Assembly: GCA_017524805.1 (NCBI GenBank)
Contig: JAFXUX010000007.1
Location: 1-64,000, forward strand
Length of the DNA stretch: 64,000 nt
Direction of reading: 5' to 3'
Source of the DNA: Candidatus Methanomethylophilaceae archaeon
GTDB taxonomy: Archaea > Thermoplasmatota > Thermoplasmata > Methanomassiliicoccales > Methanomethylophilaceae
Shown: positions 1 through 64,000 of the stretch, in pieces
How the letters are laid out: each line of letters opens with the position of its first letter
Position numbering within the stretch: the stretch's first letter is position 1
Position numbers and translations under genes: made by a program
Notes under the pieces: model-generated
The model's database searches: none
Seen by the model: the letters and a program-made list of their open reading frames with translations, nothing else
What the model was told of the DNA's origin: nothing

Positions 1-1191
1 CTTGGTGGGGATCGTGGTGTTCCTGTCGATCAGCTTGGTGGAGACCCCTCCGAGGGTCTCGATGCCGAGGGACAGAGGGGTGACATCGAGCAGGAGGACG
101 TCCTTGACCTCTCCGGCCAGGACCGCTCCCTGGACGGCCGCTCCCATGGAGACGCACTCCATCGGGTCGATTCCGCGCTGGATCTTGGGCCCGACGATGC
201 TCTCGACGAAGCTCTGGACGATGGGCATCCTGGTGGGTCCGCCGACCATGATGATCTTGTCGATCTTGTCGTTGGAAAGGTGCGCGTCGGAGATCGCCTG
301 GGTGATGGACTGCCTGCACCTGGAGACGATGGGCTCCACGAGCTCCTCGAGCTTGGCGCGGGTGAGGGTCTGGATCAGATGCTTGGGCCCGGACGCGTCG
401 GCGGAGATGTAGGGGAGGTTGATCTCGATCTGCATGGTGTTGGACAGCTCGATCTTGGCCTTCTCGCAGGCCTCCCTGACCCTCCAGAACGCCATGTTGT
501 CCTTGTAGAGGTCGATTCCGGTCTCCTTCTGGAACTCTCCGATGACGTACTTGGTGATGGCCTCGTCCATATCGGATCCTCCCAGCTGTGTGTCTCCGGA
601 GGTGGACAGGACCTCGAACACTCCGTCGCTGAAGTCCATGATGGTGACATCGAGGGTTCCTCCTCCGAGGTCGAACACGAGGATCTTCTGCTCCACGTCG
701 GACTTGTCAAGCCCGTAGGCGAGCGCGGCCGCGGTAGGCTCGTTGATTATACGGACGACGTCCAGGCCTGCGATGGCCCCGGCGTCCTTGGTGGCCTGCC
801 TCTGGTTGTCGTCGAAGTATGCGGGGACGGTGATGACCGCCTTCTCGACGGGCTCGGCAAGGAAGGATTCGGCGTCCTTCTTGATCTTCTGGAGAATGAA
901 CGCGGAGATCTGCTGGGGGGTGTACTCCTTCCCGAGGGCGGTGACCTTCTCGCTGGTTCCCATCTTCCTCTTGACGTTCTTGATGGTCCCGTCGGGGTTG
1001 CTGACGGCCTGCCTTCTCGCGGGCTCTCCGACCAGAAGCTGCCCGTCTTTAGTGAATGCTACGTATGAGGGGAACGATTTCCCTCCTACGCTGGTTCCTT
1101 CGGCGCTGGGGATCATGGTGGGTTTTCCGCCTTCCATGATGGACGCGGCCGAGTTGCTCGTTCCGAGATCGATTCCGATGATTCTTGACAT
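1..1191 (-). CDS. dnaK: Chaperone DnaK (Hsp70), partial at window edge
   Basis: Hsp70 chaperone: ATP-driven binding and release of unfolded polypeptides in the cytoplasm, with DnaJ and GrpE. The first 397 codons are present; the C-terminal part (end of the substrate-binding domain and lid) lies beyond the left edge. Visible motifs are the N-terminal phosphate loop GIDLGTSNS, the DLGGGTLDV phosphate-2 motif, GGPTRMP, and the inter-domain linker region [11 protein letters not shown]. The ATG at 1189-1191 precedes [10 protein letters not shown], the normal family start. It lies directly downstream of grpE on the same strand, so the order of transcription is grpE then dnaK. No CGA codon was seen among its arginines. 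Function is certain from the motifs. Confidence 0.97.
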
Positions 1192-1211
1192 GTTCTCTCA
1201 CCTCGCGGCAT

Positions 1212-1775
1212 TTAAGATGTTTTCTTTGTGACTACTACTTTGCTGAATCTGATGACCTTTCCGTTCAGGGAGTATCCTTTCTGGAATACCTCCGCGATCT
1301 TCCCGTCCTCTTCCCCTTCGATGGCGGCGAGGGCTTCATGGTAGTTCGGATCGAAATCCCCCTCGGCGGGGATCTCCTTCAGGCCGTTTGCCTCCAGGAT
1401 CTTCATCAGATTCGCTCTGACTCCCCTTATTCCGATGACGAAATCGTTTTCCTCTTTGACGTACGAGAGCGCGCGATCCAGGTCGTCCACGACTGTCAGC
1501 ATATCCTTGACTATGGAGGAGCATGCGTACTTCTTGAATTCCGCATTGTCGCGCTCGGTTCTCTTGCGGTAATTGTCGAAATCAGCCTGCAACCTTCTGG
1601 CCATTCCCAAGTACTGCTCGGCCTTGGCCTCCGCTTCAGCCAGAGGATTCTTGGCCTCCGGCTTCTCTTCGGCGGGATCGCTTTCGGCAGGCTTCTCCTC
1701 GGCCTCGATGGGCTCAGAGATCTCTTCGCCTTCCTCGGCCTTCTCCTCGTCCTTGCGTTTAGACTTGACAGTCAT
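1212..1775 (-). CDS. grpE: Nucleotide exchange factor GrpE
   Basis: GrpE, about 187 aa, accelerates ADP release from DnaK. The first 65 residues are highly charged (Glu/Lys rich), followed by the long dimer helix and then the compact beta domain, with the typical C-terminal stretch NYHEALAAIEGEEDGKIAEVFQKGY shortened here to its key features: YHEA near residue 140 and a final V-hydrophobic strand. It ends in TAA, one of only three TAA stops in the window. It sits 20 nt upstream of dnaK on the same strand and presumably shares its transcript. Function follows from family resemblance and context. Confidence 0.95.
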   Translation of the reverse strand: MTVKSKRKDEEKAEEGEEISEPIEAEEKPAESDPAEEKPEAKNPLAEAEAKAEQYLGMARRLQADFDNYRKRTERDNAEFKKYACSSIVKDMLTVVDDLDRALSYVKEENDFVIGIRGVRANLMKILEANGLKEIPAEGDFDPNYHEALAAIEGEEDGKIAEVFQKGYSLNGKVIRFSKVVVTKKTS

Positions 1776-1850
1776 GAGTGTCGCCTCTTTTAATAGTCAG
1801 ATAAGTGGCCGGGACAGACTTCCCCATCCCGGCATAGGTTTCGAGCTTGA

Positions 1851-3476
1851 TCAGTCATCCATGTCGGGGATGTCTTGGGGTCCGGGGCCGGCAGCTCCTC
1901 CGCGGGCCGCGATGACGTCGTCGATCCTGAGGATCATGACCGCCGCATCGGTGGCGGAGTTTATGGCCTGCTTTCCGATTCTGTAGGGCTCGATGACGTT
2001 GAGAGCCGCCATGTCCTCGACCTTGCCGGTGTAGGGGTTGAATCCCGCGTACTTGTTGCCGGCCTTGTGCTGCTTCCTCATCTCGATGACGGTGTCGATG
2101 GGGTCGCGCCCGGCGTTCTCGGCGAGAGTGGAGGGGATGATCTCCATGGCAGAGGCGAAAGCCTCGATGGCGATCTGGGCCCTTCCGCCGACGGAAGCAG
2201 CGTAATCGCGGAGCTGCATGGCGATCTCCATGGCGGTGGATCCTCCGCCGGTGACCATCATGCCATCCTCGATGGCGACCTTGACGACGGACCAGGCGTC
2301 GACGAGGGATCTCTCGACCTCATCCGCGACGTGGTTGGTTCCTCCCCTGACGAGGATGGAGACGGTCTTGGGGTCTTTGACGCCGGTGATGAAGGTCATG
2401 TCCTCGTCCTCGACTTTCTTGAGCTCGACTTTCTCGGCGTATCCGAGGTCTGAGGCGTCCAGCTCCATGATCTTGTTGACGATGCTGGCTCCGGTGGATC
2501 TTCCGAGCCTCTCCATGTCGGATTTCTTGACGCGCCTGCAGGCGTAGATGCCGGCTTTGGCGAAGAAGTGCTGGGCGAGATCGTCGATGCCTTTCTGGCA
2601 GAAGACGACGTTGGCTCCGGCGGCCTTCACTTTCTCGACCATCTCCCTGAGCATGTTCTCTTCTTCGGCGACGAACGCTGCGATCTGGTTGGGGTCGGTG
2701 ATCTGGATCTTGGCGTCGATCTCGGTCTTCTTGACCTCGAAGGCGGCGTCTACCAGAGCGATCTTGGCCTTCTCGACGACCTTGGGCATCGACTGCTGGA
2801 CGGGCTCCTTGTCGATGATGAGACCTTTGACGACGTAGGATTCGTCCATCTTGGCCCCGGCCTTCTTGACGGTCTGGATATTCTTGAGGTCGACGGTGTA
2901 TTTCCCGTCCGCGCCCTTGTCCGCGACGGTCTTGACGGCATCGACGACCATGTCAGCGAAGTATTTCCTGGATCCGCCGACGGATTTGGAGATCATGGCG
3001 GTCTGGGCGATCAGATTGAGCTGCTCCTCGTCGTCGATGGAGACTTTCTTGGAGATGTTCTTCAGAACTTCCTGGGCCTTGTCGTTGGCGAGCCTGTATC
3101 CGTTGGCGATGATGGTGGGGTGGACGTTGGCGTCGATCAGGTCGGTGGCCTTCTTGAGAAGCTCCCCTGCGAGGATGACGGAAGAAGTGGTTCCGTCTCC
3201 GACCTCCGAGTCCTGGGTCTTTGCGACCTCGACGAGCATCTTGGCTGCGGGGTGCTGGACGTCCATCTCTTTGAGTATGGTCACTCCGTCGTTGGTGATG
3301 ACCACATCTCCCATGGAATCGACGAGCATCTTGTCCATTCCCCTGGGCCCAAGGCTGCTCCTGACAGCGTCGGCGATAGCCTTGGCCGCGGTGATGTTGT
3401 TGAACTGGGCGTCTTTGCCCCTCTCTCTTCTCGTTCCTTCCTTGAGGATGATGACGGGTGTATTTCCCATTCCCAT
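1851..3476 (-). CDS. Thermosome (group II chaperonin) subunit
   Basis: Archaeal group II chaperonin subunit, about 541 aa, which assembles into a double ring that folds proteins with ATP. Seen in the sequence: the nucleotide-binding motif GPRGMDKMLV, GDGTTSSV with the catalytic Asp, and the C-terminal GGGSTAMEI region. The C-terminal tail is short and acidic (DIPDMDD), not a GGM repeat. I chose the second methionine (MGMGNTPV) because a GGAGG lies 8 nt upstream; an in-frame ATG 24 nt further upstream has none. A strong TATA element lies at about 3535-3546. It has its own promoter and is probably transcribed separately from the PH-domain genes upstream. Confidence 0.96.
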   Translation of the reverse strand: MGMGNTPVIILKEGTRRERGKDAQFNNITAAKAIADAVRSSLGPRGMDKMLVDSMGDVVITNDGVTILKEMDVQHPAAKMLVEVAKTQDSEVGDGTTSSVILAGELLKKATDLIDANVHPTIIANGYRLANDKAQEVLKNISKKVSIDDEEQLNLIAQTAMISKSVGGSRKYFADMVVDAVKTVADKGADGKYTVDLKNIQTVKKAGAKMDESYVVKGLIIDKEPVQQSMPKVVEKAKIALVDAAFEVKKTEIDAKIQITDPNQIAAFVAEEENMLREMVEKVKAAGANVVFCQKGIDDLAQHFFAKAGIYACRRVKKSDMERLGRSTGASIVNKIMELDASDLGYAEKVELKKVEDEDMTFITGVKDPKTVSILVRGGTNHVADEVERSLVDAWSVVKVAIEDGMMVTGGGSTAMEIAMQLRDYAASVGGRAQIAIEAFASAMEIIPSTLAENAGRDPIDTVIEMRKQHKAGNKYAGFNPYTGKVEDMAALNVIEPYRIGKQAINSATDAAVMILRIDDVIAARGGAAGPGPQDIPDMDD

Positions 3477-3534
3477 ATTGACTGCCTCCAAATATTCCAT
3501 ACTTGGAATTCTGAACGGTTAAAGTTTGTTCTTC

Positions 3535-3546
3535 TATATAAATATA
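3535..3546 (-). promoter_or_regulatory. TATA box of the thermosome gene
   Basis: On the minus strand this reads TATATTTATATA, a strong archaeal box A. Transcription would begin about 25 nt downstream, near 3510, giving a short leader that carries the GGAGG before the chosen ATG at 3476. Confidence 0.7.
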
Positions 3547-3575
3547 GTTGATTGTAGCAGTCGCTAGGAAAGGGA

Positions 3576-3586
3576 GGGGATGCCCC
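3576..3586 (-). terminator. Hairpin after the CGA codon of the second PH-domain gene
   Basis: GGGG-ATG-CCCC stem-loop followed on the minus strand by a pyrimidine tract (TCCCTTTCC). It lies about 10 nt after the CGA proposed as the stop codon of the PH-domain gene and before the thermosome promoter. That is where a terminator belongs if translation ends at the CGA. Confidence 0.45.
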
Positions 3587-3594
3587 GGCTGACA

Positions 3595-5034
3595 TCGCTG
3601 GAAACGCTTGAAATCGTACCTTCCATCCTTAATCCTGGCCAGCACCTCGGACGCGATCCCTTCCAACTCTTCGGCCGGAAACACGCCCGATGTCACGGAA
3701 GAGACGCCCGCGGTGGACAGCATTCCGATCCTGCACCTCGCCGCGCCGGCCCTCCTCTGTATGGGAGTAGACATGACGTCCGCGAACTGGATCTTGTCCA
3801 TGAGGATGTAATTCACGGTGCGGTCGTAGGCGCCGGTGACCATCATGACTATGTTCCCGTCGCTTGCGAACCTGCGGGTTCTGTAGGCCATGACGGCCCA
3901 GAAGGCGCATAATGCGATCGCCACCGCCAGCGCGATCCAAACCGCAGAACGGTATTCCGCCGGGATCCCCTTGGAAATTCCGTATGCCGCGAGGCAGGAC
4001 GCCGAGATGGCGATGGCGGACCAGAAGCACAGACCGACGGCGGAGACCCTCTCCTGCCCTATCCTCTCCCCGGCGCACTCGAACTCCGGGAGAAGGCTGT
4101 GGAGCAGATCCATAGCTACCTTCTTAGGCTTCAGCGGGCAGAGGATTGGGATGCCTTTGCTGTTGGCGGTCCCGACGACCTCCACCTCGAGTATGACCCT
4201 GCCCATGAGGCGGCATAGCAGAGGCTCGCGCACCTTGACATAGTTGACTTTGGACAGCATGAACGCGTCCTCTCTGGTGCTGAAGAATCCGGAGGACACC
4301 GATACCGCGTCCCCGGAGCGGGTGATGCGATATCTGTAGAGCCTGAAGAAGCTGGTGACTGCCGGAAGAAGGAAATCCAATATGAACAGGATGGTCGTGA
4401 AGAACGTTATGGATCCGCCGTAAACGAATGAGCCCACGGAATAGGCCAGCATGAACATGCCGAGGCCGAACTGCCCGCTGGACATCCCGAAAACTGAATG
4501 CAGGAGTATATCCCACACGCTCACGTGCACCAAGGATTCCGGTTCCGCCTCTTCGATGGGTTCCTCGCTGACGGGCACGGCTCTGCCGAATATGCGCGCG
4601 TCCATGTCCCTGCGGAGTTTCTCGGCCTCATCCTTCCTCAGGACTATGAAAGCCTCCGCCGAGGATGCGTTCACGCTGGAATTGAGGTTGAAGGAGAGTT
4701 TGGTCGCGCCCAGGATGCGGCATACCGCGTCCCTCTCCACGTTCACCGAGGCCAGCCTGTCATACTGTATGCGCGTCTCGGAGCGGATTATCGTGGAACG
4801 CTTCACGACCAGCTCGTCATCCAGGAAATAATATTTCGTCCTCTTCCAGACGATGATGTTCACGGCCAGCAATAATCCCACCATCAATGCGACCATGAGC
4901 AGATAGAGATCGAAATGGAACTCGTTCCCCATCCCGAGCGTGATCAGCAATACGATCGCGATGGCCACCAAAGACTTCACGGTGTTCGAGGCGACCATCG
5001 ACCAATGGTTCCGGAGGAATGGGGGCTCGGTCAT
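3595..5034 (-). CDS. PH-domain membrane protein, YdbT-like; ends at CGA
   Basis: Membrane protein with bacterial PH (bPH2, DUF304) domains, about 479 aa, resembling Bacillus YdbT. Hydrophobic hairpins lie near residues 15-55 and 160-215, with another pair after residue 300. PH-like strands follow each, e.g. KRSTIIRSETRIQYDRLASV after the first. The ATG at 5034 overlaps the upstream gene's TGA (ATGA). No standard stop occurs where the protein should end: the frame stays open for a further 642 nt, out of frame through the thermosome gene. The first in-frame CGA is at 3595-3597, exactly where the YdbT-type length is reached and just before a hairpin. I take it as the stop. The role is unknown; such pairs are linked to envelope stress in bacteria. 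Confidence 0.78.
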
Positions 5035-5528
5035 GACCTGGCCCTCAGCATCGCGACGATCCTCTCGTTCAGATTGGACGCTATGCGCTCGGCGACTTCC
5101 TCCTCCAGATAATCTATGGACACTACGCCTCCGGCTGTGGTGACAGTGACCCCGGCGAGGCCGTATCTCCTGAGGATCGGCCCTCTGCGGACGTCGACCT
5201 GATGGATCCTCTCCACCGGCACCAGGATATGGGAATGGATGATGACCCCCTTGCGGATCTCGATGCAGTCCTCGTCCATGCGGTACCGATAATGGCGGTA
5301 GAAGATCGGCGGGCTGAGGAGAAGGTACGCCGACAAAGCTATGACGATCGCAAGCGAGATCGCCAAAGCGTATGGGAACCATTGTGTGCCCCTCAGGAAA
5401 AAAGTCGGGGCCCCGACGATAGCGACGCACGCGAGCAGCGTTATGCAGTTGCCCAGATACATCGCATTCTTCGATACGGGGTTCAGCATCCTGAACTCCG
5501 CCAAGCTCTCGCCATCCATGGGGCTCAC
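5031..5528 (-). CDS. PH-domain membrane protein, YdbS-like
   Basis: Small membrane protein (165 aa) with one bPH2/DUF304 domain. Two hydrophobic segments (about residues 22-75) are followed by a PH-like beta domain beginning YRMDEDCIEIRKG and ending in a short helix. It has the size and layout of Bacillus YdbS, and is followed by the YdbT-like gene with an ATGA overlap, the same order as in bacteria. The two products probably form a membrane complex. The function in archaea is not known. The leader upstream of 5528 has no obvious strong TATA box. Confidence 0.8.
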   Translation of the reverse strand: MSPMDGESLAEFRMLNPVSKNAMYLGNCITLLACVAIVGAPTFFLRGTQWFPYALAISLAIVIALSAYLLLSPPIFYRHYRYRMDEDCIEIRKGVIIHSHILVPVERIHQVDVRRGPILRRYGLAGVTVTTAGGVVSIDYLEEEVAERIASNLNERIVAMLRARS

Positions 5529-5596
5529 TGTCGGCAGTCGATGATAACCCTTTGCTTATGTTTCCATAAAGGGACGGATCGCCCGCGCCACATGGA

Positions 5597-5884
5597 TCAC
5601 AGACTCTCGATGACGTCTGACCAAGACTTCAGCTCTTTGAAAGTAGGGAAATCCTGCCTGTCGGTGGCCATGAAAACGCTGTCGCAGTAGTTGGATATCA
5701 TGATCAGCCGCTCGCCTTTGCCGGCATCGATCAGCCCCTTTTCCACGCCCTTCCTGATGAGCGGGTCAAGCGGGCCCACGACCTTCTCCTCGCCCAGGAT
5801 CGCCTTGAGCTTGCGTTCCATCCTATTCCTGTACTGGAAGGCCGACAGATAGGCCTTAGACGTATTGAAATAGACCTCATCCAT
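5597..5884 (-). CDS. Small hypothetical protein (95 aa)
   Basis: I do not recognise this protein. It is short, soluble and probably helical: an N-terminal segment with aromatic residues and basic RNRMERK, a middle DPLIRKG, and a C-terminal acidic/aromatic stretch. No cysteine clusters, signal peptide or membrane segments are present. The frame begins with ATG and ends in TGA, and its codon use (AGG, CGC, CGG, no CGA) resembles its neighbours, which supports it being real. It stands alone between glnN and the PH-domain pair. Confidence 0.6.
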   Translation of the reverse strand: MDEVYFNTSKAYLSAFQYRNRMERKLKAILGEEKVVGPLDPLIRKGVEKGLIDAGKGERLIMISNYCDSVFMATDRQDFPTFKELKSWSDVIESL

Positions 5885-5936
5885 GGATTATGCATCCAAT
5901 GCGGTTTACTTTAAGCTACCGCCATTTGGATGGATA

Positions 5937-5954
5937 AGAATCGCCCCCGATTCT
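5937..5954 (-). terminator. Terminator hairpin after glnN
   Basis: Perfect 7-bp inverted repeat AGAATCG/CGATTCT around a 4-base loop, just downstream of the glnN TGA on the minus strand. A longer GC-rich pairing (CGCCC/GGGCG) is also possible. Confidence 0.5.
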
Positions 5955-5970
5955 GAGGGCGGGATAGTGC

Positions 5971-8154
5971 TCAGCGGATGAACAGAAGCTCCCTGTACTT
6001 CGGCAGGGGCCACATCTGATCGTCGACTATCATCTCGAGGGCATCCACGTGCTCCCTGACCATGTCCAGATAGGGCACGATCCTGTCCTGGAATGCTATC
6101 GCCTTGGCGCGCTCCTCCTCGATGGCGGCGATATCGTCGACATATGCCTCCATCTCTTCCGCGAGGCTTCTGGCTTTGCTTATATGGCATGCGATGTCCT
6201 TGATTATCTTGATCTCCCCGGAGGCGACCTCGCCGAATTCCTTCCCCTCGAAGATGTCCTTCATCTTGGAGACGTTGTCGAGGAGCACCGACTGGTATCT
6301 GGTGGCCACCGGCAGTATGTGGTTGGCCGTCAGATCGGCGAGGACCCTGGCTTCGATCTCGATCTTTTTGCTGTATATCTCCCAGCTGATCTCGCTCCTG
6401 GCGTTGAGTTCGGACTCGGTCATCACGCCGGTGTCGCGGTAAATCTCCACCGTACGGGGATCGTTCAGGATATCGTAGGACAGCGGCACGCTGGTTCCGC
6501 AGTCCAGACCGCGCCTGGCGGCTTCGGCCTTCCATTCCTCGGAATATCCGTTGCCTTCGAAGCATATCTTCTGGGATGCCCGGTACGTCTCCCTGGTCTC
6601 ATCCAGAAGAGCTTTCATCATCGGGGTGCCGGAAGCGACCCTCCTGTCGACGCCCTCTTTGTACCTCTTGAGCTGATAGGCTACGATGGTGTTCAGCACA
6701 GAGACGGAGCTGGAGCAGTTGGCGGACGACCCCACAGCCCTGAGCTCGAACCTGTTCCCGGTGAAGGCGAAGGGCGACGTCCTGTTCCTGTCGGTGTTGT
6801 CCATGAACAGGTCGGGGATCTGCGGGATGCCCAGGCTGTAGCCTTCCCTCCCTTTGAGCTTGACCATGTCCCTGGAGCTGAGGAGCTCGTTGAAGGCCTC
6901 GGTAACCTGCTCACCCAAAAACGACGATATGATCGCCGGAGGAGCCTCGTTGGCGCCCAGCCTGTATGCGTTGGAAGCGGTGAGCACGCTCGATTTCAGA
7001 AGGGCGTTGTTGTCGTAAACCGCCTTCAGCACGTTGGCCATGAACGTGAGGAACCTGAGGTTCTCCAGATCGGTCTTGCCAGGGGAGAGCAGCCCTATCC
7101 CGGATTCTGTTCCGAGGGACCAGTTGCAGTGCTTCCCGCTGCCGTTGACCCCGGCGAAAGGCTTCTCGTGGAGGAGAACCTTGAACCCATGCCTGTCCGC
7201 CACCGACCTCATCAGAGACATCAGAAGCAGGTTGTGGTCTATGGCGATGTTCGCCTGCTCATACACGGGAGCCATCTCGAACTGGTTCGGAGCCACCTCG
7301 TTGTGCCTGGTCTTTATCGGTATGCCGAGCTTGTAGCATTCGAACTCCAGATCCTTCATGAACTCCAGGACCCTGGCGGGGATCGACCCGAAGTAGTGGT
7401 CCTCGAGCTGCTGGTTCCTCGCCGAAGCATGCCCGATGAGAGTCCTCTCGGCCATTATCAGGTCGGGACGCTCGGCGTAAAGGGAAGCGTCCACCAGAAA
7501 ATACTCCTGCTCCCATCCCAGATAAGAGAACACGCGGTCGTTCTCTATGCCGAAATATTTCAGCAGATCCGAGGCGGCGGAAGCCACGGCGACCTCCGAC
7601 TTGAGCAGGGGAGTCTTGTAATCGAGGGCTTCTTTGGTGTAAGATATGAAAACCGTGGGAATGCAGAGGCGGTCCCCCATCACGAAAGCCGGGGACGAGG
7701 GGTCCCACGCAGTATATCCCCTGGCCTCGAATGTGTTCCTGAGGCCTCCGTTGGGGAAGGAGGAAGCGTCGGATTCCTGCTGGCACAGCACTTTCCCGGT
7801 GAAGATCTCTATGGATTCCCCCTTTCCGTATGGCTCGGCGAAGGAATCGTGCTTCTCAGCGGTCCCGCCGGTGAGAGGCTGGAACCAATGGGTGTAATGG
7901 GTGGCGCCTTTGTCCTGGGCCCAGCGCTTCATGCCGGCCGCGACCTGCTCGGCGACTTCCCTGTCGAGGGTAACGCCCTGCTCTATGGATTCGTAAACTC
8001 TCTGCCTGATGTCGGAGGACAGATACTTCCTCATGTTCCTCCTGTCGAAGACGTTGCATCCATAGTAGTCTGAGGTGACCGGCGCCGGGGGCTCCGCGCA
8101 TACCGCTTCTTTGGCGAATGCCTCACCGACCGCTCTGAACCTGCTGTTTGCCAT
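5971..8154 (-). CDS. glnN: Glutamine synthetase type III (GlnN)
   Basis: GSIII, about 727 aa, makes glutamine from glutamate, ammonia and ATP. The length and the motifs identify type III rather than the usual archaeal type I: THWFQP with TAEKHDSF near residue 75, EVAPNQFEMAPVYE, and GVNGSGKHCNW. The start at 8154 (MANSRF) has a G-rich element 4-8 nt upstream; an ATG 57 nt further upstream is in frame but lies inside the predicted promoter region. Two copies of a palindrome (8231-8244 and 8261-8274) lie just upstream of a TATA-like element near 8212-8222, suggesting dedicated control, plausibly by nitrogen. GSIII is typical of Bacteroidetes and other gut bacteria, so transfer is possible. Confidence 0.95.
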   Translation of the reverse strand: MANSRFRAVGEAFAKEAVCAEPPAPVTSDYYGCNVFDRRNMRKYLSSDIRQRVYESIEQGVTLDREVAEQVAAGMKRWAQDKGATHYTHWFQPLTGGTAEKHDSFAEPYGKGESIEIFTGKVLCQQESDASSFPNGGLRNTFEARGYTAWDPSSPAFVMGDRLCIPTVFISYTKEALDYKTPLLKSEVAVASAASDLLKYFGIENDRVFSYLGWEQEYFLVDASLYAERPDLIMAERTLIGHASARNQQLEDHYFGSIPARVLEFMKDLEFECYKLGIPIKTRHNEVAPNQFEMAPVYEQANIAIDHNLLLMSLMRSVADRHGFKVLLHEKPFAGVNGSGKHCNWSLGTESGIGLLSPGKTDLENLRFLTFMANVLKAVYDNNALLKSSVLTASNAYRLGANEAPPAIISSFLGEQVTEAFNELLSSRDMVKLKGREGYSLGIPQIPDLFMDNTDRNRTSPFAFTGNRFELRAVGSSANCSSSVSVLNTIVAYQLKRYKEGVDRRVASGTPMMKALLDETRETYRASQKICFEGNGYSEEWKAEAARRGLDCGTSVPLSYDILNDPRTVEIYRDTGVMTESELNARSEISWEIYSKKIEIEARVLADLTANHILPVATRYQSVLLDNVSKMKDIFEGKEFGEVASGEIKIIKDIACHISKARSLAEEMEAYVDDIAAIEEERAKAIAFQDRIVPYLDMVREHVDALEMIVDDQMWPLPKYRELLFIR

Positions 8155-8228
8155 GCTTCCCCCGTTGACTTGCTCAATAATAAATGTTTCGAGAGAAAAA
8201 AGATAAAACAATAATTATAAGTTTTCAT

Positions 8229-8276
8229 ATTAGATAAATATCTAATAATATTAGAATTTTTAGACAAACATCTAAT
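8229..8276 (-). promoter_or_regulatory. Twin palindromic operator upstream of glnN
   Basis: Two near-identical sites, TAGATAAATATCTA (8231-8244) and TAGACAAACATCTA (8261-8274), share the pattern TAGAYAAAYATCTA. They are exactly 30 bp apart, about three helical turns, so they face the same side of DNA. They flank the upstream side of the predicted glnN TATA region. No known NrpR motif (GGAA-N6-TTCC) is seen, so the regulator is unidentified. Confidence 0.6.
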
Positions 8277-8560
8277 TGTTGACAATTATTTGGAACTTAT
8301 TGGAATTGTGCCGGAACACCGGCCGTACCGACGTTCGCAGCATCGGCCCGGCGGAGGATCTGGTTCCGCGCCTATCTGAAACCTTATAAAGGTCTGGATG
8401 CGACCTGCCGATCCGCGCCCCTTTCAGAAGCCCGTCCGCAGCCCTTGAGACGATGATATCGGGCGCGAATTCGATTGGAAGCCGGCAAAAAGACCTTCCC
8501 ATTAACTTTCTTTGGACTTTGTTTTTAGTATGACAATGCTATACACCCCCCAGTGATAAG
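8277..8560. other. Intergenic region between glnN and the SPFH operon
   Basis: AT-rich near glnN, then GC-rich from about 8310 to 8500. A TATA-like CTTATAAAG lies near 8390-8398 on the plus strand, and a weaker AT stretch just before 8561. A 76-codon minus-strand frame here has no ribosome binding site or recognisable motif. I see no RNA gene. Confidence 0.4.
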
Positions 8561-9505
8561 ATGGCATTCAAACTGTTCAAAGACGGAAATGACCGTTACG
8601 AGGAAGGAAACGAATACATCAAGCGCGGAGATTTCAGCAAAGCCCGCAGCAGCCTCCAGAAATCGCTCGAAAAAGAGGGCGGAGCGGACGACGTCGCAGC
8701 GGTTCAGATCGCTCTCATCGACATGATGGGAAACCTCGACAACCCCAACGTGTACGCGAACCTCCTCAAGAACCTCAAATCCCTGAAATCCAGCGAATTC
8801 GATTTCGGACTCACCCACGTCTACCGCGACCCGCTCATAACGGAGACCGAGCTCACCTATAGGAAGATCGGGCTCATGAACCAGAGGGCCCAGAAGAAAG
8901 ATCTGGAAGCGGTCTCCGCCAACCTCCAGACTCTTGCCCAAGAGTTCCAGGGACAGATCGGTGACCAGCACCTGATCATCCAGGAGATCTTCAACAACGA
9001 CACCACCGTCACCGGGACCTCCGAATTCTTCAACCTCATGGCTGTCTCCTACGAGGCTCTGTCCGATTCGGTCGTATGGGCGAACCCTTCCCAAGCGGCT
9101 GAGTACGAGCAGATCGCCATGGGGTACCGCCAGCAGAACGGCCAGAGCGGGAGCGCCAACGACGCCAGGGTGAGAGCATACAGCAACACCTGCAGATGCT
9201 GGGTCTGCGGAAGGAGCGCATCGGGAGAGGGAATACACTTCTACTCCGCCCCGGCCGACATATCCCCCGCGCTCGCCAACGAAAGCAGCGCCGAGGGAAC
9301 CAACAAAAACAGGGCGGAAGACAACAAGCACATCTACATATGCCGCGCTTGCTACTCATCGATATCCAACCGCGCCGACGAAATCGCGTACGGATACCAC
9401 CAGAAATCCATGGCTGAGATGCGCGCGATGGAAGCGAGGATCCAGGCCCAGATCGCGGCGCTCGAAAGAGAGATCTCAACCGTAAGGATGATGTCTAGGA
9501 GCTGA
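8561..9505 (+). CDS. TPR-like protein with C-terminal zinc-binding region; first gene of SPFH operon
   Basis: 314 aa, cytoplasmic by sequence. The N-terminal part (residues 1-60) looks like a tetratricopeptide repeat (NEYIKRGDFSKARSSLQKSL) and the middle is helical. A cysteine-rich segment around residues 208-270 (CRCWVCGR and later CRACY) probably binds zinc. A short C-terminal coiled coil follows. I do not recognise a named family. It starts a rightward run of five genes with small gaps or overlaps ending in an SPFH protein, so it probably serves the same membrane-associated complex. Confidence 0.8.
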   Translation: MAFKLFKDGNDRYEEGNEYIKRGDFSKARSSLQKSLEKEGGADDVAAVQIALIDMMGNLDNPNVYANLLKNLKSLKSSEFDFGLTHVYRDPLITETELTYRKIGLMNQRAQKKDLEAVSANLQTLAQEFQGQIGDQHLIIQEIFNNDTTVTGTSEFFNLMAVSYEALSDSVVWANPSQAAEYEQIAMGYRQQNGQSGSANDARVRAYSNTCRCWVCGRSASGEGIHFYSAPADISPALANESSAEGTNKNRAEDNKHIYICRACYSSISNRADEIAYGYHQKSMAEMRAMEARIQAQIAALEREISTVRMMSRS

Positions 9506-9554
9506 TTCGGGCATAGGAGCGAAATACGGACGAACAGAGTGGAGGTCGAAAAGA

Positions 9555-11096
9555 ATGGATGAATTGGTCGAGCTGAGATGCAAATACTGCGGGGCGCCGC
9601 TGGACGAGAAGGACCTCAAATCCGATTCCCCTTACGTGAAATGCCAGTGCTGCGGAACAAGCCAGCAGCGCGTGGACGCCAAAGCGTACATGGATCAGAT
9701 GATGGGGGAGATCAAATCCTGGATAAGCAAAGCGGTCCCCGGCGGGTTCTCCCTTACGCAGACGGAGAACGTGGACCCGATAGCCAGGTACAACATCTAC
9801 ATCAACAACGTCAAGCCCATGGTGGAGCCGGAGATCAGAGAATTCCGCTTGGACATGAATTCCCTCATAAGCTCCCCGCTGATCGTCCTCCCGTTCACCA
9901 AAGGGGAGGCCGCGAAGCCCAAGCACAGCTCCAACCACGCTTTCGAATTCCAGGCCAAGCTCAAGAGCATCGAGCCCCTGGCCATAGACAACGACAACAA
10001 AGGGAAGATCGTCGAGGCAGAGAACATCGCTGCGACCTACGCCCTTCTGGTCAACAATTCCAAGCTGGTGACAGACACCACCCCGGGAAGGTTCGTGCTG
10101 ATGGCGAACAACTTCAAGCAGGCCGCCGATATGATGTCCAAATGCAAAGGCTACGAGCCTTTCGTGGACAGGCTCAACGCTTTGGAGCAGATAGCCATAG
10201 CATCCGACTACGTGCTGAACGGCAACGCCCTGGATTGCACAGTCAAAGCCGAGAAGGGAATAAAATCCCTCGAGCAGGCCAAACAGAACATCTTCAAGAG
10301 CCCGACTATGGCGGTCATGATCCGCGCCGTGGACGTGGAGATAGCCCAGTCCAAGACCCTTCTCCACATCACGGAAATGGCGAACGGGACCTCCGCCGAC
10401 CCCTTGGAGCTGCTCAACCTTCTGAACCGCATAAGCAGCCTGCAATACCCCAACAACCCGGAGTGGAACTACCTCCTGGACAAGAAAGAGAGGGACGCCG
10501 AGATGTTCGCCCAGGTCGAGAGCATAATGGCAGCCAGGAATTCCGGTTCCATGCTCATATGCGCCGGAGGAGGGGATCTGCTCTATCCGTTCTGGGATGT
10601 CGACCTCAAATACAGCTTCACAACCGGCGCGCTCTTCTCCAAGAAAAGCGTCGAAGTCACCGAAGACCTGCTGGTGCCCGCGACCTTCACCGTATCCTCG
10701 ACAGCGCTGACGAACCCGCGCAGCGGACTCACGGACATCTTCGCGGCGGCCCCCGAAGCCTCCATACTGACGAAGATAAAAGGCCAAGAGAACAGCATCA
10801 GCGGCGGCGCCGGCATAGGCGTGCTCGCCAATTCCGCCGCCAACAACTCCCCCGGGTCGAGAAAGATAGTCGTCCCGCTCAGCACCAAGACCGAGGCCAC
10901 AAAGCTCGTTGAGGAGTATCTCAAACAATGCTCCGGAACCCATTCCAAACTGAAGCTCAGCAAACCGATCGTCAAGAGGCTGATATACATCCCATGCAGC
11001 GCGGAAGGGAAGAACGTGAAGCTCCCCAGCGCGTTCGGAGGGCTGGAGCCGAAAGTAGTCGGCAGCCTCGGAACAGGAAACATAGTCATAATCTGA
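9555..11096 (+). CDS. Zinc-ribbon protein of the SPFH operon
   Basis: 513 aa. It begins with a clear zinc ribbon, CKYCGAPLD followed by CQCC about 18 residues later (residues 9-35). The rest is a long mostly helical region (about 60-330) and a C-terminal globular part rich in beta strands. No membrane segment is evident. GGAGGTCG lies about 6 nt upstream of the ATG. Its place next to a short membrane protein and an SPFH protein recalls the Bacillus ydjFGHI cluster, where a zinc-ribbon protein has a similar position. That comparison is inference from layout only. Confidence 0.8.
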   Translation: MDELVELRCKYCGAPLDEKDLKSDSPYVKCQCCGTSQQRVDAKAYMDQMMGEIKSWISKAVPGGFSLTQTENVDPIARYNIYINNVKPMVEPEIREFRLDMNSLISSPLIVLPFTKGEAAKPKHSSNHAFEFQAKLKSIEPLAIDNDNKGKIVEAENIAATYALLVNNSKLVTDTTPGRFVLMANNFKQAADMMSKCKGYEPFVDRLNALEQIAIASDYVLNGNALDCTVKAEKGIKSLEQAKQNIFKSPTMAVMIRAVDVEIAQSKTLLHITEMANGTSADPLELLNLLNRISSLQYPNNPEWNYLLDKKERDAEMFAQVESIMAARNSGSMLICAGGGDLLYPFWDVDLKYSFTTGALFSKKSVEVTEDLLVPATFTVSSTALTNPRSGLTDIFAAAPEASILTKIKGQENSISGGAGIGVLANSAANNSPGSRKIVVPLSTKTEATKLVEEYLKQCSGTHSKLKLSKPIVKRLIYIPCSAEGKNVKLPSAFGGLEPKVVGSLGTGNIVII

Positions 11097-11106
11097 AGTG
11101 GTTAAA

Positions 11107-11463
11107 ATGGCCATGAACAACAGAACATGGGCGGCGATGTCCGCTGCGGCACTCCTGCTTTCGATAGTGACAGGGATAGTGCTGTACGTATTCACAGGGG
11201 ATGCGTTCAACGTCCTTTGGGCGGTGCTCATCATCTTCGGGCTGTACCTTGGCATCACTTCCCTGTTCAGAAACGGGGAGGGCGAGGGCTTCGGGCCTTC
11301 GTCCGGAGATGTGACCCTTGTCGGAGGAATAATACTGGCCGGCATCGGGGCATGCGGCATCATCCAAAGCTGCATCCATAACGTACTCATAACCGTAGCC
11401 GCATTCATTGCGATAGTAGCTATCACAGGAATCGCAATGGCATTGAAGAACAGGAACAAGTGA
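11107..11463 (+). CDS. Small multi-pass membrane protein of the SPFH operon
   Basis: 118 aa with about four hydrophobic segments (residues 9-31, 33-52, 70-87, 92-112) and short polar loops, including a charged loop NGEGEGFG between segments two and three. The ATG at 11107 follows the upstream TGA closely; a GTG nine bases earlier is an alternative. I do not recognise a family. Its position between the zinc-ribbon gene and the coiled-coil gene suggests it is the membrane anchor of the complex. Confidence 0.75.
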   Translation: MAMNNRTWAAMSAAALLLSIVTGIVLYVFTGDAFNVLWAVLIIFGLYLGITSLFRNGEGEGFGPSSGDVTLVGGIILAGIGACGIIQSCIHNVLITVAAFIAIVAITGIAMALKNRNK

Positions 11464-11467
11464 TAAT

Positions 11468-12016
11468 ATGGCAGAACTTAACACGACAGTAACAGACAAA
11501 ATGAAAGGGGATCAGAGCCTCTTCGAGAAGATCAAGCTCTATATTCCCGGATACAAAGGATACAAAGAGAAGAACCTCCGCAGGGACGCCGACAGGGCTG
11601 TCAGGCAGGAGCTTTCCCGCGCCATCCACGGGACCAAGGCGGACCTCGCCGAGATCCAGAAAGGCGTCACCAACGACTTCGACATGCTGATGGATGTCGA
11701 GAGGATCAGAACGAAGGTCGACAAATACGACATCGACATCAAGAAAGCGGTCAACGGATACTCCGCTTGGCACGACTCCGTCAAAATCCTCGAGGCAGAC
11801 CTCGACAGGGTCATGGAATGGGACGCCAAGATCCTGGAGGACATCCAGGCCATGAGGGAAGCCACCGAGAGGCTTCTCGAGATGGTGGACGACGGCAGCA
11901 TCACCAAGAGAGACCTCCGCAAATACGAGAGGTGCATAGACGACATGCTCGAGGATTACAACCAGAGGGAAGCCGTGATGAAAGGCTTCGAAGCCGACGA
12001 CGGAGGCAGCATCTGA
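11468..12016 (+). CDS. Coiled-coil protein of the SPFH operon
   Basis: 182 aa, almost entirely helical with strong heptad character, especially residues 35-175. The segment IPGYKGYKEKNLRRDADR near residues 26-45 looks like a conserved motif I associate from memory with proteins encoded beside SPFH genes, but I cannot name the family. Its helical, charged character is reminiscent of PspA-type membrane-remodelling proteins without clear similarity. Its TGA overlaps the next gene's ATG (TGATG), so the two are translationally coupled. Confidence 0.78.
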   Translation: MAELNTTVTDKMKGDQSLFEKIKLYIPGYKGYKEKNLRRDADRAVRQELSRAIHGTKADLAEIQKGVTNDFDMLMDVERIRTKVDKYDIDIKKAVNGYSAWHDSVKILEADLDRVMEWDAKILEDIQAMREATERLLEMVDDGSITKRDLRKYERCIDDMLEDYNQREAVMKGFEADDGGSI

Positions 12017-13218
12017 TGGCCACCAACACAAACGTAGTCACCTGGCAGAACCAGGGGCCTGACGACATCATATACACCTGCGAGCACGACGACCTGAGGA
12101 CCCTGACGTCCGTGACCGTCCCCGAGCACGCCGTCGCCCTGTTCATCAGAGACGGGCAGCTCCTCGGCGTTCTGGACCCCGGAAGGCATGTGCTCTCCAC
12201 GACCAACATCCCCTGGCTCACCAAGCTGTACAACGTCCTGCTTGGTTACAAGGAGACCCCGTTCAAAGCCCAGATCATCTTCATCTCGCTGAAGATGTTC
12301 AACGGAAGATGGGGAATCCGCGGGATGATCAAAGCCGCTCAGGACTATGAGGTCCCCATCACCCTGATGGCGAACGGAGACTTCCAGTTCCGCATATCCG
12401 ATGTGGCCGTGTTCTTCACGCAGGTCATCGGAGGGCAGCACACGTACACCACCGGCGACGTCAACGCCTTCATGAAGAGCTTCATCAACGAGCAGATAAC
12501 CCAGCAGCTCACGTCCCAGTTCTACATGGACGTCTATGGGAACCTCGAGAAGGCCTCCACGACCACCAAGGTCAAGATCGAGCAGTACTTCACCCAGAGG
12601 GGTATCGAGCTCCTCTCCCTGAAGATCGCCGAGCTCAGGACCACCGAAGAGGATCAGGAGAAGATCTTCCAGTACCTCCAGTTCAGCAGCAAGAACGGAG
12701 AACAGTTCAAGAAATACGAGGTGATGGACAGAATGGCCGACGCCATCGGGAACTCCGAAGGAGGAGCCGCGATCGGAACCGGTATGCTCCTCTTCCCGCA
12801 GATGTACCAGCAGATGATGGGGCCGAACCAGCAACAGCAGCAGCCCCAGCAGCCTCAGGTCCAGCAGATGCTGTGCCCCTTCTGCGGAACCCCCAACAAC
12901 TACCCGTACAGGTACTGCAGCCACTGCGGCCAGCCCGCGCCCGGGATGCAGCCCATGGGAGGATATCCCCCGCAGGGCGGCCCGATGCCCGGCTACGGAA
13001 TGCCTGGATACGGCCAGATGCCGCCGCAGGGCCAGCCGGGAATGCCCCCGCAAGGCGCTCCTCAGGGAGCCCCGCAGGGAGCGCCCCAGCAGGGCGGAGC
13101 GGCCCAGAACGCCGGCGCCGCACCCAAATACAACAGCTGCCCTTACTGCGGAAAGGACATCTCCGGGCTTCCCAAGACGCCCAAGTTCTGCCCGTACTGC
13201 AGCGAACAGCTCTATTGA
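12016..13218 (+). CDS. SPFH-domain protein with C-terminal double zinc ribbon
   Basis: 400 aa. Residues 20-250 form an SPFH/Band-7-like domain (the 'virion core protein' type), followed by a linker rich in Gln, Pro and Gly that contains one CPFCG...CSHCG ribbon near residue 290, and a final CPYCG...CPYC ribbon at the C-terminus. This layout matches Bacillus YdjI. SPFH proteins form large membrane-bound cages or rafts. The zinc ribbons and PQG-rich tail suggest protein recruitment. It is the last gene of the operon, followed by a GC-rich hairpin and T-rich stretch. Confidence 0.85.
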   Translation: MATNTNVVTWQNQGPDDIIYTCEHDDLRTLTSVTVPEHAVALFIRDGQLLGVLDPGRHVLSTTNIPWLTKLYNVLLGYKETPFKAQIIFISLKMFNGRWGIRGMIKAAQDYEVPITLMANGDFQFRISDVAVFFTQVIGGQHTYTTGDVNAFMKSFINEQITQQLTSQFYMDVYGNLEKASTTTKVKIEQYFTQRGIELLSLKIAELRTTEEDQEKIFQYLQFSSKNGEQFKKYEVMDRMADAIGNSEGGAAIGTGMLLFPQMYQQMMGPNQQQQQPQQPQVQQMLCPFCGTPNNYPYRYCSHCGQPAPGMQPMGGYPPQGGPMPGYGMPGYGQMPPQGQPGMPPQGAPQGAPQGAPQQGGAAQNAGAAPKYNSCPYCGKDISGLPKTPKFCPYCSEQLY

Positions 13219-13230
13219 AACCTCAAAACT

Positions 13231-13250
13231 GGCCTGGCTGCGGCCGGGCC
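13231..13250 (+). terminator. Terminator of the SPFH operon
   Basis: Seven-base stem GGCCTGG/CCGGGCC (one G-U pair) with a six-base loop, followed by TCCCTACTTTTTCTTCC. Confidence 0.6.
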
Positions 13251-13459
13251 TCCCTACTTTTTCTTCCGATGGATTCCTCATGGGATCCCGATATTTTGCG
13301 CCGAGAAAAATGCGGAAAACGAATTTCTACCGTTCCCGCCGATAGGACGCATTTGCTTGCGAGAATAAATAGATAACCATATTCTTTTACGAATATCGTA
13401 ATATTACTACTAATACTTGCATGATTGATCATTTTAACTTCGAAATACGTCAACAAATC

Positions 13460-13470
13460 ATTATAAATAG
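13460..13470 (+). promoter_or_regulatory. TATA box in the region upstream of apt
   Basis: ATTATAAATAG within an AT-rich stretch (13370-13480). The predicted start is near 13492, just at CTCAAGGAGG. No good start codon follows the AAGGAGG at a usable distance, so the transcript may be a non-coding RNA or a long apt leader. Confidence 0.5.
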
Positions 13471-13489
13471 TAGAAACACGTACTTACAC

Positions 13490-13710
13490 TCAAGGAGGCA
13501 AGAACCGATCGGCAAAAGACAAGTGGCTTGGATCTGCGGCGAGAACGGACCGCAAGGAAACGGGAAGCACGGCAAAAGATTGCCGAGTGGCGTTTGTCCC
13601 CCAGACGTTTCCGCATGATCCGTTCGCAAGACTCGACGGATGACCGCGACAAACGTATTACCCTGAAAGGGGCGGGAAAGTTGGACCGGCTTTTTTCCGA
13701 CAGCCGGCCC
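13490..13710 (+). ncRNA. Candidate structured RNA or long apt leader
   Basis: No convincing protein is encoded here, but several stems can be drawn by eye: TCGGCAA/TTGCCGA (13509-13515 with 13580-13586) enclosing TGCGG/CCGCA; an 8-bp CGTTTGTC/GACAAACG (13591-13598 with 13648-13655) enclosing ATCCGT/ACGGAT; and CCGGC/GCCGG (13686-13707). It lies downstream of a good TATA box and ends about 55 nt before apt. It does not match the RNase P or SRP RNA signatures I know. Either an independent RNA or a regulatory leader is possible. Confidence 0.35.
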
Positions 13711-13765
13711 TTGATGGCTGTTGAATCTGACAACAGTTTAATCGTCCCATGCGGATACATATCCC

Positions 13766-14287
13766 ATGGAACTGAAAGATTACGTGACCACGATCCCCGA
13801 TTTCCCCAGACCAGGGATAATGTTCAGGGACATCACCACCATCGTCAGCAGCCCGGACGGGCTCAAGCTGGCGATCGACCAGATGATCGACTCCCTGAAA
13901 GGCCTGGACTTCGACCTCATCGCAGGCTCGGAATCCCGCGGATTCGTTTTCGGAACCCCTGTGGCCTATGCTTTGGGCAAAGGGTTCATTCTCGTCCGCA
14001 AGAAAGGGAAGCTCCCCAGAGAGACCATATCTGAAGAATACGACCTTGAATACGGCACTGCGACCCTGGAGATGCACAAGGACGCCGTGAAGCCCGGCCA
14101 GAAAGTCGTCATAATCGACGATCTGATCGCCACCGGAGGCACCACGGAGGCCATGATCAAGATGATCGAGCGCCTGGGCGGAGAGGTCGTGAAAATCTGC
14201 TTCGTCATGGAATTGGCCGGATTGGGCGGAAGGAAGAAGCTCAGCGGATACGACGTCGTATCGCTGATATCATACGAGGGGAACTGA
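13766..14287 (+). CDS. apt: Adenine phosphoribosyltransferase (or related PRTase)
   Basis: 173 aa. It makes AMP from adenine and PRPP (purine salvage). Seen: the N-terminal FPRPGIMFRDI typical of Apt, RKKGKLP in the flexible loop, and the PRPP-binding motif VVIIDDLIATGGT near residues 113-125. It starts at the ATG that follows a weak AT element by about 26 nt, so the mRNA may be leaderless. The YbhB/PEBP gene follows after one nucleotide. Some archaeal Apt-like proteins act on hypoxanthine or are regulators, but the FPRPG start favours Apt. Confidence 0.92.
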   Translation: MELKDYVTTIPDFPRPGIMFRDITTIVSSPDGLKLAIDQMIDSLKGLDFDLIAGSESRGFVFGTPVAYALGKGFILVRKKGKLPRETISEEYDLEYGTATLEMHKDAVKPGQKVVIIDDLIATGGTTEAMIKMIERLGGEVVKICFVMELAGLGGRKKLSGYDVVSLISYEGN

Positions 14288-14288
14288 A

Positions 14289-14792
14289 ATGAAAGTAACA
14301 AGCGAAGGCATAGACGAGAACGGATTCTTCCTCGACAAATACGGGTCCAAAGGCTCTGATTTCATAAAGAAGATGCCGTCCCTGTCGTTCCCATTCAAAA
14401 TCGAGGACGCCCCCGAAGGGACGGCCAGCTTCGCGTTCGTGTTCGACGACTACGACGCGGTTGAGGTCTCCGGATTCGACTGGATCCATTGGATAGGGGT
14501 CGGCCTGAAGAAATGCGAAGTGGAAGAGGGCGCATCCCGCAGCGACAACGATTTCATCGAAGGGCGCAACAGCTGGTGCGGAGCGTTTAACAAGTTCCCG
14601 ATCGAAAAGGCCACTGGATACGGCGGAATGGCCCCTCCGAACAAGACCCACAGATATACCCTCAAAGTCTTCGCCTTGGACTGCGACCTCAAACTTGAGA
14701 AAGGATTCCCTATCGGAGACCTGGTCTTCGGGATTATGGGGCATATCCTGGACTATGCCGTTCTCGTGGGGAAATACTCCCCGAAAAAGCGA
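14289..14792 (+). CDS. YbhB/YbcL family (PEBP-like) protein; ends at CGA
   Basis: Phosphatidylethanolamine-binding-protein fold, 167 aa, of the bacterial/archaeal YbhB/YbcL type. Motifs: SFAFVFDDYDA (the DxD-type ligand pocket), DWIHWIG in place of the usual WxHW, GYGGMAPP and HRYTLKVFALD. The family normally stops shortly after the strand seen here as HILDYAVLVGKY. No TGA, TAA or TAG occurs there; an in-frame CGA at 14790-14792 does. Beyond it the frame would run 120 nt further, antisense through a tRNA gene, giving residues with no family resemblance. I therefore end it at the CGA. Function unknown; it is the second gene after apt. Confidence 0.8.
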
Positions 14793-14810
14793 AGCAAACG
14801 AATTCCTCAG

Positions 14811-14884
14811 CGGCCCTGCCGGGATTTGAACCCGAGTTGTTGGTTCCGAAGTCCAACAGGATATCCATGCTACCCCACAGGGCC
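14811..14884 (-). tRNA. tRNA-Arg (TCG)
   Basis: Cloverleaf: acceptor GGCCCTG/CAGGGCC, D arm GGGGTAGCATGGATATCC, anticodon loop CTTCGGA, T loop TTCAAAT. Aligning it with the tRNA-Arg(GCG) at 19457-19533 puts TCG at positions 34-36. The closing pair of the anticodon stem (31-39) is an A-A mismatch, and CCA is not encoded, unlike two other tRNAs here. TCG is the only standard archaeal anticodon that can read CGA, so this gene bears directly on the proposed CGA stop. It may serve CGG only. Confidence 0.85.
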
Positions 14885-14905
14885 CAACCCCTTTAAAGTA
14901 TGCCC

Positions 14906-14916
14906 GATATAAAATT
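14906..14916 (+). promoter_or_regulatory. TATA box upstream of hypE
   Basis: CGATATAAAAT, with a predicted start near 14938. This lies after the first in-frame ATG (14928) and before the second (14970), and so supports the latter as the hypE start. Confidence 0.5.
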
Positions 14917-14969
14917 GTGGCATCAAGATGATAGCAATTCCTTTATCGGGATTGCTTGATTACGACGGC

Positions 14970-16016
14970 ATGTCGAAAGTGATCATGAACCACGGCGCCG
15001 GCGGGGAACTTATGCAGGAGTTCCTGGCTAAGCACATAACCAACCATTTCCCCAAGATGGATGCCGAAGTCCCCCTGGACTCCATGGACGATTCAGCCGT
15101 CATAGGCGACGTGGTGTTCACTATCGACGGGCACACCGTGAAGCCCCTTTTCTTCCCCGGAGGAGACATCGGAAAGATCTCGGTCGCCGGGACTGTCAAC
15201 GACATATCCGTCATGGGCGCCGCGCCGCTGGCTCTGGGATGCTCCGCCATAATAGAGGAAGGCCTGGAAATCGACGTCGTAGACAGGGTCATGGACAGCA
15301 TGGGAAAGACCGCCGCCGGATGCGGGGTTCCCATCGCGACCGGAGACACCAAAGTCGTCGAATCCGGGGCGGTGGACCAGATGGTCCTGTCGACTTCCGC
15401 CGTCGGGAAGAGATCCGCATATCTCGACTCCAACCTGGCCAAAGCGGCCGAATACAGGGAAGTGAAGAACAGATGGTGCACCGACTCGTCTGTTAGGCCC
15501 GGGGACGCCATAATCGTGTCCGGATATGTGGGAGACCACGGCGTAGCGCTGCTTTCATTCCGCGAAGGATACGGGTTCGAAAGCGAGGTTGAGAGCGATG
15601 TGGCACCTCTGAACGGCATGATCGCCGAGGGCCTGAAAGCCGGAGGCATCGTCGCCATGAAAGACCCGACCCGCGGAGGCCTGGCCAACACGCTCAACGA
15701 ATGGTGCTCCAAATCCCACATAGGCATGGAGATCGATTATGCCGACATCCCCCTGAGGGAGGGCGTCGTCAGCGCCTGCGACCTGCTGGGCATAGACCCG
15801 CTCAGCATAGGGAACGAAGGGAAGGCCGTCATCGCCGTCGTCCCTGAGATGGCCGACGAAGTCCTCAGAGCCATCAGAAAGACTCCTGAAGGCAGGAACG
15901 CATCCATAATAGGGAAGGCAGTCGACGGAGTGGAAAGAGTGGTCATGAGGACCGAGATCGGCGGGAGAAGGATACTCGAAGCCCCCGCCGGAGACCCCGT
16001 CCCCAGGATCTGCTGA
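14970..16016 (+). CDS. hypE: Hydrogenase maturation protein HypE
   Basis: About 348 aa. HypE converts a C-terminal thiocarboxamide to the thiocyanate that supplies cyanide for the NiFe cofactor. The C-terminus PRIC, with the modified terminal cysteine, is diagnostic. Other motifs are NHGAGGELM near the N-terminus, DDSAVIGD, and PTRGGLA. The ATG at 14970 begins MSKVIMNHGAGG, the normal family start; an in-frame ATG at 14928 would add 14 residues but lies ahead of the predicted transcription start. hypB lies 21 kb away. The organism therefore makes NiFe hydrogenases, in line with hydrogen-dependent methylotrophic methanogenesis. Confidence 0.95.
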   Translation: MSKVIMNHGAGGELMQEFLAKHITNHFPKMDAEVPLDSMDDSAVIGDVVFTIDGHTVKPLFFPGGDIGKISVAGTVNDISVMGAAPLALGCSAIIEEGLEIDVVDRVMDSMGKTAAGCGVPIATGDTKVVESGAVDQMVLSTSAVGKRSAYLDSNLAKAAEYREVKNRWCTDSSVRPGDAIIVSGYVGDHGVALLSFREGYGFESEVESDVAPLNGMIAEGLKAGGIVAMKDPTRGGLANTLNEWCSKSHIGMEIDYADIPLREGVVSACDLLGIDPLSIGNEGKAVIAVVPEMADEVLRAIRKTPEGRNASIIGKAVDGVERVVMRTEIGGRRILEAPAGDPVPRIC

Positions 16017-16022
16017 TCAATA

Positions 16023-16038
16023 CCCCGGGAAACCGGGG
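16023..16038 (+). terminator. Terminator of hypE
   Basis: CCCCGG-GAAA-CCGGGG hairpin with a GNRA-type loop, followed by CCTATTTTCTTTT. Confidence 0.65.
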
Positions 16039-16097
16039 CCTATTTTCTTTTCGATCCAGGCGCGCACATAAAATAACCGCATGGCTTTCACGCCCGC

Positions 16098-17045
16098 ATG
16101 GCAGAATTCAGGCCTTTCCCAGGGCTCAGACCGAAAAACCCAGAAGATAAAGACAGTCTAGCCCAAGACGGCGATTCCTTCTATCTGCTCCGGCAGGAGA
16201 CTGCCCACGGCATCCGCACGGCGATAATAGGGGCGCTGAAAGCCGAGAAATATTCCGCCGGAAACGCGATCCAGATGGACGGCGCCTCCCTGAAAGAGAG
16301 GAATGCCGCTTCCAAAGCCATCAGAGATGCGGGATTCCAAAGCGAGCCGGTGGTTTGCATATCCGAGCCTCTGGGCGAGTTTCTGGCCGACCTGGAGGGG
16401 GAAGAGATGGAGGGGACCTGCCTGCGGAGAATGTCCGATCCCGACCAAACCAAAAGGGTTGCTGAGATTCTGGGGAGCAAGAGATTCATTGTGGCCTCTG
16501 GCGCTGCAAACTACGAATCTGCCATGGAAGCCAGATCCTTCGTTCTGGCCGCATTGATACCTTCCGACGACCCTGGCCTGAACATCCGCGCAGCCCACAG
16601 ATTCTTGGATACAGGCAGCATCTCCGAGAAAAACGCCATAAAAGGCATCTCGAAATCCATGGCCCTGACGGAAACCTCGGTCAATGAGATGGAAAAAGGC
16701 CTCCCCGACCATATGATGGGTCTGATCTTCAAATCAGGGGCGTGCTATTTCGCCGATCTGCAAACGGAATCGGCCGCGTTTATGCTGGGCTCTTATGCGG
16801 CTCAAGAGAAGATTTTCAAAGCCGTGTACAAATCGGACGAAGGGAAGGGGATAATCTCCTATGCGGACTGTATGGAGCAGGCCATCCAAGCGATGGCAGA
16901 AAAAAAGCATGACTTAGCTGTTCTCCTGAACGCGCCCAAGCCCGAAGACCTCTGGGAAGCGGCATCGTCTGGCAGACGCATACCCGTGAGAACGGCGGAA
17001 TTCCCTCCTGCAATCCCATCCGATCTGATTCGCCTCAAAATATGA
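16098..17045 (+). CDS. DUF1015-like protein
   Basis: 315 aa, cytoplasmic. The N-terminus FRPFPGLRP and the C-terminal DLAVLLNAPKPEDL followed by IPVRTAEFPP resemble the start and end of the DUF1015 family (usual length about 400 aa). The internal parts are shorter and diverged, and the C-terminal MPxKST element is degenerate (IPVRTAE). DUF1015 has no assigned reaction that I can state with confidence. The ATG is preceded by a short gap after the hypE terminator. The call is from remembered motifs and is only moderately sure. Confidence 0.65.
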   Translation: MAEFRPFPGLRPKNPEDKDSLAQDGDSFYLLRQETAHGIRTAIIGALKAEKYSAGNAIQMDGASLKERNAASKAIRDAGFQSEPVVCISEPLGEFLADLEGEEMEGTCLRRMSDPDQTKRVAEILGSKRFIVASGAANYESAMEARSFVLAALIPSDDPGLNIRAAHRFLDTGSISEKNAIKGISKSMALTETSVNEMEKGLPDHMMGLIFKSGACYFADLQTESAAFMLGSYAAQEKIFKAVYKSDEGKGIISYADCMEQAIQAMAEKKHDLAVLLNAPKPEDLWEAASSGRRIPVRTAEFPPAIPSDLIRLKI

Positions 17046-17086
17046 GTGAGCAAAAGCAGCGCTCATGAGAAAGAACAGAAGAAGAG

Positions 17087-17161
17087 TGGAGCCGCTGATG
17101 GGAATTGGACCCACGACCTACGCCTTACCAAGGCGTCGCTATACCCCTTAGCCACAGCGGC
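17087..17161 (-). tRNA. tRNA-Thr (GGT)
   Basis: Acceptor GCCGCTG/CAGCGGC, anticodon stem ACGCC/GGCGT with loop TTGGTAA, so anticodon GGT (codons ACC/ACT). The 3' end encodes discriminator T and CCA. A TATA box TTTATAAAT lies about 30 nt upstream (17190-17200). Confidence 0.93.
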
Positions 17162-17470
17162 ATTTGTAAGCAGGGCTATAATCAACTGATTTATAAATTT
17201 ATCTGCAAAAACGCATTTAGCCACATTGTCCAGAATCCTGAGATGCGGCCCGATTGTCTGGGACGAAATACATCGGCAGGCCAAATAAAATCAATCGGAA
17301 ATTATGGTCGACTTACCGATATTTCCGAAAGTTATCTCATGAAGTTCCTATGCGACTGCAACAGCTTGATTTCTGAGCGGAAGGCGCGTCCCGACGCTTC
17401 TGCGAGAGCTCGGCCGAAGGCATGGCCAATCGCGAAAACTCTTATCACATCCTGCGCGATAAGGTCGGGC
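17162..17470. other. Intergenic region between tRNA-Thr and aRqcH
   Basis: It holds the tRNA-Thr TATA box (17190-17200, minus strand) and a CTTATC element near 17439 that could drive aRqcH as a leaderless or short-leader mRNA. The open frame running through it is in phase with aRqcH but has no family resemblance. Nothing else was recognised. Confidence 0.4.
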
Positions 17471-19408
17471 ATGAAGAAAGAGATGAGTTCCTTTGACGTC
17501 CGCTCCATCGTCACGGAAATCTCCGGGATCGAGGGGGCGCATATGGACAAGATATTCCACTGGGGCGCCAAGAACGTCCTTTTCCGCCTTAACGTCCAGG
17601 GCGAGGGAAAGAGGGAGCTCTTCTTCAAAGATGGGAAATGGCTCTACAGCCCGTCAGTGAAGCCGGAGACGCCCACGATGCCCACTTCGTTCGCGTCTTT
17701 TCTGAGGAAATACATCGACAACGCCCGCGTCGGGAAAGTCAGGCAGATAGGCTTCGACAGGGCCATAGAATTGGAGCTGGCCAAATCCGACGGGGACTAC
17801 AAACTGGTATTCGAGATGTTCGGCGGAGGCAACGTGCTCCTCATCAAAGACGGGGTCATCCTCAACTGCCTTATCCAGAAGACCTGGAAAGACCGCTCTG
17901 TGCGCCCGGGATCGGAATATGTGGTGCCGAAATCCAGGTTCGACCCTACCGGATCGTCGGAGGAGGAATTCGTTGCAGCCTTCCGCTCCTCGGATTCGGA
18001 TGCCGTCAGGACGCTGGCCACTTCCGCGAACCTCGGAGGGCAATACGCAGAGGAAGTCTGCAAGCGCATCGGAATCGACAAATCCACTCCCGCAAAAGAC
18101 GTGGAAGATGGGCAGATTTCGAAGATGTATGAGGCCATGAAAGGCATCATGGGGTACGCCATGGAATCCCCGGAGCCCACTGCCTATCTCAAAGACGGGA
18201 AGATAGAGGATTTCGCCCCGATGAAGCTGGAGTCCCGCTCGGATCTCGAGAGCAGAAGCTATCCGACCATGTCCGCGATGATCCACGATTTCATGCTCCA
18301 GATAGCGGACGAAGAGGAGGAAGCCTACGTCGACCCCGAGATTGAGAAGCTCAGAAGAAGGATCGCCAAGCAGGAGGAGACCATCGCGGAATACACCGAA
18401 GCTGAGAGCGAGCTACGCAGGAAGGCGGAATCCATCTACACGGATTACCAGAAGACCAGCGAGCTGCTGGCGGTGCTCAGCGAGCAATCCAAGAAGCTGC
18501 CTTGGGACAAGCTCGAAGCCGGAGCCATGAGGATCCCGTTCGTGGAATCCATTGATCCCTCCAAGAACAGAGTGGTCGCGAAACTCGGCGATGAATCCGT
18601 GGAATTGGACTACACCAAAGGGATAGACGCCAACGCATCGGACCTCTACCAAAAGGCGAAAGACATCAGCGACAAGGCCGGCGGAGCCAAAGAAGCGCTG
18701 GAAGAGAGCAAGACCATATTGGCCAGGGCTCAGAAGCACATCGACAAGGCCAAAGCGGCGGCCGCAGGCAAAGCCGAGCCCACCAAACAATTCTGGTTCG
18801 AGAGGTACAAGTGGCTCATCACCCCCGGAGGGAAGCTGGTCATCGCCGGAAGGGACACCCACACCAACGACGCCATCGTCAAGAAGCATCTCAAAGAGAA
18901 CGACGTCTATGCCCACGCCGACGTGCATGGGGCGCCGTCCGTAATCCTGAAAGATGGGGCATCCGCTTCGGAGGAGGACCTGAGATGCACCTGCCATTTC
19001 GCCATAGCACAGTCCAAAGCCTGGGTGGCCGCTGTTGCGGAGGGAAGCGCTTTCTGGGTGTATCCCGACCAGGTGAGCAAGACGCCCAACCCAGGAGAAT
19101 TCGTGCCGAGAGGGGCGTTCATCATCCGCGGGAAGAGGAACTACGAGTACCATCTCCCGATGACGCTGACCATCGGCGAGGTTTACTATCAGGGAGCCAG
19201 AAAGGTCATGTGCGGCCCTTCGGAATGCTTCGCTGGATGCGGGAAATACGTGGAGATCGTCCCTGGGAGAGGGAAAACCGGGCGCAGATCCAACGAAATA
19301 GCGAAGATGTTCGATGTCCCGGAGGAAGAGGTATCAAGAATCCTGCCGCCGGGGGACGTGGAAATCTCCAAAGAGGTATTCCCCAAAGACGCTCCGGAAG
19401 AGGAATGA
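17471..19408 (+). CDS. rqcH: Ribosome quality-control protein aRqcH (NEMF/Rqc2/FbpA family)
   Basis: About 645 aa. Rqc2/RqcH proteins bind peptidyl-tRNA on split large ribosomal subunits and add C-terminal tails that mark stalled chains. Layout: NFACT-N (1-200) with the conserved Asp-Arg motif (IGFDRAIELE, residues about 96-97), helix-hairpin-helix, a long coiled coil (about 290-350 and 400-440), then NFACT-R (about 455-560) with DVYAHADVHGAPS. All parts are present, so it should be active. The ATG at 17471 gives the usual N-terminus; a second ATG lies 12 nt later. A role for stalled-ribosome rescue is noteworthy given the unusual code inferred here. Confidence 0.93.
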   Translation: MKKEMSSFDVRSIVTEISGIEGAHMDKIFHWGAKNVLFRLNVQGEGKRELFFKDGKWLYSPSVKPETPTMPTSFASFLRKYIDNARVGKVRQIGFDRAIELELAKSDGDYKLVFEMFGGGNVLLIKDGVILNCLIQKTWKDRSVRPGSEYVVPKSRFDPTGSSEEEFVAAFRSSDSDAVRTLATSANLGGQYAEEVCKRIGIDKSTPAKDVEDGQISKMYEAMKGIMGYAMESPEPTAYLKDGKIEDFAPMKLESRSDLESRSYPTMSAMIHDFMLQIADEEEEAYVDPEIEKLRRRIAKQEETIAEYTEAESELRRKAESIYTDYQKTSELLAVLSEQSKKLPWDKLEAGAMRIPFVESIDPSKNRVVAKLGDESVELDYTKGIDANASDLYQKAKDISDKAGGAKEALEESKTILARAQKHIDKAKAAAAGKAEPTKQFWFERYKWLITPGGKLVIAGRDTHTNDAIVKKHLKENDVYAHADVHGAPSVILKDGASASEEDLRCTCHFAIAQSKAWVAAVAEGSAFWVYPDQVSKTPNPGEFVPRGAFIIRGKRNYEYHLPMTLTIGEVYYQGARKVMCGPSECFAGCGKYVEIVPGRGKTGRRSNEIAKMFDVPEEEVSRILPPGDVEISKEVFPKDAPEEE

Positions 19409-19456
19409 AAAACATGCCGGGGAATTCTCTCCGGCTTCTTATGATAACCTGGAATA

Positions 19457-19533
19457 TGGTGCCCGCGCCGGGATTCGAACCCGGGTCAGGAGATCCGCAA
19501 TCTCACAGGATATCCAAGCTACCCCACGCGGGC
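19457..19533 (-). tRNA. tRNA-Arg (GCG)
   Basis: Acceptor GCCCGCG/CGCGGGC, D arm nearly identical to the TCG isoacceptor, anticodon loop TTGCGGA giving GCG (codons CGC/CGT), T loop TTCGAAT, discriminator A and encoded CCA. Confidence 0.92.
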
Positions 19534-19569
19534 GAAGTGCGGAAACCACAAGGGTTTAAGGCGTTTGGC

Positions 19570-19761
19570 TCATGCCTCAGGGCGAGACAGGTAGCGGGAG
19601 ATGTATCCTGCGATCCTGTTCCTCATAGTCACCGATGAGACATCAGTGAGAGCGCTGACCATTTCTTTGTTGCCCTCAAAATCCTTGCTGAAAGCCTGAG
19701 GATACTTGTTGACAAGCTCAATGGCGACTCTCTTGATGTAGGTGGGTCTTATTCTTCCCAT
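19570..19761 (-). CDS. rps17e: Ribosomal protein eS17
   Basis: 63 aa small-subunit protein found in archaea and eukaryotes. MGRIRPTYIKRVAIELVNKYP-type N-terminus and the ending MRNRIAGYISRYLSR are characteristic, and the length is normal. The ATG at 19761 has GGTGA five nucleotides upstream; the GTG nine bases further upstream would bury that site. It stands alone between a tRNA and thyX. Confidence 0.95.
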   Translation of the reverse strand: MGRIRPTYIKRVAIELVNKYPQAFSKDFEGNKEMVSALTDVSSVTMRNRIAGYISRYLSRPEA

Positions 19762-19866
19762 ATCTTTCACCGAGTAATCCAGCGTATGAGCGTGCCATAT
19801 TTAAAACTAGTTGTCTCTGAATTCAGGAATTTTTCTGCTGGGATAAGCGCTTCGGAAAGCTCGATC

Positions 19867-20523
19867 TCAGCTGCGCCTGGGCTTCCCGCAGGACAGCTTA
19901 CCCTCTGGGCACGGCCCCCTCATGCACGGCGGACCTGCATCGCTGAATATCGCGGGAGAGACTTCCACGCAAAGCGCAAGCATTTTCTCGGCCATCTCGC
20001 GGATCTCCCATTGGGCACGCCCGCAGCACCTCAGCGAGAAGAAATGGAGCAGCTCGCGCGCGTTCATGGTGACGACGATGTTGGTGGTGCACCCGTTAGG
20101 CAGCAAGTATCTAGCATCCTCCGCTGGCACACCCATCTCCTCCAATGCGCGATAGGCTTCCCATATCCTGTCCATGGTTTCGTCGAAGATCTTCGAGGCA
20201 TCCGGATTGTTTTCGACCGTATGGGGCCTCACATAGGACGGATCCTTCAGAGAAACGTACCTCTGGCTCTGCTGCGAGAACGACGCTATCCTATGCCTGA
20301 CCAGCTGATGCGTCAGAGCGCGGGAGACGCCTTCCACCGAGAACGTGAACGTGGCGTGCTCCACCACCGAATGGTGCCCCATGCCGACGACTTTGGACAG
20401 TATCCTCTCCGAATCGATGCCTCCCATTATCTCCGAGGCGGGCTTGGAGGAATAGCATGAATTCCCGGCGGCGGCGCATATGGCGTCCGCATTGGGCGTA
20501 TAAGCTAGCAGTTCGACTTTCAT
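19867..20523 (-). CDS. thyX: FAD-dependent thymidylate synthase ThyX
   Basis: 218 aa. ThyX makes dTMP from dUMP using methylene-folate (or archaeal pterin) and FAD. The diagnostic motif RHRIASFSQQSQRY lies near residues 76-90, and RCCGRAQWEIR provides further active-site arginines. GHHSVVEH is the N-terminal FAD region. The ATG overlaps the TGA of traB upstream (ATGA), so the two are one transcript. The C-terminus carries extra cysteines (PCMRGPCPEGKLSCG). Confidence 0.95.
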   Translation of the reverse strand: MKVELLAYTPNADAICAAAGNSCYSSKPASEIMGGIDSERILSKVVGMGHHSVVEHATFTFSVEGVSRALTHQLVRHRIASFSQQSQRYVSLKDPSYVRPHTVENNPDASKIFDETMDRIWEAYRALEEMGVPAEDARYLLPNGCTTNIVVTMNARELLHFFSLRCCGRAQWEIREMAEKMLALCVEVSPAIFSDAGPPCMRGPCPEGKLSCGKPRRS

Positions 20524-21233
20524 CTCTCCGTGTCTCCGTTGTAAACCATTTTGCGCACTTCATTCAGACGGTCGTGATCCATCAGATCTTCCAGACGGAT
20601 CTTCCTGACCATCGGATCCTTCAGCATGGAGCAGATGCCCTCGACATGCCCGTCGCCGACCACCACGACCATGTTGGAATACTTCTCTGAGGCTTTGTTT
20701 ATCTGATCGGCCATGTGGACGTTCCTCTCGTCTATGAGCTTCCTGACCAATGTGGGATATCTGCGGCGCATAGACTCCATGTATGCGTCCTCGTCCGCGG
20801 CGAACCTCTTCTGAGCGGTCTCGGCGCTGCGGCTGCCGATCAGGCTGTCGCGTATTCCGGAGAGTCTGTAGCGGGCCTTCTCGGATACGGACATCTCCTC
20901 CCATATCTGCTTCAGCGTCTCTTCGGCTTCCGTATCGATGGGTATGATATCTGCGCCTTCCAATTTTCCCATCTGGATTGCCGCGAGGAATTCGCCGCCG
21001 ACCTTGTTCCCGTACTGTTTCGATACTTTCTGCTGGTACTTCGAATTCTGGCGGTAAATCGGCGAAGCTTTTCCGTCTTTGGGGAATTCCTCGCCGCTTT
21101 GGACGCGCATCAGATAATTGTAGCGCTTCACGTCCAGCTCTATAAGAACAGCATCAGGCCATGTGTGATGCACGATGAAGGCCACAGGCTCGGCCAGATT
21201 GAAGACGTGCCCAGTACCGATAATCGTGATCAT
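20520..21233 (-). CDS. TraB/GumN-family protein
   Basis: 237 aa. The TraB family (TraB/PrgY, related to Tiki/EreA-type putative metalloproteases) is recognised by the N-terminal IIGTGHVF followed by a Pro-Asp and LIELDVKRY motif, and a C-terminal VVVVGDGHVEGI with the second Gly-His. Archaeal members often carry C-terminal membrane helices, which are absent here. The substrate is unknown. The start at ATG 21233 (MITIIGTGH) is the normal family start. It is cotranscribed with thyX by overlap; a TATA-like CTATTATTAATTGG lies near 21255-21268. Confidence 0.85.
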   Translation of the reverse strand: MITIIGTGHVFNLAEPVAFIVHHTWPDAVLIELDVKRYNYLMRVQSGEEFPKDGKASPIYRQNSKYQQKVSKQYGNKVGGEFLAAIQMGKLEGADIIPIDTEAEETLKQIWEEMSVSEKARYRLSGIRDSLIGSRSAETAQKRFAADEDAYMESMRRRYPTLVRKLIDERNVHMADQINKASEKYSNMVVVVGDGHVEGICSMLKDPMVRKIRLEDLMDHDRLNEVRKMVYNGDTER

Positions 21234-21587
21234 GGTCGAGGGGGTAATGAGCATCCCAATTAATAATAGCGCCAGAGCCGCGGCCGGGGATGCGGGCCTC
21301 GATTATGCTTGAAGCCGCAGGAGCCGAATGATCGCGTCCATTGTCGGTTCCGCCGGATTGCAACCCAACTATTCCGGTCTTCCGCGCCATTGTTTCAGCA
21401 TCGGCGCATCCGCGGACCGTGCCATAAGGACGGAACAAGGGACGGATGGCAGTCTCGGGCGGCATCGGACCAATATGCTAGAATGAATGCTCCGATGTTT
21501 TCCTTTGGGTTAGATTCGTTAGGATTCTGTTCTTTTTGAGCCGTCATAGTTATCTGCGCACTGCACAATGACATTCGGGGAGCCGTT
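21234..21587. other. Divergent intergenic region between traB and TBP
   Basis: About 350 nt. It holds the traB TATA-like element (21255-21268). A T-rich stretch (21502-21540) lies upstream of TBP, whose ATG is preceded by GGGGAG at 5 nt. The middle is GC-rich and shows no gene or clear RNA. Confidence 0.4.
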
Positions 21588-22145
21588 ATGGGCGTAAGAA
21601 TGGGTATAGAGAACATTTCCGCTGTGATCGATACGGGTTCGCCCATCGACCTCGACCGCGTTCATTCCTGCTTCGGCAACGCCAAGATGCACGCACAAAA
21701 AGCCAAAATGATCTCATACCGCATCAGAAAGCCCAAAGCGTTCGTAGAGATTTTCGCATCCGGAAAGATAACCATGTCCGGCCTCGTCACCATGGATGAG
21801 GTTAAATCAGCCGGGGCCGCAGTCCTGAGGGATCTTGAGCCGGCAGGCGTCATTCCGCCTGAAGATCCGGAACCCAGAATATACAACATGGTCGCCTCCG
21901 GGGATGCGGGAGCCTCTCTGGATCTTCCGGATCTGCTTCTGAATCTGGGGACTGACAGAGCGGAATACGAACCGGAGCAGTTCCCCGGGCTCATTTATAG
22001 GATGGACGACCCGCAGGTAACCGTGCTGCTGTTCAGCTCCGGCCGGATGGTCTGCACCGGGAGCCCGGACCCTGCTGAAATATCCCGGGCGGCCGACATC
22101 ATCTTCGGTAAGCTGCAGGAAATCCTCCGGACGAAGACGGCCTGA
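21588..22145 (+). CDS. tbp: TATA-box binding protein, divergent paralogue
   Basis: 185 aa with the two-repeat TBP saddle. The second repeat is canonical (EYEPEQFPGLIYR and LLFSSGRMVCTG, keeping both intercalating-phenylalanine positions). The first repeat is degenerate: where FPGL is expected it reads AQKAKMISYRIRKPK, so one DNA-kinking phenylalanine is gone, though EIFASGKITMSG is kept. It may be a specialised TBP for a subset of promoters; whether a standard TBP exists elsewhere cannot be seen. GGGGAG lies 5 nt before the ATG. It ends 3 nt from the CGA end of the convergent transposase-like gene. Confidence 0.88.
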   Translation: MGVRMGIENISAVIDTGSPIDLDRVHSCFGNAKMHAQKAKMISYRIRKPKAFVEIFASGKITMSGLVTMDEVKSAGAAVLRDLEPAGVIPPEDPEPRIYNMVASGDAGASLDLPDLLLNLGTDRAEYEPEQFPGLIYRMDDPQVTVLLFSSGRMVCTGSPDPAEISRAADIIFGKLQEILRTKTA

Positions 22146-22148
22146 CCC

Positions 22149-23705
22149 TCGCACACGGCGCATCAGGAAGCTGCCGACATCTGGAACATCCATTCCCAAG
22201 CCGCGGAACACGCGTTCTTGATCCGGGCTGAGATTGGTTATCGTGAACTTCCCGTCGATCCAGCAGCCTTTGATCGATGAGACGATGGAGATCGCATCCA
22301 GATAGTTGACTTCGTCCGCCAGTTCCGAATCGGACAGTCTGCGTATCAGAGACAGCTTCATGATGTGCGAAAAAAAATCTCCCATCAGAGAGGCTATGGC
22401 GGCTTCGTTGGAGGGGAAAAGCGTCGCCCCTCCCTGGAGATCCGTGCGGAAAATGGAAAGATCCTGATCGTACCTGTGGGCATACAGGGACATCTCTATT
22501 ATTTCTTTCAGACTATAGTCCGTGTTGGTTATTATGAGTTCCCGGCCCAGCATCTGGTCGTGCAGCAGTATCTCGTCGCGTCTGCGCTCGGTTCTCACAT
22601 AACCGTCATCCCCCTCGGTCAGATCCAGCAGATCCAATAGCGGAGAATCCCCGAACATCAGGCGCAGACGGTCATCCAAATCGTCGTTCCAGCGCATGCG
22701 GGACACCGCTTCCTCGACATCGCTCAGCGACTTGTAAAAGGACAGCACCTGATCCTCGTGGGCTTTGGAATCCTGCACTATATACACCGTGCACCGGCTG
22801 ACCAGGAACATGCGCTCCGTCCTGAAGAAACGGTACAGGGAACCGTTGATGAACTCCGTTTCGTAATCGGCCAGATGCATGTGCCCGGAGATTTCGTCTC
22901 TTCCCAGCGGAGAATCGGCCCCTACATGCAGGATCGTCCCGAACCCGGAGCTGATATACGAAGGGACCTCGGATTCTGTGCATCCGGAGATGCGGAGATT
23001 GAACACCGTGCGGGTTATTCCCATAGATCTCAGATCCTCGAACATGCTGTCCAGGCTGCTTCTGTCCACGCCCTCGTAATTGGCCAGCTTGAAAAAGAAC
23101 GGCAGACCGCTGCCGGAATCCACGGCTGTGAACTCAGTCTTATGAGGGAAGTCGTTGAAACTGAACCGGCTCCTGGTCCCATATAATCTGTAGAAATGTA
23201 TGGGCTCCCGCAGAATCTCGGAGTTGAACACCATGGCTTCGTCCCCTCTGCGGAGAGCCCTGAACAGTTCGTCCCTCCTGCCATACACCGTCTTCAGGAG
23301 ATTCAGATAGCCGTCCAGAGTCAGCAGGCGGGAATCGAGAGGGATGCCGAAGTAATCCGGCACGACGGAGTTTTTGACCGCGAAAGACGACTGGGTGGGA
23401 GGGCAGCTTCTGGTGCAGCGGACCGCAGAGTAAGGAAACAGAATCTTGGCCGCATCCGACCCGTATACGTCGCATAGCGCTTTCCAAAGCCCGCAATCGC
23501 AGGCTATGCGGTACAGAAGATAATACTCGCCGAGATCCTTCGATACTATCGACTTCGTCCCGTCGGCCAGCAGATTCCCGTCCGCGTCGCATTTTCCTAT
23601 GTATTTTCTCTTCTGGCGGGATTTCTTCGTCTCGGGATCCCATTCTGACTCGGCCTCGTACAGATAATAGTTATTGCGAATCTTCTGTACAACGTTATAA
23701 GACAT
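22149..23705 (-). CDS. IS1634/IS4-type transposase-like protein; ends at CGA
   Basis: 518 aa if it ends at the in-frame CGA (22149-22151). The N-terminus MSYNVVQKIRNNYYLYEAE with KRKYIGKCD is typical of IS1634-like transposases, followed by the RNase H-like region: VDSGSGLPFFFKLANYEGV holds the first Asp. The second catalytic position, normally a Asp-Arg-Gly-type motif, reads VFNLRISGCTES, with no Asp. So it may be an inactive or domesticated element. With standard stops only, the frame would continue 342 nt antisense to TBP, with no family resemblance. No flanking inverted repeats were found. Its TATA box (ATTTATACTG) lies near 23727-23737. Confidence 0.75.
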
Positions 23706-23756
23706 GTAATAACATTATAATCAAAACAGTATAAATAATGTCTCTGATTAAATATT

Positions 23757-23789
23757 ATTTATATAATAAATAGTTATTAAATTAATAAC
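23757..23789 (+). promoter_or_regulatory. Promoter and palindromic operator of the corrinoid-methyltransferase gene
   Basis: TATA element TTTATATAA (23757-23765) is followed by the 17-bp palindrome GTTATTAA-A-TTAATAAC (23773-23789), placed between the TATA box and the predicted start near 23790. That is an ideal repressor site. The gene's ATG is 62 nt further on. Confidence 0.55.
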
Positions 23790-23850
23790 CTCCGTGTTTT
23801 GATGCATCGGTTTAGCCGTTTGAGGGACATGTCATATCAGAGGCTTTGAA

Positions 23851-25716
23851 ATGGTTGCCACAGATGCGATAGGAAACATAGCGGTCAACAGCACCCCTGA
23901 CATCGAGGAAATAATCTCCGATGTGAAGGACTGCATACTGAAATACAAGATCAACAACATGGCACCCTGCCTGAACAGGGCCATAGAAGCGGGGATCGCC
24001 CCCGAAATCCTCCTCAACAAGGGGATGATAGCCGCGATGGACGAGATCGGAGAGGGCTTCAAACAGAACATGGTTTTCATGCCCCAGATGCTCATAGCGG
24101 CGAAGACCATGCAGATCGGACTCAAGATTCTCGAGCCCTTCCTGAAATCCTCTGACAGCTGCTCCCCCAGAGGAAAGGCGATCGTCGGGTCCGTCATGGG
24201 AGACGTCCACGACATAGGGAAGAACCTCGTCACTGTCATGCTCCAGGGCGCTGGATTCTCCGTCAAGGATCTGGGCGCCGACGTCCCGCCCGAGAAATTC
24301 ATCGAGGAAATGGACAGGGACCCGGCCGTCAGCGTTGTTGCCTGCTCCTCATCCATGACCCCTACCCGCGAATCCCTGAAAGAGACCGTCGACCTCCTTA
24401 ACGCCAGGCCGGACAGAGCAAACTTCGGGATCTTTGTCGGAGGCGCCACTATGGACCAGTCCTTCTGCGACAAAATCGGCGCAGACGTATACACCGAGGA
24501 CGCCGCTTCCGCCGCCAAGAGGGCATCGGAATACGCATCCGGGCTGTCCATCAAGACCGTCGGAGAGAAAGCCAGAGAAGAGGCCCTCAGAAAGGTTGCC
24601 AAAGCCCAGGAGACCAGAGCCCAGGAATCCGCCGAACCCGCCAGCCGCCGCCACCTTGAGCCCCCGATGATCCTAAAACTCAAAGCGGAAGGCAGATACG
24701 ACAGAGAGAAGCTCAGCATCTGGGACAATCTCCAGGAGTGGCTCAAGCACGACGAGGGCTGCCCCGACGCATTCCTCAACCAGTACTTCTTCGATGTGCT
24801 GTTCGACCCCGTCATGATGAACTCCAGGAACCTCGTCGACGAGTTCGTCGACCCCAAGCCCGTCTACATGGACGGGTGGGGAGTCACCCATTCCATCCCC
24901 AAGGGATCCGCCGGTTCCCACCCTGAAGAGGGCGAAGACGTCCTCGTCATCAAGGACATAACCAAGTGGAAAGAGCAGGTCAAAGGACAGCCCATGACTT
25001 CTGGATTCCCCGAGGAAGCTTGGGATCTCGCCAAACAGCAGATGAAAGCCGCAGAGGATGCCGGACGCCCCTATGCCATCCCCATGTTCCCCGGGCTCTT
25101 CGAAAGGACCCACTTCCTCATGGGGATGAAGCAGGCCCTGACCGCATTCTACGAGCATCCTGAAGAGATGCACGAGCTCATCGACTGGGTCGTCGACTGG
25201 GAATGCAGATCGCTGGACGAGGTCATGGCCCACACCCACGCGCCCATCCTCTTCCACCACGACGACTGGGGAACCGCCATCAACTCCTTCCTGGACCCCG
25301 CTACCCACAGGGAGTTCTTCCTCGAGCCCTACAAGAAAATCTACCAGCACTTCAGAGACCTGGGCGGAAAGGTCGTCATCCACCATTCCGACTCCTACGC
25401 GGCCAATCTGGTCGAGATCGACATCGAAGCCGGCGTGGACATCTGGCAGGGGCCCGTCAGCTCCAACAACATCGACGAGCTCATCGACAAATACGGGGAC
25501 AGGTTCCTCTTCATGGGCGGCATCGACAACGCAGAGATCGACCTCCCCGACTGGACCGAGGAAGGCGTCGAGGAATTCGTCAGGCAAAGGATCGAGAGGA
25601 ACGGATGCAGGAGCTACATCCCCTGCCTGACCCGCGGCCTCGGATTCTCCATCGTGCCCGGCGTTTACGACGCTGTGACCAGAGCCATAGACAAAATCTC
25701 CAAGGAGAAATTCTGA
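23851..25716 (+). CDS. Corrinoid protein fused to a UroD-superfamily methyltransferase
   Basis: 621 aa in two modules. Residues 10-225 form a corrinoid protein of the MtaC/MtbC/MetH type: a helical cap, then the cobalamin motif GDVHDIGKN (about 117-125, axial His), SSSMTPT and GGA. Residues about 290-621 are a uroporphyrinogen-decarboxylase-like methyltransferase (MtaA/MtbA/O-demethylase superfamily): FERTHFLMGMKQAL, LFHHDDWG, GGKVVIHHSD. The zinc motif of MtaA/MtbA (His-x-Cys with a later Cys) is absent: it reads IHHSDSY near residue 509. So it is probably substrate-specific, transferring a methyl from an unknown donor to its own corrinoid, not CoM methylation. No TAG lies in frame, so it is not MtmB/MtbB/MttB. 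A palindrome overlaps its promoter. Confidence 0.88.
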   Translation: MVATDAIGNIAVNSTPDIEEIISDVKDCILKYKINNMAPCLNRAIEAGIAPEILLNKGMIAAMDEIGEGFKQNMVFMPQMLIAAKTMQIGLKILEPFLKSSDSCSPRGKAIVGSVMGDVHDIGKNLVTVMLQGAGFSVKDLGADVPPEKFIEEMDRDPAVSVVACSSSMTPTRESLKETVDLLNARPDRANFGIFVGGATMDQSFCDKIGADVYTEDAASAAKRASEYASGLSIKTVGEKAREEALRKVAKAQETRAQESAEPASRRHLEPPMILKLKAEGRYDREKLSIWDNLQEWLKHDEGCPDAFLNQYFFDVLFDPVMMNSRNLVDEFVDPKPVYMDGWGVTHSIPKGSAGSHPEEGEDVLVIKDITKWKEQVKGQPMTSGFPEEAWDLAKQQMKAAEDAGRPYAIPMFPGLFERTHFLMGMKQALTAFYEHPEEMHELIDWVVDWECRSLDEVMAHTHAPILFHHDDWGTAINSFLDPATHREFFLEPYKKIYQHFRDLGGKVVIHHSDSYAANLVEIDIEAGVDIWQGPVSSNNIDELIDKYGDRFLFMGGIDNAEIDLPDWTEEGVEEFVRQRIERNGCRSYIPCLTRGLGFSIVPGVYDAVTRAIDKISKEKF

Positions 25717-25732
25717 AACTTCAAAGCCTCCG

Positions 25733-25761
25733 GGCCCTCGATTCCATGCGGATCGGGGGCC
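25733..25761 (+). terminator. Hairpin after the methyltransferase gene
   Basis: Ten-base stem GGCCCTCGAT/ATCGGGGGCC (one G-U pair) with a nine-base loop, 16 nt after the TGA. No long T tract follows, so it may be a processing site or weak terminator. Confidence 0.45.
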
Positions 25762-25819
25762 TTCAAACGCTTCACGGATTCTCCGGAGTCCGCTTATTCT
25801 ATGATTCTGCGGTGGGGAT

Positions 25820-26359
25820 ATGGATCTGGAAAAATTTGAATCTCTGCGCAGCCCGCGCATAACTTTCGTGAGCGAATTCAGCCTGGCCGATGCCGGGATC
25901 AGAGTCGACGAAAGCATAAGGTCTTACTGCGAGCAGAACCTGTGCGGAATGTGCGGAAAGAACTGGGCGTGCCCGCCGTACGTACCATCGGTCGAGATCT
26001 GCAGAAACATCGTCGCATCATACGGCGGCATGATTCTGATAAGAACCACATTTCCGAGAACGAGCCTGTTCGATCTGGAAGAGATGGATGCGGCCTCCGA
26101 AGAACACCACTCCGTCGTCAAAGCGATAAGGAAAGAATTCAGAGAGAAATGCGAGGGCAAGACGATGATTCTGTCGGCAGGCGGATGCAGGAACTGCCGG
26201 GAATGCAGCTGCCCGAAAGAGCCGTGCAGAGACCCGAAAAACAAGATGAACTCTATAGAGTCGTATGCCATCGATCTGGATTCTTTCCTCATCAAAAACA
26301 GGATTCCGCGCCGGGGAGGCAGCGATGAGCAGTCGTTCTTCGCCATGGTGCTTTTCCGA
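25820..26359 (+). CDS. DUF2284 cysteine-rich metal-binding protein; ends at CGA
   Basis: 179 aa. DUF2284 proteins are predicted metal-binding. Cysteines sit in CEQNLCGMCGKNWACPPY (about residues 36-53) and in GGCRNCRECSCPKEPC (about 120-135), enough for one or two Fe-S or zinc sites. The family ends near the strand seen here as SFFAMVLF. The next codon is CGA (26357-26359). With standard stops the frame continues 168 nt, antisense into a ferredoxin gene, with unrelated residues. It follows the corrinoid-methyltransferase and precedes ferredoxins. DUF2284 genes often accompany corrinoid methyltransferases, so a redox or activation role is plausible but inferred. Confidence 0.82.
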
Positions 26360-26460
26360 CTTTCGAAAAGAGGGAGATGGTCCGAACCGGAATCATCTGG
26401 AATGAAACGCAAAAATAGATGGGCTAAGGTGCCGGCGAAAATAGGCCGGCGTTTATGGCA

Positions 26461-26625
26461 TCACTGCTGGATCGCAGACGAGGGGCACTCGTCGACGCAG
26501 GTCCCGCAGTCGACGCATTTGGACTGATCGACAACGGCAACTTCGTCAATGGTTATGGCGCTGGCAGGACAAATGTCCGCGCATGCTCCGCAGCCTACGC
26601 ACTCAGACTCATTGATGGTGACCAT
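26461..26625 (-). CDS. 2[4Fe-4S] ferredoxin, copy 1
   Basis: 54 aa, two classic clusters: [12 protein letters not shown] and CVDCGTCVDECP, each with CxxCxxCxxxCP. The start MVTINESE is at 26625, with TGAGG about 6 nt upstream; a longer in-frame extension upstream has no resemblance. Low-potential electron carrier, possibly for reactivating corrinoid proteins or for hydrogenases. A TATA element (TTAAATATAG) lies near 26653-26668. Confidence 0.95.
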   Translation of the reverse strand: MVTINESECVGCGACADICPASAITIDEVAVVDQSKCVDCGTCVDECPSSAIQQ

Positions 26626-26719
26626 ATTATACCTCAAAAACGCGCTAATATAGGCCCTATATTTAAGCGTGGTGAAGAAACAAAGAAAAAGTAATGGGGG
26701 CCGGAAACCGGCCTGAGTT

Positions 26720-26884
26720 TCACTGGGTGATAGCGGACGAGGGGCACTCGTCGACGCAAGCTCCGCAGTCAACGCATTTTCCAGCGTCGATGATTGCGAT
26801 GTCGTCGACAGTGATCGCTTCGTTGGGGCAGACGTCCGCGCATGCTCCGCAGCCGACGCACTCAGATTCGTTTACTGTAACCAT
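26720..26884 (-). CDS. 2[4Fe-4S] ferredoxin, copy 2
   Basis: 54 aa, below the usual ORF length cut-off. It reads [20 protein letters not shown] and then [12 protein letters not shown], with both CxxCxxCxxxCP clusters, and ends SSAITQ before TGA. It is a close tandem duplicate of the ferredoxin at 26461-26625. GAGGTAA lies 5-6 nt before the ATG and an AT-rich promoter (CTTAAATAGG) near 26920. Having its own promoter suggests different expression of the two copies. Confidence 0.93.
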
Positions 26885-27293
26885 TTCAATTACCTCAAGG
26901 AGACTATTGACGGCACCCTATTTAAGATTTATGATAAATATGTTTAGGGAAAACTAAAAAGTTTCTTTTATCAATATAGTATCGATATTTATAGTATAAA
27001 TTATATTGATTTTCTAATCAATAATTACCTCACAAAGCAAATAGTCGCACACAGCTACTTTAAGAGCGAAGAAAAAGGCCAGACATGAAAAGCTGAGCTG
27101 TAAGAAAACCGGCTGATTGTAAGACAAAAATAAAAAATATAGGCATAATATATGTTAATTAAACTTAAAAATATTCAATTTTATATTATAAATAACTTTA
27201 TTTTCAATATATTATCTTCTATTCTTGTATGACAGGCGAGATTTGTCTTACAAAAGCAGAATCCCATATACTACCGAAAAATATACCTCCCGC
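26885..27293. other. AT-rich intergenic island
   Basis: About 400 nt, much more AT-rich than its surroundings. It holds the copy-2 ferredoxin promoter, an 8-bp inverted repeat TCAATATA (26971-26978) / TATATTGA (27002-27009), and A/T runs from 27120 to 27225 that may drive the HAD gene. The central part (27040-27120) is less AT-rich and has small repeats (GCTGAGCTG, GGCTGATTGTAAGAC). No protein or known RNA was recognised. Confidence 0.45.
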
Positions 27294-27956
27294 ATGAGAA
27301 AATACGACCTCGTCTGCTTCGATATGGACGGCGTCCTGACAAAAGTGCGCAGCTCATGGGCTTGGGTGCACGAATGCTTCGGAGTCGACAGCGAACCCAA
27401 TTACAGAGCGTTCTGCAACGGCGAGATCGATGAGAAAGAGTTCATGAGACGCGACATCGCCCTTTGGAAAGGAGTCAACCCTGACGTCAGCATAAGGGAC
27501 ATAGCCGTCCTGTTCCGCGACATGCCCCTGATCGGCGGAATCCAGGAGACCATAGCCTGCCTGAACGAGTGCAGGATCAAGAGCTACATAGTCAGCGGCG
27601 GGATCGATCTGGCCGCAGAGATGCTGACCAAAGAATACGGATTCGATGGTTACGTGGCGGACCACATATGCACGGATCCCTCGGGGAAGCTCACCGGAGA
27701 GGGCATAGTTGTCGTGGACTTGTCGGACAAAGGACTCAGCGTAAGACCTCTGATAGAGAAGTTCGGCACGGCAAAAGAAAGGACCGCATCGATCGGGAAC
27801 TCGTTCACAGACATCAGAATGTTCGAATCCACCGGGATGTCGATAGCCTTCAACCCCACCGATCCGTACACGGAAGAGGCCGCCACTTACACAGTGAAAT
27901 CTGACAACCTGTCAGACGTCCTCGACTACATCCTCGAAGACGATTCGCCTGCATAA
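27294..27956 (+). CDS. HAD-superfamily phosphatase, SerB-like
   Basis: 220 aa. HAD motif I is CFDMDGVL (nucleophile and acid Asp, residues about 8-14), motif II Ser lies in IVSGG, and motif III/IV in GNSFTDIRMF. The cap is of the phosphoserine-phosphatase size. Substrate could be phosphoserine or another small phosphate. I start at the ATG giving MRKYDLVCFDMDG, 23 codons after the first in-frame ATG, because the upstream residues are not family-like. It ends in TAA. A shared hairpin lies between it and the convergent zinc-finger gene. Confidence 0.85.
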   Translation: MRKYDLVCFDMDGVLTKVRSSWAWVHECFGVDSEPNYRAFCNGEIDEKEFMRRDIALWKGVNPDVSIRDIAVLFRDMPLIGGIQETIACLNECRIKSYIVSGGIDLAAEMLTKEYGFDGYVADHICTDPSGKLTGEGIVVVDLSDKGLSVRPLIEKFGTAKERTASIGNSFTDIRMFESTGMSIAFNPTDPYTEEAATYTVKSDNLSDVLDYILEDDSPA

Positions 27957-27962
27957 GAAGGA

Positions 27963-27975
27963 CGGGGAAACCCCG
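27963..27975. terminator. Shared convergent terminator hairpin
   Basis: CGGGG-AAA-CCCCG between the convergent HAD and zinc-finger genes. The same GGGGAAACCCC design recurs in this window (for example 51150-51166). Confidence 0.6.
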
Positions 27976-27984
27976 CCCAAAGTT

Positions 27985-28659
27985 TCATTCGTCGTCATCG
28001 TCGAGGATGTAATCGTTCTCGTCGAACTCCTCGTCGTCATCGCTCTGGATAATGTCGTAGCGTTTGGACCTGATTTTGCCGTAGATCCTGGTTATGTCCC
28101 TGGCCTCGGCGGAGCCTCTCTTGACCAGGCTGTTCTTCGTCTTTATCGCGTGGATAAGGCAGTTGAAATCGTCGAACTCGAGCTGGGTACCCACGATAAA
28201 TTCGTCATCGGGCTCGGCTTCGACCCTCAGGGAATACGTCTTCCTGTTGTCGTTGACCGAAACTTTGATGCTGAGGACATCGAACTGCTTCACCCACAGC
28301 TTCTTGACATCCGTGGCGAGAGCTTTTTTCTTGGTGGATCCGTTTGCGACATCGATGTGGGTGACGCAGACCCTCCTCCCGTCGTCCATGAAGAACTCGT
28401 CGTCCACGGCTATTATCTCGTTGCTTTCGATGGTCGTCTTGGCTGACGTCGATACGTCGCCGTCGCTGAATACCACCGGGACTTCGATCAGCTCGGGTAT
28501 CTTGACAGTCTCCGAAGTGACTCTTCCGCATTCGTTGCATCTGAAAGTGCCTTCGATGGAGGCCTTCCCCATTTTGCCTTTGAGTATCTGATGCTCGGTG
28601 TAGTCGTCGCAGACCGGGCATTCGTAGTACAACGTATCAGGCATTGGTCTCTGTATCAT
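27985..28659 (-). CDS. HVO_0476-family zinc-finger protein
   Basis: 224 aa. N-terminal zinc finger (CPVC at about residue 15 and CNEC at about 42), followed by a beta-rich domain and a highly acidic C-terminal tail (DDDEEFDEND...). This matches the archaeal HVO_0476 family, of unknown function. The ATG at 28659 is preceded by AGGTGATC, nearly perfect, at 5 nt, which decides the start over a GTG nine bases upstream. It follows the metallo-hydrolase gene by 5 nt and is cotranscribed. Confidence 0.85.
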   Translation of the reverse strand: MIQRPMPDTLYYECPVCDDYTEHQILKGKMGKASIEGTFRCNECGRVTSETVKIPELIEVPVVFSDGDVSTSAKTTIESNEIIAVDDEFFMDDGRRVCVTHIDVANGSTKKKALATDVKKLWVKQFDVLSIKVSVNDNRKTYSLRVEAEPDDEFIVGTQLEFDDFNCLIHAIKTKNSLVKRGSAEARDITRIYGKIRSKRYDIIQSDDDEEFDENDYILDDDDE

Positions 28660-28664
28660 ATTGA

Positions 28665-29243
28665 TCACCTGTCCGTCATGAACGGGAACCCATGCCCCGG
28701 GATGACTACGTCGGCGTAATCCCTGATGTTCTTAATACTTTGCAAAGCTAGGTCGGGATCGGTGTTGAGTCTGGGTGGAATCATCTTCCTGAAATTGTCC
28801 TCCAGTGGGACCGCATCCCCGGCGATGACGTAATGCCTGTCCGAATCCACGAACACGGAGCAGTGCTCCGGACAATGCCCGGGAGTGTGGACCATCCTGA
28901 CGCCCTGGCATATCCTTATCTCCTCGCCGTTAACGACTTTGGCGCCGGGTATTTCAGCATCGGATCCGGAATGGATGATGACCTCCGCGTTGCGGTAGAG
29001 ATCCAGATTCTCCGTGTGGTCGCTGTGGGCGTGGGTGAGGATCACTGTGTCAACGTCCTTCGGGAAAACGCCGATCTGCTTGAACGAGGTCCTCACCGCC
29101 GGCCTCAGATACTCCGTGCTTGGGTCGACGACTATGATCCTGTCCCCGGACCGGACAAGGACCGACGTGGAATCCGCTTTCAGGATGCTTCCGTCTTCGT
29201 TGCGGATAAGATTCCCCACGGCTAGGATGTCCAACTGAATCAT
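28665..29243 (-). CDS. Metallo-beta-lactamase-fold hydrolase
   Basis: 192 aa MBL-fold protein: the metal motif HAHSDH (about residues 65-70), HTPGHCPEH, GDAVP with the bridging Asp, and the final GHGFP. The fold is compact without extra domains. Substrate unknown; such proteins include thioesterases, glyoxalase II-like enzymes and RNA hydrolases. ATG at 29243 begins MIQLDILAVGN, a usual N-terminus. It forms an operon with the downstream zinc-finger gene and is divergent from hemK2. Confidence 0.88.
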   Translation of the reverse strand: MIQLDILAVGNLIRNEDGSILKADSTSVLVRSGDRIIVVDPSTEYLRPAVRTSFKQIGVFPKDVDTVILTHAHSDHTENLDLYRNAEVIIHSGSDAEIPGAKVVNGEEIRICQGVRMVHTPGHCPEHCSVFVDSDRHYVIAGDAVPLEDNFRKMIPPRLNTDPDLALQSIKNIRDYADVVIPGHGFPFMTDR

Positions 29244-29341
29244 ATTTGAAGCCACGCGGGACGGATATTTCATCTGTTCGCCCGCGGCAGAGCCCGAACC
29301 ATCATGGATACGGTTATAACCGCTTCTGACGTCGTCATAGC

Positions 29342-29911
29342 ATGAGATACAGGCCGGAATTCCGCGTCGCCGAAGATCCCGATGTATATCCGCCGTCCGA
29401 GGACAGCATCCTGCTGATAGAATCGTTGGAGGTGCATCCAGGCGAAAGGGTGCTGGAGATTGGCTGCGGCTCCGGGATCGTCTCGATGCATTGCGCCGCG
29501 GAAGGCTGCGAAGTTGTCGCCGGGGACATCAACCCGAAGGCCGTGGATCTTGCTCGCAGGAACCTCGCCGACAACAATCTTCCCGCGGATGTTAAGGAAA
29601 CCGACGTGTACAGCGCCATAGAAGGGCGTTTCGACACTATAGTTTTCAATCTCCCCTATCTCCCGGTGGACGAGGAAGGCTTGCTGGCAAAGGCATGGTC
29701 CGGAGGCCCCGACGGTTTGGGACCTCTGCCTGAGCTTCTTAGGGGGGCCCCCGAGCACCTCAATGAAGGCGGAAGAGTCGTCATAGTCGTGTCTTCATTG
29801 ATGGACCAATCCTCTCTCGGAGACGTTTTGGAAGGGCATGACATAAGAATCCTCGGGAAGACCAAGCTGTTCTTCGAGGAGCTTTCCGTGGTTGAGATTC
29901 GTAATCTCCGA
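29342..29911 (+). CDS. HemK2/Mtq2-type protein-glutamine methyltransferase; ends at CGA
   Basis: 189 aa SAM-dependent methyltransferase of the HemK/PrmC group. SAM motif VLEIGCGSGIVS (about residues 39-50), DINPKAVDLA, and the catalytic FNLPYLP in place of NPPY. Small archaeal members (HemK2/Mtq2) methylate the GGQ glutamine of release factor aRF1. The family ends just after FFEELSVVEI, and here a CGA stands at 29909-29911 after EIRNL. A TAA follows only 39 nt later, so a longer version (202 aa) is possible. It is notable that a gene for release-factor modification itself appears to end at the reassigned codon. Confidence 0.85.
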
Positions 29912-29993
29912 AAGGGCAAACATCAGAACGAAATAGTCGCACGCGAATAATGGAAAGCAGCGGGATGCCCGCCTGAAACTCCGGAGGATAACG

Positions 29994-31079
29994 ATGTTCG
30001 ACCTAGGAAAAGCGATAATGGATGCCGTCGGCATGGTCATGGAAAATATGAATCAGGCCAACCAGAAGAAGGAGACGCAAACGAAGCCCGCCCCCAAAGT
30101 GGAAGAAAAGACCTCGAACTTCAACACCAAGGCCAACTTCACCCCGGAACTTAACTTCGGAAGGGTCTGGCGCCTCAATCGCTCGCTTCTCTCGCCCCAG
30201 GATCAGAGCCTCTACGATGCCATCAACGAAGCAACATCGAGATGCATCCCCTCCGTCAGGATCCAATGCGAAGGCACCCCGGACGTCAAACATCTCATGA
30301 ACGTGACCCTCGCCCTGATAGAGGACGACCCCTCCCTTTTCTACGTCGATTCGGGCATCACCGTGAAGTCCAACGGACGCGTGGCGGATATCGAGTTCAA
30401 GTACAACCGCTTCATGAATAACAAAGATGGGTACTTGGAGAGGATGAAGGACGTCACCGCCCAGATCTACGAGAAAATAGTGAAGAACTGCCCCGACGCA
30501 TACAGCGCCGAATTAGCGATCCACGACTATTTCACGAAAAGCATGGTCTATGACGGCTCCGACGACGTCGCCTCCCACAGCATGGCCGGGCCTCTCCTCA
30601 CCGGTAAGGGAGTGTGCGAGGGGATATCCGAGGCGTACTGCTTCGTGGCCAACGCCTGCGGGCTCAAAACGTCCATGATGTCCGGGGAGCTTGAGGGCGT
30701 GGGCCACCGCTGGAACATAATCGAGATCGCCGGGAAGAGATACCATCTGGACGTCACCTCGGATCTCGGCGGCCTGCACGCGTTCTTCAACTGCAACGAC
30801 GCCAGGATGCGCCAGACCCACGAGTTCGACAAGAAATGCGACTGCCTCTCCATGGAGTACAATTATTACAGCGTCGCCAGGACCAGATTCGACGACATGA
30901 ACGAGGCCGAGACATTCATCCGCCAGAGCGCGGCCAGCGTGCCTTCGTCCTTCGAGTTCATGGTCGAGAGCAACCCGGACCCCCAGTCCATAGGGAAAGC
31001 GGTCCAGGGCGGCCTCAGAAAATCCGCCAGAATCAGCATCACCAGCAAAAACGGATGCTACAAAGTGGACCTTAAATGA
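29994..31079 (+). CDS. Transglutaminase-like protein
   Basis: 361 aa. A transglutaminase-like (cysteine protease fold) domain occupies about residues 160-290. The triad is visible: Cys in GKGVCEGISEAY, His in GHRWNII and Asp in LDVTSD. The N-terminal 40 residues are amphipathic and Lys/Gln/Thr rich, without a signal peptide. So the protein is intracellular or loosely membrane-associated. The role could be peptide hydrolysis or crosslinking. GGAGG lies about 7 nt before the ATG at 29994. The C-terminus is basic. Confidence 0.85.
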   Translation: MFDLGKAIMDAVGMVMENMNQANQKKETQTKPAPKVEEKTSNFNTKANFTPELNFGRVWRLNRSLLSPQDQSLYDAINEATSRCIPSVRIQCEGTPDVKHLMNVTLALIEDDPSLFYVDSGITVKSNGRVADIEFKYNRFMNNKDGYLERMKDVTAQIYEKIVKNCPDAYSAELAIHDYFTKSMVYDGSDDVASHSMAGPLLTGKGVCEGISEAYCFVANACGLKTSMMSGELEGVGHRWNIIEIAGKRYHLDVTSDLGGLHAFFNCNDARMRQTHEFDKKCDCLSMEYNYYSVARTRFDDMNEAETFIRQSAASVPSSFEFMVESNPDPQSIGKAVQGGLRKSARISITSKNGCYKVDLK

Positions 31080-31086
31080 CGGGTAT

Positions 31087-31103
31087 CCCCGGACCGGCCG
31101 GGG
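31087..31103 (+). terminator. Terminator hairpin between transglutaminase and P-type ATPase genes
   Basis: CCCCGG-ACCGG-CCGGGG, 8 nt after the TGA, followed by ACCCCGTTTTC. It may serve both convergent genes. Confidence 0.6.
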
Positions 31104-31112
31104 ACCCCGTTT

Positions 31113-33050
31113 TCATGCCGCCGTTTCGGAAGAGTTCCCGGCGGCCTGCGGAACAGGAGGCCTGCTCTTCTTCTCGCCGGGATATTTCCTGTCGTACAGC
31201 AGCGCCGCCAGCGCGACCACGAAGCATGATCCCGCGTTGTGGACCAGAGCGCCGGTAGTGGGGTTAAGGATCCCGGTCACGGACGCTATGATCGCGACGA
31301 AATTGATGCACATCGATATCGTGATGGCCGTCTTTATCGTGCTGACGGCGGAGTTCGAGAGCCACTTGAGATAGGGAATCTTCGATATGTCGTCCGTCAT
31401 CAGGGCGATGTCCGCGGCTTCCACGGCTATGTCGCTTCCCATGGCGCCCATGGCGACGCCCACATCCGCGGATTTCAAAGCTGGGGCGTCATTCACTCCG
31501 TCCCCGATCATGCATACCTTTGACTTTTCTTTCATCTCGGCTATGCATGACAGCTTGTCCTCGGGAAGGAGCTCCGATTTCACCTCGGAAACACCTGCTT
31601 TGGAAGCGAAATAATCCGCAGCCGCGGCGCTGTCGCCGGTGAGGAGCACGGTCCTGACGCCCATCGAGTTCAGCTCCGATATCACGCGGGCAGTTTCGGG
31701 GCGGATGGAATCCGAAAGCCCGATCACGCCCAGCGGCCTGCCGCCGGACACGACCGCGACGGACGCTTTCCCTTCGGATCTGAGCCTGTCCAGTGCGCTC
31801 TGGATATCGCCCGGGACAGCGGAATCCCCGAATGCGAACGCCTGGCTCCCTACGCGGAGAACGTTACCGCCGACGTCCGCCTGGACCCCTTTCCCGGCCT
31901 GCATCCTGAAACCGGAGCATTCCGGGACGTCCATGCCGCGGCTTTCCGCTTCGGCGGCTATGGCTCTCCCGATCGGGTGCTCGCTCCTACGCTCGGCTGA
32001 GGCCGCCGCGGCCAGAAGCTCGGACTCGGATACCCCCGGGACGGCGATGATATCGCTGACTTTCAGCCTCCCTTCCGTGAGCGTGCCGGTCTTGTCGAAC
32101 GCTATGGTGTCAACGGCGCCCATGTTCTCGAGGGCCACTCCCGACTTCACTATGACGCCGTGCTTCGTGGCCTGGCCTATGGCGGCCATTATTGCGGTCG
32201 GTGTGGCCAGAACGAGGGCGCACGGGCAGAATACGACCAGAACGGTGACTGCGCGGACGATCTCCCCCGTGACGAAATACGCGGCGACCGCTATCAGAGC
32301 GGCGATCGGCACGAGCCAGCTCGCCCATTTGTCCGCTATGCGCTGGGTTTTGGCCTGATTGTTCTCGGCATCCTCGACCATGCGTATGAGCCTCTGTAGG
32401 GAGCTGTCCTCCCCGTCTTTCGTCACTTCGATGTCGATGGATCCGAACCTGTTGACGGTGCCGCTGTAAACGGTGTCTCCGGGAGATTTGTCCACAGGAA
32501 GGCTCTCGCCGGTCATCACGGACTGGTCCATGGTGGTCTCCCCCGACAGAACCTTACCGTCGACGGGGACCGTCTCCCCCGGGATCACGCGTATGATGTC
32601 TCCGACGCGGATGTCCTCCACCGGCACGGAAATCTCTTTCCCGTCCACGATCTTCCTTCCGGTCTCGGGAACGAGCGCCATGAGGTTCCTTAGGCCTTTC
32701 TTCGCCCTCTCCGTGGTCATGTCCTCGAGGATAGCCCCGATCTCCATGATGAACGCGACCTCTCCCGCCGCGAACAGATCGCCTATGAATATGGCGGCGA
32801 ACATGGCGATGGTTATCAGAAGAGCCGAAGAGATCTTGCTGATCCCTTTGTTGTAGATTATGCGCCATACCGAGAGGTACAGAAGCGGGATCCCGCATAT
32901 GAAAACGCAGACCCACGCGAGATTCTCTCCCTCCGGGTATCCTATGCGCGGAAGTATGAATGATGCCGCGAGGAACAGCCCGCCGACTATCGTCATCGGG
33001 AGGCCCGCGAGCAGATCGTTGAAACGTTTCAGCGCAGAGACTTCAGCCAT
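31113..33050 (-). CDS. P1B-type heavy-metal-transporting ATPase
   Basis: About 645 aa. P1B ATPases export transition metals. Seen: CPC metal-site motif (FCPCALV), phosphorylation motif DKTGTLTEG, TGES, the SEHPIG nucleotide-site motif and GDGVNDAP. No N-terminal metal-binding domain is present. The last-helix motif reads LVHNAGS, not the HDG of Zn/Cd pumps, so the metal is uncertain. The ATG at 33050 (MAEVSALKRF) is close to the start predicted from the TATA box TTATTTATATAG (33068-33079), so the leader is very short. A perfect palindrome lies next to the TATA box and a TetR gene is divergent, which suggests metal-responsive repression. Confidence 0.93.
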   Translation of the reverse strand: MAEVSALKRFNDLLAGLPMTIVGGLFLAASFILPRIGYPEGENLAWVCVFICGIPLLYLSVWRIIYNKGISKISSALLITIAMFAAIFIGDLFAAGEVAFIMEIGAILEDMTTERAKKGLRNLMALVPETGRKIVDGKEISVPVEDIRVGDIIRVIPGETVPVDGKVLSGETTMDQSVMTGESLPVDKSPGDTVYSGTVNRFGSIDIEVTKDGEDSSLQRLIRMVEDAENNQAKTQRIADKWASWLVPIAALIAVAAYFVTGEIVRAVTVLVVFCPCALVLATPTAIMAAIGQATKHGVIVKSGVALENMGAVDTIAFDKTGTLTEGRLKVSDIIAVPGVSESELLAAAASAERRSEHPIGRAIAAEAESRGMDVPECSGFRMQAGKGVQADVGGNVLRVGSQAFAFGDSAVPGDIQSALDRLRSEGKASVAVVSGGRPLGVIGLSDSIRPETARVISELNSMGVRTVLLTGDSAAAADYFASKAGVSEVKSELLPEDKLSCIAEMKEKSKVCMIGDGVNDAPALKSADVGVAMGAMGSDIAVEAADIALMTDDISKIPYLKWLSNSAVSTIKTAITISMCINFVAIIASVTGILNPTTGALVHNAGSCFVVALAALLYDRKYPGEKKSRPPVPQAAGNSSETAA

Positions 33051-33082
33051 AATCCTACCATATCGTACGCTATATAAATAAC

Positions 33083-33097
33083 TGAACATATTGTTCA
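33083..33097. promoter_or_regulatory. Palindromic operator between P1B ATPase and TetR genes
   Basis: Perfect inverted repeat TGAACA-TAT-TGTTCA, immediately upstream of the ATPase TATA box (33068-33079) and about 120 nt from the divergent TetR start. Position and shape fit a TetR-family dimer site. Confidence 0.6.
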
Positions 33098-33216
33098 ATA
33101 TCTTATTATCGATACAGAAATGATAATATCGGATGCATCACGGAACCTATCGGATGGCTCGGTGCGTATGCTATAATTTAGAAATCATAATAACGGACCT
33201 GCGGATACGGAACCCG

Positions 33217-33753
33217 ATGGATCGCCGCCAATCCAAAACCAGAAAAGCCGTCTTCAACGCTTTCGTTGAGCTCCTGAGCGAGAAAGGGTATTCGAACATA
33301 ACCATACAGGACATAATCACTCGCGCCGACATCGGAAGGAGCACGTTCTACTCCCATTTCCAGACCAAGGATGACCTCTTGAATGCCCTTTGCGAAAGCA
33401 TATTCGACCATGCGTTCTCGGAGAGCGCCACCAAGGAAGAAACCCATGATTTCTCCGGCCGCAAAGACCTCAAGGACGAGCTTACCCACATCCTGTATCA
33501 TCTGGACGAAAGCAGAGGGTACGTGGAAGGCATCCTGGCCAGCGAAAGCGGGGATGTCTTCATGCGCTGTTTCAGAGACCATCTCAGAGAAGTGTTCGAA
33601 AAAGAGATTAAAAAGGCGCCCGACGGCATACCCATCGAATACGCCATAGAAAGATGCGCATGGGACTTCTCGGAAACCGTGCGCTGGTGGATGTCCCACG
33701 GCGACTATTCGCCCGAAGAGGTCGTCGGTTTCTTCTGGCACTATATAGGATGA
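33217..33753 (+). CDS. TetR-family transcriptional regulator
   Basis: 178 aa. N-terminal TetR helix-turn-helix: KTRKAVFNAFVELLSEKGY, then ITIQDIITRADIGRSTFYSHF, typical of the family. The C-terminal ligand domain contains no clear metal-ligand cluster. I start at ATG 33217 (MDRRQSKTRK) since upstream residues are not family-like. A TATA element GCTATAATTTAG lies near 33169-33180. It is divergent from the P1B ATPase and probably represses it and itself through the palindrome at 33083-33097. Confidence 0.9.
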   Translation: MDRRQSKTRKAVFNAFVELLSEKGYSNITIQDIITRADIGRSTFYSHFQTKDDLLNALCESIFDHAFSESATKEETHDFSGRKDLKDELTHILYHLDESRGYVEGILASESGDVFMRCFRDHLREVFEKEIKKAPDGIPIEYAIERCAWDFSETVRWWMSHGDYSPEEVVGFFWHYIG

Positions 33754-33766
33754 GAAAGATGGCGGC

Positions 33767-33779
33767 GGGGGTCTCCCCC
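33767..33779. terminator. Convergent terminator between TetR and gatE
   Basis: GGGGG-TCT-CCCCC between the TGA of the TetR gene and the TGA of gatE. Confidence 0.55.
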
Positions 33780-33786
33780 CACCCGG

Positions 33787-35655
33787 TCATCCCAAAAGTT
33801 TCTGTATTGCCTCGGTCAGCAGCTTGTTGACCTGCTTTCCGTCCAGCCTGCCTTTGAGAGCTCCCATGACGGGGCCCATAAGCGGGCCGACGGCGGCCAT
33901 GCCCTTGGAGCGGACGAAATCCGCCCTCTCATTGACGATGCCTTCGATTATAGCCGCGGCTTCGCCCTCGTCTACGGCCTCCAGACCGAGCTTTCCTATC
34001 GAATCCTCGGCTGAAGTTCCCTTGGCCATCTCGCCCAATAACGCCGGAAGAGCTTCCTTGGCGAACTTGCCCTCCTTCAGAAGATCGAAGGCGTGGGCGA
34101 GAGAGTCGTCGGAGATCGCGGATACGTCGGCCCCGCCGCGCTCCATCTCGCTGAACGTGTTGAGCAAAGTCGTGGCGGCCACGGATGCCATCCCCTTGTC
34201 CGCGGCTATCCTCTCGAAGACCTCGTCCTGGCTCTGCCTGACTATCTGCCTGGCTTGCTGGACATTTATGCCGTAATCGCGCACCAGACGGGCCTCGATC
34301 TGCTCCGGGAACTCGGGCATGCTGTCCCTGATGTCCTTCATCATAACATCGGTTATGAGCGTGGGAGGAACATCGGTCTCAGGATACATCCTGGCCGCCC
34401 CCGGGAGCGGCCTGGAATACTTTGTGGTCCCGTCCGGAAGCGGGTCCCTTGTCTCTTCAGGCACGCCTTCCAAAGCTTCGTTGGCCCTGCTGACGGCCAT
34501 CTCCAGCGCGTCTCTGGCCTTCTTCTCTTTGGCTGCGCAGATTACGAACGCGTCGTTCTCCCCGCTGACGCCGAGGAACTCCCTCAGCTTGCCGACATAG
34601 ACCTGCTCAATGCCGTAGTTGGGAAGCTCATCGGAATGGAAGATTCCTTTGACGCCTTTGGTGCGGGCGCGCTGGGCCATCTCGGCCCCGAGCCTGAGGG
34701 TCCCTCCGTCGCCGTTCATGACGCCGGCGAATCCCGGCAGGCGCACGGCGAGGACTTTGCCCTTGTCCGAAAGGGCGCCTTTGATCACCTTGGATTCGCA
34801 CCCGTCGAACACAGACGTGGCATCCACAATCTCGAAATCCGCAGGCTTCGTCCCTCTTTTGCTCAGAATATCTTTGACCCTGAGGAGCATCTTCTGCCTG
34901 CTGACCTCGTTCCTGACGTAATCCGGGATGAGCTTGAGATCCCCGACCCCTTTGAGCTCGATGCGGGCCCCTCCGGGGATGGAGATGTTAAGGTCCTGCC
35001 TGATGGTTCCCAGACCTCTCTTGACCCTCTTGGTGGCCCTCAGAAGCGTCCCGAGCCTGTATGCGACTTCCATGACTTCCTCGGGAGTCCTCATGTCGGG
35101 GCCGGTGGCCACTTCGATGAGAGGAATTCCCAGACGGTCGGTCCTCCAGACGACCTCGTCCGATTTCGTCTCTACCCTGCGGCACGCGTCCTCCTCCAGG
35201 CACACGGAAAGTATGGAGATTTTCCTGTCGCCTACCGAGACAGAACCGTCGGTGGATATCAGAGCGGTCCTCTGGAAACCGGAGGTGTTGGAACCATCGA
35301 CGACGATCTTCCTCATGAAGTGAACCTCGTCTATGATGTTGGCACCCAGCATCTCCGAGAAAGTCAGGGCGATAGTCAGAGCGTCGTCGTTGACGTCGTG
35401 CGGAGGCTCCTCATCCAGCTCGACCAAACAGCTGGTCCCCTCGCAGCACTGGTATCTGTATCCCATATGCCTCTGGAACTGGGCCAGAGCGGCGCGGTCG
35501 ATCTCTCCCATCTCCGAGGTAGTCGGCCTTAGCCTTCTGTAAATGTCCCCGAATCCTTCCTCGCAGAGCCTGGAGTCGCAGGAGCAGAACAGCTTCTTGG
35601 TGTCCAGCTGCTGGTGGATCTCGATCCCGCACATCATCTCGTACTCTTCGCTCAT
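33787..35655 (-). CDS. gatE: Glutamyl-tRNA(Gln) amidotransferase subunit E
   Basis: 622 aa. With GatD it converts Glu-tRNA(Gln) to Gln-tRNA(Gln), the archaeal route. Motifs: CGIEIHQQLDT at the N-terminus, GIPLIEVATGPD, LGTIRQDLN, and the YqeY-like tail domain (about residues 430-622) with IEARLVRDYGI. The ATG at 35655 lies inside the end of gatD, with AGGAGG seven nucleotides upstream. No CGA was seen among its many arginine codons, and it ends in TGA. Confidence 0.96.
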   Translation of the reverse strand: MSEEYEMMCGIEIHQQLDTKKLFCSCDSRLCEEGFGDIYRRLRPTTSEMGEIDRAALAQFQRHMGYRYQCCEGTSCLVELDEEPPHDVNDDALTIALTFSEMLGANIIDEVHFMRKIVVDGSNTSGFQRTALISTDGSVSVGDRKISILSVCLEEDACRRVETKSDEVVWRTDRLGIPLIEVATGPDMRTPEEVMEVAYRLGTLLRATKRVKRGLGTIRQDLNISIPGGARIELKGVGDLKLIPDYVRNEVSRQKMLLRVKDILSKRGTKPADFEIVDATSVFDGCESKVIKGALSDKGKVLAVRLPGFAGVMNGDGGTLRLGAEMAQRARTKGVKGIFHSDELPNYGIEQVYVGKLREFLGVSGENDAFVICAAKEKKARDALEMAVSRANEALEGVPEETRDPLPDGTTKYSRPLPGAARMYPETDVPPTLITDVMMKDIRDSMPEFPEQIEARLVRDYGINVQQARQIVRQSQDEVFERIAADKGMASVAATTLLNTFSEMERGGADVSAISDDSLAHAFDLLKEGKFAKEALPALLGEMAKGTSAEDSIGKLGLEAVDEGEAAAIIEGIVNERADFVRSKGMAAVGPLMGPVMGALKGRLDGKQVNKLLTEAIQKLLG

Positions 35656-36946
35656 CTGCGGTCCTCCTGTCTGACATCTCGCCTGCGATGGGCGTCTTCA
35701 TGAGGATTTTGGCCTCTTCCGGCGAGGAGGTGTTGGCCAGCGCCCACATCAGTTTGACGTAGGCGGTCTCGGGAAGCATGTCCAAGACGGTCACGACTCC
35801 CGCGGAAAGCATGTCCCTTCCGGTGTTGTACACGTTGAGGTTGGTCCTCCCGTTCAGGCACTGGGACGTCATCACGACCACCGTGCCCCTCTCGTTGGCC
35901 TTCCTGATCAGAGGTATCATGCCTTCGTTTACGTGGCCCAGACCGGAACCGGCGATAACTATCCCCTTGGATCTCATGAATATGTCCTCGAACATGAAAG
36001 GCTCCATCCCGGGGAAATACTGGAGCAGAACGCAGGACCTCTCCATCCCGATTATCGCCTTCGCCTGCCCTTTCGACACAGGCTCCCCGCTCCCGCTGAA
36101 GACGATCTTGCCGTCTTTGTCTATGTGAGCCACGGGAAGGGCGTTGATGCTTCTGAACGCGTCGCGTCTGGACGTATGCATCTTCCTGACTCTGGTACCG
36201 GCGTGCACCGCGAACGAATCGTCGCCCAAAGTGTCGTGCATAACCACGAACACCCCGGCGCGGTTCCCTTGGGTGCAGAACCTCGCGCAGGCGACCAGAT
36301 TGCTGGATGCGTCCGATGACGGGCGGTCGGAAGACCTCTGCGCCCCCACCAGAACCACGGGCTTCGTTATTCCGCGCAGCATGAAGGAAAGCGCCGCAGC
36401 GGTGTATCCCATGGTATCCGTCCCATGGGGGATGATGACCCCGTCGGCCCCGTTGTTTATCTCCTGGGCGACGGCCTCCGCGAGCTCCTGCCAATGCTCC
36501 ACGCCCATGTTCTCCGAGAATATGGAGAACAGAACCCTCGCGTCGATGTTGGCGATATCCCTGATCTCCGGCACGGCATTGACCATGTCCGAAGTGGAAA
36601 GCGCCGGATGGACCGCCCCCGTCCTGTAATCGACATAGGATGCGATGGTCCCGCCGGTCCCTATGAGGACGAGTTTTGGGAGACCTTTCCTGTATTCGAC
36701 CTCCGCCTCTTTCCTCACCCTCTCTGCCGGCTTCTCCAAAACCTCTATCGAAGTGGAATCCGTTATCCTCACCCCGACGTTGTACCCGCTCTTCATCTTG
36801 AGGATGAGGATGTCGGGCGCGCTGAATTCATGGTGAGGCATCAGCGTTCCCACGAACGTCCTTCCGTCCCTGACGACGGACAGTTTAGCGCCTTCGGAAG
36901 CCCCTAAAGCTTCCAAGGCCTTTGAAAGTGCGTCTGAGTAGCTCAT
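35648..36946 (-). CDS. gatD: Glutamyl-tRNA(Gln) amidotransferase subunit D; ends at CGA
   Basis: 432 aa asparaginase-like glutaminase that feeds ammonia to GatE. Motifs: LIGTGGTIASY with the first catalytic Thr, IPHGTDTMGYTA with the second Thr-Asp pair, and an N-terminal small barrel (residues 1-90). The GatD C-terminus is expected just after IAGEMSDR. The first in-frame CGA is at 35648-35650, giving a normal 8-nt overlap with gatE. With only standard stops it would run 237 nt further out of frame through gatE. The start MSYSDALSK at 36946 fits a TATA element near 37013-37020; an upstream ATG at 37021 is less likely. Confidence 0.87.
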
Positions 36947-37012
36947 GCTGTTCGCCCAGACATGAGGGTCGCCGTTTATCACTATTCCTACGGATATCGG
37001 GGCGCCACGGCC

Positions 37013-37024
37013 AATATACATTAT
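37013..37024. promoter_or_regulatory. Divergent promoter of gatD and hypB
   Basis: CAATATACATTA is TATA-like on both strands. On the plus strand it predicts a start close to the hypB ATG (37050), possibly a leaderless mRNA; on the minus strand a start near 36990, upstream of the gatD ATG at 36946. Confidence 0.4.
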
Positions 37025-37049
37025 TAGGTTGCACGCTCTTCACGGTCTC

Positions 37050-37700
37050 ATGCATATAGTCCAACCGGGGATGGAAATAGACGTCCTCAAGGAGAACAAC
37101 AAAATCGCCAACGAGAATTGGCGCCTGATGAAGAGCCACGGCGTGAAATCAGTGGATTTCATGGGTTCGATAGGCGCCGGAAAAACCGCTCTGATCATAA
37201 AGCTGGCCGAGAAACTCAGGGCGAAAGGGATCCGCGTCTGCGCCATAGCCGGCGACGTCACCGGAAACGACGATTTCTCCAGGTTCGAGAGGTCCGGGAT
37301 GGAAGCCGTCAACTGCAACACCAGCAAGGAATGCCATCTGGACGCGCGCCTCATCAGGAAATCCCTGGCCGGAATGAATCTCGACGATTTCGACGTAGTC
37401 TTCATAGAGAACGTCGGGAATCTGGTGTGCCCCGCGGATTTCCCGTTGGGAACGGATTACAGGGCAGTCGTCGTCTCCACAACCGAGGGCGATGACATGG
37501 TGCGCAAGCATCACGACATCTTCCTCCATTCGGACATCGCGATCCTCAACAAGATCGACATCGCATACGCGGTGGACGTGGATCCGGAGACCATCGTCGA
37601 AGATTACAACAAACTCACCGGAGGGCTGAAGAAGATGTACAAGTGCAGCGTCAAGAAAGACGAAGGCATCGACGAGATCCTTGCCGCGTTGGGGTTCTGA
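37050..37700 (+). CDS. hypB: Hydrogenase/urease nickel incorporation GTPase HypB
   Basis: 216 aa SIMIBI GTPase that helps insert nickel into NiFe hydrogenase. Motifs: P-loop GSIGAGKTALI (about residue 38), GDVTGNDD, NCNTSKECHLDA (metal-site Cys/His), ENVGNLVCPADF, and NKID. The N-terminus is short with no His-rich nickel store. The ATG at 37050 (MHIVQPGMEID) is chosen over one 21 nt upstream because the nearby TATA element predicts transcription starting close to it. It is the first gene of hypB-purD-truA. Confidence 0.95.
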   Translation: MHIVQPGMEIDVLKENNKIANENWRLMKSHGVKSVDFMGSIGAGKTALIIKLAEKLRAKGIRVCAIAGDVTGNDDFSRFERSGMEAVNCNTSKECHLDARLIRKSLAGMNLDDFDVVFIENVGNLVCPADFPLGTDYRAVVVSTTEGDDMVRKHHDIFLHSDIAILNKIDIAYAVDVDPETIVEDYNKLTGGLKKMYKCSVKKDEGIDEILAALGF

Positions 37701-37704
37701 TAGC

Positions 37705-39027
37705 ATGAAATTCCTTACAGTGGGAGGAGGCGGAAGGGAGCACGCAGCGGTGGAAGCCCTTCGCAGATCCGGCGCGGAGATCTATGCGGCTATGAAGAAC
37801 GCCAACCCCGGCATAATCGCCGCCTCGAAGAAGCACATACTGTGCGATGAAAAGGACTTCGCCAAGATCTGCGCTTTCGCGAAGGAGAACGGAGTCGAAT
37901 ACGCTTTCATCGGCCCGGAAGCCCCGTTGGAAGCGGGAATCGTGGATGCCTTGGAAAAGGAAGGGATAAAATGCGCCGCCCCGACCAAAGCCGCCGCGAG
38001 GATCGAGACCTCAAAGACCTTCATGAGGGAGCTCGTCAAGAAATACGGCATCGAGGGGAACCTCGGTTTCGCCCATTTCGATAACGCCGCCGACGCCGAG
38101 AAGTATCTGAAGACCATAGACCACGAAATCGTCGTGAAACCGGTGGGTCTCACCGGCGGAAAAGGGGTGAAGGTCCAGGGAGAGCACCTCCACAGCTTCG
38201 AGGACACCATGGGCTACATCCGCGAGATATTCGACAACAACATCGGCGGCGCCGGAGTGATCCTGGAGGAGAGGGCGATCGGCGAGGAATTCACCCAGAT
38301 GGTGTTCGTAGATGGAAAGACTATAGTGCCGCTTCCGCTGGTCCAGGACCACAAAAGAGCGTACGAAGGAGACGTAGGGCCCAACACCGGCGGCATGGGC
38401 TCTTACACCGATTCGAACCATCTTCTCCCGTTCATAACCGAATCCGAAAGGCGCGAAGCACTCGCCATCCTGCAGAGCATAGTCGATGCGATGGCAAAAG
38501 AGGGATGCCCCTACCGCGGGACCATGTACGGGCAGTTCATGCTGACCGTCAGCGGGCCCAAAATCATCGAGATCAACGCCAGATTCGGGGACCCGGAGGC
38601 CATGAACGTACTCCCGATCCTCAAAACCGGGTTCGGGGACATCTGCAGGATGATGGCCACAGGAACCCTGAGCGGAAACGTGGAGTTCGAGAGGAAAGCC
38701 ACAGTCTGCAAATACGTCGTGCCGAGAGGATATGGCGTGAAATCAGAGTCCGGGCATGAGATTTCCGTTGACGAAGAGGCCATCAGGAGATGCGGCGCCA
38801 CGGTCTACTATGCCAACGTCGACGTGAAGGATGGAAAGCTGGTTACCGGCACGTCCAGATCCGTGGGCGTCATCGGCATCGCTGACACCCTCGAAGAGGC
38901 GGAATCCAACTGCGAAAAGGCTTTGGAATACGTCATATGCGACGCGATAGCGGTCCGCCACGACATCGGCACCCGCGCCCTCATCCAGAAAAGAGTGGAC
39001 CACATGAAGGCGCTCAGATCCGCATGA
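37705..39027 (+). CDS. purD: Phosphoribosylamine-glycine ligase (GAR synthetase)
   Basis: 440 aa ATP-grasp enzyme of purine synthesis, joining phosphoribosylamine and glycine. Motifs: FLTVGGGGREHA at the N-terminus, GPEAPLEAGIVD, KPVGLTGGKGVKV in the ATP-grasp, GAGVILEER, and NARFGDPE binding Mg-ATP. The ATG at 37705 follows the hypB TGA by 4 nt. Its TGA overlaps the truA ATG. No CGA was seen among about 25 arginines. Confidence 0.95.
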   Translation: MKFLTVGGGGREHAAVEALRRSGAEIYAAMKNANPGIIAASKKHILCDEKDFAKICAFAKENGVEYAFIGPEAPLEAGIVDALEKEGIKCAAPTKAAARIETSKTFMRELVKKYGIEGNLGFAHFDNAADAEKYLKTIDHEIVVKPVGLTGGKGVKVQGEHLHSFEDTMGYIREIFDNNIGGAGVILEERAIGEEFTQMVFVDGKTIVPLPLVQDHKRAYEGDVGPNTGGMGSYTDSNHLLPFITESERREALAILQSIVDAMAKEGCPYRGTMYGQFMLTVSGPKIIEINARFGDPEAMNVLPILKTGFGDICRMMATGTLSGNVEFERKATVCKYVVPRGYGVKSESGHEISVDEEAIRRCGATVYYANVDVKDGKLVTGTSRSVGVIGIADTLEEAESNCEKALEYVICDAIAVRHDIGTRALIQKRVDHMKALRSA

Positions 39028-39794
39028 AGCGCGTTTTGATGAAGATAGCCTATCTGGGGTCCGGATTCTCCGGGTCCCAGACCCAGCCTGGGAAACGCAC
39101 GGTGGAATCCCAGGTTCTTTCCGACCTCAGGAAAGTATTGGGAACAGAAGACCCGTGCTTGGAGTTCTCCAGCCGCACCGACCGCGGCGTCAACGCCCTC
39201 GGAAATGCGATAGCGTTCGTCTCTCCCATGGACGATCTGAGGATTCTTTCCAAAGCCCTAAATTCGGTCACAGACGGAGTTTTTTACAGGCAATACTGCG
39301 GAATCGACGGGGAATTCAACGTCAGGCACGCATCCCGCCGCATATACCGCTACATCTTGGACGCAGATGGCATCGATTTCGATAAAGCAAAGGAATGCTG
39401 CGGACTGTTCGAAGGCACCCACGATTTCGTCAGGTTCTGCCGCTACGACGGCAAGCCGACGACTTTGACCATAGATAGACTACAGTGCTATTTGGAAAAT
39501 AACACTATAGTGCTCCAATTCGAAGCCAGATACTATCTGTGGAACATGATACGCAGGATCGCGTCGGCAGTGGAATCCGTCGGCAGAGGGAAAACTGATG
39601 TATCTGAAGTGGAGGCTGCGCTCAACGGGAAGAACGCCACTTTCGGAGTCGGGCGCCCGGAATCGCTGACTCTTATGGATGTGCAGTACGACATGCTGAG
39701 CTTCGAAGACTCCGACCCAAGAGGAATCTCCGGAAGGAAAAAAGAAGGGCTGCGGGAAGCCGATCTGCTCAGAAGCTTCTACAGCTCCCTGCGA
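39024..39794 (+). CDS. truA: tRNA pseudouridine synthase A; ends at CGA
   Basis: 256 aa. TruA makes pseudouridine at tRNA positions 38-40. Motifs: the catalytic Asp in SSRTDRGVNALGN (about residue 53), RIYRYIL, and ARYYLWNMIRRI. The ATG overlaps the purD TGA (ATGA). The family ends soon after LMDVQYD and a short helix. Here the helix ends SFYSSL followed by CGA (39792-39794). With standard stops alone it would be fused to the translin gene as a 461-residue protein. Instead a TATA box lies right after the CGA and a separate translin start follows, which argues for two genes. Confidence 0.88.
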
Positions 39795-39798
39795 ACCC

Positions 39799-39806
39799 CA
39801 TTATAC
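39799..39806 (+). promoter_or_regulatory. TATA box of the translin gene
   Basis: CATTATAC, centred about 25 nt before the ATG at 39828, so the translin mRNA would be leaderless. It sits immediately after the CGA that ends truA and would be inside coding sequence if CGA meant arginine. Confidence 0.55.
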
Positions 39807-39827
39807 TCGCTTCATCATGACCATCCT

Positions 39828-40409
39828 ATGGACAACCTCGAGCAGACGGCGAACAAGGCCGCGGAAGCCCTCGCAGAGATGGAAAGCTCCAGAGAAGAAG
39901 CTATAAGACGTTCCAGATCGGTCATCCGCCTGTCCAAAAATGTTATGCATGCCATCCACACAGGCGCTCAGCCGGACGGATCTCTCGGCGACATGAGAAC
40001 CGAGATTCAATCGATGCTTGAAATCTGCGAAGACCCGGCGATCCTGATGTCAGGCCCCGTCCAAGATGCCATGGCAGAATTCGCCGAAGCCGAGATCATG
40101 CATGCCCTGGCATCCGGTTCTCCGGTGCAGGATTACTCCGGGCTGCACATAACGCCGTCCGCATGGATTCTGGGCCTCTGCGACTGCGAAGGCGAGATGA
40201 GACGCATGGTTGTGTCCGAGCTTATGGAAGGACACCTGGACGAAGCCAGAGTCGCATTCGGAAAGATGGAATCCCTGCATGAGATAATCATGGGCTTCGA
40301 CATATCTGATGGCGTGGCGCAGGTCAGAAGGAAGCAGGACATCGCCAGAGGCGTCATGGACAGGACACGCTCGGACCTGCTCAATGCAACTTTGAAATAT
40401 GCTCCATAA
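39828..40409 (+). CDS. Translin-family protein
   Basis: 193 aa, all helical. Translin/TRAX proteins bind and sometimes cut RNA as octameric shells. Seen: SREEAIRRSRSVIRLSKN in the first helices, LGLCDCEGEMRRMVV in the middle, and the C-terminal signature RRKQDIARGVMDRTRSDL. It looks complete from the ATG at 39828, which has a TATA box at leaderless distance. It ends in TAA. In the frame it is continuous with truA across 33 nt, but the gap contains CGA and the promoter. Confidence 0.85.
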   Translation: MDNLEQTANKAAEALAEMESSREEAIRRSRSVIRLSKNVMHAIHTGAQPDGSLGDMRTEIQSMLEICEDPAILMSGPVQDAMAEFAEAEIMHALASGSPVQDYSGLHITPSAWILGLCDCEGEMRRMVVSELMEGHLDEARVAFGKMESLHEIIMGFDISDGVAQVRRKQDIARGVMDRTRSDLLNATLKYAP

Positions 40410-40459
40410 AGCCATAGTATACTGCTAGCGTTGACTATTAGATAAAAGGTTTAAAGGGG

Positions 40460-40493
40460 GCGGGATGCCCATAACTGGGAATCCCAAACCCGC
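40460..40493 (-). terminator. Terminator of the LRR surface protein gene
   Basis: GCGGG/CCCGC outer stem enclosing TGGGA-A-TCCCA. Downstream on the minus strand follows CCCCCTTTAAACCTTTTATC. Confidence 0.55.
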
Positions 40494-40499
40494 ATTACA

Positions 40500-42743
40500 T
40501 CAAAACAGATGTATTATCCCGAAATAGTTCAATGCGATAGCTACCAAAAGAACAATTCCAACAATAGTTCCATAGGGAGGGAATATACACAACAGTATTC
40601 CAACTATAATTCCTGCTATCATAATGACCCAGTACCATATGTCTTTAGAGTCATCATCGGATTTCGAATCTTCCTCACTTTCAGGAAAATCTACATTGAC
40701 ATTACATATTGCAATCTTTCCATCCTGAGTATACGCAGACACTGTTGTGCTTCCACCACTTTTAGCAGTAATTTCACCGTCAGATACCGTTACAATTTTC
40801 GGATTCGAACTATTCCAGATTATTTTGCCTTTGTATTCTTCCGAAGAACCATTAAGAACAGTCAACGAAATAGATTCACTCTTTTGTAAAACAACATCAC
40901 CCTTATTCAGTTTGATTCCACTGTTTGCGATGAGATTCGGACAACTGCTAAATGCTCCATCATCTATGGACTCAATAACAGGCATCGTAACCGATTTAAG
41001 TGAGCCGCATTCTGAAAAAGCGTATCCACTTATATGTTTAACAGAGGGCATCACGATTGAAACGAGCGATGCGCAATTCTTGAACTCACCAGTTTCTATT
41101 GATTCGATAGATGGATCCATAACTGCATTAACAGCTATTTTCTGCGACAACCCATTGAAATCCCTCAAAAGAGCATCATCGACGACAATAATACTGTCTC
41201 TTCCGTCCATGAATTTTTTGAGATCTTTCTCCATCTTTTCCTTAGAGATGTCAAACGTTTTGATAACATCTACCCTGAATTCATTTGCACCGGTATCTGG
41301 AGAGTTCGGGCAGTAAGCCGAATAATATGCGTCATGAGCATCGAAAGTGGTATACGTAATACTTGTACCGAGATAGTCCCCATTAGGGCTATACTTCTCC
41401 ATCTGATAATAATCGACTCCCCCGAATACCCCGTACACAAGATAGCTTCCAACAGGTGCATACTTAAACTCCTGAGTCTTGACGATGCTAGTCCTTTTTT
41501 CGTGACTCTCAAATTTATCAACATCGGTTGAGTCAATTATACGCTCCCATCTCTCTTTGACACCTGTGTCCATAGTATTTTTGACATAATTTGCTAGTTC
41601 TATTATGCCGCCGACGCCTGAAATTGCCATTCCAGCAACCTGTGTACCTGGAATACAAGATACAATGGCTCCAATAGAAGATAATCCTGAAGATATTTCA
41701 GAGATGTCAATTCCTCCAGTATCAGCAATACGATTGGCTCCTGAAGAGACAGGTTCGTCCACATTGCCACTAATTAGAGCGCGTTCATATTCAGTGATCT
41801 CGTGTGTATTGGATATCTTAAAACGATCAGATGTCTCGATACTATGAGTCACGTATGTTGAAACTGAACGAATCTCTGTCTCACTCTCAGATTCTGAACG
41901 AGAGAAACCGCCAGAATTGTAAGCTTCCCAATACGTTCCCAAAAGAACATCGGTTGCTGTTCCAATGTAATACACACAGACTAGATTTCCATCGTCATCA
42001 GTTGTTGCATTGAAAAATATTGGATCTTTCACAGAATCTTTAGTTATCAGAACGGGACTGTATGATGGGAACAAATCGGAGTCATAATCGGCGTTTAAAG
42101 TCATGTTGCCGGTAGCTTTCCAATCCCAAGGATTGCCGTCTTTGTCAAACCATCCTTTAAAAGTATAATTATAACCGATACTCGGATTAAACCACCTTGC
42201 TTGTTCATCATTTGTCAGTACATGGGCATAACAATCCTCCCCCAAGTATGCATAATAAGTATGACTGCTCGAATAGCTCCCATAATTGACAGCTGAAAGA
42301 TCCGTCTTTCCCGACACATAATTAAGAGTTATAACGCAAGCTACATCATAACACGCTTCAACTTGAATTGTAGTGCCTGCTTTCGGAACATATCCGACGA
42401 AATTGAATTCTTTTTCATTCAGCTTAAAACCTTTAAGAACATATTTGATACCACCACGATCTATCTCCCGATCAATATTGGGCTCGATAGTTATCGGTTT
42501 TCCAGCGGTATATGTGAATGCTTTGATCTCGCCGCTTATAGTTACTTCAATAATAGCGTACGTATCATCCGAATTAGATGCTAAAGATGAGACTCTCAAA
42601 CTCTCACTGCTGTCATTATCAGCAAAAACTTGTTCAGAAGCAAGCAATACACACCCAATAATTGCAAATAATGCCATAACAGACACTATTGCAACCATCT
42701 GAGTGCAATCGGCCATAGAAATTCTATGCATTTCATCTTTCAT
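40500..42743 (-). CDS. Secreted, membrane-anchored surface protein with InlB-like, BspA-LRR and Ig-like domains
   Basis: 747 aa. A signal peptide or anchor (about residues 10-42) is followed by an InlB-type repeat (FKGWFDKDGNPW near 185), a long Ser/Glu-rich and amphipathic middle, BspA-like leucine-rich repeats (about 560-640: FKNCASLVSI, FSECGSLKSV, FSSCPNL), a BIG2-type Ig-like domain (about 645-715: IIWNSSNPKIVTVSDGEI) and a C-terminal membrane pair. It resembles adhesin-like proteins of gut archaea and bacteria. The gene is strikingly AT-rich compared with its neighbours, with different codon preference (CGT, ATT, AAT), suggesting recent acquisition. It still contains no CGA and ends in TGA. 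Confidence 0.85.
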   Translation of the reverse strand: MKDEMHRISMADCTQMVAIVSVMALFAIIGCVLLASEQVFADNDSSESLRVSSLASNSDDTYAIIEVTISGEIKAFTYTAGKPITIEPNIDREIDRGGIKYVLKGFKLNEKEFNFVGYVPKAGTTIQVEACYDVACVITLNYVSGKTDLSAVNYGSYSSSHTYYAYLGEDCYAHVLTNDEQARWFNPSIGYNYTFKGWFDKDGNPWDWKATGNMTLNADYDSDLFPSYSPVLITKDSVKDPIFFNATTDDDGNLVCVYYIGTATDVLLGTYWEAYNSGGFSRSESESETEIRSVSTYVTHSIETSDRFKISNTHEITEYERALISGNVDEPVSSGANRIADTGGIDISEISSGLSSIGAIVSCIPGTQVAGMAISGVGGIIELANYVKNTMDTGVKERWERIIDSTDVDKFESHEKRTSIVKTQEFKYAPVGSYLVYGVFGGVDYYQMEKYSPNGDYLGTSITYTTFDAHDAYYSAYCPNSPDTGANEFRVDVIKTFDISKEKMEKDLKKFMDGRDSIIVVDDALLRDFNGLSQKIAVNAVMDPSIESIETGEFKNCASLVSIVMPSVKHISGYAFSECGSLKSVTMPVIESIDDGAFSSCPNLIANSGIKLNKGDVVLQKSESISLTVLNGSSEEYKGKIIWNSSNPKIVTVSDGEITAKSGGSTTVSAYTQDGKIAICNVNVDFPESEEDSKSDDDSKDIWYWVIMIAGIIVGILLCIFPPYGTIVGIVLLVAIALNYFGIIHLF

Positions 42744-42901
42744 ATGTACCAATCTCATCCAACAGTTAGTCTTAATTTGCATAATGCCATTTATTTTTAT
42801 CCGAATGTCGCACAGCATCTATTGAGCGTTCGTTTGCCTATCTACCATAGAATAGGCAAAAGTCACTGTGAATGCAAAAAAACAAGCAAAGCAGTTTATA
42901 A

Positions 42902-42919
42902 GAGGGGCCGAAACCCCTC
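42902..42919 (-). terminator. Terminator after the aglB-like operon
   Basis: GAGGGG-CCGAAA-CCCCTC just downstream of the last gene (ends 42929) on the minus strand, with TTATAAAC beyond. Confidence 0.6.
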
Positions 42920-42928
42920 CTAAAGGCA

Positions 42929-43723
42929 TCAGCGCCTGGATTTGGGCTTTCCGAAGTTCTTTACGGGCTTCCTGTAGACCCAGACCAGCACGATGATCAT
43001 TATTATGACAAAGAGCACGGCGAGCACGATGTACCAGGTGTAGTCGTTGTCCCCGACGTAGAAGTCATGCTTCTTGTCGAGCCCGTCGACGTTCACCACG
43101 CCGCCGTTGGCAGACTCCACCCAGAAGGTGTGCTTGCCCTTGGCGGCATCAGCGATCCAATCGTAGGAGACCGATCCGGTTCCCTTGTTGCTGACACTGA
43201 ATGTAGTGTAGCTGTCGTCCATCTTCTGGCCGTCTACCCAGAAGTAGACGCCGTATCCCGAGAGATCCACGTTGGGGTCCTTGAGGGAAACCTGGGTGGT
43301 GAGGGTTATGGGCTTGACCGCTTTAATGACGAGAGTGTCGGTGACAGGATCGATATCCTTCTCTTCCTCGCCCTCGGTGACGGTTCCGGTATAGGTGACC
43401 TCAAGGGTGTAGGTTCCCGCATCCTGAGGCGCAGTGACGGTCAGAATCGTGGGGACTCCGCTGTCCACGTCGCCTACGGAAGGGGAGACCGCACCGGTGA
43501 CGGTGTTGCCTTTGGAATCCACGAGCTTAGCGGAGAACATGATGTCCATCGTGGTGTGGTCGGAATCGGTGTAGATTATGGTGAAATCTGCGTCCTCATC
43601 GACCGCGATGACGGTCTTCTCTCCCTCTATGCTGTGGTATGCCCCATCGACCCCCGAGACGGGGATCAGGGCAAGGAGGGCCGCCGCCATGAAGGCAGCG
43701 ACGATTGCGATTGTCTTATTCAT
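42929..43723 (-). CDS. Secreted protein with Ig-like domains and C-terminal membrane anchor
   Basis: 264 aa. Signal peptide at residues 1-30 (MNKTIAIVAAFMAAALLALIP...), two beta-sandwich-like regions (about 30-130 and 135-220) with many Thr/Val/Asp, then a membrane helix (about 228-250, YIVLAVLFVIIMIIVLVWVY) and a short basic tail. So it is exported and anchored facing outward. No enzyme motif was seen. Its ATG overlaps the TGA of the giant AglB-like gene upstream, so it is probably a partner on the cell surface. Confidence 0.82.
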   Translation of the reverse strand: MNKTIAIVAAFMAAALLALIPVSGVDGAYHSIEGEKTVIAVDEDADFTIIYTDSDHTTMDIMFSAKLVDSKGNTVTGAVSPSVGDVDSGVPTILTVTAPQDAGTYTLEVTYTGTVTEGEEEKDIDPVTDTLVIKAVKPITLTTQVSLKDPNVDLSGYGVYFWVDGQKMDDSYTTFSVSNKGTGSVSYDWIADAAKGKHTFWVESANGGVVNVDGLDKKHDFYVGDNDYTWYIVLAVLFVIIMIIVLVWVYRKPVKNFGKPKSRR

Positions 43724-46700
43724 CTGCGTGAGAACACCCCCCTCTTGCTTCCGAGCCAGAATACAGCTATGAGCATGAGTATTCCGACCGCGAGCAGGAA
43801 CCAGATTCCTATTGGGACGCCGGATCTGCTGTTGAAGATGTTGTCTCCGCTGGCCTCCATGGAATCCATGCTGATGCTGATGTCCTCGGGCGACAAGCTG
43901 AGCGTGCTCTGCTTAGCGCCATCGACATACACATCTACAGTGCTGGAAGGCACGGTGGACGGAGAACTGCTGCTGGGCATGTTGGGCATGTACTTGACGT
44001 AGTAGACAGCGGTCTCGAGACCGTACAGGGTGAAGGTTTCGCCGCTGCTTCTGATGAGGCTCTGATCCTTATCGCATATGACGACGGACCATCCGCTGAC
44101 TTCAGGGGCGGTAAACGAGACCGTCTTGGCGTAGTTGTCGAGGTTGACGATGGTGATCGCATACATGTACTCGGATGCGGAGACCTTATCGAGGATTCCC
44201 TCGTACTCTTCATATCTCTCGCCGGAGGTGAGGATCCTGACGCCCTTGGTTTCTTCGTGAGACGCGCTGTTCTCGGTGATCTTGAGGGTCTTGCTCTCGG
44301 ATCCCGAAATGTTGGAGACGATGACGGTCATGCCGTCGGATCCCACTGCGACCAGCTCGTCATCGTAGACTCCGTTCACCGTGACGGAAGACGTGCTTCC
44401 TGCGGGTACGGTAACGCTGACGACCTTGGACAGGGACCAAGCGCTTCCGGGAGTGATGACATAGGTCATGGTCTTGGAGGAGCTGTTGGTGATGGAGACG
44501 GTGACGGTTCCATTTCCGTCCTTGAAGTCCGCGGATACGATGGATGCGCTGAAGGTCGCGTCCTCATCGACGACTTCCGATCCCTCTCCGGTCACGGCAA
44601 CATTGACGACGGAACCGTTGGAGATTCCGGTGACATACTTGCTGGCGGAGTAGCTGTACTTCGTGTCGCTCACGGTCTTGGACGCATCGACGTCGAATAT
44701 CGCGCTGGTCATGGTCGAAGGCATCTTGACCGTGAACTGTCCGTTCTCGATGGGGGAACGGATGCTGACGGTCTTGTTGTAATCGCTCACGAGAAGGGTA
44801 CCGTCCGCGACGGCGCCGATGTAACCGGTGACGGTCATGGGCGCGATGTCTGCGGTCATGTCGATGGAGACAGGCGCGGTGCCTTCCGCAAGATCGATGG
44901 TCGCGTATTTGACGTTCGCATCGGATGCGGCGGACGCAGCTGAAGACAGATAGTAGATGAATCCGTCCTTGAAGTAGTAGTTGCTTCCGTCCTGGTAGTA
45001 TTCGCCTTCATCTTCGTTGCAGTCGATCGTGAGGATGTCCGAATCGGCCTTGGTGATGGCGACCGAATGGGCATCGACGACTTCGAGCCCGGTGAATTCG
45101 GACTCTCCGGGGTAGACGTAAACGGTTCCGTTGAAGTATTTGCCCGCGGTGAGGACCTTAGCGGTGTACTGGCCGGGAGAGATCTGCTTGGTCTCGCCGG
45201 CGGCGAACGTGATGTCATCGCCGGTGCTGTAGGGCTCCAAGGTCATGTCGTAGCTGGAAGTTACTGACACAGGCTTGACGTAGTTGACAGGAGTGGAAGA
45301 CTCGCTGTACTTGGAGATCGTGACATAACACGAAGTGTTGCTCTCCCCTGCGGCCACCGAGGTTGTCGCGGAAGGCCCGTGGAAGTATTCGTTCTCGATG
45401 GCGCCATCGTTGAAGGCCACTTTGCACTCCACGTTGTCGGGCACATAGAAGTTGGAGACACCAGAGGAGTTGGTCATTCCGTAGATCACGTAGTCGCTGT
45501 CCTTATAGGTGAAGGATATCGACGAGGTGACGTAGGCGAGTCCGACGTTTCCGGAGCTGGTTCCGCTGGCGTACCTGAGGTAGGCGCTGATCCTCCTTCC
45601 GTTGTCCAGAGTGACATCGCCCATGTCGTTGTCGGCGCTGACTGTAAGGGTCATAGCCGTAACCATGTCGGAACCGTTGTTGGCGTAGACCGTGTAGGTT
45701 CCCGCGGGGATGTATATGGTGAACTTTCCGTCCTCTCCGGCGGTGGCCGAGATGGACTGCTTCGCAGAGTTCTGGAAGATGATGGTCCCAGAGGTCACGC
45801 CGTCCCCGTCCTTGAGCACTCCGGTGACTTTGACGGAGTCGTACTCGGATACGGAGAGGGTGCCGTCGTAGGTTCCGAGCAGGATCTTGGATCCGCTCAT
45901 TCCGTAGACGGTGTACTGCAGCTTGTCGGTGGCGAGGCTCTTGGGGATGCTGACCTTAGATCCGCCGTCATAGGTGACGGTGCTGAATTCTCCGGCGGAG
46001 AATGTAAGCGTGTTGGAGTTGGCCAGGGCGGTCTCGTCCGCCTGATAAGCGGTGATAGTCGCGGTCCTGTTGCCGCTGCTGATGTTGTACGTGGTCGACA
46101 AGGTGGTGATGTAGCCGTCCGCAAGCTGGAGCGAATACGTTCCGGGGAGGGCGGTGACGACTGCGGTACCATCCTCGATGGGAGCGGAATACTGGGCTCC
46201 GGTATTGACGTTCGTAGCGATCACGGTTCCGCCGTCGATCAGAGCGCCTTTGGCATCCTTGACGGTGGCGGTGATCGTCCTGGTGGTGGGCGAAATCACG
46301 AGTCCGGATACGCTCTTGCTGTCGTCGGAAGCCACGGTGAACTTAGAAGTCGCCAGTTTGGAAGCGGCTTTATCGTAGATCGTGACATCATACTGGCCTT
46401 CGAGCATGTTGTCGACGGAGAAAGTTCCGTCATCGGAATCGACAATGTATGTGGCGGCAGGCACAGAGCCGTTCTGGAACTCGAGCTTCATGGGGATTCC
46501 GGCGATGGCGCTGTCACCGGCATCGACCTGACCGGAAACGGTCACGGTGGGGATGGTGTAGGTTGCGGGAACCGTATCCCTGAAGGATGCTATCTCGACA
46601 TTGCCAGACTTCAGAACCACTTTGTAGCTGTTGTCAGCGGGAACCACAAGGGAATACTTCCCATTCCTGACGGTGTCGACAGAGGTGAGAATATCCTTTC

Positions 46701-49260
46701 CGGCGGTGGAGTTGTGCACGTACAGCTCGGCGCGGATTCCATCGGCGCTAGTTCCGTTGTCGGTGATGACGCTTCCGCTTGCGATGTATGTGCCGGATCC
46801 GTCTCCGACATACTTGTAAAGCATGTAGGATCCGAGGTAGTTGATGGTCCCTCCTTCGGACTTCTGCTTGGATATAGCCTCGTCATAATCGATGTATTTC
46901 CAGTCGCTGTCGTCATCGGGGTTCTTGTCGGAAGTGTACCTGACAATCCACTTCTCAAGGCTGAAACCGGCCATCTCGACGGGGTTCGCCGCGATGGTTC
47001 CGTTGCTCATGGACAGGTCGTACAGATATCCGTAGGAGCTGGTTTCGCCGGCGTCTGAAGCCGATGGGCCGATGTATGCCTTCCAGAAGAAGGTGTCGTA
47101 CATCTCATCGGTGTACATGGCGTATCCGTAGTACGCGTTGTAGCTGAAGAACTGGGAAGGAGCGCCGTATCCGTCCAGAGCATAATCGGCGAAGTATGCC
47201 AGACCAGAGAACTGATCGTTGCCGCCGTACTGCACGGGGACGAGCGTGGGATCGAGCAGGACATACGAGATCTTGTTGCCGGATCTGTCGCAGACCTTGT
47301 TGTAGGTATCGCAGATCTCCGTGAAACTCATGTTCTCGACCATCTCCTTCACGGACGCGAAGTAGAGGGCGTTCTCGTAGGAAACGTCGGATTTCAGCTT
47401 TCCGTAGTAGGAAGCGTTTTCCTCAAGCTCCTTGTAAAGGGCGCCCTTGTCGTTGCAATAAGTCTTGATGGTGTTGTACACGTTCTGATTGGAGAAATCC
47501 GAAGCGTAATTGTCGATGTTGCTGGAGGTGATGATGCGCATCATCATGGATGCGACCGCTCCGGACGAACCGTCCGAAAGCAGGACATGGGATATCGCCG
47601 AAGCGCCGTCTCCTGTGACATCGCCTACCGTCTTGAAATCGCCGGATGCTATCGCGTCATAAGTGTAATCGACGCGGCTCACAAGCGCCCCGGATTTGGC
47701 GTCGGCAGATTGGGAATCCCAAATCTGGCCCAGAGGGTAGCTTTCGCCTTCTTTGATCGTGAACTGGGTGTTGCCGTTGTAGAGAACGTTGTCGGAATCG
47801 TTGGTGGGAACCCCTGCGTCAAGCCCGTAGACGAGGTTGGGCACGAATACGAGCAGAGCGACGATGAGGATGGCCGCGAAGGGCAAAGACAGGAACTTCT
47901 TGGCGCTCTTGGTGATGCCGGCAGTCCTGACATCCTTGATCCAGCCCCTGACATCCGCGTATTTGACGAACTTGTAGAGGGCAGCTCCGGACGCGACGCC
48001 GAAGACGGATCCGATTGCCGCGGCGGTCCCGTAGGAATCCCAGACGGCAAAGAACAGGACGTACAGCCAGACGGTGATGAAGAGCCTGGCGGAAGAGCGG
48101 TCCTTTCTGATGAACACATATGTCTCGTAGACAGCGAGGCAGAAGGGAAGCCACATGGTGAGCCACCCGTAATAGGACGCCACATTGGACATGGACACGC
48201 GGGTGACGACGGCTTTGTCCATCAGGGCGGTATAGATGCTGTTCTTGCCTACGAAATCGCTGAACAGATCGGGGGCGCCGAAATACATCGCAACAAGAGC
48301 GATCAGGAATACGACGATAAGCGCGGGTATGCTGACCACCCAAGAGACATTCTTGAGGGCAAGGAAAGCCGCGCCGAAAGCCAGAGCGAAAATCGCGAGG
48401 ATGCAGGGTCCGGAGAATGCCGCATCCCAAAGTCCGGCGGGTATGTAATAGACCGCGGACATCGCCAATCCGATGACCATCATCAGGGCGTAGGCCAGAT
48501 AAGCTTCGACCATGGATTTGTTCTGGACGCGATAAACGACCATCTGAAGGAGCATAGCTCCTGCGACCACGGCGAACAGGACTCCGAAGCCGTTCCAAGT
48601 GAGAGCTGAGAGGCCCAGGAATATTCCGGCGATCACAGCGTTCAGCAGAACGGTCTTGCGCCCTTCGGAATCGATGGCTTTGGCGACCCTGAACATGAAC
48701 AAGGACATGAAAGCCACGAGGAATGCCGCAAGAGCGAACTCGGTCCCGTTTGAGAACGCGGACGAAGCTATGGGGAGGGGAAGGAACGCGAAGATCAGAG
48801 CAGAGATGACTCCGATGAGCTTGTTGCCGAACATCTCCTTGGCGACAAGATACACAGGAATGCATGTCAGAGCGCCGATCACGGGGTTGAGTCCGCCCAT
48901 AGCTGCTGATGCGGAAGTGAAGGATGCAATTCCCGCCGCGATGAAATCGTACAGAGGCGGGTATACATTGAGACCACCGAGAGGGTAGTTGACGGCGGCA
49001 TCTGCTCCGATGGCATAAGTGCCGTTCAATATGCTTTCAACCACATGCAGATGATATTGAGCGCCCGAACCTCCAGACAACGCGAAATCGTTGTTCGCAG
49101 AGATGCCGTATGCGAACACCGTCCTGAGCAGCAAAGCTATTATGACGATGACGCAGAGGGAAAGGACGCCCCAGTGGGTTTTTAACCATCCATCGCCGCC
49201 GCTATTGCGGCTTACCTCCTTTTCAGAGGCGGATGGCGACTCATTTCCAATTTTGGGCAT
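43720..49260 (-). CDS. Giant STT3/AglB-like membrane protein with long extracellular repeat region
   Basis: About 1846 aa. Residues 25-490 hold around 12-13 membrane helices arranged as in AglB/STT3 oligosaccharyltransferases. The C-terminal 1200 residues are extracellular, made of carboxypeptidase-regulatory-like and other beta domains, ending in a membrane helix and a basic tail. Two catalytic landmarks differ: the first loop reads GGSGAQYHLH where an Asp before a Tyr-His is usual, and the WWDYG position reads SRVDYT (near residue 526). It may be an inactive or altered OST, or a scaffold. The start MPKIGNESP has GGAG 8 nt upstream and lies after the start predicted from the TATA box at 49304-49315. 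No CGA was found. Confidence 0.8.
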   Translation of the reverse strand: MPKIGNESPSASEKEVSRNSGGDGWLKTHWGVLSLCVIVIIALLLRTVFAYGISANNDFALSGGSGAQYHLHVVESILNGTYAIGADAAVNYPLGGLNVYPPLYDFIAAGIASFTSASAAMGGLNPVIGALTCIPVYLVAKEMFGNKLIGVISALIFAFLPLPIASSAFSNGTEFALAAFLVAFMSLFMFRVAKAIDSEGRKTVLLNAVIAGIFLGLSALTWNGFGVLFAVVAGAMLLQMVVYRVQNKSMVEAYLAYALMMVIGLAMSAVYYIPAGLWDAAFSGPCILAIFALAFGAAFLALKNVSWVVSIPALIVVFLIALVAMYFGAPDLFSDFVGKNSIYTALMDKAVVTRVSMSNVASYYGWLTMWLPFCLAVYETYVFIRKDRSSARLFITVWLYVLFFAVWDSYGTAAAIGSVFGVASGAALYKFVKYADVRGWIKDVRTAGITKSAKKFLSLPFAAILIVALLVFVPNLVYGLDAGVPTNDSDNVLYNGNTQFTIKEGESYPLGQIWDSQSADAKSGALVSRVDYTYDAIASGDFKTVGDVTGDGASAISHVLLSDGSSGAVASMMMRIITSSNIDNYASDFSNQNVYNTIKTYCNDKGALYKELEENASYYGKLKSDVSYENALYFASVKEMVENMSFTEICDTYNKVCDRSGNKISYVLLDPTLVPVQYGGNDQFSGLAYFADYALDGYGAPSQFFSYNAYYGYAMYTDEMYDTFFWKAYIGPSASDAGETSSYGYLYDLSMSNGTIAANPVEMAGFSLEKWIVRYTSDKNPDDDSDWKYIDYDEAISKQKSEGGTINYLGSYMLYKYVGDGSGTYIASGSVITDNGTSADGIRAELYVHNSTAGKDILTSVDTVRNGKYSLVVPADNSYKVVLKSGNVEIASFRDTVPATYTIPTVTVSGQVDAGDSAIAGIPMKLEFQNGSVPAATYIVDSDDGTFSVDNMLEGQYDVTIYDKAASKLATSKFTVASDDSKSVSGLVISPTTRTITATVKDAKGALIDGGTVIATNVNTGAQYSAPIEDGTAVVTALPGTYSLQLADGYITTLSTTYNISSGNRTATITAYQADETALANSNTLTFSAGEFSTVTYDGGSKVSIPKSLATDKLQYTVYGMSGSKILLGTYDGTLSVSEYDSVKVTGVLKDGDGVTSGTIIFQNSAKQSISATAGEDGKFTIYIPAGTYTVYANNGSDMVTAMTLTVSADNDMGDVTLDNGRRISAYLRYASGTSSGNVGLAYVTSSISFTYKDSDYVIYGMTNSSGVSNFYVPDNVECKVAFNDGAIENEYFHGPSATTSVAAGESNTSCYVTISKYSESSTPVNYVKPVSVTSSYDMTLEPYSTGDDITFAAGETKQISPGQYTAKVLTAGKYFNGTVYVYPGESEFTGLEVVDAHSVAITKADSDILTIDCNEDEGEYYQDGSNYYFKDGFIYYLSSAASAASDANVKYATIDLAEGTAPVSIDMTADIAPMTVTGYIGAVADGTLLVSDYNKTVSIRSPIENGQFTVKMPSTMTSAIFDVDASKTVSDTKYSYSASKYVTGISNGSVVNVAVTGEGSEVVDEDATFSASIVSADFKDGNGTVTVSITNSSSKTMTYVITPGSAWSLSKVVSVTVPAGSTSSVTVNGVYDDELVAVGSDGMTVIVSNISGSESKTLKITENSASHEETKGVRILTSGERYEEYEGILDKVSASEYMYAITIVNLDNYAKTVSFTAPEVSGWSVVICDKDQSLIRSSGETFTLYGLETAVYYVKYMPNMPSSSSPSTVPSSTVDVYVDGAKQSTLSLSPEDISISMDSMEASGDNIFNSRSGVPIGIWFLLAVGILMLIAVFWLGSKRGVFSRR

Positions 49261-49303
49261 TCTTAAGTCTCCGTCTTTAGAACAGCGGTTCATTGAGCGA
49301 CCT

Positions 49304-49315
49304 GTATAAATAAGT
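49304..49315 (-). promoter_or_regulatory. TATA box of the aglB-like gene
   Basis: Minus strand reads TTATTTATACAG; it predicts transcription near 49285. It lies just downstream of the CGA end of pyrF, and inside the pyrF frame if CGA were read as arginine. Confidence 0.55.
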
Positions 49316-49384
49316 TTTAGCATGAAATATTATATAATAAGAGAAGGGGGAGGGAAATCGTTTGCAGCGGGTCGGTCTGGGCGA

Positions 49385-50029
49385 TCGCAATCCGAGCATG
49401 TCGTCGGCGTAAAGCTTCGCCGCTTCGCGGGGGTCATCAGCCCCATATATCGCCCTGCCGACTATGGCATAATCCGCGCCTGCGCGTATCGCATCGGAAG
49501 CTTTGCCTCCCTGGGCGCCGACGCCCGGGGACAGAATCTTCCTGTCCGGACCTATTACCGCACGGATGGCAGCAATCCTGTCCGGGCGCGTTGCGGGCGC
49601 GATGAATCCTTTTGCCCCGCATTCGGCCCCGAGCCTCGCCATCTCTTCCGCATGGAGAGCGGTGAACATTTTGGCCCCTGGATGGCTCATCTCGGTGACG
49701 GCATAGATTTCCGCCCCTCCGGCCGCCTCGACCGCCGCCCTCAAAGAATCGTCTCCGGTGAACGCGTGCACTATCACGGCGGACGCGCCCCTGGAAACGG
49801 CGTTCTCGACGATCAGCCTGACAGTGTTGGGTATGTCGGCCACCTTGAAATCGCATATGACTTCGGACAGTTCGGAAAGGCGGTTGATCATCTGCGGGCC
49901 TTCGGAAAGGACCAGAGGCCAATTGATCTTTATCGCGTCGACGATATCGGCCACCTTCCCGGCGACTGCCAAAGCTTTCTCCCCGTCCGTCTCGTCCAAG
50001 GCGAGGACCAGCCTGCTCTCTTTCTTCAT
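49385..50029 (-). CDS. pyrF: Orotidine-5'-phosphate decarboxylase; ends at CGA
   Basis: 214 aa, TIM-barrel enzyme of pyrimidine synthesis (OMP to UMP). Motifs: LALDETDGEKAL at the N-terminus, KINWPLVLS, the catalytic VICDFKVADIPNT (DxKxxD), SPGVGAQGG, and the C-terminal GRAIYGADDPREAAK. The family ends shortly after the last helix, here LYADDMLGL, and the next codon is CGA (49385-49387). With standard stops the frame would continue 108 nt into the start of the aglB-like gene, through its promoter. Length 214 fits archaeal PyrF. It is divergent from the radical SAM gene. Confidence 0.9.
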
Positions 50030-50082
50030 GGTTGCATGACCTTCCCGACACTTATTAAACCATCGCGTCCGATGGGCGGAAC

Positions 50083-51132
50083 ATGATCGAGGAGATGGAA
50101 TGCGGATCGGCCTGCTCAGGAAAACTTGCCGAAGGCTGCGAGCACTGCATAAACGGCTCCAAAATGGTCCTTCTGGTCACTGGGAAGTGCCCATGGGGAT
50201 GCGAATACTGCCCGGTATCCCTGGAGAAGAAGGGGAAAGACGTCATCTACGCCAACGAAGCGAGAGTGTACTCAGACTCCGAGATAATCGCCGAGGCGGA
50301 GGCCATGGACGCCACAGGAACCGGGATCACCGGCGGAGACCCGCTGTCATGCATGGATCGCACTTTGCATATGATCCGCATGCTTAAGGAGAAGTTCGGG
50401 CCGGAGCACCACATCCACCTTTATACCGCGACCATCGACCTGGACAAAGCCAAAAAGCTGGAGGAGGCCGGTTTGGATGAGATCCGCTTCCACCCGCCCA
50501 GAAAGATGTGGACGGAAATGGATGGCACCATGCTCGCGGAGATCGCGTCCCAATGCAGGATGGACGTCGGTATCGAGGTCCCGGCGATCCCCGGCGCCGC
50601 CGACGAGCTCTGCGCCCTGATGGATTACGCGGAAAAAATAGGGATAAAATTCGCCAACATCAACGAGCTCGAATTCTCGGAGAGCAACTGGGACATGATG
50701 GAAGCCAACGGTTACGAGGTCAGGGACGAAATCTCCGCCGCCGTCCTCGGGTCCGAGGAAACCGCCAGGGAAGTCATGGAGAGATGCCCCGGCATGAGCA
50801 TCCATTTCTGCTCCTCGCCGTTCAAGGACGGAGTCCAGCTCAGGAGGAGGCTCATCCGCCGCGCAGAGCGCATCTGCAAGGACTACCAGGCCATCACAGA
50901 GGACGGAACCCTTGTGCGCGGCTTCGTCTACGCCAAAGACCTTGATGCCGCCGCAGAAGCCCTCAGAGCCCTGGGCGTCGAAGACGATATGATGGCCGTT
51001 CTGGACGGCAAGATCGAGGTGGCCCCGTGGATACTGGAGGATATCGCCGAGGATCTGAGATTCAAATGCGTGATTTCCGAGCAGTATCCGACCGCGGACG
51101 CACTGGAAGTCGAGAGAACCCCGTTGAACTGA
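50083..51132 (+). CDS. Radical SAM protein, COG2108-type (PFL-activase-related)
   Basis: 349 aa. The radical SAM cluster CPWGCEYC (CxxxCxxC, about residues 37-44) is preceded by a short N-terminal CEHCINGSKMVL region with its own cysteines. It is followed by GTGITGGDPL for SAM binding. This matches the archaeal family related to pyruvate-formate-lyase activating enzymes (COG2108), whose substrate is unknown. The C-terminal third has no further cysteine cluster. ATG at 50083, divergent from pyrF, with 53 nt between. A strong hairpin follows the TGA. Confidence 0.88.
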   Translation: MIEEMECGSACSGKLAEGCEHCINGSKMVLLVTGKCPWGCEYCPVSLEKKGKDVIYANEARVYSDSEIIAEAEAMDATGTGITGGDPLSCMDRTLHMIRMLKEKFGPEHHIHLYTATIDLDKAKKLEEAGLDEIRFHPPRKMWTEMDGTMLAEIASQCRMDVGIEVPAIPGAADELCALMDYAEKIGIKFANINELEFSESNWDMMEANGYEVRDEISAAVLGSEETAREVMERCPGMSIHFCSSPFKDGVQLRRRLIRRAERICKDYQAITEDGTLVRGFVYAKDLDAAAEALRALGVEDDMMAVLDGKIEVAPWILEDIAEDLRFKCVISEQYPTADALEVERTPLN

Positions 51133-51149
51133 CCGAAAACAGGAAAAAT

Positions 51150-51166
51150 GGAGGGGAAACCCCTCC
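51150..51166 (+). terminator. Terminator between radical SAM and nusA genes
   Basis: GGAGGGG-AAA-CCCCTCC followed by AAAATCGTTTT, so it could work in both directions for the two convergent genes. Confidence 0.7.
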
Positions 51167-51215
51167 AAAATCGTTTTGCGTTTCCCCTGCCGAGCCTGGG
51201 AGGCCGAAGGGGGAC

Positions 51216-51644
51216 TCAATCGACGCTGAGGCTCTGGATCTCGTGATGCCTGTTCACGATGTCCCTGGCGATGCGAAGATTCTTCCCGGCCTTCCCAATG
51301 GCGCGGCCCTTGAGTTTGGGGTCCACGGTTACGGTGGCGTGAGTGATGTTCCCGCGCTGCTCGATAACGACCTTCTGAGGATTGTAAATGTGGAAGACGT
51401 TCATGACGAACTGCTCGGGATCGTCGGAGTATTCGACGACCTGGATGTTCTTTCCGGTCTTTTCCTTGAGTTTTATGACATGCTCGCCTTTCTTTCCGAC
51501 AGCGATGTTGCCCTGTCCTTTCTCGACCACGAACACCAGTTTGTCTTCGGTGTCCATGCAGTCGATGGCGTTTGCCTTGGTTATCTGCTCGAAGAGCGAG
51601 ATGTACCTGAGCGTATCCTCGGTAAGTACGATATCTGCGGACAT
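51216..51644 (-). CDS. nusA: Archaeal transcription factor NusA
   Basis: 142 aa, two KH domains only, as usual for archaeal NusA. Motifs: GNIAVGKKGEHVIKL in the first KH and GRAIGKAGKNLRIA in the second. The ATG at 51644 (MSADIVLTED) has GTGAGGAA just upstream. It directly follows rpl30e, as in the standard archaeal rpoHBA1A2-rpl30e-nusA order. Confidence 0.95.
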   Translation of the reverse strand: MSADIVLTEDTLRYISLFEQITKANAIDCMDTEDKLVFVVEKGQGNIAVGKKGEHVIKLKEKTGKNIQVVEYSDDPEQFVMNVFHIYNPQKVVIEQRGNITHATVTVDPKLKGRAIGKAGKNLRIARDIVNRHHEIQSLSVD

Positions 51645-51649
51645 ATTCC

Positions 51650-51937
51650 TCACAGCGTTAAGATGTTGGAGCTGCCTTTGTCGATGATCGCCAGGGCAGA
51701 CACGGAAAAGGGCTTTCCGCAGAAGGCTCCGAGCTCCATGTTGTTTCCGCTGTATACATGGACCTTGACTCCGATGTCGCCTTTGAGCTCCTCTGAAGGG
51801 CAGTTCCTGGCTAGGATGACCATCTGGGCCCTCCCTGCCTTGACGGCTTTCTTGGTCTGCTCGACCCCGAACTCCACCTTTCCGGTTGTGATCGCTGATT
51901 TCAATGCTATGCTTATGTCGACGTTCTCGTCTCTCAT
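51650..51937 (-). CDS. rpl30e: Ribosomal protein L30e
   Basis: 95 aa large-subunit protein of the L7Ae/L30e fold. Typical features: DISIALKSAITTGKVEFGVEQTKKAVK shortened to its core KxAxxTGKV, VILARNCP, VHVYSGNNMELG and a final FSVSALAIID. The ATG at 51937 is preceded by GGGGGATACACAG on the minus strand. It ends 5 nt before nusA starts. The frame is open upstream to 52069, but that extension contains CGA codons and is not family-like. Confidence 0.94.
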   Translation of the reverse strand: MRDENVDISIALKSAITTGKVEFGVEQTKKAVKAGRAQMVILARNCPSEELKGDIGVKVHVYSGNNMELGAFCGKPFSVSALAIIDKGSSNILTL

Positions 51938-52134
51938 CTGTGTATCCCCCTTTCTCTTTCGGGTTGTAAGCGGTTTCGAGGCTGCCGGCCTCTGCGGTCT
52001 GCCTCGGCGTTCTCGCCGGATCCTCAAGGCGATCCGACTCTCCCACCGTTGCAGCGTGAAGGAGATCATTCCGCCCTCCTTTCGGAAGACGCCCGGTTTT
52101 CCGGGATTCCTGCCGGCCGCTCGGGCCGGTGTGT

Positions 52135-52149
52135 GGGGGCGATGCCCCC
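52135..52149 (-). terminator. Hairpin after rpoA2
   Basis: GGGGGC-GAT-GCCCCC 9 nt after the rpoA2 TGA, followed by a second GC hairpin (CCGGCC/GGCCGG). It may separate rpoA2 from rpl30e-nusA or reduce read-through. No long T tract. Confidence 0.45.
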
Positions 52150-52157
52150 GCTGAGCT

Positions 52158-53633
52158 TCATTCGTCAGATGCGGGCCTTTTCTTGGGCCTGTACTCGAGG
52201 TTCACGGCTCCGGTACCCAACGTCACCGGCTGGCCGACGATGATGTTCTCGGTCACACCTTCGAGGCGGTCCACTTCGCCGGCGGTCGCGGCGCTGAGCA
52301 GATGCGCGGTGCTGACCTCGAACGCGGCCCTGGACAGGACCGAGGATTTCTTGCCTGAGATACCGTGCCTTCCGATGGACCTCACGGATCCGTCGTTGGT
52401 CATGAGATCGGCGACCAGCATGATGTGCCTGGCGTCGACGTTCAGACCCGCTCCGCCCAAGGTGCTCTCGGCCTCGTGGATCAGCGCGTTCCTGGCGGCT
52501 TCGATGCCCAGGACGCTGGCCACCTCCAGGATGCTGTTGGTCATGACGTGGTCCGCGTCGACTCCCCTGACCCTCAGTACGTCTTTGAGGTTGCTTCCCT
52601 CGGTGATGATCTCGAACGCTCCGTTCTTCTCGGAAAGGACGGCTCTGGTTATGCCGTCGATGCCTTTGATCTTGGCGTCCTTGATCGTGTCGTACATGAG
52701 CTGGAGCTTCTTGTAAGAACCCTCGGGGCAGCTGACGATGATGTTGTCCTCGGCGTCGATGGTGACGTTCCCGCGGACGACCTTGATCTTGTTCAGCCTG
52801 TCCCTGATGGATTCGACGGTCATCTCCTTGTTGGTGATCTTGCTCATGTTGGGCCTGATCCTCAGCTGGGTGTGGTCGATGTCCGTCTCTATGTCGGCGA
52901 CGTCCAGGAGAGTGGTGATCTCGATCTCGGAAGCGATGTGCGTAGCTATCCCCTTGTCCATGGGGCCGCCGTCGATCTCCCTGACGAGAGGGATGGTCAT
53001 CGAAGGCGTGGCCGGGTGGATCCTGGCGTCTACTATCTCGATCAGCCTGGGGAGACCCTGGGTAACGGTGACGCTCGCGACTCCCGCGTAGTGGAAGGTA
53101 CGCATGTTCATCTGGGTACCGGGCTCTCCGAGGGAATGGGCCGCCATCACCCCGGCGGACTCGTTCTGATCCATCATGTGGGAGATGTACATCTTGTGGG
53201 CGGCCTTGATAAGAGCGTCGCCCCTCATGCCGGCGTATTCCTCGCAGTCCTCAGGATAAGCCTTCTTGATGCGGGCCGCTATGTCCATGATTATCTTCAC
53301 GGGGAGCTCGGGCTCCAGGCCTTTCGCGAACTCCTAGAGCTTCAGTTCGGCCGCGTCGCAGGCGCCGAGCTTGGAGAAGGTCTCGAAGAACTTCGCCGGC
53401 TCGGGTTCCGGCGCGGGCGCCCTCTTCGTCTTGGGCGAGGATGACGACGGCTTGTCGCGGATCGCCTTTATGATCGCGGCTGCGCGGTCCTCCGGGATTC
53501 CCAGATCCGCGATGGCTTCTGCGGTGGATTCACCGATGGCACCCATGGTGTTGAAGGCCCTTATGAGGGTGTTCGCCTCCTCCAAGGTCACGCCCCTTTT
53601 CATGAGCGCGTTAAGCGTGTCTTTCTTTGCCAT
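52158..53633 (-). CDS. rpoA2: RNA polymerase subunit A'' (Rpo1C) with in-frame TAG
   Basis: 491 residues if the in-frame TAG at 53334-53336 (codon 100) is read as an amino acid. The part after the TAG carries the A'' core: [26 protein letters not shown] (trigger-loop region), [12 protein letters not shown], and the C-terminal ending near GTGAVNLEY. The part before it has its own ATG at 53633 with GGAGG 8 nt upstream, 1 nt after rpoA1, and a helix-hairpin-helix-like domain (residues 5-60). No usable start lies between the TAG and the core, and the reading frame is continuous. Read-through, most likely as pyrrolysine, is needed for a normal protein. It ends in TGA. Confidence 0.92.
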
Positions 53634-53634
53634 A

Positions 53635-56577
53635 TCACTCGCCTCCGTCGTCTCCGAAGTCGTCGTCGCCTTCCTCGATGTCCTCTTCGTTCTCATCGTC
53701 GGAGAAGTCCATCTCATCCTTCTCGCGGGTGGCGTAATCGTCTCCGCTGTCCTTGATCTCGGGGTGGATGAGCTTCTCGGCCTCGTCCTCGGGGAGGACC
53801 TCGTAGAAGAGATCGTCGAGGTCGATCGCCTTTCCGCCGACGGTCCTGGCCGGGTCGACCCCGTCCTCTCCATACTTGAACTGGATGATCGTGCCGGAGG
53901 TGTTCCTGACGGTCCCGTCGGACATGAGCTTCAGGTCCTCGAGAGCTGACACCAGCCTCCTCTGCATGTATCCGGATCTGGAAGTCCTGACCGCGGTATC
54001 GACCAGTCCTTCCCTCCCTCCCATGGCGTGGAAGAAGAACTCGGTGGGCGACAGGCCGGATTTGTATGAGTTGGCGCAGAACCCTTTGGAGAACGCTCCG
54101 AGGTCTCCCTTGTCGAAGTGGGAGAGAGTCCTGCCGTGGTATCCTCTGGACAGCCTCTCACCGCGGACGGACTGCTGGCCGACGCAACCTGCCATCTGGG
54201 ACAGGTTGAGCATCGAACCGCGGGCCCCGGACTTCGCCATGATGACGGCGGGGTTGTCCATACCGAGGTATTTCTCTGCGGTGGTACCGGCGGAGTCACG
54301 GGCGCCGGAGAGAAGCTCCTGGATCTTGACCTCCAAGGTCTCCTTCACCGAGCGGCCGGGGACAGCTTCGAAGGTTCCCTCGTGGAACGACCTGATCGAA
54401 TCGTTCACCTTGGTGACGGCTTCCTCGATGCTTCCCTCGATCTCCCTGATCGCTTCCGGCGGGATGTCCTCGTCGCTGATTCCGGTGCTGAACCCGTGGT
54501 TCATGATCGCGCCCAGAACCAGCCTGGTCACCTGGTTGATGAATTTGGCGGCGCGGGAGGACCCGTAGTCGCGGGCTATGCGGTCGAGGATCTTCCCCTT
54601 GCTGTTCCCGATGCCTCTGACGTCGATGGTACCGCACTCGAGGTTGCCGTCGCGGATCTTGACGTAGGCGTCATATTCGCACGCCTCCTTCTTGCACCCG
54701 TCGCGGCAGTTGTGGCAGATGTTCGCCTTGAAGGTGGCGTTGAAATCCTCGGGGAGGATGATGGAGAACAGCTGCTTGCCGGTCCAGTAGGGTTCGCCTC
54801 TGCCGTCGGTTCCGGCGGGCTCGGGCATGTCGATCGACCAATCCTTGGAGTCGACCAACGCGCTGTGCTCCCTGTCGTCGGGATCCGCGGCTGCCTTCTC
54901 GGCGGCGGTCCTGACCGGGAGCTTGAACAGTATGTTGGAAGTCTGGAACCTGTCGAAGTGGGTGTCCCCGTGGGTCAGGTAGTACGCGCCGGTGATGTGG
55001 TCGTGGATGGCGCCGATGATCGGGCCTCCGTACCTGGGAGACAGGATGTTCTCCTGGACCTGCATGAGTATGCGGGCTTCCGCGCGTGCCTCATCGGACT
55101 GGAGGACGTGGAGGTTCATCTCGTCCCCGTCGAAGTCTGCGTTGTAAGGCGGGCAGTCGCACAGGTTGAACCTGAAGGTCTTTCCCTCCATTATCCTGAC
55201 GCGGTGAGCCATCATCGACATCCTGTGGAGAGAAGGCTGCCTGTTGAACAGGACTACGTCGCCCTCTATGAGCTGCCTCTCGACGGTGTAATCCACGTCG
55301 ATGTTCTCGGCGACTTCGGAGGCGTTCCTCTCCGTGATCCTGATCCTCCTTCCGTCGGCGCGGATGACGTAGTTGGCTCCGGGCTGGTACGGGAACGTGA
55401 GCTTATCGGACATCGGCCCGCGCCTGATTATGGCCCTGACCTTCTCGATGTTGTTCGCGTTGACGCGCAGGGGGACGGTGAGCTCCCTGGCGGCGAATAT
55501 CGGCACGCCGACGTCGTTGATGGACAGCAGCGGGTCGGGGGAGATGACGGTACGGGCGGAGAAATTCACGCGCTTACCGGACAGGTTGGATCTGAAGCGG
55601 CCTTCCTTCCCTTTCAGCCTCTGGGCCAGGGTTTTGAGCGGGCGGCCGGATCTGTGCCTCGCGGGCGGGATGCCGGAGGTCTGGTTGTCGAAATAGGTGG
55701 TGACGTGGTACTGGAGCAGCTCCCACAGGTCCTCGACGATAAGCTGCGGAGCGCCTGCGTCGCGGTTCTCTCCGAGCCTCTGGTTGATCCTGAGAACATC
55801 CACGAGCTTGTGGGTGAGATCGTCCTCGGATCTGTCTCCGGAATCCAGGGTGATGGACGGCCTGACTGTCACCGGAGGCACTGCCAAAGCGGTGAGAACC
55901 ATCCACTCGGGCCTGCAGGTCTCGGGGTTCATTCCCAGCGCTCTGAGGTCGTCGTCGGAGATCTTCTCCAGCCTCTCGCGCACCTCTTTGGGGGTGAGCT
56001 TGCTGCTGGCGGAAGTTTTGACAGTTCCAGGTGCAGTCTTCTGCAGGGTCTTGTCGCCGCTGTCCAGCCTGAAAGTGGTGGGCTTGTCCAGCTTGATCTT
56101 GACCTGCTTCGTCCTGCAGTAGGGGCACTCCATCCCTTTGGAAGCGCTCTTGGCTGTCTCTTTGGAGAACCCTTTGAGGTCGGCGGTGCCTCCCCCGAGC
56201 TCCTCCATCCTTTCCATGCTCTCCTTGCGCTCCTTGACGGTGTCGGGGTCCAGCATGAGCCTCCCGCAGTTGCTGCAGGTGGACTCCAGCATCACCCTGA
56301 TGTCTTTGATGAATCCGACGTGGAGGACCGGCAGAGCCAGCTCGATGTGGCCGAAGTGTCCGGGACACTCGTCGACCTTGCAGCCGCAGGTCTTGCAGCG
56401 GAGCCCTGGTTCGATGACTCCCATGTGCGGGTCCATGAGCCCTCTGGATATGGGATATCCCTCGTCGTCATATGTGTCCGCGGTGATGATCTCGACCTTG
56501 GACATCTTCCTGATCTCTTCCGGGGAGATGCAGGAGAATTTGATCGAGCCGATCTTCTTCGTGATCTCATTAGTCAT
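53635..56577 (-). CDS. rpoA1: RNA polymerase subunit A' (Rpo1N)
   Basis: About 980 aa. It carries the clamp and the active-site Asp triad. Motifs: zinc sites [19 protein letters not shown] and CSNCGRLM, the catalytic [21 protein letters not shown] and [21 protein letters not shown]. The C-terminus has an unusual acidic tail ([21 protein letters not shown]). The ATG at 56577 overlaps the rpoB TGA (ATGA). I saw no CGA among its many arginine codons. Next in the operon is rpoA2, 1 nt away. Confidence 0.97.
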
Positions 56578-59500
56578 CTCAAATCCTCCAGCTGAAGCCT
56601 CATGGCGACACCCATCGACAGGAGCTCGTCCATGAGGAGCTTGAATGCGTACGATGTCTGGACCAGATAGACGTTGGTCTTCTTGCAGACAGGGCAGAAC
56701 AGCGCCCCGTTCTTGTCCATGATGGCGATATGGCCGCACTTGGGGTTTCCGCATACCCACTGCTTGGTACCGTCGGATTCGTCCAGGAGACGGTCCTTGA
56801 TGACCATCGCGGCTCCGTGGCCTATGAGACAGTCACGTTCCATCTCACCGAACCTGAGACCTCCCTGCCTGGAACGTCCTTCGGTAGGCTGCCTGGTAAG
56901 GATCTGCACAGGCCCTCTGGACCTGACGTGCATCTTCCCGCTGACCATGTGGTGCAGCTTCTCGTAGAAGATGACTCCGGTGTAGACGTCCGCCTCGATC
57001 ATGCGGCCGGTCCTTCCGTCGTACATGACCTCTTTCCCGGTGTCCCTGAATCCGTTCCTCATGAGCCCGTCGCGGATGGAAGTCTCGGTCTCTCCGGAGA
57101 ACGCGGTACCGTCGATGATGCGGCCTTCCATGGCTCCCACTTTACCGGCGATCATCTCGAGGACGTGCCCGATGGTCATACGGGAAGGAATACCGTGGGG
57201 GTTGACGACGAGATCGGGGGTGATACCGTCGGCGGTGAAGGGCATGTCGCACTGGTCGACGAGCCTTCCGACGACTCCTTTCTGTCCGAACCTGGAGCAG
57301 AACTTGTCACCGAGCTCCGGGATCCTCTCGTCCCTGACTTTGACGCGGACGAGCCTGGACCCGTTCTCGGACTCGGTAATCATGACGGAGTCGACGTATC
57401 CGGTCTCCCCGGGCCTGACGGTGATGGACGTCTCCCTCCTCTTCTGGGTGGTGAGGGCGTCCCCGTTCTCCTCTAGGAACCTGGGCGGAGAAGTCTTCCC
57501 TATGAGGACATCGGATCCGGACACCCTGCTTTCGGGAAGGATCAGACCGTCCTCTCCCAGGGATGCGTAAGCGGAATCCGTGCGCGCGCCCATGATCTCG
57601 GCGTCGGGGATTTCGAAGTGGTCCTCCTGTCCGCCGGGGTAGCGGCGCTCCTCGGTGCGGTAGGACCTCATGAAGGTAGACCTTCCGAGGCCTCTCTGCA
57701 CGGAGCTCTTGTTCATGACGAGAGCGTCTTCGATGTTGTATCCGTGGTACGAAAGGACGGCGATGCAGAAGTTCTGTCCGGCCGGCCTGTGCTCGTACTT
57801 CATGATCTTCATGGTCTCGGTCTGGACCATCGGGACCTGCGGATACTGCATGAGGTGGCCCCTGGTGTCGGGCCTGATGCGGTAGTTGGCTGTGGGTATT
57901 CCCAGAGCCTGCTTACCCATACCCGCACCCATGGTGATACGGGGCGCGGAGTTGTGCTCCGGATACGGAACGATACCGGATGCGACTCCCAGGATGATCA
58001 TGGGATCGACTTCCATGTGGGTGTATTTGGGTTCGATTTTGGACGGCACGCCGAACTCGGAGGAGCACCATTTGCACTTGAGCACGGCGGTGTCTGTGTT
58101 GGCTCCCACGTTCATCCAGTCGACGTCTTCGGGGGACAGCGCGTGGTGGCACTCGGGGCATCTGGCGGGGACGTCATAAGGCGAGACGAGAACGAGCGCA
58201 TCCTCCTCTTCCTCGGCGTCTATCCACTCCGCCATGCCGTCGCGGAACAGGTCGTCCCACCTGTACTTCGGAGCGTCGGGGCGGGTCTCGTCGAGAGAAT
58301 CGCGGATCTTCTCGACGATCTTCCTGTTGAGAGCGAGGACTCCGTTCCTGATGATGAGCAGAGGCCTTCTGAGACGGCCTTCGTCGCAGTTTATGATGAC
58401 CTCGTCCATGTCCTCGTCGTAGCGGATGTTGATCTGATTGGAGATTATGCCGTGCCTCCTGCACTCCCTTATGTCGTCCACGAGCCTTCTGGCGTCGCGG
58501 TGGATTCCGCGGAGGTCTCCGTTGACGAACACGCGGGTCCCGTCGCCGGATTTGACGTCGTCGACTCCGCGCTCCCTGAGAGTGAAACTTACATCGCGCT
58601 CGGGCACGCCTTCGGATACGTTGATGATGAGCGCCGCATTCTTCACCAGACCGCAGTTCTGACCTTCAGGGGTCTCGGACGGGCACAGCCTTCCCCACTG
58701 GGTGGGGTGCAGGTCACGGGCCTCGAAGTGGGGCTGGCTCCTGGTCAGGGAAGAGGTGATCCTCCTGAGGTGGGACATGGCCGACAGGTTGGAAGTCCTG
58801 TCGAGAAGCTGGGAGACACCGGCGCGCCCTCCGACCCAGTTCCCGGTGGAAAGGGCGTGGATGAGCTTGTGCGTAAGGATGTCGGGGCGTATGGACGAAG
58901 CGATGGTAGGCGTCTCGTTCCTCTTCCTTCCCCAGTTCCTCTCGAGCTGGTACTTCAGGTCTTTCATGAGGCTGCTGAAGCTGGTCCTGAAAAGATCTTC
59001 CATCAGGTCTCCGGAAAGCTTGAGCCTCTTGTTGGCGTAGTGGTCCTTGTCGTCCTGGTTCCTGAAGCCGAGCGAAAGCTCGAGGACGGAGCGTGCGATG
59101 CGCCCGAGGAAGATGGCCTTCTTCTTGCGGTCTTCGATGGTGTCGCCGAGATGCGGGAGAAGGGAGCGGTCCAGGATGTTCTCGACTTTCTTGATCCTGT
59201 ACTCTTTGGCCTGGCCGGCGGCGAAGTTCCTCTCGAGATACAGAATAGCGTCGTCCCTGGTGTGGAATCCGTTGGGGGCGTAGCTCTTCTTGTCGTAGGA
59301 AGCCTCGATGTTCGCGTAGACCAGGTTGGTCATGTTGGGATCGGACACGATGACATCGAAGATCTCCTGGTCGGATTCCATGCCCAGAGCCTTCATGACC
59401 GCGACCAGCGGAATGGAAGTGGATATGACTGGGACGGACACCATGAGGCTGCCGTCCTTCTTCATGTCGACGGTGGTGAGCGCGCGGAATCCGTCTTTCT

Positions 59501-60212
59501 GGGAGAAGACTTTGGCGACCTCGAAGGAGCTGCCGTACCTCTCGCCGTATTCGACCATGACTCTGTTGGGAGCAAGGTCTTCCAGAGTTATCAGGACCCT
59601 CTCGGAACCTGCGATGATGAAGTACCCGCCGGGCTCCTCCGGATCCTCCATGCATCTTATGATCTCCTGCCTGTATTCGGCATCGGACATCTCGCGCTCT
59701 TTATGCCTCTGCATGACCTGCCTGTTCAGGTTGCATCCGGCGGATTTGACCATCATAGGGAGATCCCCGACGCGGATCCATTTGTCTTCCTCGGGCATCT
59801 CCTTCTTTTTGCCGTCTATATAGATTTCGAAATGGACGTAGACGGGGGACATGTAGTTCAGGTTTCTGAGCCTGGCTTCCATGGGGGTCAGCTCATGGGT
59901 GTATCCGTTGGCCTCCTTCATGCTGGGCGCGCCTATGCGGACGGTAGGCTCTCCGACGACCTCACCGGATTCGTCTCTCTCCCTTCCGACGCGGATGACG
60001 ACGTCGACGCCGTTGGTGCGCTCCGGATCCAGCCTTATGATTCCGCGCTCGGCGTCGTCGGTGGGGACCCTGAGTTCGTCGACGACCTGCTGCATGCGGC
60101 TGACTTTGGCGTTCTTCTTGTTGGTGTCCAACGGCAGAAAGTCGTCGAAAGACGATATGTGATGGGATACGATGTCATGATCGGCGAAATACAATCTTAC
60201 TAAGTCCCTCAG
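56574..60212 (-). CDS. rpoB: RNA polymerase subunit B (Rpo2), probable CTG start
   Basis: About 1212 aa, second-largest subunit, unsplit. Motifs: zinc finger CPECHHAL...[35 protein letters not shown], and the C-terminal zinc ribbon [10 protein letters not shown]...CPVCKK. Homology to archaeal RpoB begins before the first possible TTG (60194): the residues [14 protein letters not shown] align with the usual N-terminus. Just upstream in frame is a CTG at 60210-60212, seven nucleotides after AGGGGG(TGA), a near-perfect Shine-Dalgarno at the end of rpoH. I therefore place the start at CTG. Its TGA overlaps the rpoA1 ATG. Confidence 0.93.
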
Positions 60213-60216
60213 CCTT

Positions 60217-60516
60217 TCACCCCCTGATTACGAGCCTGTACCCAACGGATTTGTAGGCTGTCTCGCTTTTTCTTACGACTTCGATGACGCAGCCTTCCTC
60301 GATGGAATCCTATTTTCCGAGGAGCTCCCTCACCTCGGCCGTGTTCTCCAGGGCTTTGATCCCCGGATCGCTCTTTTTGATTTTGGGGAGCTTATCTTTG
60401 GTTATGCCTTTGGATTCGAGCACTTCCTTCTCCTCATCGAAGCTGAGGAGCCTGTGCTCAGGCACGAGCTCATGTCTCAGAACATTGAATGCGTTGTCCT
60501 CTGCCAAGTGATTCAC
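60217..60516 (-). CDS. rpoH: RNA polymerase subunit H (Rpo5) with in-frame TAG
   Basis: 99 residues if the TAG at 60310-60312 (codon 69) is read as an amino acid. Residues 1-68 give the first half of Rpo[18 protein letters not shown] and [16 protein letters not shown]. The remaining 30 codons after TAG give the conserved second half, [24 protein letters not shown], ending in TGA. RpoH without this strand pair would not fold, so the TAG must be decoded. The start is GTG 60516 with GGAG 8 nt upstream; a TTG nine bases later is an alternative. The TATA-like CTTATACC is near 60548-60555. It is followed 4 nt later by rpoB. Confidence 0.93.
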
Positions 60517-60629
60517 CGATCCATCTCCGGTCCGGTCGGCCGGTATAAGCTGTTTCCAAAAAATTCGCGTGTGAATGTCATTGTGTCCTCATACTTGATC
60601 CGCCGTCGATCGCTCATGAAGTTGATTGG

Positions 60630-60703
60630 CGGGCCTGAAGGGATTCGAACCCTTGACCACCTGATTAAAAGTCAGATGCTCTACCTAGCTGAGCTACAGG
60701 CCC
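60630..60703 (-). tRNA. tRNA-Lys (TTT)
   Basis: Acceptor GGGCCTG/CAGGCCC, anticodon loop CTTTTAA in stem CTGA/TCAG, T loop TTCGAAT, discriminator G, no encoded CCA. TATA box TATTATATATC at 60729-60739. Confidence 0.95.
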
Positions 60704-60780
60704 AAGTAAAATCACGGATAGTGTTCTGATATATAATACATTGCATCCTGCAAAAAGAAGTTTTCCCAATTATTTTCGGT

Positions 60781-61557
60781 TCAACCCTTGTTTCCGGCCC
60801 TTTTTCTGGCGAAAATCAGATACCCCGTATGCCCAAGCATCTCGAAAGCGGGCCTGACGCCGCCGGGGTGGACCTCCAGACCGCGCTGCATGTTCTCCAT
60901 CGCTCTGACGTCGCGGTATCCCCTCTCGCGCAAGGCGGTCACGATGGATTCCGCCTGGTTCATGTTCGGGACGTAGGCGCAAACCCTTCCGCCGGCGCGC
61001 AGATGCGGTTCCAGATTGCCCAGAGCGAGCCAAGGATCCGGCATATCCATCGTCAGGACATCATATCCCTCGTCCGGGACATCCATGGATCTGGCGTCTC
61101 CGATGGAATAGGACCAATATTTATCCAGACCCGTCCTCGCGACGTTCTTCCCGGCGCGGGTGGCGTTCTCCTGCTTCAGCTCGAGGGTGTGGACATGGCC
61201 TTCGGGAGCTACGGCATGCAGAAGCGCCGTGGTCAGCCCTCCGGAACCGGCTCCGACCTCCAGCACCTTGTCGCCGCATTTGACGTCGCAATGAAGAAGG
61301 ATTGTCGCGGCATCCTTTGGGATTATCACCTGCGCGCCGCGATCCAGGGATTCCATGAGCTCCAGGGCGCCTGGGCGGAATACGACGTACTCCCTTCCGA
61401 CTATCGTCAGGGAATCCCCGTCGTCCATAGAGAGGAAGCGGGAGCCGTCCACGGTACCCAAAGAAGGCACCTTGACCATCCCGCCCATGACTTTCAGCCA
61501 GTATTTCTTTCCCTCTCCATCCTCCATGTAGATGATTTCGCCCTCAGAGAATGCCAT
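60781..61557 (-). CDS. trmI: tRNA (adenine-57/58-N1)-methyltransferase TrmI
   Basis: 258 aa, class I SAM methyltransferase of the archaeal TrmI/Trm61 family (m1A at tRNA 57/58). Motifs: KVLEVGAGSGGLTTALLHAV for SAM, the family-specific RGAQVIIPKDAATILLHCDV upstream, DMPDPW in the catalytic site, and an N-terminal small beta barrel. The ATG at 61557 (MAFSEGEIIY) is preferred because earlier in-frame residues are not family-like. It ends in TGA close to the tRNA-Lys gene. It makes a stand-alone unit between proS and the tRNA. Confidence 0.92.
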   Translation of the reverse strand: MAFSEGEIIYMEDGEGKKYWLKVMGGMVKVPSLGTVDGSRFLSMDDGDSLTIVGREYVVFRPGALELMESLDRGAQVIIPKDAATILLHCDVKCGDKVLEVGAGSGGLTTALLHAVAPEGHVHTLELKQENATRAGKNVARTGLDKYWSYSIGDARSMDVPDEGYDVLTMDMPDPWLALGNLEPHLRAGGRVCAYVPNMNQAESIVTALRERGYRDVRAMENMQRGLEVHPGGVRPAFEMLGHTGYLIFARKRAGNKG

Positions 61558-61719
61558 GGGCGGACGTATCAGAACCTGAATGATAAACGAAACGGATGGA
61601 AGGCCATCGGAACGAACAGCACGCCTCCGAATCAGATGGCATTTTGGGGGCCGGATGCGGACCGAATCTTCTCGCATCTTTCCTCATGATGGAAAATGAG
61701 GGCGCGCGGCCCACCCGCG

Positions 61720-63123
61720 TCACATAGTGTGCGCGGCGTAAGCGGGTTTGTCCACGGGCTTGCCGCAGATTATGCATTTTCCCTGGTAAGGCTCGGGCGT
61801 ATACGGCGTGCCGAGGATCTTGAACCCATAGGTGTCCTCGAACTTGTGCCCGCATCCCTCGCATCCGCACCATCCGAACCTGAGGATCTTGTCCTGCGGG
61901 ATGTTCTCGGCGGAATCGATGTCCTGTATGCGCGACTTCTGGATTTCGTTGGCCTTGGCCATCATGGACTCGGAGATGACCTCGAGAAGCATCCTCACTC
62001 CGGGAACGACATCCTCGGCGGATATGGTGCCTTTCTCCTCGGTGTCCCTCCTGTAGAATGAGACGACCCCGTTCTCCAGGTCGCGGGCGCCGACCTCCAG
62101 ACGCACCGGGACGCCTTTGATCTCCCAGTCGTAGTACTTGCTTCCGGGGCGGGCGTCGCGGTCGTCGAGCTTGGCGCGTATTCCGGCGGCCTTCAGAAGC
62201 CCCAGGATCTTGGCGCACTCGGCGGAGACCTCTTCCGCGCTCTTCTTCGAGATGATCGGGATTATGACCGCCTGTATAGGCGCGATTCCGGGAGGCATGA
62301 CCAGCCCCTTGTCGTCGCCGTGGACGCCGATCAGAGCACCGACCAGCCTCTCGCTCATGCCGAAAGTGGTCTGGTGGACCGGAAGGTGCTCCCCGGTCTC
62401 GTTCTCATATTCTATATCGTAAGGGACCGAGAAATTGGTCCTGTAATGGTGGATGGACCCCATCTGAAGGGTCCTTCCGTTGGGCATGGAGGTGTCTATC
62501 CCCACGGTGTAATGGGCTCCGGGGAACTTGTCCCACTCGGTGCGTATGAGCAATGTGTAAGGGAGACAGATCTTCTTCGCTATCTTCGCGAGGATCTGGA
62601 TGTCCTCCTCGATCTGATCCTGGGCCTTCTCGCAGGTCTCGTGGCAGGTGTGCGACTCGAAGAAATGGATCTCGCGGACCCTGATGAACGGGCGGGTCTG
62701 CTTGGTCTCGTAACGGAACGTGTTGACTATCTGGTAGACTTTCAGTGGAAGATCCTGGTGGGATCTGATCCACAGCGAGAACATGGGATACATCGCGGTC
62801 TCGGACGTCGGCCTGACCACCAGCCTCTCGTCCAGCTCGTTCTTGCCGGCGTGGGTAACCCAATAGACTTCCTCGTCGAAGCCTTTGATGTGCTCCTTCT
62901 CCTTGGCGAACTGGGTCTCCGGGATCAGCAGCGGGAAGCAGACCTCGTCATGGTCGGTGGCATCGAACTCCTCGCGGATGTACCCGTCGATCTGCCTCAT
63001 TATCTTCCAGCCGTAGGGAGTCCAGACGTTCATCCCTTTGATGGGGTATCTCTTGTCGGAAAGCCCGGCTTTCTCTACGATATCAAGATACCAATCGGCG
63101 AAATCGTCCTCTTTCAGCGGCAC
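61720..63123 (-). CDS. proS: Prolyl-tRNA synthetase (archaeal/eukaryotic type)
   Basis: 467 aa class IIa synthetase charging tRNA-Pro. Motifs: RPTSETAMYPMFSLWIRSHQDLPLK, motif 2 FRYETKQTRPFIRVREI, the anticodon-binding domain (about 280-390), and the archaeal C-terminal zinc domain with CGCEGCGHKF and CIICGKP, ending in a Tyr-containing tail YAAHTM. It starts at GTG 63121-63123 directly after the prs TGA. No CGA was seen. Confidence 0.95.
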   Translation of the reverse strand: MPLKEDDFADWYLDIVEKAGLSDKRYPIKGMNVWTPYGWKIMRQIDGYIREEFDATDHDEVCFPLLIPETQFAKEKEHIKGFDEEVYWVTHAGKNELDERLVVRPTSETAMYPMFSLWIRSHQDLPLKVYQIVNTFRYETKQTRPFIRVREIHFFESHTCHETCEKAQDQIEEDIQILAKIAKKICLPYTLLIRTEWDKFPGAHYTVGIDTSMPNGRTLQMGSIHHYRTNFSVPYDIEYENETGEHLPVHQTTFGMSERLVGALIGVHGDDKGLVMPPGIAPIQAVIIPIISKKSAEEVSAECAKILGLLKAAGIRAKLDDRDARPGSKYYDWEIKGVPVRLEVGARDLENGVVSFYRRDTEEKGTISAEDVVPGVRMLLEVISESMMAKANEIQKSRIQDIDSAENIPQDKILRFGWCGCEGCGHKFEDTYGFKILGTPYTPEPYQGKCIICGKPVDKPAYAAHTM

Positions 63124-63984
63124 TCAGAATCCCTTCCCTATCTCTTCGGCCACGATCTTGGCCACAGATATCTTGGAAGCGGGACTCTCGAGGGTGTTGC
63201 AGGAAAGCACATCCTTCAGAGCGCTGTGGGTGAGCCTGTCCAGAGCTTCGCCCACGAACACGCCGTGGGTGCATGCGACGGTGACGCTCTCCGCTCCGAC
63301 CTCTTTCAGGGCCGCCGCGGCCGCGATTATTGTCCCGCCGGTGGAGATCATGTCGTCCACGATGAGTATGTTCTTTCCCCTGCAATCGGCGTTGGCCGGC
63401 TTAATGCGGACCTCCGTGCCGGAGAGCCTGGTCTTCTCCAGATGGTCGTATGGGACCCCCAAACGGTCTCCGACGTCCTTGGCGCGCCCGGCCGCCCCGA
63501 TGTCGGGTGCCAGGACCATGTCTATCCCTTTGCCGCGGAAATGGTCGGCGATGGGGCCGGCCGCTTTCAGATCGATGTGCGGATGGGAGAAGTTGTCCAG
63601 AGTGGATTCCTTGTGCAGGTCTATGGTGATGACTTTGTCGCAGATCGCGTCCAGAATCCCGCACATGACCCTCGCGGACATGGGCTCCCCGGGTTTGAAG
63701 AGCCTGTCCTGCCTGGCGTAGCCGAAATATGGGATGACCATGGCCACTTTTTTGGCGCCCATCCCAACGGCCGCGTCCCTGATCAGCAGCATCTCCACGA
63801 GGTTCCCGTCGGGATAGGTGTTCTGAACGATGACGACGTCTTCGTCCATCGAATCCCTGTCCAGTCTGGTGTAGCATTCGCCATCCGGGAATCTGGTGGT
63901 CGATGCCCGCAAAAATTCGCATCCGAGCTCCCTGGCGATTTCCTGGGCCAGAGCGACGGATGAGGAGCCGCCGATGACAATCAT
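63124..63984 (-). CDS. prs: Ribose-phosphate pyrophosphokinase
   Basis: 286 aa, the archaeal short PRPP synthetase. It makes PRPP from ribose-5-phosphate and ATP, feeding purD, apt and pyrF pathways. Motifs: FPDGECYTRL, NTYPDGNLVE, IPYFGYARQDR (ATP loop), and the PRPP-binding VDDMISTGGTI. The ATG at 63984 starts MIVIGGSSS, as in other archaeal members. Its TGA abuts the proS GTG, so the two are cotranscribed. Confidence 0.95.
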   Translation of the reverse strand: MIVIGGSSSVALAQEIARELGCEFLRASTTRFPDGECYTRLDRDSMDEDVVIVQNTYPDGNLVEMLLIRDAAVGMGAKKVAMVIPYFGYARQDRLFKPGEPMSARVMCGILDAICDKVITIDLHKESTLDNFSHPHIDLKAAGPIADHFRGKGIDMVLAPDIGAAGRAKDVGDRLGVPYDHLEKTRLSGTEVRIKPANADCRGKNILIVDDMISTGGTIIAAAAALKEVGAESVTVACTHGVFVGEALDRLTHSALKDVLSCNTLESPASKISVAKIVAEEIGKGF

Positions 63985-64000
63985 GAGCGGGCATAAACTC

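Follow-up and report, generated by a model that had tools for sequence, protein, structure and literature searches.

Results

Genes and features around the tRNA-Arg(TCG) gene

The window analysed here, a 64,000-nucleotide stretch with a GC content of 56%, belongs to a genome of 1.95 Mb (G000; 47 contigs, 98% complete). Its host is a member of a UBA71-type genus (GTDB) of gut methane-producing archaea within the Methanomethylophilaceae (Methanomassiliicoccales). The group takes in UBA71, and the named records closest to the host are rumen and gut MAGs such as Tb.RUG.172.

The locus contains a tRNA-Arg gene with anticodon TCG (Table 1). An earlier note on this DNA had placed this tRNA at 14811-14884, on the opposite strand 18 nt past a gene that ends at CGA; ARAGORN and the Rfam tRNA model agree on the tRNA, and the neighbouring gene, which encodes a phosphatidylethanolamine-binding protein (PBP), does end at CGA. 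The PF01161 match covers residues 27-163 of the 167 residues of PBP and reaches the end of the profile, and CGA then follows. Beyond CGA, the next in-frame canonical stop lies at 14912, past the tRNA; the resulting 39-aa extension overlies the tRNA and matched no Pfam family. In five relatives (G018, G027, G010, G005 and G024), the PBP homologue ends with TGA no more than one codon from the aligned position; in G026 it has CGA at the same codon. In the related genome G029, the order apt-PBP-HypE-tRNA-Thr is the same as in the window, no tRNA lies between PBP and HypE, and both apt and PBP end in CGA.

The anticodon arm of the window tRNA reads TTGGA-CTTCGGA-ACCAA. The stem check confirmed the A-A mismatch at 31-39 described in the earlier note: all other acceptor, anticodon and T-stem pairs are intact, and 31-39 is the one non-pair of the cloverleaf. 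An encoded CCA is indeed absent, as the note had observed, but this does not distinguish the gene, as 19 of the 41 tRNAs examined in G000 have no encoded CCA either; the missing CCA was thus ruled out as a mark of damage. Five tRNA-Arg genes were found in G000 (TCG, GCG, CCG, TCT and CCT), with a single TCG copy, and this answers the note's question about a CCG isoacceptor in the affirmative.

Table 1. Features of the window and the aRF1 gene of the same genome (window positions unless a contig is given)
Feature	Position	Strand	Evidence or remark
CGA-ended gene; table-11 frame continues 213 codons without coding signal	3595..5034	-	coding-signal test
PBP gene, ends at CGA 14790-14792	14289..14792	+	Pfam PF01161
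Second in-frame CGA (tandem stop), three codons past PBP CGA	14799..14801	+	also in G026
tRNA-Arg, anticodon TCG	14810..14884 (ARAGORN / Rfam start 14810/14811)	-	ARAGORN; Rfam RF00005, 50 bits; stem check
Anticodon TCG of tRNA-Arg	14847-14849	-	
Unpaired A31 and A39 of tRNA-Arg(TCG)	14852 (A31), 14844 (A39)	-	stem check
AIRS/HypE-like gene, marks syntenic tRNA position in relatives	14928..16016	+	Pfam AIRS, AIRS_C; synteny G001, G029
tRNA-Arg(GCG), reads CGC/CGU	19457..19533	-	ARAGORN
DUF2284 gene, CGA end	25820..26359	+	PF10050 profile 7-161/161, ends residue 179 of 179
Methyltransferase gene, CGA end probable, TAA 13 codons later	29342..29911	+	PF05175 to residue 158 of 189
GatD-type asparaginase gene, CGA end; 78 further codons to canonical stop	35648..37021	-	Asparaginase_C ends residue 441 of 457
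tRNA pseudouridine synthase gene, CGA end	39024..39794	+	PF01416
CGA-ended gene	49385..50029	-	coding-signal test
aRF1 gene	G000:C8:56980-58209		one in-frame CGA, codon 78 (Arg) in SIAARLKT

The anticodon arm of tRNA-Arg(UCG) is odd in the genus copies examined

Comparison with relatives showed that the 31-39 mismatch, whose conservation the earlier note had wanted examined, is kept in 19 genomes of the genus as A-A (12) or C-A (7). Outgroup copies are paired at this position and fully paired elsewhere. In a second subclade of eight genomes (L105-L109, L128, L301 and L342), tRNA-Arg(UCG) carries C33 instead of U33, which is near-universal in tRNAs. Every genus copy examined therefore has an odd anticodon arm, with either 31-39 unpaired (19 genomes) or C33 (eight). 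Within the C33 subclade, pair 27-43 is also lost in five of the six distinct sequences (G003, G007, G009, G012 and G025); the basal copy (G023) keeps this pair, and the open copies show four different base combinations. No tRNA-Arg(TCG) was found among the 44 tRNAs of G029, in which tRNA-Arg(CCG) is present. The cognate tRNA has thus been lost in G029; each other genome in which it was found keeps an altered version of it.

The loss in G029 would be expected if tRNA-Arg(UCG) were a decaying gene, left behind when CGA was abandoned, and if the A-A mismatch were drift. However, in the 15 sequences tested, pairs 6-67, 7-66, 28-42 and 29-41 change compensatorily while 31-39 is never paired, and the tRNA occurs in nearly all genomes together with a CGA at codon 78 of the aRF1 gene (CGA78). 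Because the stems covary while exactly 31-39 stays unpaired, the function of this tRNA looks to have been maintained, and we consider its decay unlikely.

CGA is avoided inside genes and used at gene ends

CGA was counted in G000 with a codon-usage gene model on 564 kb (29% of the genome), and in the relatives on smaller samples. Self-trained automatic gene calls chose shadow frames in some genomes, and G000-seeded or amino-acid-seeded models were used instead. All-against-all homology counts of internal CGA were discarded, as they were inflated by shadow frames.

In G000, there are 17 in-frame CGA codons versus 3,004 and 9,361 occurrences in the two remaining phases. Because the avoidance is restricted to frame 0, it is due to translation rather than to base composition. 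Two internal CGA codons were found in the sample (~159,000 codons): CGA78 of aRF1 and one in the gene for a DUF4143-type ATPase. The latter is, outside aRF1, the one internal CGA with coding signal on both sides in 159,337 codons with 8,350 Arg codons. It is codon 324 of an ORF on the + strand (L320, G000:C6:42000-61999) and was perhaps recently acquired.

Among 467 gene ends in the G000 sample, 49 are CGA, 367 TGA, 36 TAA and 15 TAG. The Pfam domains of the window genes finish just before CGA (Table 1). Without a stop at CGA, the frame of the pseudouridine synthase fuses to the next gene (39828-40409), which has its own Translin domain (PF01997). The methyltransferase gene was not flagged by the coding-signal test and is a weaker case. 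When the CGA ends of G000 were compared with homologues, the result was mixed (18 canonical, 7 CGA and 16 “reads on”): many of the extensions run over adjacent genes, and the shadow frames of these genes align as well. TG frequently comes directly after a CGA end (15 of 49, versus 22 of 368 for TGA), and the resulting CGATG can overlap the next start codon; the apt-PBP junction of G029 is one such case. An excess of T at +4 after CGA stops (27/49 vs 106/368 for TGA, P 5e-4) largely reflects these overlaps with ATG and was rejected as a termination-context signal.

CGA ends are typically aligned with TGA in homologues. CGA closes 32 of 74 genes in G029; of 155 comparisons with homologues, 148 place a canonical stop of the partner no more than 15 codons away, many of them at +0. 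No CGA ends were found in samples of 33-55 genes from G010, G015, G018, G019 and G028, and in these genomes CGA may merely be avoided. G035, an outgroup from the same family, uses CGA as a normal, if rare, Arg codon (11/650 internal).

In G001, G027 and G008 (L154, L158 and L220), a frame of about 650-890 codons contains a CGA flanked on either side by homologous sequence, with 377, 385 and 389 residues before and 503, 500 and 256 residues after it, respectively. The homologous frames continue in G014, G015, G020, G028 and G029, and those in G000 and G026 end near the CGA position with TGA. Two separate genes, an effect of shadow frames or a fusion made by regulated readthrough may underlie this pattern.

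These comparisons strongly support CGA as a fourth stop codon in the genus. The earlier note had regarded the presence of the cognate tRNA as the “strongest counter-evidence” to such a stop. This objection does not hold, since CGA is near-absent as a sense codon and G029, the heaviest user of CGA stops, has lost the tRNA.

The release factor gene carries a conserved CGA

Of 26 genus genomes, 25 have CGA at codon 78 of aRF1 and one, G029, has CGC; the other Arg sites of the gene are AGG, AGA, CGC or CGT almost throughout. Across 18 named genus genomes, CGA accounts for 18 of 402 Arg codons in aRF1 versus 1 of 5,695 in neighbour genes (Fisher P 7e-21). In the rest of the family, the counts are 57 of 860 versus 64 of 9,089 (P 3e-29), mostly at codons 25-123; both P values are nominal, with related genomes treated as independent, and what stands out is that a single codon in a single gene has retained CGA where almost no other has. 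Outside the family, the excess in aRF1 is 1.6-fold only. Arg25 of aRF1 is encoded by CGA in 23 of 39 family genomes outside the genus (such as L260, L261 and L264), where CGA is rare in neighbour genes, which suggests that the CGA signal in aRF1 is older than the genus.

The aRF1 gene is open in one frame across CGA78 and has no prfB-type frameshift motif. Because the frame is the same on both sides, full-length aRF1 can be made only if CGA78 is decoded as Arg. NIKS, the stop-recognition motif, precedes CGA78, and no unusual synonymous conservation or conserved signal was found around CGA78 beyond the codon itself. The protein keeps NIKS and YRCDS, and none of its substitutions is linked specifically to the reading of CGA. 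Two changes are no more than candidates for determinants of CGA recognition: TMKNV for TRKNV (family-wide) and a Q before SQ(A/S) (in the genus; aromatic in most outgroups). In G029, the genes for aRF1 (L138) and Pelota (L151) themselves end at CGA. A loss of Pelota in CGA-stop genomes, which a missing second eRF1_2 match had suggested, was ruled out when a direct search found Pelota in G000. CGA78 would be a conserved in-frame stop inside the factor's own gene that is read by aRF1; the enrichment of CGA in aRF1 is an indirect sign that the factor recognises this codon. Autoregulation of aRF1 through CGA78 is a strong inference.

Discussion

Taken together, these data point to a mechanism that we hold with a probability of about 0.77, wherein CGA would be a fourth stop codon recognised by the single release factor aRF1, tRNA-Arg(UCG) its surviving competitor and CGA78 the site of feedback. 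When aRF1 is plentiful, it would terminate at its own CGA78, after 77 codons. When aRF1 is scarce, tRNA-Arg(UCG) would insert Arg78 and full-length aRF1 would be produced. The odd anticodon arm would set the competition with aRF1: it may lower the reading of CGA so that aRF1 wins, or it may tune readthrough. The tRNA probably persists because it reads the one CGA of the aRF1 gene. The earlier note had also put forward the tRNA as the mechanistic key, and the conserved in-frame CGA of aRF1 would explain why it was retained; competition between aRF1 and the tRNA with regulated read-through, another of its proposals, is the likely logic.

We also consider it reasonably probable, though with less confidence than the mechanism itself, that this is a free-living cellular lineage in which a sense codon, CGA, became a stop and one tunable tRNA is kept essentially for the CGA78 sensor. 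The family would then display the stages of this change: first CGA is rare and aRF1 carries it, then its use is mixed, and finally reassignment is complete and both tRNA and sensor are lost. G029 would represent the last stage, with CGA now a major stop and both the sensor codon and the tRNA gone.

Alternatively, CGA could be a hungry, unassigned codon, served by a poor tRNA, at which ribosomes stall and are rescued by Pelota/ABCE1, with no true recognition by aRF1. This would fit with the presence of Pelota, with an anticodon arm that is unusual in every genome and with the absence of the tRNA from G029. However, stalling does not explain why CGA should take the place of TGA at about 10-43% of gene ends, or why a conserved CGA lies in the release factor gene in particular; we therefore consider it quite unlikely. 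C-to-U editing would convert CGA to UGA in the mRNA, so that termination is that of an ordinary UGA and the tRNA is a relic. It would equally account for CGA ends that stand for the TGA of homologues, but bulk editing would corrupt many codons, as CGA is abundant in the other two phases and avoided only in frame 0. Nor does editing predict the loss of tRNA-Arg(UCG) in G029, and it is improbable. That tRNA-Arg(UCG) is needed mainly for CGG is hardly credible: CGG is in use (112 of about 4,400 Arg codons in the first 284 kb of G000) and U34 can wobble to G, but tRNA-Arg(CCG) exists in both G000 and G029, so that CGG decoding does not require the TCG tRNA, G029 lives without it, and the earlier idea that it “reads only CGG” is unnecessary.

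The proposed feedback by aRF1 resembles the autoregulation of bacterial RF2, in which prfB contains an in-frame UGA bypassed by a +1 frameshift (PMC12421855, PMC13245932). In both, a stop read by the factor lies early inside the factor's own gene, and the sensor is conserved across a clade. Bacteria in which RF2-specific stops are common have lost the autoregulation of prfB (PMC12421855), and the sensor is likewise lost here with high use of the factor's stop codon (CGA in G029). In contrast to prfB, the codon here is a reassigned sense codon with the same frame on both sides, escape would occur by a cognate tRNA and not by a frameshift, and archaeal aRF1 is unrelated to RF2.

Sense-to-stop changes have been described in organelles, including AGR in vertebrate mitochondria and UUA/UCA in peDinoflagellate plastids and some algal mitochondria (PMC12574857); this 2025 study called the plastid case the first outside mitochondria. 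As in these systems, the codon, here CGA, has all but disappeared from the interiors of conserved genes and is found at gene ends, at positions where homologues carry canonical stops. Unlike in organelles, the genome is cellular, all canonical stops are kept and the cognate tRNA persists in most members. CGA and CGG have been reassigned to Trp or Gln in low-GC bacteria (Shulgina and Eddy 2021, PMC8629427). The codon box and the route through a rare codon are the same, whereas that change is sense-to-sense and CGA here becomes a stop, in an archaeon whose window has 56% GC.

For tRNAs with a 4-bp anticodon stem, opening of the top pair 27-43 reportedly improves stop-codon readthrough (NAR 2026, PMC13092985), and the five C33-clade copies of tRNA-Arg(UCG) with 27-43 unpaired are similar in this respect. 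The window tRNA pairs 27-43 (T-A) and reads a cognate codon. Because its open pair is the bottom pair 31-39, the published result is not simply transferable to it.

In the literature covered, outside which lie preprints and most subscription papers, we found no report of a CGA stop or of sense-to-stop reassignment in cells. The known cases of such reassignment are organellar; its occurrence in a cellular genome that keeps the tRNA and carries a release-factor sensor looks new. Our data suggest that autoregulation of a release factor arose independently in archaea, with mechanics unlike those of prfB. In standard annotations of the genus, reading CGA as Arg would give proteins that are erroneously extended or fused. 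Moreover, related species show apparent successive stages, which makes the order of codon rarity, release-factor gain, tRNA change and tRNA loss testable within this family.

Follow-up and report, generated by a model that had tools for sequence, protein, structure and literature searches.

CGA as a probable stop codon, and a CGA conserved within the release factor gene, in a genus of Methanomethylophilaceae

The gatD/gatE junction and other CGA-ended genes

The window analysed here is a stretch of 64,000 nucleotides (positions 1 to 64,000 of contig JAFXUX010000007.1, assembly GCA_017524805.1) from the genome of a Candidatus Methanomethylophilaceae archaeon, referred to below as G000. Its minus strand carries gatD (35648-36946), which encodes subunit D of the Glu-tRNA(Gln) amidotransferase and was identified by its match to the NCBIfam model PRK04183/gatD_arch; start and end codons both agree with those of relatives. 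The gene begins with the ATG at 36946 and its 3' end reads GCA GAT GAG CGA, the C-terminus ...RRTADE being followed directly by a CGA at 35650-35648. The next gene on the same strand is gatE (33787-35655), which encodes 622 amino acids, ends in TGA, contains no in-frame CGA and has homologues in 101 of 102 genomes of the family. Its ATG lies at 35655-35653, and a ribosome-binding site, AGGAGG (35663-35668), stands 7 nt ahead of it.

With CGA as its end, gatD overlaps gatE by 8 nt (35648-35655). Under translation table 11 the frame instead runs on to a TGA ending at 35411, which lengthens the overlap to 245 nt and gives GatD a 79-residue tail, comprising the CGA and 78 further codons, of which 7 are again CGA. 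This extension (35411-35647) is gatE sequence read out of frame. The preliminary description of the window had drawn attention to the difference between the two overlaps, and direct reading of the sequence confirms its coordinates and the AGGAGG motif.

GatD family models stop at residue 453-455 of the long reading frame, in which the CGA is codon 458. We used the long GatD as a query against 40 related genomes and inspected the DNA where each alignment ended. Same-genus relatives in which the junction could be aligned carry TGA at precisely the codon that is CGA in the window (35648-35650), the exception being G001, whose GatD is 83% identical and whose codon is likewise CGA. The start of gatE downstream of the gatD end is conserved in relatives, and the T-to-C change at the end of gatD leaves a serine of the overlapping gatE intact (AGT to AGC). 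Because the tail lies behind a TGA in relatives, it is not conserved as protein, and on this comparison we judge that it is not translated.

Six genes of the window, gatD included, end in CGA, and for all six there are homologues that stop at the corresponding position. One is a truA-like tRNA pseudouridine synthase gene (39024-39794, plus strand; CGA at 39792-39794), for which the hisT_truA and PseudoU_synth_1 matches stop before the CGA. Only if CGA encodes arginine is this gene fused in frame to the translin/PRK14562-like gene that follows it (39795-40409, plus strand), whose separate family matches cover residues 296-487 of the fused reading frame. In a second genome used for comparison, G014, the truA homologue has TAA at the aligned place and the translin/PRK14562-like homologue is a separate gene that follows it. 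For pyrF, encoding orotidine 5'-phosphate decarboxylase (49385-50029, minus strand; CGA at 49385-49387), PRK13813 matches up to residue 208 of 250, the CGA is codon 215, and the G014 homologue (84% identical) has TGA within about one codon of this position. A bacterial PH-domain protein gene (3595-5034, minus strand; CGA at 3595-3597) has many same-genus matches, which stop where the CGA lies in the long reading frame, at query residue 611-618. Matches to an uncharacterised 518-amino-acid gene (22149-23705, minus strand; CGA at 22149-22151) end at query residue 507-519; a probable separate gene follows in the same frame (21807-22148, minus strand), residues 531-630 of the joined reading frame matching stand-alone reading frames elsewhere. 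The last of the six is a YbhB/PEBP-family gene (14289-14792, plus strand; CGA at 14790-14792), in which the PBP match extends to residue 163 and codon 168 is the CGA; TGA is found in its G014 homologue at this position or within a few codons of it. Together with the TGA of the relatives at the gatD codon, these five further genes support the earlier proposal that CGA is the gatD stop.

The YbhB gene converges with the gene for tRNA-Arg(UCG), its CGA and the 3' end of the tRNA being only 17 nt apart (14289-14884). Reading through this CGA would carry translation across the tRNA gene.

CGA inside genes and at gene ends

The genus to which the window belongs is represented by 31 species-level genomes; nearly all genomes in the analysis are metagenome-derived assemblies. 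We analysed about 855 kb of G000, less than half of that genome, and 1.2 Mb, about two thirds, of G014. Alignment of start-trimmed G014 proteins to G000 gave 75,090 codons, among which there were nine CGAs. Eight of these lie near the starts or ends of alignments; the ninth, codon 78 of the gene for the release factor aRF1, is the only one well inside a conserved gene. At the 188 gene ends scored in G000 the codon was TGA in 152, CGA in 23 (12%) and TAA in 10, with none found in 3. Thirty G000 genes were without a nearby standard stop, and CGA stood at the aligned end in 18 of them, the next commonest codon accounting for 8.

The reverse comparison found two CGAs in 72,143 codons of G014, one of them again aRF1 codon 78. 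Gene ends there were TGA (188), TAA (11), CGA (4) and TAG (1), with none found in 20, and two of the four CGA ends were at the expected place; as a stop, CGA is minor in this genome, at about 2% or less of gene ends. A wider sample of the genus, 22 named loci with flanks of up to 10 kb, contained no CGA among 3,695 arginine codons outside aRF1, compared with 41 CGG, and its gene ends were TGA (158), CGA (12) and TAA (8). The trinucleotide as such is common: the window is 56% GC, its plus strand holds 1,479 CGAs, and out-of-frame CGA is abundant.

These figures come from homology-based counts, which replaced an ab initio count that treated CGA as a stop and was hence blind to its absence from genes. 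A tblastn count had returned 344 interior CGAs, nearly all of which belonged to shadow ORFs or lay ahead of genuine starts; once the hits had been filtered by frame and trimmed at their starts, hardly any remained. Shadow ORFs also overwhelmed an all-against-all ORF comparison within clades, which was discarded.

Four in-frame TAG codons also occur among the aligned G000 codons, and the same genome carries a tRNA-Pyl (CUA) gene (L059:7127-7197). UAG is probably read as pyrrolysine, in places at least, and a single genome may thus be gaining CGA as a stop while partly giving up UAG.

The aRF1 gene and tRNA-Arg(UCG) in the genus and the family

Wherever a same-genus aRF1 gene extends over codon 78, this codon is CGA and is the only CGA in the gene; in the 22-locus sample this holds in 21 of 21. 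Codon 78 corresponds to a conserved arginine, and Arg is most likely the residue inserted there. Most other arginine codons of aRF1 vary among the same genomes, with a few also invariant (R186, R189 and R261). The preceding codon is NCT in 20 of 20 genes (GCT in 14, TCT in 6), even where alanine is replaced by serine; none of 40 copies from the family's other genera has NCT there, and in these genomes GCT makes up 4-11% of alanine codons. Codon 79 is CTC, CTA or CTT. This conservation looks like a nucleotide signal around a recoding site. The reading frame of aRF1 is unchanged after the CGA, with no +1 frameshift, and since it continues past codon 78 the CGA must be read at some rate.

A search across clades for a residue change in aRF1 that cleanly tracks CGA termination found none. 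Position 65, four residues past the end of the NIKS motif, is methionine throughout the family and arginine or asparagine in outgroups; structures of eRF1/aRF1 are available for comparison. Met65 is shared by Methanoplasma-like genomes whose gene bodies still contain CGA, so the residue may be permissive without being sufficient.

The tRNA cognate to CGA, tRNA-Arg(UCG), is encoded in the window at 14810-14884 on the minus strand (ARAGORN; Rfam tRNA, 50 bits), and it is kept in the genus and across the family. Its anticodon stem is closed by an A31 x A39 mismatch. All 18 same-genus copies read have A.A or C.A here, and all copies scored from other genera have a standard or G.U pair (the G044 copy was left unscored). 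A tRNA-Arg(CCG) is also present, so that reading of CGG is independent of the UCG tRNA. In tRNA-Trp(CCA), a 4-bp anticodon stem raises the reading of near-cognate UGA (PMC13092985). In both cases the anticodon stem has lost its closing pair and the tRNA is a competitor of a release factor; they differ in that tRNA-Trp(CCA) reads a near-cognate codon, whereas for tRNA-Arg(UCG) the codon is cognate. The altered tRNA-Arg(UCG) may, by analogy, tune the competition at CGA.

In the aRF1 tree the genus stands apart, with strong support, from both a Methanoplasma/termite group and a group containing Methanomethylophilus. The branch joining it to the Methanoplasma group has weak support (83/65), and CGA termination may have had one origin or two. 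Genes for aRF1 in the Methanomethylophilus group have a single CGA, at codon 25, in 11 of 11 loci. Outside aRF1 this group has 2 CGAs against 1,768 arginine codons counted, both in one locus and both aligned to acidic residues, and ten gene ends are CGA; at six loci cmk ends in CGA and the ATG of the next gene follows in frame. The group is probably in a similar state, with codon 25 as its single CGA position in aRF1.

Methanoplasma-like genomes use CGA rarely (25/2,177) and at no gene end examined. Their aRF1 genes are enriched in it (28/288; Fisher p 1.4e-13, a value that ignores shared ancestry), and this excess is not explained by full reassignment. At the individual loci (L214, L215, L217, L218, L220-L225, L227, L233 and L259), CGA is sparse and found at various gene-body sites, and aRF1 nearly always has one to four. 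Outgroup Methanomassiliicoccales use CGA freely (141/1,880, or 7.5% of arginine codons), most often where Arg or Lys is aligned, and show no enrichment in aRF1.

In several smaller clades each aRF1 contains one or two CGAs, at codon 78 in L231/L234, 50 in L226/L236, 11 in L216, 123 in L219, 99 and 105 in L240 and 25 in L238, and the 788 other arginine codons counted there include none. Two family genomes, G041 (L334) and G097 (L337), have an aRF1 without any CGA. In the aRF1 flanks of L239, from a codon-25 genome, CGG is the commonest arginine codon (125/210) and CGA is absent, so low use of CGA amounts to more than avoidance of CGR codons.

The proposed meaning of CGA

CGA encodes arginine in almost all other life. 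In the genus, translation very probably terminates at CGA besides UGA and UAA, to judge from gene ends and interiors, and this termination is probably carried out by aRF1. In the mechanism that we propose, the single release factor would tolerate either U or C as first base when GA follows; since UGA is the main stop here, such a relaxed first-base check would add CGA. Ribosomes would release protein at CGA, gene interiors would be purged of it, and drift from TGA to CGA at gene ends, for example at gatD, would be harmless. In the aRF1 message, aRF1 and the retained tRNA-Arg(UCG) would compete for the CGA at codon 78, which the tRNA would read in frame as arginine. High aRF1 would favour an early stop at codon 78 and low aRF1 the full-length factor, the outcome being a negative feedback loop that resembles that of bacterial RF2 and is built with a sense codon. 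Feedback of this kind seems reasonably likely. Taken as a whole, a CGA stop read by aRF1, an arginine at its own codon-78 CGA and autoregulation form the best explanation, to which we assign a probability of roughly 80%. The sequences contribute to it the absence of CGA inside genes, its presence at homologous gene ends, the invariant aRF1 codon with its context, and the tRNA. Weighing against it are the retention of the cognate tRNA, unlike in the organellar codes discussed below, the small share of CGA among gene ends, and the want of an aRF1 residue change that goes cleanly with CGA termination.

A conventional reading would have CGA as an ordinary, extremely rare arginine codon, the CGA-ended genes having lost their stops and carrying harmless tails or fusions. 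The cognate tRNA-Arg(UCG) is indeed present, both CGA and CGG are rare in the genus, and T-to-C loss of a stop is a common transition. We nevertheless consider this unlikely, because a codon absent from all 3,695 arginine codons outside aRF1 at the 22 loci makes up 12% of G000 gene ends, because the tails are out-of-frame sequence with several more CGAs or entire neighbouring genes, and because mere rarity should not produce an invariant aRF1 site with conserved context together with absence elsewhere. The conserved tRNA, present across the family, bears differently on the idea that CGA is an unassigned codon at which ribosomes stall and are freed by Pelota/ABCE1 rescue instead of aRF1. Weak second aRF1-family matches in these genomes, likely to Pelota-type genes, would suit such a route, as would the want of a clear recognition change in aRF1. 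Against it stand that tRNA and the aRF1 gene itself, which requires CGA to be read; the retention of CGA in aRF1 and in none of the other sampled genes points to aRF1 as the reader of the codon. We regard rescue as distinctly unlikely.

Since CGA and UGA differ solely in C versus U, C-to-U editing of the mRNA would also yield a normal stop. An editor would need knowledge of the frame to choose among the many CGA trinucleotides of the window (1,479 on the plus strand), and the genus-wide absence of CGA from gene interiors would be left unexplained; editing is thus very improbable. Least probable by far is that a sequencing or assembly error masks a normal TGA. The window does come from a 47-contig draft assembly. 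However, G001 independently has CGA at the same gatD codon, and with two assemblies sharing it an error there is unlikely; the pattern is moreover repeated at many genes in many assemblies. The preliminary description had named such a hidden TGA, or conservation of the GatD tail in relatives, as findings that would speak against a CGA stop. What we find is CGA in two independent assemblies, and TGA with no translated, conserved tail in relatives.

To our knowledge, changes of a sense codon to a stop have so far been reported only from organelles. Examples are UUA/UUG in mitochondria of Marsupiomonadales and UUA/UCA in plastids of peDinoflagellates, where the cognate tRNAs are gone and an altered release factor is held responsible (PMC12574857). 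As in those codes, the codon here is gone from gene interiors and present only at the stop positions of relatives. Unlike them, the present case concerns CGA in a cellular archaeal genome of megabase size, with a release factor of the archaeal/eukaryotic type and one interior CGA in the gene for that factor. The tRNA loss usual in the organellar cases is likewise not seen: tRNA-Arg(UCG) is retained, which argues for a codon of dual meaning and not a plain new stop. Genome screens with Codetta have found arginine codons reassigned in bacteria, AGG to Met, CGA/CGG to Trp and CGG to Gln/Trp (PMC8629427). These resemble our case as rare arginine codons with a changed meaning in a prokaryote clade, and differ from it as sense-to-sense changes, those of CGA/CGG at low GC, whereas here the change would be sense-to-stop in an archaeon whose window is 56% GC. 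Codetta is stated to be unable to detect sense-to-stop changes (PMC9825746), and further changes of this kind may have been overlooked because screens of its type are blind to them.

The bacterial RF2 gene, prfB, has a +1 frameshift at a standard stop, an in-frame UGA. Both genes carry, early in their own frame, a codon for the release factor, recognition of CGA being our proposal here. In aRF1, unlike prfB, there is no shift of frame and the codon can be decoded by an ordinary tRNA, so that the site is not of the RF2 type, though the control may resemble it. Another comparison is with the class-I release factor of Mimivirus and Megavirus, whose internal UGA is read through; its authors described such control as absent from archaeal homologues (PMC3521657). 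It shares with our case a gene of the eRF1/aRF1 type that is translated across an internal stop in the zero frame, and differs in being viral and in using UGA plus a second, frameshift stop. Recoding demonstrated in archaea comprises, according to a review, selenocysteine, pyrrolysine and one frameshift (PMC8211752). Our search, which covered open-access papers, turned up no description of CGA serving as a stop in archaea.

Among the smaller clades, the position of the CGA in aRF1 varies as if a codon that senses release-factor level could move. A broader proposition, for and against which we see the balance as even, is that in much of Methanomethylophilaceae CGA has a stable double meaning, being a stop in every gene but aRF1, and there both an arginine codon and a sensor of the release-factor level. 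The sensor would predate or outlive full reassignment, because aRF1 is enriched in CGA even where gene bodies still use it, and the family would hold several stages of a sense-to-stop change. Methanomethylophilus has cultured members, which opens the question to direct test.

If the proposed reading is true, standard annotation gives these gut methanogens false protein tails, fused neighbouring genes and misplaced overlaps. Factors of the aRF1 type would then be able to gain a sense codon in a cellular archaeon, and autoregulation of release factors would extend to the archaea.

Follow-up and report, generated by a model that had tools for sequence, protein, structure and literature searches.

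The rpoH gene of this archaeon, one of a group of gut methanogens, encodes subunit Rpo5 (RpoH) of RNA polymerase; it carries an in-frame TAG and is, with a probability of about 0.9, intact and translated into one chain in which UAG would be read as pyrrolysine, UAG being in effect a sense codon in the lineage. The gene lies on the minus strand of the window (the whole stretch of 64,000 nucleotides that was analysed), the strand not having been given in the first-pass annotation, and the segment 60217-60516 reads V...LLGK-TAG-DSIEEG...RLVIRG-TGA. A single in-frame TAG is present, followed by 30 codons and then TGA, and RpoH sequence flanks it on both sides in a single frame. With TAG taken as a residue, the product matched the Pfam family RNA_pol_Rpb5_C (PF01191) over positions 1-73 of 73 (E 3e-22) and also matched the archaeal Rpo5 chains of solved polymerases in the PDB. 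Its NF007129 score of 80.4 bits was just under the cut-off of 83, a shortfall probably due to an insertion found in the clade. The AlphaFold2 model of Rpo5 was of moderate confidence (mean pLDDT 68) and a Foldseek search with the model gave archaeal RNA polymerase chain H as top matches (E 2e-7 to 7e-7); the predicted fold is the Rpb5 C-terminal fold, as in archaeal Rpo5 and eukaryotic Rpb5. The full-length Pfam match and the conservation described below confirmed the first-pass description of an in-frame TAG with RpoH sequence on both sides in one frame and a TGA end. The operon order is rpoH-rpoB-rpoA'-rpoA'', with rpoH directly upstream of rpoB (Table 1).

Table 1. Coordinates of the RNA polymerase genes and associated features in the window.
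Feature	Position	Strand	Remarks
rpoH (Rpo5)	60217..60507	minus	96 residues from TTG 60507, if TAG is read as pyrrolysine
rpoH terminator (TGA)	60219-60217	minus	
In-frame TAG in rpoH	60310..60312	minus	codon 66 from TTG, 69 from GTG
Clade insertion AEVRELLGK, ~9 residues	60313..60339	minus	from alignment and AlphaFold2; edges uncertain by ~2 codons
GGTGA, Shine-Dalgarno-like	60513..60517	minus	precedes the TTG start
rpoB	56574..60194	minus	directly downstream of rpoH; without in-frame TAG
rpoA' (Rpo1N)	53635..56577	minus	without in-frame TAG
rpoA'' (Rpo1C)	52158..53633	minus	491 residues with TAG as a residue; ends in TGA; last polymerase gene
In-frame TAG in rpoA''	53334..53336	minus	codon 100

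From the sequence, TTG 60507 is probably the start of rpoH rather than GTG 60516, because GGTGA upstream of it resembles a ribosome-binding site, TTG or GTG is retained at this position in relatives, and a TAA cuts the upstream GTG off from the TTG/GTG start site in two of them (G050 and G032). The upstream GTG (60516-60514), from which the product would have 99 residues, is itself part of GGTGA, 5-6 bases ahead of the TTG/GTG at 60507. With the TTG start, TAG is therefore codon 66; its earlier numbering as codon 69 was right as to the frame, but codon 66 is likelier since GTG 60516 is probably not a start. In the 5' regions of rpoH, the upstream GTG is very often immediately preceded by TAG in many relatives (L014-L024, for example), and the resulting TAGGTGA doubles as a Shine-Dalgarno-like motif. 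The TAGs that appeared in the rpoH search of G015, G016 and G033 were 5' of the TTG start, so they were rejected as internal TAGs.

Alignment with the rest of the order showed that the clade insertion directly precedes the rpoH TAG, and at this place canonical archaeal Rpo5 is even shorter than the rest of the order. In the AlphaFold2 model the insertion forms an extra short helix (pLDDT about 70), and the TAG residue is placed, with moderate confidence, in a loop ahead of the two C-terminal strands. The first-pass annotation had placed the TAG mid-way in a universally conserved subunit; it is within RpoH, but at a tolerant, lineage-specific site in the insertion loop, outside the conserved core, and therefore no universally conserved residue is replaced. 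What follows the TAG in the alignment, with the strands RKS.TA...YRLV, belongs to the best-conserved portion of the family.

The survey of the order covered 147 genomes, 131 of which had an rpoH match. An internal TAG was found in six of the 131 matches, all six with the insertion, and in no other rpoH of the order among the genomes with a match. Comparison of the relatives' codons at the site, as had been proposed in the first-pass annotation, thus gave TAG in 6/6 separately assembled genomes with the insertion. Two of the relatives are the metagenome-assembled genomes Tb.RUG.20 and SIG7. The TAG is invariant in all six between variable codons (K/G/S/P and D/E/T), with 18 of 90 codons identical and 68 of 90 residues invariant among the six. 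The pN/pS of rpoH was 0.15 before the TAG and 0.12 over the 30 codons after it (six genomes), pS was near saturation, and 19 of the 28 variable columns after the TAG changed at third positions. Selection is purifying on both sides of the TAG, strongly so in the part that follows it, which evolves as in-frame coding sequence. An RpoB tree, which could take in four of the TAG-bearing genomes, placed these together to one side of a branch with full support. Two genomes with a TAG-bearing rpoH, G085 and G093, had no pylS match, these genomes being only 82% and 61% complete. A lack of rpoH in the relative G084 was considered and rejected as missing data, its contig ending before the expected place.

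A second in-frame TAG, not listed in the first-pass annotation, was found in rpoA''. It lies in an N-terminal extension present order-wide, approximately 10 residues ahead of the canonical A'' domain; sister species have AAG (Lys) or other codons at the aligned position. This TAG was present in 7/7 genomes of the clade, namely the six with the rpoH TAG and G084, and was absent elsewhere in the order (rpoA'' found in 130 genomes). As this TAG precedes the canonical domain, translation from an internal start at GTG 53300 could in theory avoid it.

Stop codon statistics were obtained with our own codon-usage gene caller from a 417 kb sample made up of the window and of stretches no longer than 20 kb. 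The 48 gene ends called in the window were 41 TGA, 7 TAA and 0 TAG; as far as these calls go, the earlier statement that the window has no gene ending in TAG is correct. The whole 417 kb sample gave 321 TGA, 47 TAA and 16 TAG, and 12 of the 16 TAGs run on in frame into clearly coding sequence, so that TAG serves as terminator in no more than 4 of about 372 stops. Two of these four are in transposase genes (one IS66-like, one near the end of an IS630-like gene), one is in a short call of doubtful status, and the last, in a 188-codon gene, comes 5 codons before TGA. TAG is a sense codon first in this genome and hardly ever a terminator.

Individual TAGs of the sample differed in their setting. 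The gene at L049:5706-6284 (G000:C8) has two TAGs in its last five codons before TGA and is the genome's best candidate for a TAG terminator, whether true or leaky. Transposase genes with in-frame TAG were located at L061:2886-3931 (IS630-like) and L051:2806-3696 (IS66-like), and it is around transposase elements that the sample's few possible TAG terminators are concentrated. In the clade relative G084, a long coding frame on contig C1 (L135:176-1852, plus strand) perhaps ends at TAG; 132 non-coding codons separate this TAG from the next stop and it is possibly a genuine terminator.

Retention of TAG was assessed in one search of 15 TAG-flanking segments against the clade. The two polymerase sites were retained in 11/11 cases, compared to 0/6 for the ferrous iron transporter FeoB, 3/6 for a MinD-like protein and 4/6 for a HAD phosphatase, the latter three being scored only as presence of TAG within the matching stretch. 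The FeoB TAG (codon 150; L061:15960-17864, G000:C18) is absent even from the closest relative, G084, and is probably recent and neutral. The TAGs of the MinD/ParA-like ATPase (L053:16792-17454) and the HAD phosphatase (L046:1073-1840) occur in part of the clade. The higher retention at the polymerase TAGs hints at constraint; the relatives are not independent and 68/90 Rpo5 residues are invariant anyway, and for this reason a function of the TAGs is not claimed.

The source genome (1.95 Mb, 47 contigs, 98% complete) encodes the complete machinery for pyrrolysine. A tRNA-Pyl with anticodon CUA is followed on contig C25 by pylS, pylB, pylC and pylD, so the search for pylTSBCD suggested in the first-pass annotation found all five genes, a TAG-decoding tRNA among them, whose absence had been named there as refuting the proposal. 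PylS, PylB, PylC and PylD scored above the curated cut-offs. PylS is the short archaeal form, with 277 residues from the first ATG, a form that was described for the order (PMC3941956). Genes for dimethylamine and trimethylamine methyltransferases with in-frame TAG, identified with family models, adjoin the pyl genes. This gene set and the scarcity of TAG as terminator support the first-pass proposal that TAG is decoded, probably as pyrrolysine. A PYLIS search gave no RF01982 match in the genome while the positive control was detected, and at the rpoH TAG no covarying base pairs were found (fold z-score -0.64); decoding of UAG is best read as plain, probably proceeding without a special RNA element. 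The release factor aRF1 is single-copy, and its NIKS and YxCxxxF motifs are of the usual kind and do not differ from those of relatives without the rpoH TAG. These motifs thus show no change that would keep aRF1 off UAG and explain the reassignment, and by its sequence aRF1 may still terminate there.

Termination at the rpoH TAG would make it a real or regulated stop, giving an Rpo5 of 65-68 residues or a mixture of short and long forms in which the supply of pyrrolysine tunes polymerase assembly. The ordinary stop-recognition motifs of aRF1 agree with this, as does a TAG conserved amid variable codons, which a regulatory stop would also be. We consider it quite improbable, since the truncated form would lose the most conserved C-terminal strands, the codons past the TAG are under strong purifying selection, TAG almost never terminates genes in this genome and the site has no conserved RNA structure. 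An error of sequencing or assembly, or a pseudogene in decay, is for practical purposes refuted by the same TAG in six separate assemblies with near-saturated synonymous divergence, in genomes where this is the sole rpoH match, even though only draft or metagenome assemblies are involved; the gene also sits in its normal operon, and the chance of such an artefact is close to nil.

It is very improbable that TAG is decoded by some other suppressor tRNA that inserts an amino acid other than pyrrolysine. The scan for CUA tRNAs covered about 21% of the genome, which gives such a tRNA some room, but tRNA-Pyl was the only one seen in the part scanned. Methylamine methyltransferase families with TAG require pyrrolysine, and such TAG-bearing methyltransferases are present in this genome. 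Reading of UAG as pyrrolysine in an intact rpoH is thus the explanation that we favour.

Use of TAG outside the methylamine methyltransferases, as claimed in the first-pass annotation, was found here and had already been published for the order (PMC4153887, PMC5011839); what is new is the RNA polymerase instance. A total of 16 pyrrolysine proteins were predicted in 'Ca. Methanomethylophilus alvus', where TAG makes up 1.6% of stops (PMC4153887), and 46 genes were predicted with pyrrolysine in strain ISO4-H5 (PMC5011839), in both cases including major genes outside the methylamine methyltransferases. Conserved genes with TAG given in these papers include those for digeranylgeranylglyceryl phosphate synthase, MtxX and Cas1, and adenylate kinase and mmp8 (PMC4153887, PMC5011839). 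Both organisms belong to the same order as the present genome and share with it a pyl system without the N-terminal PylS domain, the rarity of TAG as a stop and in-frame TAG in conserved genes. In contrast, the table for M. alvus contains no RNA polymerase subunit (PMC4153887) and none is among those of the 46 ISO4-H5 genes that are named in the text of that paper (PMC5011839), whereas here two subunits have a TAG conserved clade-wide. Our literature search found no paper reporting pyrrolysine in RNA polymerase. The methyltransferases MtmB, MtbB and MttB resemble Rpo5 in having an in-frame TAG read as pyrrolysine (putatively so in Rpo5); their pyrrolysine is catalytic, whereas the Rpo5 TAG is in a lineage-specific surface loop without known catalytic role. 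In the 'Pyl code' of some archaea (Science 2025), TAG is reportedly reassigned to pyrrolysine in full, as found by proteomics in cultured archaea. Those archaea are like the present genome in that TAG is a general sense codon, proteome-wide and nearly absent as terminator; the evidence there is reported to come from proteomics of cultures, whereas here it is genomic and concerns an uncultured clade.

Under the favoured reading, tRNA-Pyl(CUA), charged by PylRS, would insert pyrrolysine at the rpoH UAG. The rpoH TAG would have a single origin in the common ancestor of a Methanomassiliicoccales subclade, having come in or with the insertion that lies, as a surface loop, where the last helix of Rpo5 gives way to its beta strands. 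On that stem a separate TAG would also have arisen in the N-terminal extension of rpoA'', probably by a change of AAG to TAG, and both polymerase TAGs would have been retained ever since. We infer the identity of the residue as pyrrolysine, its efficient decoding and the dependence of the cell on it, in every cell according to the first-pass annotation; RNA polymerase assembly, and hence growth, would then need pyrrolysine even without methylamine use. It is unlikely that the polymerase pyrrolysines are under selection for function, beyond being neutral substitutions tolerated after TAG was freed; examples of such a function would be assembly or activity tied to the supply of pyrrolysine, or a contact between Rpo5 and Rpo1C.

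For the clade, standard annotation would give an RpoH truncated at 68 residues and an RpoA'' with a start over 100 residues late. If pyrrolysine is needed for RNA polymerase, the pyl genes would be essential and not an optional cassette for methylamine use, which would explain why a genome can no longer give up a stop codon once it is recoded. Two sites in one enzyme of one clade provide a defined place to ask whether pyrrolysine is of use or merely neutral in proteins other than the methyltransferases.
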